Positions 1 through 28,571 of a stretch of 28,571 nt of DNA are shown in pieces (position 1 is the stretch's first letter; every line of letters starts with the position of its first letter). This stretch comes from a virus. The translations under genes were made by a program, and so were the position numbers. Location: positions 1 to 28,571 of IMG/VR virus record IMGVR_UViG_3300028829_000416. One strand, given 5' to 3'. The notes under the pieces are model-generated. The model worked only from the letters and a program-made list of their open reading frames with translations. It searched no databases and was not told the DNA's origin.

Positions 1-76
1 ACTAGAATAGGTTTTAGTTTTGGACATGGGTAGTTATACCTATAAAATTTTCTATGTCAAGAGGGAACGACAAAGA

Positions 77-97
77 ATCTAAGAAAAATTCTTAGAT
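77..97. promoter_or_regulatory. Inverted repeat, 9-bp arms
   Basis: ATCTAAGAA (77-85) and TTCTTAGAT (89-97) are perfect reverse complements around AAA. The repeat lies immediately before the first ACTTAAAGT copy at 101. It could be a protein-binding palindrome or a hairpin. No T-run follows, so a terminator is unlikely. Confidence 0.5.
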
Positions 98-100
98 GGT

Positions 101-297
101 ACTTAAAGTGTACTTAAAGTATTATTATTTCTTTATATATATAAGTAATAATAGACTTAAAGTGTACTTTAAGTTACTTTAAGTACTCTAGTTACTTAAA
201 GTTATACTTAATTATACCACATTTTATGTAAATGTCAAGAGAAATCTTTAAGTTTTTACTATTACTTATTGAACAGGTGTTCAATTAATACTTAAAG
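101..297. repeat. Cluster of ACTTAAAGT 9-mers in both orientations
   Basis: Exact copies of ACTTAAAGT lie at 101-109, 112-120, 155-163 and 194-202 on the plus strand. The reverse complement ACTTTAAGT is at 166-174 and 176-184. Partial copies are at 246-253 and 290-297. Several are 10 or 11 bp apart, about one helical turn. The same word recurs before the integrase at 6710-6773. Spacing and clustering suggest binding sites for a regulator or a phage-specific promoter or origin element; function is inferred. A 10-mer, ATGTCAAGAG, also occurs on either side of the cluster (54-63 and 232-241). Confidence 0.7.
268..285. promoter_or_regulatory. 18-bp palindrome, operator-like
   Basis: ATTGAACAGGTGTTCAAT is a perfect palindrome of 8-bp arms around GG. 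Its core, GAAC-N4-GTTC, has the shape of a dimeric repressor site and resembles LexA boxes of Gram-positive bacteria rather than the direct-repeat LexA box of alphaproteobacteria. No second copy was noticed in the window. It sits just upstream of the partial ACTTAAAG copy at 290. Confidence 0.45.
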
Positions 298-317
298 AGT
301 TCTTAACGGCGAGGGTC

Positions 318-343
318 GGGTATTATCTTCGGGTAGAATACCC
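318..343 (+). other. Stable hairpin with UUCG tetraloop
   Basis: GGGTATT (318-324) pairs with AATACCC (337-343). The interior continues with A325-T334, T326-G333 and C327-G332 closing a TTCG loop, with AG bulged at 335-336. C(UUCG)G is one of the most stable RNA tetraloops, so the DNA is probably transcribed rightward here as a structured leader or small RNA. Further short pairings follow at 347-368. No T-run follows, so it is not a standard terminator. Confidence 0.45.
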
Positions 344-562
344 TCTGAGAGGCTGTGAGTGGCTCTCTAAGTAGGCATGTCGTATATTCATGGGGGTCTA
401 CCTACCGTAGGCATGGAGATGGCTCTGTAAGGCTGGATTATGATTAACATTATGTATAGGGATTATGTATATGTCCATAGGTATAACGTATGTGTGGGGG
501 TTAAGGTAGTGGTTCATGTAGTTACCAAGTGTATTTGACCCCCCGCTGTCATTGGGTGTATA

Positions 563-652
563 CGTATACCGGCACCGGGGTGGTGGCCCATGCCCCCCTG
601 CTGTATTCGTATACCGGCACCGGGGTGGTGGCCCATGCCCCCCTGCTGTATT
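563..652. repeat. 45-bp perfect tandem duplication
   Basis: Two identical 45-bp units, 563-607 and 608-652, each begin CGTATACCGGCACCGGGG and end CTGCTGTATT. They are strikingly GC-rich within an AT-rich stretch. The unit length is a multiple of three, so it leaves an open frame on the minus strand, but nothing else supports coding. It could be an iteron, a recombination scar or packaging-related. Confidence 0.9.
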
Positions 653-832
653 CATGGCAATTGCCTTGGGTTTTCTCAGTTAATGTAACAGTTTAAGTTC
701 TAACCTATTGATTTCATTATGTTTTAAACACAATGTAGGATTATAATGTCTACAAAATAGCCGTTTTTCCTTGTGTTTTCAAGGGGTTGTGAGTTGGGGT
801 GAAGTCATGCTCTTTACCCTACCCATAATAAC

Positions 833-1013
833 ATTATGTCTATACATATACCCCCACCCCATTAGGTCAATCATGCTGCCCTATTTATTATGTCTATACA
901 TATGCTCGGATCTGATAGGTAATACATTATGACCTATTTATTATGTCAGTCATTATGACCTATACGACATGAATACTTTATTCCTGTTATGAATATTATT
1001 ATGTCTATACATA
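833..1013. repeat. Thrice-repeated 16-mer with related short repeats
   Basis: ATTATGTCTATACATA occurs exactly at 833-848, 887-902 and 998-1013. Between copies, CTATTTATTATGTC occurs at 881-894 and again at 934-947, and CATTATGACCTAT at 925-937 and 951-963. The copies are 54 and 111 bp apart, close to a 2:1 ratio. Such interspersed direct repeats fit replication iterons or arm-type integrase sites; this is inference. Confidence 0.7.
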
Positions 1014-1234
1014 AAGCAACTATAACTTGCATCAACACAACTTATAGAGTCTCTTTATAGTATAAAAAGAAACCTATACTTTAGTAGTGATTCGTTTTTA
1101 TTTATTGAGAACCATTCGCAACAACACAAAAATAGAATAAAAATAATATTTGTTTTCGTTTGTTTTCAATAACTTACAAGAACCATACTTATTATATGTA
1201 TACTATCTTTTGTTTGTATGCCTATATGGTTTCA

Positions 1235-1460
1235 AGGTTTTTCGGAATGTCGCCGCTAGGGTTTTTCTCTAGGTCTAGGCCCCCGATACTTCCATAGCTA
1301 CGCCTACTATTCGCATCCTGCTCTTGAGGAGTATGGGGAGTGCTATAAGACCAGCGTGGCGATTACATAAAATTCCTGACGGGGTTGTGTGGTGGTGTGG
1401 TGCTGCCCGATAAGAACAGTGGTGTAAGGCCTAGCTTGCTAGGGTGCCGCAACCCCCTAA
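1235..1460. other. GC-richer structured non-coding block
   Basis: This block contrasts with the AT-rich DNA before it and contains short stems such as CCTAG-CTTG-CTAGG (1430-1443) and AGGG/CCCT arms just after it. I looked for tRNA arms (a T-loop GTTCRA motif and CCA end) and did not find a convincing one. It may be a transcribed structured RNA or an attachment or packaging element. A 13-bp inverted repeat, ACTGTC-T-GACAGT, follows at 1504-1516. Confidence 0.25.
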
Positions 1461-1726
1461 GCGTCATATAGATATTTCATGCGTTTGCACTCTATATGTG
1501 TGTACTGTCTGACAGTGCTGCATCTGTGTTTGTCAAGTGATCTAAATTTATATGGTGGTGGTTTCATATTTGCGGTGGACTATGCTGAGATGCAGAAGCC
1601 GCATGGTAAGTAAACCTAACGCTATCCTATCCTGCCAACCAACGTGGGGTGTGATGGTGTTGGTGTTGCTTGCACTGCATACTTATCCTGAGTGTGTGGT
1701 GGATAGCAACACATGGAGTTTACGCT

Positions 1727-2233
1727 ATGAATTTTATCAAAACAGACGAGAAAATCATTGAAACAATCGCCAGTATTGCCAAGCGTGGTGGGTCTTTGCA
1801 AAAAGATATTCATCGTGCTGCCTGTTCTATCTTGAACAGATGGTGTGTGACTGAGGATGTTTCAACTGCAACCAAGCACATGAATATGTTGCTTGATGCG
1901 CTGCCTGTGATGGTTCGTTCCAATGCCTTCAAAGATTGGGGTGTTCATATGGCGGGGCTTGTGTGGTCTGAAGATGATACGTTTGCCTATCATGCCAAGC
2001 GTACTAAGATCACTGTGGAGCAGGTTCAAGCTGCCAAGGCCAAGCCTTTTTGGGAGTTCAAGCCTGAAGCTGCGTACAAGCCCACTGACGCCGATGCCAT
2101 GTTCCTTAGCTTGATTGAGAGCTTGGAACGCAAGGCTAAAAAAGGTGTTGACCCTGACAAGGGTGACAAAATGAGTGACGCACAGGTTGCGTACCTCAAG
2201 CAAGCCTATGCTGCGATGCCAGCATATGCCTGA
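1727..2233 (+). CDS. Phage protein of unknown function, 168 aa
   Basis: First real gene of the rightward set. The start ATG at 1727 was chosen because GGAG (1715-1718) precedes it at good spacing. The open frame extends back to 1670, but that segment has no ribosome site and reads like non-coding sequence. The product is soluble, with a helical N-terminal half and a conserved-looking stretch around residues 107-118 (PFWEFKPEAAYKP) that I associate with small early proteins of other phages. The tail (about 130-155) is rich in Lys and Asp. No catalytic motif is visible. Its place behind the long control region suggests early expression; function is unknown. Confidence 0.8.
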   Translation: MNFIKTDEKIIETIASIAKRGGSLQKDIHRAACSILNRWCVTEDVSTATKHMNMLLDALPVMVRSNAFKDWGVHMAGLVWSEDDTFAYHAKRTKITVEQVQAAKAKPFWEFKPEAAYKPTDADAMFLSLIESLERKAKKGVDPDKGDKMSDAQVAYLKQAYAAMPAYA

Positions 2234-2282
2234 CATAAACTAACTGACATAAACTAAGCACCCCATGTATCAACGTGGGGTG
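2231..2282. repeat. 14-bp tandem repeat and 7-bp stem-loop after the first gene
   Basis: TGACATAAACTAAC (2231-2244) is followed directly by TGACATAAACTAAG (2245-2258); the first overlaps the preceding stop codon. Then CACCCCA (2259-2265) pairs with TGGGGTG (2276-2282). A second weak stem, AGCGTCC (2302-2308) with GGGCGCT (2317-2323), is followed by TTT. Either could slow or end transcription, but neither has a proper T-run. The 15-mer CAACGTGGGGTGTGA occurs here (2271-2285) and upstream of the first gene (1640-1654). Confidence 0.5.
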
Positions 2283-2351
2283 TGACTTCTTGACTACTGA
2301 TAGCGTCCTAATGATGGGGCGCTTTCTGTGTTCAATGGAAAGGATTAACTA

Positions 2352-2441
2352 ATGATAGACGTAATAATATTCTCGCCCATCATCCCTGCCCTAGTGGGTG
2401 GTGTGATTGGTGTAATGATAGTGGTGTTCTGTGATGAATAA
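2352..2441 (+). CDS. 29-aa single-pass membrane peptide
   Basis: A short ORF starting at ATG 2352 behind AAAGGA (2339-2344). The translation begins MIDVIIFSPIIPAL and continues as one hydrophobic segment (about residues 4-26, with GG and GV), ending CDE. The tail overlaps the next gene by 8 bases, typical of translational coupling. Such tiny inner-membrane peptides are common in phage early regions. No function can be assigned. Confidence 0.55.
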   Translation: MIDVIIFSPIIPALVGGVIGVMIVVFCDE

Positions 2442-2562
2442 TCAACAACGTATCCATCAAGACCTACTCACTGCCCTCACACAGATGGGCGGTGTGTCTA
2501 CCTTTGCTGCTGAGTTGATTGCTCAGTATCTTTTAACCAAATACAAAATGGAGGAACTATAA
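2434..2562 (+). CDS. Small unknown protein, 42 aa
   Basis: Starts at ATG 2434 inside the end of the membrane-peptide gene and ends in TAATG shared with the next start. The product is mostly helical and polar (begins MNNQQRIHQDLLTALTQ), with a central AAELIAQYLL segment. Continuous overlap with both neighbours is the main support; there is no recognisable domain. Confidence 0.55.
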   Translation: MNNQQRIHQDLLTALTQMGGVSTFAAELIAQYLLTKYKMEEL

Positions 2563-2765
2563 TGTTTCGTGATGACTTTCTTTGTCGTCAATGGTTTGAC
2601 CAGTGGACGGCACTAAGCCGACAGTCTCAAGTCTTACGTCAAGACTTGTATCAGCTTTATGCTGATATGATGGGGGCGAAAGAGTGGGAGCATAGTGCTG
2701 ATCGCCGTAGTCATGAAATTAATATCGCATGGGCTGAACACAAAGCCGATAGGATGCTGCAATGA
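2562..2765 (+). CDS. Small unknown protein, 67 aa
   Basis: The start ATG overlaps the preceding stop (TAATG), with GGAGG about 7 bases upstream, and the end overlaps the next start (ATGA). The predicted product is helical and charged, rich in Trp, Gln, Arg and Asp. It has no cysteine pair, membrane segment or catalytic motif. Position and a strong ribosome site make it real; function is unknown. Confidence 0.7.
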   Translation: MFRDDFLCRQWFDQWTALSRQSQVLRQDLYQLYADMMGAKEWEHSADRRSHEINIAWAEHKADRMLQ

Positions 2766-3154
2766 TCTGGAATGACGCAAAGGTTAAAGAAATGACAGAC
2801 CTAAAATCATTAGGGTTGTCTACTGCTGAGGCTGCAAAGCGGATGGGGTGTCCTGTCAATGCTCTCTATGGGAAGCTAAGACGTATCAGACAGGGCAGCT
2901 TAACACACACCAAACCTGCCAATGGTAAGACCGAGAGGTTTAGCTCAAAGGCAGTGGGTAAGTCACCTCGTGCTGTCACCGAGACTTACAAAGTATTTAT
3001 CGTTACTAATGTAGATACTAATGTAAAGTTTAAACTTGCAGGGATGGGGCATGAGTTGCCTGATAAAACCCTCAAGTCTACAATCATTGGTGAAATACGC
3101 CGTAAGTTTCACAAGAAACTTAAACAGACTTTTGAGTATGAAAGGGTAATGTAG
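2762..3154 (+). CDS. GcrA-like helix-turn-helix protein, 130 aa
   Basis: Residues 1-43 follow the pattern of the N-terminal domain of GcrA: W near the start, then GLSTAEAAKRMGCPVNALYGKLRRI, matching a GLS..EIA..LG....V..K..R layout. GcrA is an alphaproteobacterial cell-cycle regulator that binds DNA and sigma-70 RNA polymerase at methylated GANTC promoters. The rest (about 45-130) is basic and does not look like the usual GcrA linker and C-terminus, so the protein may be a DNA-binding adaptor using only the HTH part. It overlaps both neighbours (ATGA before, TAGTG after). It may redirect host or phage promoters; this is inference. A Hin- or resolvase-type HTH is the alternative. Confidence 0.55.
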   Translation: MIWNDAKVKEMTDLKSLGLSTAEAAKRMGCPVNALYGKLRRIRQGSLTHTKPANGKTERFSSKAVGKSPRAVTETYKVFIVTNVDTNVKFKLAGMGHELPDKTLKSTIIGEIRRKFHKKLKQTFEYERVM

Positions 3155-3312
3155 TGACACGTGAACAAGCCAACAACCCTGACTTGGTGCGGGGCTTTAA
3201 GTGTGGTGAGAATGGACGGCATGTTTATCTAGGTCTTATGACTAGGGATGAGGTGCGTGAACTTCAGCTTAAATCTAACTGTGCTGTATGGCATCAAGCA
3301 AAGGTGACATAA
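3154..3312 (+). CDS. Small unknown protein, 52 aa, GTG start
   Basis: Starts at GTG 3154, sharing one base with the preceding stop (TAGTG), behind AAAGGG at 3141-3146. It ends in TAATG shared with the next gene. The product (VTREQANNPDLVRGFKCG...) is polar with two cysteines and contains a GRHVYLGLMTRDE segment. No domain is recognised. The chain of overlaps and the ribosome site support it. Confidence 0.55.
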   Translation: MTREQANNPDLVRGFKCGENGRHVYLGLMTRDEVRELQLKSNCAVWHQAKVT

Positions 3313-3401
3313 TGAAGAAATGGTATGACAACATTTGGTTTGACATTGCGGCTGTCTTATTGATAGCTGTGATGACAATAGCAATCCTGTTCATGGGTTG
3401 A
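3312..3401 (+). CDS. 29-aa membrane peptide
   Basis: Start ATG 3312 overlaps the preceding stop. The product begins MKKWYDNIWFDI and continues with one long hydrophobic helix (AAVLLIAVMTIAILFMG), a positive-inside single-pass arrangement. It is the last gene before the hairpin and promoter at 3413-3463. It is the same size as the 2352-2441 peptide but not similar in sequence. Function unknown. Confidence 0.5.
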   Translation: MKKWYDNIWFDIAAVLLIAVMTIAILFMG

Positions 3402-3412
3402 TCAATACCTAG

Positions 3413-3463
3413 AGTACACCTTGATGGGTGTACTTCATGGTACTGAGACGGTGCCTTTATAAT
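3413..3463 (+). promoter_or_regulatory. Hairpin plus TATAAT promoter candidate
   Basis: AGTACACC (3413-3420) and GGTGTACT (3427-3434) form an 8-bp stem with a 6-base loop. A perfect TATAAT follows at 3458-3463, about 20 bp before the ribosome site of the next gene. The -35 is weak; TTCATG at 3434-3439 gives 18-bp spacing. The palindrome would overlap the -35, so it may be an operator. It may also end the preceding transcript, although no T-run follows. Confidence 0.5.
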
Positions 3464-3484
3464 GTTCTATGAAAGGAACACACT

Positions 3485-3994
3485 ATGGCTAGAACTTTTT
3501 ACACAGACGAGCACAAAGCAGCTACACTTGCAATGTACATGAACCACAGCCGTAAGGATACGGCGTTGGAGATGGGTGTGTCTACTAGGACTGTCACTGT
3601 ATGGTACAAACAGGCGGTGGCATTGGGTGGCAATCTCCGAGACGATGGCCGCTTCTATACTCTTGCAGAAAAGCATGAGGCGTGTACATATTACAGTACT
3701 CATACGGGTGATCAGACCGTTGAGAAATACGGTATGACCGTAGCTGCATTGCACACATGGCGCAAGGACTTAGGCTACCCTAACAAGCATTATGGCCGCA
3801 ACCTCAAGTCTGACAAGTCACACAATGATGTGGCTACATTGCACAGAAAAGCAATGGTTGAGGTAGACAAGCAGAAGGATGCCTATCGTGACAAGATGCG
3901 TGAGTTTGAGGCGTTGATTGACGGGTTGCGTTCTGATGCGTCAAGCATTCAAAATAAAATGTTTGACTTTCTTGAATCCCTCAACGATAAATGA
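3485..3994 (+). CDS. Double helix-turn-helix DNA-binding protein, 169 aa
   Basis: Starts at ATG 3485 with AAAGGA 7 bases before it. Residues 8-42 form a transposase/terminase-small-subunit type HTH (KAATLAMYMNHSRKDTALEMG, then VSTRTVTVWYKQA), and 58-96 repeat the fold (TLAEKHEACTYY, then VEKYGMTVAALHTWRKDLGY). The C-terminal part (115-165) is charged and predicted coiled coil, suited to dimerisation. It has no DDE or other catalytic domain, so a stand-alone regulator or DNA-recognition subunit is more likely than an active transposase. It is first in its transcription unit behind a near-ideal -10, which suggests a regulatory role. A terminase small subunit cannot be excluded. Confidence 0.6.
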   Translation: MARTFYTDEHKAATLAMYMNHSRKDTALEMGVSTRTVTVWYKQAVALGGNLRDDGRFYTLAEKHEACTYYSTHTGDQTVEKYGMTVAALHTWRKDLGYPNKHYGRNLKSDKSHNDVATLHRKAMVEVDKQKDAYRDKMREFEALIDGLRSDASSIQNKMFDFLESLNDK

Positions 3995-4003
3995 AAGCAC
4001 TGC

Positions 4004-4036
4004 CCCTCATGCAATACTGTGTGAGGGTACACCCTC
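4004..4036 (+). promoter_or_regulatory. Alternative hairpins before the 546-aa gene
   Basis: GAGGGT (4023-4028) and ACCCTC (4031-4036) form a near-continuous palindrome, and CCCTCA (4004-4009) can instead pair with TGAGGG (4022-4027). The two pairings exclude each other. They sit 5 bases before the ribosome site TAGGAGA, so they may attenuate or control translation. This parallels the AGTACACC hairpin before the preceding gene. Confidence 0.35.
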
Positions 4037-4052
4037 TCTATAGGAGATTAAT

Positions 4053-5693
4053 ATGCCATATGAAATAGTGATGGTAGACCCTGAACTTGCAAAGCAAACT
4101 AACTCTTGTGTTGGACGTAGTATCACTGACAACAGTGACTACCTTGTTGATATGTACATTGAAAGGTGGAAGCCTTACCCTGTCAAGCAGACTGACGAGA
4201 TACACAATGGGTGTAGTATTGTCGGTGGTTTTATCACGATTGCTGACAGCAAGGTTCGTGTCATGTTTGGTGTAACACCACGTGACAATGGGTTCATTGT
4301 TCGTAGGGTTGCTGACCTACACCCTACTGATGTGGTGCTGCAAAAGTTTGGTTCCTTTGAGGATGACAGTGCCTTCTTCCAAGATGATACCTTTGTCACT
4401 TGGCTTAGGAATTGTCTTCTCAAGTCCGACATGGCAGACCAAGAACCTGTTGATCAGAACTGGTTGTTACGTCTACGTGCATTGCAGCCTATTCGTTCCA
4501 AGATTGCACATGGTAAGATCAGTCTGTATCAGACCCGTAAGGATGCTGACAATGACAGGCATGTAGCTATGAAGGCTGGTCGTGCATTGAAGTATATCTT
4601 TCCTGAGCTTAATGACAGTGACATTGAGGTACTTGGTGATGCCTTCCGTGAGAAGTTCAGCTTGCGTACTTTTAAGCTCAAGACAGGTATATCACCTGAT
4701 GACTTCACTCATGCCTACTCACACAATCAGGCAGACATGGACAATCCACGTACCACCTGTACTAGAAAGGCTATGATCCATTCTTGTATGCGGTACGAGT
4801 TTGAGAGACTTGAGGTTCACCCTTGCTCTGTCTATGGCAGTGGTGACTTCAAGATCGCTTGGCTTGAGACTGACAGTGGCCTCATTGCTGGTCGTGTGGT
4901 GGTCCGTACATCACACAAGTCTAGACCTCAAGCTGGCCCTATCTATGGTGTCTGTGAAAATTCTTTGAATCAGTTGCAAGATTGGCTTGACAGTATCAAT
5001 GCAGTAGGGTATGACAGTGGATCATCTTGGATAGGTGCAAAGGTATTGGCTGTACCTCACGATGACAATGGTGCATACATAGGGCCGTACCTAGACGTAA
5101 CGCCCCAACGTATGACTGCATCTGATGACGGTAAGTATCTCATTATTGATGACTGTGGTGAGGTAGATGCCAGTACATACCAAGGCATACTCAATGGCTG
5201 TTATACAAATTGTTCTGGGTGTGGTGATGGTCTCAGTGAAGATGATTACTACTACTCAGAGTATAATGACGAGCATTACTGTGAGTGTTGTTATAACAAT
5301 GAGCATACTTACTGCGAAGTTACAGGTGACATGGTACACAACTCTGAGCTTGTTCAGGTATGGTACAGCAGCAGGTGGGGTATACAGTCAGAGATGGTAT
5401 CTGAGTGTGACCGTGACAACAACTATGTTGAGTGTACTGATGGTAAGCATTGGCCTGATGATCAAGTAACATACTGTCAGTCTGAAGAGGTGTGGATATC
5501 ACCTGTAGACATGGAAAATAATTACTTCCAATCAGATTGGGACGGTGAGTTATATAACAATGGTGTCATGTGTACCACTGAGGATGGTCATAATGTAGCA
5601 GAAGATGAGATTATTGCTAGTAATGATACTTGGGAGAAGACCCCTGAAGGTGTCTGGATAAAAGTAGAAGAGGAAGAAGAATGTATAGCTTAA
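4053..5693 (+). CDS. Large Cys-rich unknown protein, 546 aa
   Basis: Strong ribosome site (TAGGAGA) before ATG 4053. The N-terminal two thirds has no motif I can name; residues 235-300 have a conserved look (C..KAMIHSCMRYEF, HPCSVYGSGD, GLIAGRVVVR). The C-terminal part carries paired cysteines: C387-x2-C390 and C410-x2-C413, then C421, C452, C461, C475 and C507. This fits one or more zinc-ribbon or treble-clef knuckles. The protein ends in a very acidic tail. The C-terminal third is also rich in Asp, Glu, Asn and Tyr. It overlaps the metallopeptidase gene by 13 bases, so the two are probably made together. Function unknown. Confidence 0.75.
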   Translation: MPYEIVMVDPELAKQTNSCVGRSITDNSDYLVDMYIERWKPYPVKQTDEIHNGCSIVGGFITIADSKVRVMFGVTPRDNGFIVRRVADLHPTDVVLQKFGSFEDDSAFFQDDTFVTWLRNCLLKSDMADQEPVDQNWLLRLRALQPIRSKIAHGKISLYQTRKDADNDRHVAMKAGRALKYIFPELNDSDIEVLGDAFREKFSLRTFKLKTGISPDDFTHAYSHNQADMDNPRTTCTRKAMIHSCMRYEFERLEVHPCSVYGSGDFKIAWLETDSGLIAGRVVVRTSHKSRPQAGPIYGVCENSLNQLQDWLDSINAVGYDSGSSWIGAKVLAVPHDDNGAYIGPYLDVTPQRMTASDDGKYLIIDDCGEVDASTYQGILNGCYTNCSGCGDGLSEDDYYYSEYNDEHYCECCYNNEHTYCEVTGDMVHNSELVQVWYSSRWGIQSEMVSECDRDNNYVECTDGKHWPDDQVTYCQSEEVWISPVDMENNYFQSDWDGELYNNGVMCTTEDGHNVAEDEIIASNDTWEKTPEGVWIKVEEEEECIA

Positions 5694-6661
5694 TAGAAAT
5701 GCTGCGGTACAAAAGACCGCAAGGCTCAAGCACTCAGCAAGAGTTCTGTCAACGGTTCCTAGAACCACACTTTGGTTTGCCTGATCGTGATGGCAATTAC
5801 ATACTACGCATAGGTGACAACCCCACCATATGCTTTACGTCACACCATGACACAGTGCATAGGACTGAGGGATTACAGCAGCTTGTTGTCACTAACAACG
5901 TAGTATCTGTAGCTGATGCTGCTATATCATCGTGCCTTGGTGCTGACTGTACCACTGGTGTATGGCTTATGATGGGCATGATTGAGGCAGGTATTGAGGG
6001 TGTGTACGTAGTCCATGCAGCAGAAGAGTCTGGTTGTATTGGTAGTGCTGCCCTTGTCAAGAGCAATCCTTATTGGTTGACTCACATCGAGGCAGTGATA
6101 TCCTTTGACAGATACGGTGACAACTCTGTGATCACTCATCAAAGTGGCAGACGTACTGCATCAGATGACTTTGCTAGATCACTTGCTGATGCACTTGACT
6201 TGCCACAGCTTATGCCTGACACAGGTGGATCATACACTGACAGCAATGAGTACTCAGACATAGTACCTGAGTGTACTAATCTTAGTGTTGGCTACTACGG
6301 CCAGCATGGTGTCAACGAGACGCAAGATCTTGAGTATGCTGACCTGTTGATGTATGCCTTGACACAAGCTGATTGGTCTAAGCTAGTGATAGCACGTGAC
6401 CCATCTATGTATGAGACTCACTATGATGATGAAGACTTTTGGAAGGGTTGGGGTAGCCTACGTGGTAATAGTACTGGTAACTACAATGAGCCTCTTGATG
6501 ATTATGATACAGATGATATGAATTATCTAGTCATGGAACATCCAGAAGCTGTAGCTAAGATGTTGATAGGTATGGGTTTTACACCTGACCTACTCATTGA
6601 CGAGGCTAAGATTCCACCTCACGGTTATGCCAACAATTATGTTTCAAGGAAGTATATGTGA
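5681..6661 (+). CDS. M20/M28/M42-like zinc metallopeptidase, 326 aa
   Basis: The start lies inside the preceding gene behind AGAGGA. Co-catalytic zinc-peptidase ligands appear in family order: H55-x-D57 (SHHDTVH), D89 (LGADC), the Glu pair E115-E116 (AAEESG), D143 (SFDRYGD) and a late His, H209 (YGQHGVNE). D57 and E115 would be the usual base-assisting residues. The family removes N-terminal residues or cleaves dipeptides or amide-linked substrates. The last 90 residues are an acidic extension without a known fold. In a phage it might process peptides, modify virion or host proteins, or cut peptidoglycan stem amides; the substrate cannot be read from the sequence. It is the last gene before the integrase control region. 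Confidence 0.75.
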   Translation: MYSLIEMLRYKRPQGSSTQQEFCQRFLEPHFGLPDRDGNYILRIGDNPTICFTSHHDTVHRTEGLQQLVVTNNVVSVADAAISSCLGADCTTGVWLMMGMIEAGIEGVYVVHAAEESGCIGSAALVKSNPYWLTHIEAVISFDRYGDNSVITHQSGRRTASDDFARSLADALDLPQLMPDTGGSYTDSNEYSDIVPECTNLSVGYYGQHGVNETQDLEYADLLMYALTQADWSKLVIARDPSMYETHYDDEDFWKGWGSLRGNSTGNYNEPLDDYDTDDMNYLVMEHPEAVAKMLIGMGFTPDLLIDEAKIPPHGYANNYVSRKYM

Positions 6662-6684
6662 CACTCTGTCACACTTACTACCCC

Positions 6685-6773
6685 TTGACCCTAGTTCAAA
6701 CTGAGTATAACTTAAGGTACTTAAGGTACTTACTTAAAGTTTTTATTATTCTTAAAATAATAATACTTAAAGT
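6685..6773 (+). promoter_or_regulatory. Integrase control region with ACTTAAAGT/ACTTAAGGT repeats
   Basis: ACTTAAGGT is tandem at 6710-6718 and 6719-6727. ACTTAAAGT at 6732-6740 and 6765-6773 brackets a hairpin, TTATTATT (6743-6750) with AATAATAA (6756-6763). The left end of the window has the same layout: ACTTAAAGT at 112-120 and 155-163 around ATTATTA...TAATAAT. TTGACC (6685-6690) and TATAAC (6706-6711) may be a sigma-70-type promoter, but the 15-bp spacer is short. The region ends 16 bases before the integrase start, whose ribosome site is GAAAGG. Confidence 0.6.
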
Positions 6774-6788
6774 ATACGAAAGGTAAAC

Positions 6789-7874
6789 ATGAAGTATACA
6801 CATAAGACAAAACGAAAGGATGGTGGTACGAGCTGGATGTTCTTGCCACCTGATGATGCAGCTAGAGCTGGTGTTGTGTCTACCATCACATTCAGAGATG
6901 GACGTACAGCTAGGCATGAGATACCAAAGTTAATCGCTTTGATTGATAGATTTAGAAGGGGTGAGGTAGTAGTGGGTAGGTGTGGACCTAGCTCTACTCT
7001 AAGCCAGCTACTCACCTTTTACCTTAACACAAAGCACTTCAATTCTTTGTCGTTCAATACACAAAAGAACTACGAGTACAATCTCAAAGCTATCTGTGCT
7101 GGTACTGTGTTCAATAAAACTATTGGCAATATGCCTCTTGACAGGTTGAACACACACATCTGTACTGAAATGTATGACCAGTGGGAAGTAGACGTAAGCA
7201 CAGACCATGCAAATCAATATGCAAGGTTGTTCTCTGTTCTTATCAATCACTGCATCTCAATGGAGTTGATTATGTATAATCCCATGAAGAACGTGAAGAA
7301 GCGTAGCCACACACCACGGTCAGTTGTCTGGACTAACGAGCAGGTAGAGCTATTCTTAGACACAGCGTTCAGCCAATACAAATGGCGTAACGTAGGCTTG
7401 ATTGTTCTGTTTGCATACGAGTGGGGTCAACGTCCTGTAGACATACGCAACCTTACATGGAACAGCATTGACTTCACTAAGAAGACTGCAACTATTACCC
7501 AAACTAAACGTGGTGCTACCGTTGAGCTACCCATTGATGATCGTCTAATGGAAATGCTTGAGCAGCAGGAGACTGATTGGGGTTGGCAAGAGTATGTAGT
7601 ACCATGCCAGAGAGCCTCAGACAACGCTTACAGACCACTCTCTGTAGTCCAGATGAACTACCTAGTTGGTGAGGTCAAGGAAGCTTGTGGCCTACCCTCA
7701 GACTTACGTGTAGGTGATCTAAGAAAGACAGCTATAGTTGAGATGATCAAAGGTGGGGCTGAAGCTATGCAGGTTATGTCTGTGACAGGTCACAAGAATA
7801 TCTCGTCACTCAACCCATACCTCAAGCACAATCTTGAAACAGCAATAGAAGCATTGGATAGGAGAAAGAGGTGA
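6789..7874 (+). CDS. int: Tyrosine recombinase / phage integrase, 361 aa
   Basis: A site-specific recombinase that would insert and excise the phage genome. The N-terminal part (about 1-60) is a basic arm-binding-like region. Residues 66-165 form a SAM-like core-binding domain. The catalytic domain shows R215 (GQRPVDIRNLTW), K240 in the beta hairpin, R312 (GDLRKTA), H335 (TGHKN) and nucleophile Y344 (NPYLKHN). The box II residue three before R312, usually His, is Gly309, a tolerated but notable change. The length is usual for phage integrases. The repeat-rich control region stands upstream; GTGA at the end couples it to the next small gene. No tRNA or attP core was identified in the window. 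Confidence 0.9.
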   Translation: MKYTHKTKRKDGGTSWMFLPPDDAARAGVVSTITFRDGRTARHEIPKLIALIDRFRRGEVVVGRCGPSSTLSQLLTFYLNTKHFNSLSFNTQKNYEYNLKAICAGTVFNKTIGNMPLDRLNTHICTEMYDQWEVDVSTDHANQYARLFSVLINHCISMELIMYNPMKNVKKRSHTPRSVVWTNEQVELFLDTAFSQYKWRNVGLIVLFAYEWGQRPVDIRNLTWNSIDFTKKTATITQTKRGATVELPIDDRLMEMLEQQETDWGWQEYVVPCQRASDNAYRPLSVVQMNYLVGEVKEACGLPSDLRVGDLRKTAIVEMIKGGAEAMQVMSVTGHKNISSLNPYLKHNLETAIEALDRRKR

Positions 7875-7996
7875 AGAAACCTAACCCAATGGCTAAGGAC
7901 TTGCGTCAACCTAAGTACAAACCGCAGGTCATACCAGATAAAAAGAAACCTACGATCCGCAAGGAGAAATACAAAGGAGACAAGGATGAAAACTAG
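7871..7996 (+). CDS. Small basic phage protein, 41 aa
   Basis: GTG start overlaps the integrase stop (GTGA). The sequence begins VKKPNPMAKDLRQPKYKPQV and stays Lys/Pro rich to the end. I recognise this pattern (KxPNPMAKxLRxPKYxxxV) from many small marine-phage ORFs, where it is conserved but uncharacterised. High charge suggests nucleic acid or ribosome contact; this is inference. Confidence 0.65.
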   Translation: MKKPNPMAKDLRQPKYKPQVIPDKKKPTIRKEKYKGDKDEN

Positions 7997-8150
7997 GGAA
8001 GAGTTACTTCAGGAGATTGGCGAATTAAAAAAACTTTGTGACTCTTGGGAAAAACAGGTCAAGAGATTGCTTACTCGTAACGGACAGTTACTAGAAGATA
8101 TATCAAGACTGTCTGCACAATTAAGGTTATGGAAAGGAACAGCACCGTGA
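7986..8150 (+). CDS. Small coiled-coil protein, 54 aa
   Basis: ATG 7986 lies 5 bases after a very strong ribosome site (AAAGGAGA) and overlaps the preceding gene by 11 bases. The whole product is one charged helix with heptad-like leucines (ELLQEIGELKKLCDSWEK, then LLEDISRLSAQLRLW). Probably a small dimeric or partner-binding protein; function unknown. Confidence 0.65.
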   Translation: MKTREELLQEIGELKKLCDSWEKQVKRLLTRNGQLLEDISRLSAQLRLWKGTAP

Positions 8151-8578
8151 ACAACTATGTATACACAGCCATTGGACTTGTAGTATTTTACATTGGCCTC
8201 AAGATGTTTAGTGGTGGTATGAAATCTATGGGTAACATAGACCACTTGCAGTGGTTCTTGGGCAACCCAATCTATATGTTCTTTGGGTCAATCGTTATGA
8301 CATTAGCATGGCAGAGTAGTAGCCTTAGCACTACGGCAATCATTGCCTTGGTCGCATCAGGTGTTCTACCGTTACCTGCTGCTGTGGCTGCTGTGCTTGG
8401 GGCTAACATAGGTACAACAGGTACGATCTGGTTGGCTGGACTGTTAGTGTCTGACGGTATGCCAAGGGGTGATACACTACGCATAGCCATGATACACACT
8501 GGCGTTAATCTTTTGATGGCGATAAGTCTATTGCCGTTTGTAAATCACATAGCTAAGTATGTTGGGAGAGTAGGATGA
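8147..8578 (+). CDS. Half-length Na/Pi cotransporter-like membrane protein, 143 aa
   Basis: Resembles one repeat of the Na+/phosphate cotransporter family (NptA/YjbB, Na_Pi_cotrans). It has an N-terminal GLVVFYIGLKMFSGGMK segment, the hallmark QSSS at 56-59 followed by STTAIIALVASGV, and GANIGTTGT at 85-93, where the family binds sodium and phosphate. Four or so membrane helices are visible. Full proteins carry two inverted copies; this one carries one, so it would have to dimerise or act as a modulator. GTG 8147 was chosen over ATG 8129 because AAAGGA (about 8133-8138) is correctly placed only for GTG, which gives the usual GTGA overlap. It may boost phosphate uptake by the host; this is inference. 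Confidence 0.7.
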   Translation: MNNYVYTAIGLVVFYIGLKMFSGGMKSMGNIDHLQWFLGNPIYMFFGSIVMTLAWQSSSLSTTAIIALVASGVLPLPAAVAAVLGANIGTTGTIWLAGLLVSDGMPRGDTLRIAMIHTGVNLLMAISLLPFVNHIAKYVGRVG

Positions 8579-9240
8579 TTAAAGTAACATACATAGACCA
8601 CATGGGCAGTGACCTCAGTGTAGTCAATGCAGCACGTGTATCCTTTGGTAAAAAGAGTGAGGCACTAGGTACATCAGGTGTAGAGGGTAGACCTATGACA
8701 CCTATCCTCAATGATCCTGACAAGAGGCTAATCAAGTACCTAGCCAAGCATGAACATATGTCACCCTTTGGTCATGCCTTTGCATCCTTCCATATCAAGG
8801 CTCCTATCTTTGTAGCTAGACAACTAGTCAAGCATAAGTTCCTACGTTGGAATGAGATTAGTCGTAGGTATGTAGATGATGAACCTGAGTTCTATGAGCC
8901 TGATGAGTGGCGTGGTAGGGCTGACGATAAGAAACAAGGCAGTGCTGGTAAAATTGCATCAGGCTCACCTGACATATTATCTTTTCATTTAAATAAGGTG
9001 GCATTAGATAACTATAAACTGTTACTCCATCATGGAGTATGCCCAGAGCAAGCACGTATGGTGTTGCCGCAAAGCACTATGACTGAATGGTATTGGTCAG
9101 GTAGTCTTGACGCCTTCATGGATATGTGCAATCTAAGATGTAAGCTTGACACACAGTACGAGACTAGGTTAGTTGCAGAGTATATACTGAGTGAAATGAT
9201 TAATTTATTTCCAGTATCAGTGGAGGCATTAAGAAGATGA
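8575..9240 (+). CDS. thyX: Flavin-dependent thymidylate synthase ThyX, 221 aa
   Basis: Converts dUMP to dTMP using FAD, NADPH and methylene-tetrahydrofolate. The ThyX signature RHR-x7-S appears as K86-H87-K88-FLRWNEI-S96, followed by RRYV, so both arginines are replaced by lysine. ARQLVKHKF before it and the CPEQARMVLPQSTMTEWYW and TQYETRLVAEYI segments are also typical of the family. Length is normal. The start overlaps the cotransporter-like gene (ATGA). With the RNR and MazG genes it supplies deoxynucleotides for replication. Confidence 0.92.
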   Translation: MIKVTYIDHMGSDLSVVNAARVSFGKKSEALGTSGVEGRPMTPILNDPDKRLIKYLAKHEHMSPFGHAFASFHIKAPIFVARQLVKHKFLRWNEISRRYVDDEPEFYEPDEWRGRADDKKQGSAGKIASGSPDILSFHLNKVALDNYKLLLHHGVCPEQARMVLPQSTMTEWYWSGSLDAFMDMCNLRCKLDTQYETRLVAEYILSEMINLFPVSVEALRR

Positions 9241-9255
9241 AAGGTATAAAATTAT

Positions 9256-10857
9256 ATGGCAGACAACCCACACCTAGCGTGTCCGTTTGAAGACTGTGGT
9301 TCATCCGATGCCTTCAACTGGAATGATGATGGCTACGGCTTTTGTCATAGCTGCGGAGAGTCCTACCCCGCAAAGAAAAGTGTAGCGACATTTGATTGGG
9401 CGGCTCATGCCTACCCGATAAAGCAGAGGATAAACATTATGGATGTACCTGTAACGGGTAGTACCTTTAATAATATCAGAGGGCTTAAGCCTGACGTGTG
9501 TCAGGTGTATGGCATCCAAGTACAGACAGGTGATGGTGGTGTGCCTGTCAGATATGCGTACAAGTATCCACACACGGTCAAGTATCGTGACTACAATGAC
9601 AAGTCCAAGTCTTGGGTTAAGGACAGGGGCTTGGGTATGACCCATCTGTTTGGCCCTGACTTCAACTCAGGGTCATCCACACGTATATACATTACCGAGG
9701 GTGAGTTTGATGCTGCGTCTCTCTACCAAATCCTTGGAGAGAAGTGGCCCGTCAAGTCCTTGCCTAGTGCATCTATAGGTGAGAAATTTATCAAGGCTAA
9801 CCATGCCTACCTCAACTCTTTCAAAGAGGTGGTGTATGCAGGGGAGCTGGATGATGCAGGTAGACGTGCAGCAGACAAACTATACGAGGCACTAGCAGAT
9901 AAGTTTTGGTATGTCCCTATGTCTAAGCACAAGGATGCCAATGACTTTCTCACCAGTGGTGACAGTGATGATCTTAAGTGGGCTGCACTCAAACCACAAC
10001 GGTACTCGCCTGATAACTTCTTCTGCTCTGACGAGGAAGTAGAGGCAGCTATCCTTAATGAGAATCCTTATGAGTATGTACCTACAGGTCACACAGGTCT
10101 TGATGATAAGACTAGGGGCTTGGTCAAGGGTGGCATCACATTCCTTAAAGCACCACGTGGTACAGGTAAGACTGAGGTGATTCGTTACTTTGAGACAGGT
10201 CTACTCAAGACACCTGATGTACGCATTGCCTTGCTACACATGGAAGAGATGAAGTCTACTACCTACCGTGCTATGGCTACCTATGAGTTGGGGGTCAATG
10301 TCCGTACAAAGGATGATGCTAGGGAGAACAATATCTCTGAGGATAAAGTGATAGAGGCAGCTAAGGATGCTACCAAGGGTGAACGTACTATTGTGTTTGA
10401 GATGCGATCACATGATGATCCCCTCAAGTTGCTTGAGTATATACGTCTAGCTGCTAGTGTGTATGGTGCTGGTTATATCTTTATTGATCACGTCCAGCGT
10501 CTAGCTTATCTCTCTAGCTCAGGTGTTGACGGTGCTACCAGTACATTGACCACACTAGGCTCACGTGCAGCACAGCTTGCCAAGGAGCTGAACATTGGTG
10601 TGATCTTTATCTCTCAGGTCAATGATGATGGACGTACCAAGTATGCAGCAGCACTAGAAGAAGAGGCAATTATATGTATCAAGATTGAACGTGATGTTGA
10701 AACTGATGATGAGATTCTGCAGAATACTACCAACTTTATCATTGACAAGAACAGACCGTTTGCTAAGTTGGGTAATGCAGGATCAGTCTACTACGATCCA
10801 GACACTACATTATTAAGTGAGGAAACATACAATGAAAGGAGTGATATGGCAGCATGA
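9256..10857 (+). CDS. T7 gp4-like primase/helicase, 533 aa
   Basis: A bifunctional replication protein that primes the lagging strand and unwinds the fork. The zinc finger is C9, C14, C30 and C33. The TOPRIM primase core has E148 (YITEGEFDAA) and D199-D200 (GELDDAGRRA). The hexameric DnaB/RecA-like helicase has Walker A APRGTGKT (299-306), Walker B YIFIDH (407-412), the sensor S453-Q454 (FISQVNDDGR) and a DKNR arginine-finger region near 500. Length and order match T7 gp4. The AAAGG ribosome site is 11 bases before ATG. It overlaps the polymerase start (ATGA), and the two should be made together. Confidence 0.93.
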   Translation: MADNPHLACPFEDCGSSDAFNWNDDGYGFCHSCGESYPAKKSVATFDWAAHAYPIKQRINIMDVPVTGSTFNNIRGLKPDVCQVYGIQVQTGDGGVPVRYAYKYPHTVKYRDYNDKSKSWVKDRGLGMTHLFGPDFNSGSSTRIYITEGEFDAASLYQILGEKWPVKSLPSASIGEKFIKANHAYLNSFKEVVYAGELDDAGRRAADKLYEALADKFWYVPMSKHKDANDFLTSGDSDDLKWAALKPQRYSPDNFFCSDEEVEAAILNENPYEYVPTGHTGLDDKTRGLVKGGITFLKAPRGTGKTEVIRYFETGLLKTPDVRIALLHMEEMKSTTYRAMATYELGVNVRTKDDARENNISEDKVIEAAKDATKGERTIVFEMRSHDDPLKLLEYIRLAASVYGAGYIFIDHVQRLAYLSSSGVDGATSTLTTLGSRAAQLAKELNIGVIFISQVNDDGRTKYAAALEEEAIICIKIERDVETDDEILQNTTNFIIDKNRPFAKLGNAGSVYYDPDTTLLSEETYNERSDMAA

Positions 10858-12692
10858 TTGTATTTGATATTGAGACCGATGGTCTTAACCCATCAAAGAT
10901 ACATTGCCTTTCTTATACGAGTGATGGAATAGAGCACAATACACTCACCGACTACGAAGACATGAGACAATTACTATCTAATCAAAAGGGTTTGATAGGT
11001 CATAACATTGTGCGTTATGATGTGCCTGTACTTGAACGTATCCTTGGTATTAAGATTAGGTCACGTCTGTATGACACACTACCTATGTCATGGGTTATGA
11101 ACTACGACAGGGGTAAGCATGGACTTGATGGTTTTGGTGAAGACTTTGGGATACCCAAACCTGTTATCACTGATTGGTCTGAGCAACCTGTAGAAGTTTA
11201 TGTCCATCGTTGTGAAGAAGATATCAAGATCAACTGGAAGCTCTGGCAGAATCTACTTAAGAGGTTCATGTTTGTGTACAAGGACAAGAAAAACCTTGAC
11301 AAGTTCTTTGGTTATCTTTCGTTCAAGATGAACTGTGCGTATGCTGCAGAGCATGTTGGTTGGAAGCTTGACGTTGATCTTGCTGAGTCTAGCATTGACA
11401 AACTCAAGGAGCAACAAGACCACAAGGTCAAAGAGCTACGTGAAGTAATGCCTATGCGTAAGGTTATGTCTGTCAAGACAAAGCCAAAGGTATGCATCAA
11501 GAAAGATGGCTCTGTGTCTGCTCATGGTCAGCGTTGGTACAACTTATTAGTACAGAATGGGCTACCCAAAGACTATGAAGGTGACGTAACTGTAGTCAAG
11601 GGTGTTGAAGATTCTAATCCTAACTCACCTGAGCAGGTCAAGGATTGGCTCTTTGGTCTAGGTTGGGAGCCTTGTACTTACAAGTTTGATAAGAACAAAG
11701 AGACAGGAGAAGAAAAGAAGATACCACAAGTCCGTAAGAATGGTGAGCTTACTAGGTCCGTTCAGATCTTAATTGATGACAACCCAGCAGTGGGTGTTCT
11801 TGATGGTTTGACTGTGATTCAACACAGGCTTGGTATCTTACACGGCTTCATACAGTGTCAAGACAATGGCTACCTCAAAGCTGGTGTCAAAGGTCTTACC
11901 AATACCCTACGCTTCAAGCATGTCAAACCTTTGGTCAATCTGCCCGGCGTTGACAAGCCTTGGGGTAAAGAGATACGGGGTTGTTTGATTGCACCAGAGG
12001 GTTACACCTTGTGTGGTGCTGACATGACGTCTCTTGAAGACACAACCAAGCGTCACTACATGAAACCCTATGACCCTGACTACGTAGAGGAGATGTCTAA
12101 GGAAGGTTTTGATCCACACCTTGACCTTGCTAAACATGCTGGTGCTGTTACTCAAGATCAGATTGACAAGCACAACTCAGGTGAGTCAAGCCTTAAGTCT
12201 TTACGTAAGAACTACAAGGTGGTGAACTACTCAGCCACTTATGGGGTAGGCGCAGCTAAACTGTCACGTGAGACAGGTATGTCTGTGAGTGAAGCATCAG
12301 CTCTGCTTGATGCCTACTGGGAACGTAACTGGGCTGTCAAACAGTTTGCCGAAGATCAAAGGATCAGAAAGATCGACGGTGAAATGTGGGTACAGAATCC
12401 AGTGAGTAAGTTCTGGCACAACTTGCGATACGAAAAGGACGCCTTCTCTACTATCAATCAAAGTACGGGGGCTTACTGTTTCGACAAGTGGGTTGCACTA
12501 TACCGTACCAAGAGGGGTAACATCATTGGACAATTCCATGATGAGAGTATTAACCTTGTTAAGAAGGGTGACGAATCAGAGCATACAAAAACTTTGGTTT
12601 GGGCCATTGAAAAACTTAACGAAGAACTTAAATTAAATGTTGACTTAGGCATTGACGTGCAGTATGGTCAACGGTATAGTGAAATTCACTAA
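10854..12692 (+). CDS. Family A DNA polymerase with 3'-5' exonuclease, 612 aa
   Basis: The phage replicase. Exonuclease motifs: D5-x-E7 (FDIETDG), D56 (NIVRYDVPVL) and D123 (CEEDIKINW). Polymerase motifs: A at D390 (GADMTSLED), B at 451-464 (RKNYKVVNYSATYG, with R451, K455, Y459, Y463) and C at 562-564 (HDE). Y459 is at the position of E. coli Pol I Phe762 and T7 Tyr526. Most virulent T7-like phages have Tyr here, which improves incorporation and removes discrimination against dideoxynucleotides. A stretch at about 190-310 between exonuclease and palm is longer and less recognisable. At 612 aa it is shorter than T7 gp5 (704). Confidence 0.93.
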   Translation: MIVFDIETDGLNPSKIHCLSYTSDGIEHNTLTDYEDMRQLLSNQKGLIGHNIVRYDVPVLERILGIKIRSRLYDTLPMSWVMNYDRGKHGLDGFGEDFGIPKPVITDWSEQPVEVYVHRCEEDIKINWKLWQNLLKRFMFVYKDKKNLDKFFGYLSFKMNCAYAAEHVGWKLDVDLAESSIDKLKEQQDHKVKELREVMPMRKVMSVKTKPKVCIKKDGSVSAHGQRWYNLLVQNGLPKDYEGDVTVVKGVEDSNPNSPEQVKDWLFGLGWEPCTYKFDKNKETGEEKKIPQVRKNGELTRSVQILIDDNPAVGVLDGLTVIQHRLGILHGFIQCQDNGYLKAGVKGLTNTLRFKHVKPLVNLPGVDKPWGKEIRGCLIAPEGYTLCGADMTSLEDTTKRHYMKPYDPDYVEEMSKEGFDPHLDLAKHAGAVTQDQIDKHNSGESSLKSLRKNYKVVNYSATYGVGAAKLSRETGMSVSEASALLDAYWERNWAVKQFAEDQRIRKIDGEMWVQNPVSKFWHNLRYEKDAFSTINQSTGAYCFDKWVALYRTKRGNIIGQFHDESINLVKKGDESEHTKTLVWAIEKLNEELKLNVDLGIDVQYGQRYSEIH

Positions 12693-12707
12693 TCAATGGA
12701 GGGCCAA

Positions 12708-13217
12708 ATGGCTACACGTAAACTTAAACTAACTGGTATTGCTGAGTGGGCAAAAGTGTTCACAGAGAACCGTGACATGCTGGGCTTTGAAGAAGCCTAT
12801 GTAAGTTGTGATGGTGCTTGCACTATTGACTTAATCATGGACGATCAAAACATGGCACTACTTAAGGCTTCCAAGTCTATGAAGCGAGGTAAACCTGATC
12901 CTGAAGGACGAGGTACAATGGTACGCTTGGTGCGTAAGTATGACACAGGGTACGATTGGGCTAGTGGACCACCCGTAGTAGTCAAGGCTGATGGATCAGA
13001 GTGGGACTTTGACACTGATGGCACCATTGGTAATGGCTCAACAGTAGAGGTGATTGTATCAGTCTATGATACCAAGATGAAGAGTATTGTAGGTACACGT
13101 CTTGACAAGGTTACAGTACTCAAGCATGTTCAGTACGAGTCACCTGATGCTGACGTACAGTCAGTGCCACCACCTACTGAGTCAGCACCACTAGAAGATT
13201 CAGAGGTGATGTTCTAA
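12708..13217 (+). CDS. gp2.5-like single-stranded DNA-binding protein, 169 aa
   Basis: Start ATG 12708 was chosen over ATG 12696 because GGAGGG (12698-12703) lies between them and serves the later start. The product reads as a beta-rich OB-fold core followed by a Pro/Glu/Asp linker and an acidic tail ending in phenylalanine (EDSEVMF), the hallmark of T7 gp2.5. That tail docks the polymerase and primase/helicase. Position directly after the polymerase and before the exonuclease matches T7-type replication clusters. Assignment rests on tail and context more than on sequence identity. Confidence 0.7.
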   Translation: MATRKLKLTGIAEWAKVFTENRDMLGFEEAYVSCDGACTIDLIMDDQNMALLKASKSMKRGKPDPEGRGTMVRLVRKYDTGYDWASGPPVVVKADGSEWDFDTDGTIGNGSTVEVIVSVYDTKMKSIVGTRLDKVTVLKHVQYESPDADVQSVPPPTESAPLEDSEVMF

Positions 13218-13909
13218 TGATTCTTATTGATGGTGATATCATTGCTTATCGTGCAGGGTTTTCCTCAAATGATCTTGAAGCACCTGATGCAGAAGCTAAG
13301 GTGGATGAGCTGATAGACACCATCATTGAGGACACTGAGTTTATTTCTACGGATTACCAAGTGTACCTGACTGGTAAAGGTAACTTCCGTTTTGATATTG
13401 CTAAGACCTTGAAGTATAAGGGAAACCGTAAGGATGCTGTAAAGCCTATACACTTGCAGCACATACGGGATTATCTTACAACTAAGTATGAAGCTACTGT
13501 CAGCGAAGGCGAGGAAGCTGATGATCTGATTGCTATTGCAGCAACAAAGATAGGGATGAAGGCAGTAGTTGCATCCATAGACAAGGACATGCTACAGATA
13601 CCATGTTTCCACTACAACCTGACTAGGCGTGAGCTTAGTGCTGTTGGAGAGTTTAGTGGTACGAAGTTCTTTTATACTCAGATACTTACAGGTGACAAGG
13701 CTGACAACATCAAGGGGCTGCATAGATGTGGCCCTGTAAAAGCAGGTAAGATTCTTGCTGAGTGTGACACAGAGATGAAGCTGTGGGATTGCCTTGAAGC
13801 TTACGAGGGTGACACAGAACGTGTCATTGAGAATGCTAGACTTCTATGGTTACGCAGAGAAGTAGATCAACTATGGGAGCCACCTGTTGAGCAAGACAAG
13901 AACAGCTAA
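13217..13909 (+). CDS. 5'-3' exonuclease of the FEN/PIN family, 230 aa
   Basis: A flap/5' exonuclease comparable to T7 gp6, for primer removal and recombination. Metal-binding acids appear in order: D5 and D7 (LIDGDIIAY), E99-E100 and D102-D103 (EGEEADDLIA), D122 and D124 (SIDKDML), D160 and D163 (GDKADNIKG). The helix-hairpin-helix-like DNA contact GPVKAGKIL is at 172-180. Start overlaps the ssDNA-binding gene (TAATG), with AGAGG upstream. It overlaps the endonuclease gene by 23 bases. Confidence 0.88.
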   Translation: MILIDGDIIAYRAGFSSNDLEAPDAEAKVDELIDTIIEDTEFISTDYQVYLTGKGNFRFDIAKTLKYKGNRKDAVKPIHLQHIRDYLTTKYEATVSEGEEADDLIAIAATKIGMKAVVASIDKDMLQIPCFHYNLTRRELSAVGEFSGTKFFYTQILTGDKADNIKGLHRCGPVKAGKILAECDTEMKLWDCLEAYEGDTERVIENARLLWLRREVDQLWEPPVEQDKNS

Positions 13910-14240
13910 GGCTAAAGGTAGGACAGGCCAGCAAGAGGTACGGGATAAGTTGCTTGAGACTTTCCCTGAGTTTGAGCCTGATGATATCAAGAGTACTACT
14001 ATGGGCGACACAGGGGAAGACATACAGTTATCCCCAGCCGCCCGTAAAAAGATGCCGATAAGTATTGAAGTTAAACGCAGGAAGGGTGAGCTTAAGACTG
14101 TCTACGGATACATTGAGCAAGCCTCAAAGCATGGCAAAGGAGAGCCTGTAGTTTTCTTTCGTTCAGATAGAAAGCCTTGGGTTGTCATGGTAGGTATGAA
14201 TCATTATGCTGAACTCCTTAGAAACTGGAAGAAAGAATAA
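13887..14240 (+). CDS. PD-(D/E)XK endonuclease, 117 aa, TTG start
   Basis: Small nuclease of the restriction-endonuclease-like fold. Seen: E17 (GRTGQQEVRDKL), D45 (GDTGEDIQLSP) and E61-V-K63 (SIEVKRRKG), the E-D-ExK core used by phage Holliday-junction or endonuclease-I-like enzymes. The start is TTG 13887, supported by GGGAG 7 bases before it; no ATG fits upstream. The basic N-terminus (KTRTAKAKGR) suits DNA contact. In T7-like phages an enzyme of this kind resolves branches and recycles host DNA. Which of the two it does here cannot be told. Confidence 0.78.
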   Translation: MSKTRTAKAKGRTGQQEVRDKLLETFPEFEPDDIKSTTMGDTGEDIQLSPAARKKMPISIEVKRRKGELKTVYGYIEQASKHGKGEPVVFFRSDRKPWVVMVGMNHYAELLRNWKKE

Positions 14241-14242
14241 CT

Positions 14243-14482
14243 ATGTCAATAAAAATATGGGACATATTACGTGGCCCTATATCTAGGGAAGACAGTGAGG
14301 ATGCTGATGATTATCCTGATGAGTGTGACCATATGTTAGTGTGCAAAGTAGAGATTGATGGGGAGTTAGTAGTTGCTGACTACTGGTTTGAAAACTACGA
14401 GGATGCTAACGAATGGGTCAAACACTTTAGTAAAAGCATTGAGCCACTTGAAGTAAATTATGGGGGTGAGTATGATACATAG
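14243..14482 (+). CDS. Small acidic unknown protein, 79 aa
   Basis: Starts 2 bases after the endonuclease. The product is strongly acidic (EDSEDADDYPDECDH region at about 16-30) with an aromatic stretch YWFENYEDANEWVKHF (47-62). Acidic small phage proteins often mimic DNA, but no specific family is recognised. A 41-bp gap follows. Confidence 0.65.
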   Translation: MSIKIWDILRGPISREDSEDADDYPDECDHMLVCKVEIDGELVVADYWFENYEDANEWVKHFSKSIEPLEVNYGGEYDT

Positions 14483-14523
14483 CTTGACTTCTGTAATTTG
14501 TTTGGTATAACTAGGGGTTTCCG

Positions 14524-14691
14524 ATGATGGAATATGAAGTTATATTAAATATAAAAGTAGACCCAACTTGTAACTATTTAGAGGTGGATGATAATGAAAG
14601 TTCAAGGGTAGTCCTTGAGTTGATACAAGATATGATCTATGAAATAGATGATCTTATTATAGATAAAATAGAGGTGACAAGACATGAGTAA
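14524..14691 (+). CDS. Small acidic unknown protein, 55 aa
   Basis: Begins ATG ATG at 14524/14527 behind AGGGG (about 14511-14515) and overlaps the next gene by 8 bases. The product (MMEYEVILNIKVDPTCNYLE...) is acidic, with alternating hydrophobic residues suggesting a small alpha/beta fold. It has no match I recognise. Ribosome site, coupling and filled coding space support it. Confidence 0.6.
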   Translation: MMEYEVILNIKVDPTCNYLEVDDNESSRVVLELIQDMIYEIDDLIIDKIEVTRHE

Positions 14692-14884
14692 AGTAACACT
14701 TGATAGTATAGAATACGACTCAGAAGATTTTACTGAGGGTCAACAAAAGATTCTTAGTGAGATAGTCTATAATAAAAACTTGGCTTCCAACCTAAGTTAT
14801 CAGGTGACAAGTCTTAACGTAGTATCTGAAATACTATCAGATAAACTCAAAGCTTCTTTAGTAGAGGACAAACTAGATGATTAG
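14684..14884 (+). CDS. Small phage protein, DUF6447-like, 66 aa
   Basis: Ribosome site GAGGTG precedes ATG 14684. The opening (MSKVTLDSIEYDSEDFTEGQ) matches the pattern 'I.I.g..Y...dLteeg...L' of the DUF6447 family as I remember it, followed by a helix of leucine-rich heptads. The family is widespread in marine phages and uncharacterised. It overlaps the MazG gene by 8 bases. Confidence 0.55.
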   Translation: MSKVTLDSIEYDSEDFTEGQQKILSEIVYNKNLASNLSYQVTSLNVVSEILSDKLKASLVEDKLDD

Positions 14885-15212
14885 TGCAGAAGATATGAAA
14901 GCCTTTCAAGACTACAGTGATTGGGTAGAAGATAAGATTATCACCAGTCCAAAAGACAGACTTATGGAAAATACATTAGGTCTTATGGGGGAAGCCGGTG
15001 AGGTAGCAGAGAAGATTAAGAAACGTATCCGTGATGACACTAAGGTAGAGCCTGAAGAAATTGTCAAGGAACTTGGCGATGTTATCTTTTATGCTACTGC
15101 CTTGTCTAACTTTTATGGTGCAAGCTTAGGTGTCACCATTGCTGAGAATATGATGAAGCTAGACGGACGTGAAGCCAGAGGTACAATTAAAGGTAGTGGA
15201 GATGGAAGATAA
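14877..15212 (+). CDS. MazG-like nucleoside triphosphate pyrophosphohydrolase, 111 aa
   Basis: All-alpha NTP pyrophosphatase that hydrolyses (d)NTPs to monophosphates. It can clean the nucleotide pool or, as proposed for cyanophage MazG, alter alarmone levels. The family metal-binding helices are visible: GEAGEVAEKIKK with E39 and E42, and ELGDVIFY with E65 and D68. The end, ENMMKLDGREARGTIKGSGDGR, is typical of the family. Single-domain length is normal for phage copies. GAGGA precedes the start. Its neighbours are the RNR and a small overlapping gene. Confidence 0.85.
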   Translation: MISAEDMKAFQDYSDWVEDKIITSPKDRLMENTLGLMGEAGEVAEKIKKRIRDDTKVEPEEIVKELGDVIFYATALSNFYGASLGVTIAENMMKLDGREARGTIKGSGDGR

Positions 15213-15396
15213 AGATGCAGTCAAACGTGCTGCTGAGTTAATGAGACCTATTGAGCAACAGATCATGATGTGCGACAACAGAGAAGAAACCCTGTTGTTT
15301 GCGTGTGCTTTACTTGAAAGATCAAAGACTATCCTTGAAGCTCATATAGGGAAGAGAGGAAGAAGAGAACTATTTGTAATGGGAAACGAGATATGA
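15202..15396 (+). CDS. Small unknown protein, 64 aa
   Basis: The frame is open from 15169, but ATG 15202 was chosen because AAAGG (15189-15193) lies 8 bases before it and the overlap with MazG falls to 11 bases. The product is helical and charged (MEDKDAVKRAAELMRPIEQQ...), with two cysteines and a basic GKRGRRE segment near the end. Its stop overlaps the RNR start (ATGA). No function is recognised. Confidence 0.6.
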   Translation: MEDKDAVKRAAELMRPIEQQIMMCDNREETLLFACALLERSKTILEAHIGKRGRRELFVMGNEI

Positions 15397-17327
15397 ATAA
15401 CAACTACCTACCTACTGACTACCAAACCTTTATTGCTACTAGCCGTTACGCTAGGTGGCTTGAGGATGAAGGCCGACGAGAAACATGGGGAGAGACTGTT
15501 CATCGTTACATGAGGCATATTGTCTATCAGGCTTTACCTAGTTTGGGTGAACCAGTGGATGACTATGACTACGGTGCATTAGAAATAAAAATACGTGATG
15601 CTATCCTTAGCCTTGAGGTCATGCCTAGTATGAGGTCAATGATGACAGCGGGTAAAGCTGCAGACAGGGATAATACATGCATGTATAACTGTAGCTACCT
15701 ACCCGTAGATGATCCTAAGTCTTTCGATGAGGCGATGTTCATCCTCCTTTGCGGGACGGGGGTTGGTTTCAGTGTTGAGCGTCAGTTCATTACTAAGCTC
15801 CCAGACGTTCCTGACCTTTTCCAAAGCGATACGACTGTCGTCATCAAGGATAGTAAAGAAGGGTGGGCGAAAGGACTCAGGCAAGTTTTGGCACTCCTAT
15901 GGGCAGGTGAAATCCCTAAGTGGGATGTATCTAAAGTCCGTCCTGCCGGTGCTAGACTAAAGACATTCGGTGGTAGAGCATCTGGTCCTGCTCCGTTGAT
16001 TGATCTGTTTAACTTTGCTGTCACTACTTTCAGGCAAGCACAAGGACGTAAGTTGTCTAGTATAGAGTGCCATGATTTGATGTGCAAGATAGGTGAGGTA
16101 GTTGTAGTAGGTGGAGTTAGACGTAGTGCTATGATCAGCCTGTCTAATTTGTCTGATGATCGTATGCGTCATGCTAAGTCAGGCAACTGGTGGGAGAATG
16201 CGGGGCATAGAGCTTTGGCTAATAACTCTGTTGCTTACACTGATAAGCCTGATAGTATGTCATTTATGCGTGAGTGGACAGCCCTTATGGAGAGTGGGAG
16301 TGGTGAACGTGGAGTCTTCAACAGAGAAGCATCAATTAAACAAGCTGCAAAGAATGGCCGTAGAGAGTCTTGCTATGAGTTCGGAACAAACCCCTGTTCA
16401 GAAATCATTCTTAGGCCGAATCAGTTCTGCAATCTTACAGAAGTTGTTGTCCGTGCTAACGATAGTTTGGAAGACCTTACAAGAAAAGTCGGTATTGCAA
16501 CTATACTTGGAACAATACAATCCACCTACACACACTTCCCATACCTGCGAAAGGTGTGGCACACCAATACATCAGCAGAACGTTTGCTCGGTGTGTCACT
16601 CACAGGGATAATGGATAACCCATTGCTGACCTTATCTAATCAAGGCTTGGCTAGTACATTGGAGCATCTTAAAAATGTGGCTATTTCTACTAACGCTGAG
16701 TGGGCTGACCGTCTTGGTATCCCTCATAGCACTGCTATTACTTGTGTCAAGCCCAGTGGAACAGTTTCCCAACTGGTTGACTCAGCTTCTGGCATTCATG
16801 CTCGTCACTCTCCCTATTATATCCGTACTGTTCGTGGAGATAATAAAGATCCATTGACTCAGTTTATGATTGATCAAGGTATACCCAACGAGCCTGATGT
16901 TATGAAGCCTGATGCTACCACAGTGTTTAGTTTCCCTATGCAGTCTCCTATGGGTGCAATTCATACTGCTGACATGACAGCTTTAGAACAACTAGAGATG
17001 TGGTTGATGTATCAACGTCATTGGTGTGAGCATAAACCTAGTGTTACTATCAATGTCAAGCCTGATGAATGGTTTGAGGTAGGGGCATTTGTGTACAAAC
17101 ACTTTGATGAAATGTCAGGTGTATCCTTCTTGCCTTACAATGAGCATACCTATCAACAGGCACCATATCAAGAATGTACAAAGGAAGATTTTTACAACAT
17201 GATAGATGCATCACCTATTAAGATTGATTGGACTAAGCTATCATCATACGAGCAAGAAGATAATACATCAGGGATGCAGACGATGGCATGTACTGGGGAT
17301 GTGTGTGAAATGGTAGACATTACTTGA
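15393..17327 (+). CDS. nrdJ: Class II (B12-dependent) ribonucleotide reductase, monomeric type, 644 aa
   Basis: Reduces ribonucleotides to deoxynucleotides using adenosylcobalamin. It has the ten-stranded barrel signature of monomeric RTPR. C335 in TNPCSEI would be the radical cysteine, with N333 and E337. C346 in FCNLTEV and C100 in NTCMYNCSYL would be the redox pair. C633 and C638 near the end (ACTGDVC) are the shuttle cysteines. At 644 aa it is shorter than the Lactobacillus enzyme (739). A B12 requirement implies a host that makes or imports cobalamin, as marine alphaproteobacteria do. Stretches near 15720-15960 and 16320-16600 differ in codon flavour from the rest. It overlaps the preceding gene (ATGA). 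Confidence 0.92.
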   Translation: MNNNYLPTDYQTFIATSRYARWLEDEGRRETWGETVHRYMRHIVYQALPSLGEPVDDYDYGALEIKIRDAILSLEVMPSMRSMMTAGKAADRDNTCMYNCSYLPVDDPKSFDEAMFILLCGTGVGFSVERQFITKLPDVPDLFQSDTTVVIKDSKEGWAKGLRQVLALLWAGEIPKWDVSKVRPAGARLKTFGGRASGPAPLIDLFNFAVTTFRQAQGRKLSSIECHDLMCKIGEVVVVGGVRRSAMISLSNLSDDRMRHAKSGNWWENAGHRALANNSVAYTDKPDSMSFMREWTALMESGSGERGVFNREASIKQAAKNGRRESCYEFGTNPCSEIILRPNQFCNLTEVVVRANDSLEDLTRKVGIATILGTIQSTYTHFPYLRKVWHTNTSAERLLGVSLTGIMDNPLLTLSNQGLASTLEHLKNVAISTNAEWADRLGIPHSTAITCVKPSGTVSQLVDSASGIHARHSPYYIRTVRGDNKDPLTQFMIDQGIPNEPDVMKPDATTVFSFPMQSPMGAIHTADMTALEQLEMWLMYQRHWCEHKPSVTINVKPDEWFEVGAFVYKHFDEMSGVSFLPYNEHTYQQAPYQECTKEDFYNMIDASPIKIDWTKLSSYEQEDNTSGMQTMACTGDVCEMVDIT

Positions 17328-17377
17328 AATAACCACCTGAGTATGTGGCTAAACTACTCCAAACAAGGAGAACTAAA

Positions 17378-17602
17378 ATGATTTGGGTTTATGTAGTAGT
17401 TATGGCAATGGGTTCAGCCCCTGCAAAAGAAGATAAATTTATAGTACATGCAACTAATCTTGCTTTTTTAACCGAAGAGTCTTGTCAAGAGTGGCGAGAG
17501 TATGATATGCTACGCTTGTACAATACAAGACCAAATGAAAATGCCAAGGCTGTAAGCCAGTGTTTTTCTCTACCTCTATTTAAACAAGGAACTAAATCTT
17601 AA
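17378..17602 (+). CDS. Small unknown protein with hydrophobic N-terminus, 74 aa
   Basis: ATG 17378 was chosen because AAGGAG (17365-17370) stands 7 bases before it; the frame upstream to GTG 17345 is probably untranslated. Residues 1-14 (MIWVYVVVMAMGSA) look like a short signal or anchor segment, followed by a polar domain with two cysteines (C36 and C62). This suggests an exported or periplasmic small protein. It couples to the next gene by TAATG. Function unknown. Confidence 0.6.
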   Translation: MIWVYVVVMAMGSAPAKEDKFIVHATNLAFLTEESCQEWREYDMLRLYNTRPNENAKAVSQCFSLPLFKQGTKS

Positions 17603-18066
17603 TGGCTGTAAGAAAAAGTTTTAACAGAGCATTGTATGAAGCATATGATGCTGCTGCTAAGGACAAACTTGTAACTTTACTTGAACAAAAAGGACACACC
17701 ATTGTAAACACAGAAGAAAACTACTATGTAGATGTAGTGTCACAGAAAGATGACTACACTTACTTCAATGAGGCAGAGGTAAAAGTAGCATGGAATGGTG
17801 ACTGGCCTACACATTGGGCAGAGATTAGGATTCCAGAAAGGAAGCAGAGATTACTAGACAAGTATGATGGTGCTAATGGTGTACTAAATTTCTATATCTT
17901 CCGTAAAGATATGAAGCAATGCTGGCGCATAAAGGATACTTGTTTGACTAAAGAGAGTCTCAAAGAAGCTAAGGGTAGATACATACAGAAAGGTGAGCAG
18001 TTCTTCCACATCCCCTATACTAACGCAGAACTAATTGTACTAGAGAAAGAAACCAACGATGGCTAA
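17602..18066 (+). CDS. Unknown protein, possible PD-(D/E)XK fold, 154 aa
   Basis: Start overlaps the preceding stop (TAATG). The central part reads YYVDVVSQ (D44) and then NEAEVKVAW (E59-V-K61), the spacing of a PD-(D/E)XK active site. Next comes EIRIPERKQRLLDKY (74-88) and a strand LNFYIFRKD. This is suggestive, not proof, because such short motifs arise by chance. If real, it would be a second small nuclease in the window. It overlaps the next gene by 8 bases. Confidence 0.5.
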   Translation: MAVRKSFNRALYEAYDAAAKDKLVTLLEQKGHTIVNTEENYYVDVVSQKDDYTYFNEAEVKVAWNGDWPTHWAEIRIPERKQRLLDKYDGANGVLNFYIFRKDMKQCWRIKDTCLTKESLKEAKGRYIQKGEQFFHIPYTNAELIVLEKETNDG

Positions 18067-18307
18067 ATGGAAAGAGTTGGCTGTGGATATGGTAGAACAT
18101 CCACCCCATTACAACGCAGCAGGTATTGAATGTATTGATGCTATGCAAGCTATGGCTGAGAATGCACCTGTCGGTGCGCATGAAGCATACTGCTGGCAAA
18201 ACTCTTTCAAGTATCTTTGGCGATGGCCTTACAAGAATGGCTTGGAAGACTTGAAGAAAGCACGTTGGTACTTAGATAGACTTATCAGTGAGGTAGAAAA
18301 AGAATGA
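18059..18307 (+). CDS. DUF3310 family protein, 82 aa
   Basis: The pattern PPHYNAAGIECIDAM (15-29), then CWQNSFKYLWRWPYKNGLEDLKKARWYLDRLI, closely follows the DUF3310 (SaV-like) family: P-HY..gGiE.ID, N..KYl.R...KnG..DL.KA..YL..Li. The family is common in tailed phages and often sits near replication or nucleotide genes. Its activity is unestablished. It overlaps both neighbours (8 and 4 bases). Confidence 0.85.
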   Translation: MAKWKELAVDMVEHPPHYNAAGIECIDAMQAMAENAPVGAHEAYCWQNSFKYLWRWPYKNGLEDLKKARWYLDRLISEVEKE

Positions 18308-18471
18308 AGCCATATGATCAGGGCAGAGAAGCTTTTATTAAGGGCAAGTTAGGTAATCCCTACAAGATAGATACACGACCTAACAAAGATTGGGAGTTCG
18401 GTTTTAACACCGAGTATTTCAAGAACCTAGAAAAAGTAAAACAGTATGAGCAATCTAGAACAGGAAGCTAA
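18304..18471 (+). CDS. Small Rmf/CrpP-like protein, 55 aa
   Basis: ATGA overlap with DUF3310. The sequence MKPYDQGREAFIKGKLGNPY, then W30..GFN, follows the order 'G..A...G....NPY......W..GF'. That order recalls ribosome modulation factor and CrpP-related small proteins. RMF binds ribosomes during hibernation; whether this one does is inference. It overlaps the last plus-strand gene by 26 bases. Confidence 0.5.
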   Translation: MKPYDQGREAFIKGKLGNPYKIDTRPNKDWEFGFNTEYFKNLEKVKQYEQSRTGS

Positions 18472-18652
18472 AAAGTATACACGCAAGAAGCGTAATCCAG
18501 ATATGATAAAACCCCTCACTGCCCGAAGGTATCTAGCAGGACAAGCTCTTGCTGGATTACTATCAGGTAGTAGAGGGGCTTTAAATATGTCTGAGGTAAG
18601 GCGTTCAGCATATGAGTGGGCAGACTTTATGTTAGAGGATGAGTGTGGTTAG
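18446..18652 (+). CDS. Small unknown basic protein, 68 aa; last plus-strand gene
   Basis: No strong ribosome site is visible, so it probably relies on re-initiation after the overlapping upstream gene. The product has a Lys/Arg-rich N-terminus (KKYTRKKRNPDMIKP) and then LTARRYLAGQALAGLLSGSRG (about 24-44), ending with a Trp/Asp/Glu tail. A similar 'LTARE.AA.A..GLLA' opening is common in small phage ORFs. Its stop overlaps that of the convergent minus-strand gene by 4 bases. Confidence 0.55.
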   Translation: MSNLEQEAKKYTRKKRNPDMIKPLTARRYLAGQALAGLLSGSRGALNMSEVRRSAYEWADFMLEDECG

Positions 18653-21600
18653 TCTAGGCCAAGATCACCATAAAATATCTTGTCGTAGTTGTCAGACAAA
18701 GCTTTAATTTTTTGTAGGATAATTAAACCATCTTCCTGCTCAAGAAGATCTTCAATATTACCTTCTACACCCAGATAGTCCATGACTCTTTGGGTTTCTT
18801 TTTTGTCTCTACTAGAAAGAACACGTACCATCTCTAAACTTTTAGGCACTGCACCTGTTTTAAATACAGCAAGCACTTTCTTTCTAGCATCCCCTACAAT
18901 TTCTGATATTACTTTTTCTTTCTCTGCTAATGACATTCTAAAATAAGTTGGGTTCTTTCTTAAGTACCTAACAGCAGAGTTGTTTAAGTATGGTTCAATC
19001 ATAGCATTCATTTTGTTTCTTATTACTGGTGGCCCATCAAATGGTATTGCTTTCCAAGAACTTCTACCTGCAGAATTTAACATGACTTCTATTGGTGTAG
19101 GTTCAGGTGATTTTCTTTCTGCTAGTATTTGTTTACCTATATCAACAGGTTTATTGTATCCACGAGTAGCAGTAGCTTTACGTGGTAAATCATCAACAGT
19201 ATCAAACAAATTATTTACATATTTTAATGCATTGTTGTATGTTTGACCGCCCTGCTTTAGATCAGGTGTCATGTTAGAGTCAGTCAGTAGCCCGTACACT
19301 TGGTTAGGCATGTCAAGTGGACGTGTTGCGCCTTGTAAAACTTTTGCTATAGGTGGTCCAAAAAAATCTCCTAGTGCTTCAGGTATACTTTGAGAGTCAA
19401 TAATCTCTTGACCCCATGCTTTTAAAGTTCGTGTAAATCCATCTACATCACGTACAGATTGACCTCCGACTTGATCAAACAGAGCCTCAATTAACTCTCC
19501 CGGTACTTCTGAGTATTTAAAGTCTCTAATATCATTACTATCTCCAAGACCATGAGCAAAGATTTGTTGCATAACTCTTATGGTAGAAATAGGCCATTCA
19601 AAAGTACGGTCATCAATAGAGCCATCTTCATTTCTATCTTGATTCCACGCAAGTCCTTCTGCAATTTTTTCTCTGGCTTCTGGTACACCTAAAGCAATAA
19701 AGGACCAACCTGCAGCCATCTTTCCAAAAGCTTCAGCACCTTCTTGGGTTGCAAAATCTAATTGTTTACCTGTAATTTTGTAGGTAAAAAATCTTGCTGC
19801 ATTTATACCTGTAAGATCAGCCATTGTAGCTATGGTAGTGTTAAGAAAACTACCAAAAGGAACTACATAACCTATTGCTTTTGTGTTTGTATACTTTTCA
19901 ATATCTGCTGCTATAGCTCTAAACGCATTGTTAGCAGGTAGTGTTGACCAATTAACAGAAGCTGTCTCCCTTAGTGTTCTAAAGGTAGCCTTTTCAAGAA
20001 CTTCTTTTTTAAACTTATCTGATGCCATCTCTAATGCAGCTTCAGTAGAGTCGGCAAAGAAATCTTGTGGTGTCTTACCGTAAGCCCTCATGATAGCTTG
20101 ATTTACGTTAGCACCAAATGCCCAAGTCTTAGTTATCTCATCCTGTAACCTTACCATAGTAAGTGTTTGTGCGCCTTTAGTTGTAGCGTCTAGAGTTTTA
20201 ACTGTCTTGTATGCTAAACCTGTAGGGTCCAATGTTGCTTTAGGATTTATTATCTTTCCTTGGGAATCTACTCTACCTTTAGCATCCAAATTAAAAAGTT
20301 TTAAGTTATCATTAGCACCACCATCACCCGCTATATCACGAAAGATCTTCTCCATTTCTTTAGGGTTAAACTCTAGTATTGTTTTTGCATACTCCATAGA
20401 GAGTTCTGGTGAAACTGCGTCAGCTCCCCTACGTACAGCACCAAGTATAGAGCCATAGCCTCTGTTGTAAGCCTGTTGAGCTTTGTCAAGATCACCTTTA
20501 GCATATTTATAAAAAGCACCCTGACTAAAGTTAGCAGCAGAAGTAAACACATCGGCAACAGTGTTTAAAGTAACTAAAGAAGCAAAACCTTTTATGTTAG
20601 CTCCTGTTGTAGCTAAGTGTGAAGTGAGTAGCCGTTTATAAACTGACAAACCAAACTGTTGGTACTTAGGTTTATCAGCTTCTTTAACTCTTCTACCTGC
20701 AAGTTCCTCCACCAATTCTTTTGCGTCTAACCCTAAGTTATCTAAACGAGATATCTCAGAGGGTGTCCACAAGAGTTTACCACCAGCACTTGTTTTATTT
20801 ATAAAATGTTGAGACACAGACTCAGGTGTGTAACCTATCCCAAGGCTTTTACCAGTAGACTTTTCAAAGTTTAACACCATGTTTTTAACAGTGTCCTCTG
20901 GTAGCATAGTTATAGCTTGACCATACACACCTGTTATTTTGTTTTCTTCTAGCATGGATTTATGTACTACAAACCCTGCATCTTTTAAGGCTTCGTAGTA
21001 ACCCTTCTTATCTTTGTCAATATCACCAAACCAAAAGCGTTTATAAAAAGCATCAACAAGATTAATATCGGAAGTTTCTTCTGATCTAAACTCTATGCCT
21101 AACTCAGATTCATCCTTAACATCCTTCCAATTTAAAAATTGTTTAGGGTCTCCTTTGATAAGACCAAAGTTGTTGTCGGTGTAATCTATTAGTATATCTT
21201 CATTCTTTAAAGCCCTTGCACGTGATGCTTGTGTAGCAGCTTCAGCACCTAAATCTAAGGCAACTTTATCTATCTCTTTATAGCCAATAAATGTATCTTT
21301 TAAAGCGTCAGACTTACGTAATTCTTTTATACCTAAGCCACCGAAATACAAAGCTGGTATTACCATAGCACCAGCAGCAGCTAAGGCTGTTTGTGCCTTG
21401 CTGTATTCTTCTTGTACATTAGTGTCTATTAACTGCATCTGATAGCCAATATCAACACCCATGTTGATAGCAGCGTCAGCTATAGTTACAGGTGCAGCCT
21501 TGGCTACTGTAGCAGCTACAGCTTTTCTTGCAGCAGTCTTAGTCATGCCACTCTTAAGGTAATTCTGAAACTGTCCCATCATTGCATTGCGTAGCATTAG

Positions 21601-22308
21601 GCCATTTGTTTTAGTTGCACCCCAGCTAAGTATCTTGCCTATACCAAACGCACCAAGAGTCATAGGATCATGCACTGCATTCTTAGTGTAATCCCATGTA
21701 GCATCAACCATCTCAGACAGGGTTCCATTACCAGTAAAAGCATTACCCATACTATCAAAAAGCATATAACCTGCACCAAGTTTTCTTTGAGTATCTTTAT
21801 TTGCAGACAAACCAAAGACAACTTCGTTAGCTGTAGTTACACTTTGACCACCAGCAAAAGATCTTTGATATTCTTGCCAAGTTTCAAAAGCCTCCTCTGC
21901 ATCCATAGTAAAGTAGTCCCTAGCACCTCCCGGTGTCTTACCACCAGCAAGCCAAGTAGCACCTCTATAGATATCACGGCCGATGCCTGTTTGATTACGA
22001 GCAGCAAGACTTGTACGAAGAACTTTCATTAACCTTGGGTCAGCAATGATTTGTTCTTTAGTCAACTCTGCTGCACTAAGATTGCCTTCAACAGCACCGT
22101 ACTCTTTTAGTACTTCGTTAAAGTCCATGAAGCCGCCATCATCTGTTTCAACAAACCTAGTAGAATCTTCTATCCCATCAATAGAGTCTTCGTACTCACT
22201 TGGTTGTAGTATCAAAGGGTCTTCATAATCATCCTCAACTTGTATTTCAGGTATAATTTTAGGCTGTAAAACAAGAGGCTCTTCGTATTCATATACTAAA
22301 TTACCCAA
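18649..22308 (-). CDS. Giant virion-type protein, 1219 aa, TTG start
   Basis: Last gene of the leftward late set. The start is TTG, supported by GGAGGGG 9 bases before it; no ATG is better placed. The N-terminus repeats an acidic motif: YEEPLVLQP (8-16) and YEDPLILQP (28-36), then SEYED. The body is mostly helical, with Gly/Ala-rich hydrophobic stretches (for example AGAMVIPALYFGGLGI) that could insert in membranes. Size, position after a muralytic enzyme gene and helical character fit an internal or ejection protein like T7 gp16. I see no lytic transglycosylase or RNA polymerase motif. Function is inferred. Confidence 0.6.
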   Translation of the reverse strand: MGNLVYEYEEPLVLQPKIIPEIQVEDDYEDPLILQPSEYEDSIDGIEDSTRFVETDDGGFMDFNEVLKEYGAVEGNLSAAELTKEQIIADPRLMKVLRTSLAARNQTGIGRDIYRGATWLAGGKTPGGARDYFTMDAEEAFETWQEYQRSFAGGQSVTTANEVVFGLSANKDTQRKLGAGYMLFDSMGNAFTGNGTLSEMVDATWDYTKNAVHDPMTLGAFGIGKILSWGATKTNGLMLRNAMMGQFQNYLKSGMTKTAARKAVAATVAKAAPVTIADAAINMGVDIGYQMQLIDTNVQEEYSKAQTALAAAGAMVIPALYFGGLGIKELRKSDALKDTFIGYKEIDKVALDLGAEAATQASRARALKNEDILIDYTDNNFGLIKGDPKQFLNWKDVKDESELGIEFRSEETSDINLVDAFYKRFWFGDIDKDKKGYYEALKDAGFVVHKSMLEENKITGVYGQAITMLPEDTVKNMVLNFEKSTGKSLGIGYTPESVSQHFINKTSAGGKLLWTPSEISRLDNLGLDAKELVEELAGRRVKEADKPKYQQFGLSVYKRLLTSHLATTGANIKGFASLVTLNTVADVFTSAANFSQGAFYKYAKGDLDKAQQAYNRGYGSILGAVRRGADAVSPELSMEYAKTILEFNPKEMEKIFRDIAGDGGANDNLKLFNLDAKGRVDSQGKIINPKATLDPTGLAYKTVKTLDATTKGAQTLTMVRLQDEITKTWAFGANVNQAIMRAYGKTPQDFFADSTEAALEMASDKFKKEVLEKATFRTLRETASVNWSTLPANNAFRAIAADIEKYTNTKAIGYVVPFGSFLNTTIATMADLTGINAARFFTYKITGKQLDFATQEGAEAFGKMAAGWSFIALGVPEAREKIAEGLAWNQDRNEDGSIDDRTFEWPISTIRVMQQIFAHGLGDSNDIRDFKYSEVPGELIEALFDQVGGQSVRDVDGFTRTLKAWGQEIIDSQSIPEALGDFFGPPIAKVLQGATRPLDMPNQVYGLLTDSNMTPDLKQGGQTYNNALKYVNNLFDTVDDLPRKATATRGYNKPVDIGKQILAERKSPEPTPIEVMLNSAGRSSWKAIPFDGPPVIRNKMNAMIEPYLNNSAVRYLRKNPTYFRMSLAEKEKVISEIVGDARKKVLAVFKTGAVPKSLEMVRVLSSRDKKETQRVMDYLGVEGNIEDLLEQEDGLIILQKIKALSDNYDKIFYGDLGLD

Positions 22309-22309
22309 G

Positions 22310-23344
22310 TTATTGTACCCCTCCTATACGAATTTTCTTCCCTGTGGAAAGATTAAGAACTTCCATACCTTTTTTTAATATACCACTTTGAAAAAGTGCC
22401 ATTGCAACATCCCTGTTAGGAACCTCTATTACAGTATCTCTTTGTACCGTAAAGGCAGGATTAAGTGGTGCATCTAGTAGCTTAGGGTCATACTTTATAA
22501 TTTCTTGCATAAAATTATTTCCGTATAGATAAGCAAGAGGTGCAAAGTCACCATCTTTATTATCAGCAAGAGCTGTACTAACTTCAACTATACGATTTTC
22601 TATCCAAGTTTTTTCTGCCTGAATATTATCAGATAAATTACCCCCAGTTTGTTCACTTATACTTAATATTTCAGAAGCTCTTTTATTTAATCTAGACATT
22701 TCTTGAGTAGCCCGGCTTAGACTAAATTCTACTCCACGTTTATCTGCTGCAGAAAGCTCTGCTTGAGTTGATTTTTCTTGTAAAAATAAACTCTTTGGTG
22801 AAAATGAAATATCAGGATACTGATTTATTGGAGGGGTAATTATAAGTTTTTCTACATCAGTAAGTTTAACATCAAATAACTCTTCGTATTTAGTTATATC
22901 AAAGGTAGGGCTGTTACGTTGTGTAACAATAAGAGATTCTAATGCATCGTTATATAAATCTATAGGCAGTTCAGAATTTTTACCATAGAGTTTTTGATGT
23001 TTGGTATTAGTTTGTTGAAGTTTTTCTACAATCATCCTTAAATTTCTAGGTCCATACCCCGCTGATTTAGTTATTAATTTATCATTAATATCAAGGTCTT
23101 TTAATATATTAATGTAATGTTGTGAACTTTTCAAAGGCACTTTGCTATTACTTTTAGAGGCTACTTGATAATCTCCGCCAGCAAAACTAAAGCCATGTTT
23201 ACTTGCGTATTTAGCAAGCAGATCTACTTTCTTAAGCCGCATGTTCTCAGAGTTTAAAGCATCAAGTTTAGCTTCAGCTTCCTCTTGTCTTTTTCTATCT
23301 TTTGCACTTTCATAACCTTGAAGTATACCTTGCCACATACCCAT
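22310..23344 (-). CDS. Helical virion-type protein, 344 aa
   Basis: AAAGG precedes ATG 23344 at good spacing, and the preceding stop is one base away. The N-terminus (QGYESAKDRKRQEEAEAKLDA) is a strong coiled coil, and more helices follow. The C-terminal part is shorter, beta-like and mixed. Its place between two other late genes and its composition suggest a structural or ejection component. No family is recognised. Confidence 0.55.
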   Translation of the reverse strand: MGMWQGILQGYESAKDRKRQEEAEAKLDALNSENMRLKKVDLLAKYASKHGFSFAGGDYQVASKSNSKVPLKSSQHYINILKDLDINDKLITKSAGYGPRNLRMIVEKLQQTNTKHQKLYGKNSELPIDLYNDALESLIVTQRNSPTFDITKYEELFDVKLTDVEKLIITPPINQYPDISFSPKSLFLQEKSTQAELSAADKRGVEFSLSRATQEMSRLNKRASEILSISEQTGGNLSDNIQAEKTWIENRIVEVSTALADNKDGDFAPLAYLYGNNFMQEIIKYDPKLLDAPLNPAFTVQRDTVIEVPNRDVAMALFQSGILKKGMEVLNLSTGKKIRIGGVQ

Positions 23345-23345
23345 A

Positions 23346-23873
23346 TCATATATCCCTTTCAGGTCTTGCCATTAGTCCTTGAGGCTTTTCTTCTTCTAAC
23401 TGAGGGGGCATATCTTCTACTTCTTGCTTGGGTAGAGATGCTTCAAGATCTTCAAGGTCTGGTTCTTTATTCTTCTTAATGTTGTCAAGAATTTTACGAG
23501 CTTTACTTTCACGAATAGCATACATACGTTCTTCAGAAGTGTCTTCTTCTTCTATACCTTCAACGTAATCAATACGTGCAGCATCAGCCATACCAACAAT
23601 GTACTCATGCACAATGGGGCCAATGATTAAGCTAATGTCTATGCTGTGTTCCCCCTTAGACACAGCGTTACGTAACAAACCCTCTGTAAGTGTTGTAACC
23701 TCTATACCTAGTTGTAATGCATCTAGTGCAGCTTCTATTTTTTTAGGCTTATTAAGTTCTTCTAAGTGATACGCTAAAGCCTCTTCAGGTAGTATCATTC
23801 TTGGGGGGTTTTCCCAAGCGTAATTCTTTGGTTCGCTGGTTAAGGACTGTCCCGGTATTACTGTGTTAAACAT
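23346..23873 (-). CDS. Late protein of unknown function, 175 aa
   Basis: ATG 23873 follows AAGGA by 8 bases, inside the end of the lysozyme gene's last codons. The N-terminal two thirds is a mixed helical domain. The C-terminal third is strongly acidic and Pro/Glu rich (EEDTSEERM, then LPKQEVEDMPPQLEEEKPQ), probably disordered. It is one base from the 344-aa gene. Function unknown; virion component likely from position. Confidence 0.55.
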   Translation of the reverse strand: MFNTVIPGQSLTSEPKNYAWENPPRMILPEEALAYHLEELNKPKKIEAALDALQLGIEVTTLTEGLLRNAVSKGEHSIDISLIIGPIVHEYIVGMADAARIDYVEGIEEEDTSEERMYAIRESKARKILDNIKKNKEPDLEDLEASLPKQEVEDMPPQLEEEKPQGLMARPERDI

Positions 23874-23876
23874 TAT

Positions 23877-24779
23877 TTATTCCTTGTACAGTGCATTGCC
23901 AGATAACTTCATAAAGTTAAATGCATCAATTCTTTCAGGTGTTTTAAGCATACCCGGTCCATTAACTATCCCAGTAACTTTCTTTGTGTTGGAGAAGTCT
24001 GTTACTGCAGGTCTTACATTAGTTTCCCAAAACCAAAAAGCAGTATCTGCTGCAAGTTCTTTATCTAAAACTAAATCAGGATCATCTGCTAGAGCCGAAT
24101 ATCCAAGAGCTTTACCAGCAGCTTTATAGTTGTAGTCATGAGTTAATTGTAGGAACCCTCTGCCTCTGTATTCTTTACCACCACCATATCTATCTTTACC
24201 ACCTCCGTACTCTTCAAGAGTCCTAAAGTAATTTGTTTCTATTGCAGACTGTGCCATAAACTGTGCAAGTTCTTCACCTTTATAGCCACGGTCTTTAGCT
24301 TTTTCAAAGATGTAACTCTGTAACTCATTTTGTTTTTTATTAAAGGTTGGTACAACATTTTCAAAACGTGGAAACTCACTCTCACGAGATGCAGGAGGTT
24401 TAACTTGACCTAACTCATCACCAGTGTCAGAGTAAAAATCTTCGTCATACTTAGCCTCTATCTCATCTCGTAATAATTGATTTTGATTACGAATTTCTCC
24501 ATAAGCTTTATCTAATAAAGAACGTGTATCTTCATTTGTCTCTCGTCTACGTCTAACAAGAGAAGAATTTTTTTGTTCTTCTAATAAAGAAGTATCTAGT
24601 CTAGGAATATTCCTACCCATTGGACCTTTTTTTTGAAGTCTTATTGTAGCTAAATCATGGCCGGTAGGTTTCTTAGTCTCTGCGTTTGAAACATAACCAC
24701 CTTCAAAAAAACCTCGCATGTCTTCTTCATGCATAGCTCTGGCTTTTAGTATACCTGCTTTTAAAAAATTTTTTGCCAT
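23877..24779 (-). CDS. GH19-like muramidase/endolysin domain protein, 300 aa
   Basis: Cleaves peptidoglycan (or chitin-like) beta-1,4 bonds. The GH19 fold lies at about 150-290: AQSAIETNYF with catalytic Glu181, a second likely acid in LEEYGGG (189-190), and YRGRGFLQLTHDYNY (204-218), the family signature. The N-terminal 140 residues are charged and not enzymatic. That arrangement is more like a virion-associated lysin than a minimal endolysin. ATG 24779 was chosen; an upstream TTG at 24800 overlaps the neighbour and lacks a ribosome site. AGGA stands 11 bases before the ATG. Among virion-type genes it may help DNA entry or host lysis. Confidence 0.8.
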   Translation of the reverse strand: MAKNFLKAGILKARAMHEEDMRGFFEGGYVSNAETKKPTGHDLATIRLQKKGPMGRNIPRLDTSLLEEQKNSSLVRRRRETNEDTRSLLDKAYGEIRNQNQLLRDEIEAKYDEDFYSDTGDELGQVKPPASRESEFPRFENVVPTFNKKQNELQSYIFEKAKDRGYKGEELAQFMAQSAIETNYFRTLEEYGGGKDRYGGGKEYRGRGFLQLTHDYNYKAAGKALGYSALADDPDLVLDKELAADTAFWFWETNVRPAVTDFSNTKKVTGIVNGPGMLKTPERIDAFNFMKLSGNALYKE

Positions 24780-24792
24780 TATAAAATTAATC

Positions 24793-27714
24793 CTAATCAA
24801 ATATTATATCAGCAATTATTTTAGCCTTTGCCGTATCTTCTTCAGCATCAGCAATTGCTTGATATTGTTCTAGTGTTTTATCTCCAAGAAGAATCTGTAA
24901 ATTACGTTCTTCTAATGCTTCAGCTTCTCTATGGGCGTAGTCCATAATGTCACGTTCTTGTTGCCATATCTGTTCTACAGCTCTAGTTGTTAAGGCATTA
25001 GCTTGAGAAGCAGATTCCATGTTTACTTGATTTTGTGCAGCGGTGTCTAATGTTTCAGCATTTTGTCTCCATACAGCATTAGATTGTGCTATTGTCACTC
25101 CATTTTGATTTTCAAGAACTGCACGAGCTTCTTTTAAGCTTGCGTTAAATGTATCTAGAGTATTTGTTGCAGCAGCATTTGCCATAGAGATAGCATTTTT
25201 TTGTGCAGCATTAGCCAGATCAACAGACGTTTTTAAGTTAGCCATAAATTGATTAGTTTGGTTTTCACTAGAAGCGTTAAATTGCCGTGAAGCATTTTCA
25301 GCAGCAGTGTCCGACAAGATAGCGCTAGTAATAGCTTGAGCTTTAAACATAGCTGCTTCTTGTCTGTTATCTAAGTTCTTTAAATCCATCTCTAAGAAAG
25401 TCTTAGCATTCTGAACAGCAGCCTGTTGCTTGTTGTCTAGATTTTTTAAGTCCATGGTTGCCATAGCTGCAGCATCAGCCATAGTCTTAGCATTTTTTGC
25501 ATTCATGTTTGTTATGTTTGCTGTCTGTGCTAACCTTGCATTTTCTAAAGTAATCTGTTGATCAGCAGTAAAGTTTAAGTTAGCAATCTCAGAAATTTTT
25601 GCAGCATTAAGTACCTTTGCTTGAAACTTTTGATCAAACTCTACTTTAAGAAATTCAGCCCTTTGTTGTGAAGCAAGTACAGTAACTTGTTGCCTGTTAC
25701 TAAGGTTGTCTCTTTCAAACTGAGCAATGGTTGCAGCATCAGCTTGTGCGATAGGTAGTGCAGCTTCCATAGCAGCCTGTACAATGGCTTGTCCTGCCAT
25801 ACTACTAGCACCTAACCCACGTGCAGCAAGAGTTGCTGTAGCTTGTCTCATAGCTCCTGCTGCCCATGATGGTGTGTTACCACCCTCAAAGTCTTCCATC
25901 AACCCTTCTAGTTGGGCTTGGACTGTGTAACCTCTATCACCTTTTCTTATAAGATTACCTTCTGCATCATACTTATCTGTAGCACCTGTGTCTATTTGAG
26001 CAGCTTTTGTTTTAGCTATTGTGTCATCTACGTCTTTTTGTTCTGCATCGGTAAAGCCAGTTTCATCTAGTGTTTCTTTTTTGCTAACAAGATTACCTTC
26101 TGCATCGTATATATCTTCAGTTTGTAACTTACGTTTAGTTGTTTCATCTAAGGCATCAATCTGAGTAAAGTTACCTTTTATAGGTTCCCCATTTTTATCA
26201 ACAATAACATTACCGTCAGCATCAAAAATGTTTGTACCTAATTGAGCTATCTTATCTAGACCAGTCCCGGTAATCTTCTTAGCATCACCTTGAGCAGCAG
26301 TCACCTTAGCTTTCTCAGATACAGTACCTTGTGCTGACTCTAAGCTACCATCTTTGAACTTACCTTCAGGTTCACCTTTAACAAAACCTTCTGGTGGATT
26401 TGAGAGTACTGCTGTCTTTCTATCAACTGTAATTTTTTCCCCTGTTGTAGGGTTGTGAAAGGTTACTTCAAGAATTTTATCAGAATTAACTTTCTTTTGT
26501 TCTTCAAGATCTGTTACAACTTTTTGTAGTCTTTTTAGCTCTGCTGTTTCTTCTTCTGTAGGTGGATCACTCATAACAAAATTGGTTACAGAAGTATTTG
26601 CCTCTGTTATTTGTGGATCAAATCTAGCAGAAACTTCATTAATTTTAACTTGTTCTTCTTCTGTAGGAGCAAGTTGAGCTTCTAGTTCAGCAGGAACTTC
26701 ACCGCCGGGAAATACCATAGGATCAAACTTTACATTCTCAAGCGGAACAGTTACGTAGTCTCTCTCTCCACCTGTTAGTGAAGACCTAATATCACCTGTT
26801 GCTGTCTTAGTAGTTACTTTAGAAGCTGTAATATCGTCAGGTTTCTCTACATCAGTAGCGGTAGCTATACCTTTTGGACCACCCTCTTTGTAATAACCGG
26901 GTGTAGTAACAGTACCTCTTGCCCCTTCTAAAAGGGCATTCATTTTATCTGTTACAGCCTGATCTACTGGCAGACCATTTGTAAATCTTAAAGCCTGAAC
27001 TGTATCTGCCCCAGTTATTTCCCCAAAAGGAGGAACTAAATCATATTTTTCATCATAAGGTTTATTTTGCACTGTTATTTCTGCAATCGACTGCTTAATA
27101 TCATCAAGAGCTTTTGCTTTTCTTTCTCCTGTTAGTACAGGCTCAATAGTTTCAACAGGCTGTACATACTCTCCTTTTGTACCCGCTAAATCTATCGGGG
27201 TCGCAATCTTGCCAACAGATTCGTCTACAGTTGCACCTACAGCATTTTTATTTATTGTTGCTACAGTGGCTTTTTCAACAGCTTTGGTAGGATCAGTGTT
27301 AATATCAACTATTAATTTTCTTTGACCTTCAAGAGCTTGCTTTGCCATACCTGCTAGTCTTTCTTTTTCTGCAGCTTCAGCGGCTTCAGCAGCTAGTTCT
27401 TCTGCGGTTTTAGTCTCAGCTGCATCTGGATCGGGATTATTTTCATCGTGTACATGTCCTGCTACACCTCCTTCATGGTATTGTTTACGTACCATACTAC
27501 CGTCAGCAGTTACAACCTTTTTTCCTTGACCCTGCTTGTAAAGCATAATTGCCCTATTAACAATAGCTTTTGAAACAGGACTTTCTAAATTTCCACCCCG
27601 GCTTTTTATTGCGTTAGTAGCTCTGTTTATAAGCTTAACAATATTTTGATCTTGCGCCATAGCTGCACGTGAATTGGGTGTATCAATGTTTTTATTAACT
27701 GCTGGGTTAATCAT
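24793..27714 (-). CDS. Giant coiled-coil virion-type protein, 973 aa
   Basis: N-terminal Ala/Glu-rich helices (around AAEAAEKERLAG) lead into a charged mixed middle. Next come three short repeats of (Y/F)DA(E/D)GN(L/V), at about 25950-25975, 26087-26113 and 26203-26230 in DNA coordinates. The last 350 residues are a long Ala/Gln/Asn-rich coiled coil with a duplicated MDLKNLDN(K/R)Q unit (about 25360-25390 and 25424-25454). This suits a fibrous or ejection protein in the virion or tail. No enzymatic motif is seen. AAAGGA lies about 12 bases before ATG 27714. Confidence 0.65.
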   Translation of the reverse strand: MINPAVNKNIDTPNSRAAMAQDQNIVKLINRATNAIKSRGGNLESPVSKAIVNRAIMLYKQGQGKKVVTADGSMVRKQYHEGGVAGHVHDENNPDPDAAETKTAEELAAEAAEAAEKERLAGMAKQALEGQRKLIVDINTDPTKAVEKATVATINKNAVGATVDESVGKIATPIDLAGTKGEYVQPVETIEPVLTGERKAKALDDIKQSIAEITVQNKPYDEKYDLVPPFGEITGADTVQALRFTNGLPVDQAVTDKMNALLEGARGTVTTPGYYKEGGPKGIATATDVEKPDDITASKVTTKTATGDIRSSLTGGERDYVTVPLENVKFDPMVFPGGEVPAELEAQLAPTEEEQVKINEVSARFDPQITEANTSVTNFVMSDPPTEEETAELKRLQKVVTDLEEQKKVNSDKILEVTFHNPTTGEKITVDRKTAVLSNPPEGFVKGEPEGKFKDGSLESAQGTVSEKAKVTAAQGDAKKITGTGLDKIAQLGTNIFDADGNVIVDKNGEPIKGNFTQIDALDETTKRKLQTEDIYDAEGNLVSKKETLDETGFTDAEQKDVDDTIAKTKAAQIDTGATDKYDAEGNLIRKGDRGYTVQAQLEGLMEDFEGGNTPSWAAGAMRQATATLAARGLGASSMAGQAIVQAAMEAALPIAQADAATIAQFERDNLSNRQQVTVLASQQRAEFLKVEFDQKFQAKVLNAAKISEIANLNFTADQQITLENARLAQTANITNMNAKNAKTMADAAAMATMDLKNLDNKQQAAVQNAKTFLEMDLKNLDNRQEAAMFKAQAITSAILSDTAAENASRQFNASSENQTNQFMANLKTSVDLANAAQKNAISMANAAATNTLDTFNASLKEARAVLENQNGVTIAQSNAVWRQNAETLDTAAQNQVNMESASQANALTTRAVEQIWQQERDIMDYAHREAEALEERNLQILLGDKTLEQYQAIADAEEDTAKAKIIADIIFD

Positions 27715-27716
27715 TA

Positions 27717-27980
27717 TTAAAATCCGTCCTTTAATCCATCAAGTATATCTTGAACCGATACTCTTTTCTTAGCGTTAGGTGTGTATCTGCACATATACGT
27801 CTTAGGGCATTCACTAAACTTAAACATAGGGTAGTGATATCCTATTGTACCATTAGGTCCACGGTAAATGCAAACCATTTCTCCTTGTATCTTAACTCTT
27901 TTTGCTAGGTGACACTGTACAAACTCAGGGTGACTTAACAGCCCTGCTAACACAAGGGGTAACACAACAAGATTAATCAT
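27717..27980 (-). CDS. Secreted-type small Cys protein, 87 aa
   Basis: The start overlaps the preceding stop (TAATG). Residues 1-15 (MINLVVLPLVLAGLL) look like a signal or anchor segment. Four cysteines follow (C23, C37, C58, C64), in QCHLA, MVCIYRGPNGT, SECPK and YMCRY. A pair of disulfides in the periplasm is plausible. The C-IYRG-NGT...CPKT-x-C arrangement recurs in marine phage neighbours of the next gene, as I recall. Function unknown. Confidence 0.6.
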   Translation of the reverse strand: MINLVVLPLVLAGLLSHPEFVQCHLAKRVKIQGEMVCIYRGPNGTIGYHYPMFKFSECPKTYMCRYTPNAKKRVSVQDILDGLKDGF

Positions 27981-28459
27981 TAACCAATTCCTAGTGCTAT
28001 CAGATATATGCCCCCACCTAATACACTAATGATTAGAAACGATAGAGTACATATAGCTAAGTTATTCTGTATTTGTCTTTTAGTTTCCATAGCTTTATAT
28101 ATAGTTTCTTCTCGTTCTTTACGTATTTGCCTACGCATCCCTAACATTTCATCGTATGTGCCTACACCAAACCTAAAGTCTAACATAAACTTTATTTCTT
28201 TTTCTTTTTCAAGCAATGTCTTTTTACGAACAACAATGTCCATTGCTTCTTGTTCAATGTTATCGCTACCGTGGGTCTGCTTGTCTAACCATGTAGGTTT
28301 CTTACGTTGTGACTCAGCCCTAGTAATATCAGCTACTGCACCGTACCACTTACCTAGTTGCTGTGATACATCCTGTATCTCTCTACCAGCACCTACTAGC
28401 ATCTTGACCCCTTTAAAGGCTGCATTAGCTGCAGCAAAAGCTGTAACGGGGTCAATCAT
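27980..28459 (-). CDS. Membrane-anchored late protein, 159 aa
   Basis: The start MIDPVTAFAAANAAFKGVKM matches a widespread uncharacterised marine-phage family as I recall it (opening 'M..PVT...A..A...K'). A long charged helical middle (about 50-128, with many Lys, Glu and Arg) is followed by one membrane helix at the end (LAICTLSFLIISVLGGGIYLIAL). It may be a late membrane or ejection protein. It couples to the preceding partial gene (4-bp gap) and to the next (TAATG). Confidence 0.65.
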   Translation of the reverse strand: MIDPVTAFAAANAAFKGVKMLVGAGREIQDVSQQLGKWYGAVADITRAESQRKKPTWLDKQTHGSDNIEQEAMDIVVRKKTLLEKEKEIKFMLDFRFGVGTYDEMLGMRRQIRKEREETIYKAMETKRQIQNNLAICTLSFLIISVLGGGIYLIALGIG

Positions 28460-28463
28460 TTAA

Positions 28464-28571
28464 CTATCTCTTTGCGTGATTAGTCGTAACCACATTTAAT
28501 GCTTCCTTAATTGCTTCTACATTGGCATCAATACGTGCAATCATTACGTCATTCTCATGAATATCATTGGC
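28464..28571 (-). CDS. Partial late protein, C-terminal 35 aa
   Basis: Reading frame enters from the right edge and ends at the stop 28464-28466. The visible part (ANDIHENDVMIARIDANVEA then IKEALNVVTTNHAKR) is a single amphipathic helix, coiled-coil-like. It lies 4 bases upstream of the membrane-anchored gene, so it belongs to the same late operon. The full gene is outside the window. Confidence 0.6.
   Translation of the reverse strand, partial: ANDIHENDVMIARIDANVEAIKEALNVVTTNHAKR

Follow-up and report, generated by a model that had tools for sequence, protein, structure and literature searches.

The first 1.7 kb of the phage contig analysed here appear, from their position and from comparison with relatives, to form a bidirectional control region in an HMO-2011-type marine podovirus, located between a leftward late operon and the rightward early and replication genes. 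The window, i.e. the whole stretch that was analysed, is the entire IMG/VR record IMGVR_UViG_3300028829_000416 (28,571 bases). Our joint reading, which we consider probable, is that it holds a complete divergent control region with an operator shared by the late genes and the integrase and, on the early side, a leader RNA that would control translation. Comparison with relatives shows that the region lies between divergent genes, that its promoters are conserved, that the array is present at two sites and that the RNA is structured; the regulator, the early promoter and an effect of the RNA on translation are inferred. The initial annotation had offered four options (origin, packaging site, attachment site or divergent promoter region). 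The last one was right, and the structured RNA found here was absent from that list.

Extent and coding content of the divergent region

Three relatives (L004, L005 and L006), retrieved via the first early gene, match positions 1-1726 at ~88-93% identity and extend colinearly 7.7-8.3 kb to the left of the window, including the whole first late gene. The left end of the contig is therefore not an assembly artefact, one of the two findings that had been named as refuting the initial description. In L004 and L005, the left extension carries minus-strand structural genes, including the terminase and portal region; in the relatives, the minus-strand structural genes point leftward and the early genes rightward. 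Alignment with the three relatives shows that the complete divergent intergenic region spans 29-1726 and is non-coding. Positions 1-28 (minus strand) are the first codons (MSKTKTYSS...) of the first leftward structural/late gene, with its ATG at 28-26.

Hence, the description of 1-1726 as gene-free holds for 29-1726 but not for these first 28 positions. For the seven small ORFs of 29-1726, PHROG matches did not go below E 0.04, and the conservation with the three relatives is of a non-coding type, with indels. A hidden conserved protein, which had been named as the other finding that would overturn this description, is rejected on these two grounds. The divergent region exceeds the next longest gap of the window ~9-fold; other intergenic gaps measure 197, 172, 127, 58 and 41 nt. 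The claim that all other genes overlap or nearly so was therefore too strong, although none of these gaps approaches 1.7 kb. Searches of the window detected neither tRNA nor known RNA families, and no DNA-level similarity to annotated phages was found.

Late promoters

We fetched 80 IMG/VR loci harboring the first late gene and compared 71 distinct sequences upstream of it, taken from relatives, from isolates and from the window itself. Two sigma-70 type promoters, matching TTGACA-N15-19-TATAAT and kept among relatives, point towards the late gene. P1 (211-238, minus strand) has the sequence TTGACA-N16-TATAAT, identical to the consensus at 12/12 positions. Such a promoter, located 60-330 nt upstream of the first late gene, was found at 10/12 or more in 69 of the 71 upstream sequences (mostly 11 or 12/12), against 17 for shuffled sequences. 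P2 (33-60, minus strand; TTGACA at 60-55, N16, TATAAC at 38-33) is located at the gene start, where a promoter of this type is found in 63 of the 71 sequences (shuffles, 24). Since P2 ends ~5 nt before the ATG, a late message transcribed from it may be, and on this spacing probably is, leaderless. In the leftward direction, these two host-type promoters would drive the structural operon.

In CRP-1, CRP-2, CRP-207, CRP-345 and HMO-2011 (L017, L020, L021, L013 and L103), the annotated start of the late gene overlaps a TTGACA-N16-TAnAAC promoter; the true start codon may therefore lie downstream.

A box array shared with the integrase

An array of six perfect ACTTWAAGT boxes that flank an AT-rich centre (101-202; starts at 101, 112, 155, 166, 176 and 194, i.e. 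steps of 11, 43, 11, 10 and 18 bp) sits between P1 and P2. Its position is conserved in the clade, and the late-promoter box block is the most widely shared block of the divergent region. In the window, perfect boxes are confined to two places, the promoters of the late operon and of the integrase. The second array (6710-6773; ACTTWAAGT/ACTTAAGGT), which also has an AT-rich centre, ends 15 nt before the start codon of a tyrosine integrase (6789-7874, plus strand). It consists of perfect boxes within 6732-6773 and near-perfect ones at 6710 and 6719, with steps of 9, 13 and 33 bp. Most of the integrase-holding loci of relatives also carry a box cluster beside the integrase start, and in several loci there is exactly one further cluster, located at the late promoter. 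This two-site layout, kept in relatives, suggests that the late promoters and the integrase share a regulator.

Furthermore, a tRNA-Arg gene lies between the box array and the integrase in L110 and L133 and is likely to be the attachment site there. An attachment site within 1-1726, as had been envisaged, finds no support, the integrase being 5 kb away with its own array and the tRNA-Arg being beside that array in two relatives. The first candidate for binding the boxes is an early HTH protein (2762-3154, plus strand) that matches GcrA and the excisionase family TIGR01764 below threshold.

By analogy with Apl of phage 186, the boxes could be bound by an excisionase that doubles as a regulator, instead of serving a dedicated repressor or activator, a serious possibility that we nevertheless lean against. 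Apl binds arrays of sites 10-11 bp apart at att and at early promoters (PMC7498355). As for Apl and for Cox of phage P2, the boxes described here are mostly about one helical turn apart (steps of mostly 9-13 bp) and found both at a promoter region and at an integrase/att region; the tRNA-Arg genes of L110 and L133 and the weak excisionase-family match of the early HTH protein point the same way. However, Apl sites are direct repeats, unlike the palindromic ACTTWAAGT, no attachment core was identified, and degenerate boxes are found in CRP-9 and CRP-13, which have no annotated integrase in the sequence parts examined. In addition, the binder is only a candidate here and the promoters drive late structural genes, and we do not claim membership in the Apl/Cox class. 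In the reading that we prefer, the array would be the operator of a regulator that also binds before the integrase, and late genes and integration would be controlled together.

Other repeats and element C

Repeats are abundant in the divergent region, with 79 repeated 10-mers against 3.0 in dinucleotide shuffles (0/200 shuffles). The excess of 10-mers having an inverted copy is weaker (31 against 9.4; 1/200 shuffles), and short perfect palindromes are not enriched over the same shuffles. The proposal that at least five types of repeats or palindromes occur here was borne out: the real types include the ACTTWAAGT array, TTGAACAGGTGTTCAA, a 45-bp tandem duplication, the ATTATGTCTATACATA repeats and GTATACGTATAC. 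The palindrome TTGAACAGGTGTTCAA (269-284) is operator-like, its arms being kept in L004 and L005 while its centre changes. Three copies of the near-palindromic ATTATGTCTATACATA repeat, also operator-like, are located at 827-1013. Other operator-like palindromes, repeated copies of TGTGATCACA, were observed in the divergent region of L026, L064, L067, L071, L075 and others and were not noticed in the window.

The tandem duplication (557-646) concerns the right half of a conserved, single-copy cis element of ~80 bp that we call element C (517-598, plus strand; TGTAGTTAC..CTGTCATTG..TATACGTA..TGGCCCATGCCCCCC); L004, L005 and L006 have only one copy of this half. The general pattern of the element is TGTGGTTAAC..CTGTCATTG..TATAYACGTA..CCCCC..TGGCCCATGCCCCC. 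It is present in isolates, in a diverged form in HMO-2011. The core pattern has a single match in each of 29 viral contigs, and in 28 of them it precedes the late gene by 329-599 nt, with the same orientation, the 29th being a short fetched piece on which the late gene was not found. Element C does not qualify as a sigma-70 promoter, since its plus strand is devoid of conserved hexamers, nor as an RNA hairpin, since no consistent pairing was seen by eye and its spacing is fixed. This fixed spacing and the lack of pairing favor protein-binding DNA or a promoter, and its place in one subgroup, close to where the structured leader would begin (see below), makes element C attractive as a possible rightward early promoter. 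Another, weak candidate for this promoter is TCAACA-N18-TATAGT (1032-1061, plus strand; 9/12), in a region conserved among four relatives.

These elements could also be viewed as parts of a replication origin, in which initiator and unwinding sites would be provided by the box array and its AT-rich centre, by element C or by both, and the RNA would be a possible primer precursor. We regard this as rather unlikely. It would account for iteron-like boxes around AT-rich DNA and for the presence of element C once per contig. Moreover, the GC-skew check proposed initially gave, for HMO-2011, a cumulative minimum that falls in the divergent region and a maximum at the convergent junction; however, the skew switches exactly where gene orientation switches and is hence not an independent indication. 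An array of this kind is found before the integrase as well, and none of the window genes scanned was recognised as coding for an initiator protein. A control region with an operator remains the reading that we favor for these elements.

A large structured RNA, a probable leader, precedes the first early gene

The right part of the divergent region (1240-1726, plus strand; approximate 5' boundary) encodes a large structured RNA, probably the 5' leader of the first early gene. This RNA is at least 300 nt and probably ~500 nt long, and ends at the start codon of that gene. Leaders were compared among 27 viral contigs fetched for their relative of the early gene, the closer ones sharing conserved blocks and helices. 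In one subgroup, element C lies only 448-485 nt from the first early gene; the structured leader therefore begins about there.

Two subdomains show compensatory changes in their helices beyond both shuffled and slid controls. The 5' subdomain (1430-1529, plus strand) contains helices 1430-1434/1439-1443, 1487-1492/1524-1529 and 1502-1507/1513-1518. In the alignment of 1370-1560 (17 sequences), 96% of the cells of its 17 pairs are paired and 13/17 pairs are changed on both sides, four of five measures being reached by 0/500 shuffles. The 3' subdomain (1605-1726, plus strand) contains helices 1618-1630/1649-1661, 1663-1669/1706-1712 and 1673-1683/1691-1701. Its 31 pairs (alignment of 1605-1729, 14 sequences) have 92% paired cells, against 24-49% for slid versions, and 19/31 are changed on both sides; 0/500 shuffles reached any of the five measures. 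Together, the two subdomains have 32 pairs with changes on both sides, and the covariation of the slid controls is near zero. Because the helices were drawn from the same sequences as those tested, some excess over slid controls is expected, and it is these double changes that carry most of the weight. Many pairs are G-U, one of them being invariant (columns 77-97 of A3, 14/14); such conserved pairs are easier to reconcile with a plus-strand RNA than with a DNA cruciform.

A covariance model of the 3' domain scored 82-130 bits before the early gene in 21 rows, which include some contigs fetched twice, and reached such a level nowhere else. Used without filters on 11 loci of other subgroups, it gave five best hits of 16.6-22.7 bits, all of them on the sense strand and within ~35 nt upstream of the first early gene, a placement with an estimated chance of ~1e-10 if positions are independent. 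Moreover, the sense strand of the leader has a z-score below -2 against shuffles in 23/24 genomes, including HMO-2011 and CRP-2, compared with 7/24 for coding sequence. Column-shuffle z-scores were rejected as a proof of structure in every subgroup, since some neighbouring AT-rich stretches also score low; claims for the other subgroups therefore rest mainly on model hits and single-sequence stability. No Rfam family matches the leader RNA, whether GOLLD, ROOL or any other curated covariance model. It is thus a structured RNA family absent from Rfam, and no comparable leader RNA was found in the literature searched, from which most subscription papers were left out.

The 3' domain ends ~3 nt before the Shine-Dalgarno sequence (GGAG, 1715-1718), which lies inside a conserved block, and in 14 sequences the distance from the leader to the start codon hardly varies. 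A probable closing helix (1610-1615/1718-1723, plus strand) reaches into the GGAG and is predicted to pair part of the Shine-Dalgarno sequence and the bases that follow with a segment ~105 nt upstream. Its support is modest, the energy of native pairs being -8.65 kcal/mol against -7.74 kcal/mol for swapped ones (fraction 0.047). Since the 3' domain adjoins the Shine-Dalgarno sequence and the closing helix can pair part of it, translational control is suggested, and the most likely role of the leader, as far as can be inferred from sequence comparison, is to control translation of the first early gene. Rightward, the early transcript would carry the leader RNA, continuous with the 5' UTR of this gene, and the leader would set its translation in response to an RNA-binding protein, the state of the ribosome or a ligand. 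So long and elaborate a leader is unusual for simple translational control, which counts against this role.

The size of the RNA, its elaborate structure and its location in a phage would also suit a non-coding RNA that is independent of the early gene downstream, comparable to GOLLD and ROOL. There is precedent for this in GOLLD and ROOL, large phage RNAs of unknown function (PMC12286853), which, like the RNA described here, are structured and show covariation. However, the near-constant distance to the start codon and the location of the Shine-Dalgarno sequence inside a conserved block make such an independence unlikely. High-scoring model hits lie solely before the first early gene and no terminator-like site was found between the RNA and this gene; in addition, the RNA differs from GOLLD and ROOL in having no Rfam match, in being fixed directly before a gene and in belonging to a window devoid of tRNA. 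We therefore retain a leader that most likely acts on translation.

Packaging and genome ends

That the region is a packaging initiation site or a physical genome end is very improbable. Contig ends are in excess here (43/80 within ~2 kb upstream of the late gene, against 2 within 2 kb downstream), but they are scattered from 5 to 1939 nt rather than stacked, near-complete relatives circularize at different points, several of them within this region, and the predicted pac site of PhiM6, a relative, is near terL, ~1.5 kb from the terminase gene (PMC6256558). The packaging site envisaged initially is therefore unsupported, and a fixed genome end is rejected by the circle closures and the scattered ends. 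The excess of contig ends in L023-L102 probably results from assembly breakage in repetitive, variable DNA.

Relationship with HMO-2011-type phages

The divergent late and replication modules of HMO-2011-type phages (HMO-2011, CRP-1, CRP-2, CRP-9, CRP-13 and others), with structural and replication genes on opposite strands, are also found here. Furthermore, these phages share with the window a homologous first late gene, P1/P2 promoters and element C. Since the window ends before terL, membership of the packaging and structural module was judged via the close relative L005, whose TerL is 66-77% identical to those of HMO-2011, CRP-1, CRP-2, CRP-9, CRP-13, CRP-207, CRP-345 and CRP-603. In contrast to these isolates, the best phage match of the window DNA polymerase is that of CRP-6 (56%), the CXXCXGXG motif (partial DnaJ domain) of HMO-2011-type polymerases was not seen in its translation, and the leader RNA model has no match in the isolates. 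Given its CRP-6-like polymerase, the phage belongs to the HMO-2011 type for its structural half only.

The divergent region is ~960-1480 nt long in the isolates CRP-9, CRP-13, CRP-2 and CRP-207, and that of HMO-2011 is largely gene-free, with few annotated ORFs. No description of it was found in the HMO-2011-type phage literature examined. The search for prophages in sequenced bacteria returned one phage contig only, in a Blastopirellula metagenome bin: L152 (NVWB01000161), binned as a Blastopirellula genome, carries an HMO-2011-type late gene and ends inside the divergent region.

Other genes of the window deserve mention. A fragment resembling Na/Pi cotransporters (PF02690; 8129-8578), located between the integrase gene and thyX, is a possible auxiliary metabolic gene. 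The early gene at 4053-5693 encodes a protein of 546 aa for which PHROG, Pfam and NCBIfam all gave no match.

The first early gene and its relatives in other phages

The gene that follows the leader (1727-2233, plus strand) encodes a 168-aa protein of the phrog_1448 family, of unknown function. Its AlphaFold model (mean pLDDT 84) is mostly helical and has no significant match among solved structures, only uncharacterised phage proteins matching it. Relatives are encoded by T7-like phages of Rhizobium, Paracoccus, Caulobacter, Acinetobacter and Pseudomonas, in which the homologous gene mostly comes first among the early genes, as here, and follows a long stretch without genes. This is the case in ParMal1, Kurepalu-1, Cd1 and three Rhizobium phages, whereas a small ORF precedes the gene in Acinetobacter phage Ab-P-7. 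The leader RNA model did not match any of the three T7-like leaders tested.

In the Rhizobium T7-like phages (L189, L193 and L194), a gene-free leader of ~600 nt that is not in Rfam precedes the phrog_1448 gene. These leaders are more stable than shuffles, show compensatory changes by eye and appear strongly structured, in a manner of their own. A tentative, somewhat speculative extension is that a new class of large leader RNAs is tied to this first early gene across unrelated lineages (HMO-2011-type podoviruses, T7-like phages of Rhizobium and perhaps of Caulobacter) and would serve, as infection begins, as a sensor or a host-takeover RNA.

The late promoters, the operator shared with the integrase and element C are testable cis elements. 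A structured RNA family outside Rfam precedes an early gene that has relatives in many proteobacterial phages. If this RNA is a sensor or host-takeover RNA, it would add a new layer of control at the first step of infection.
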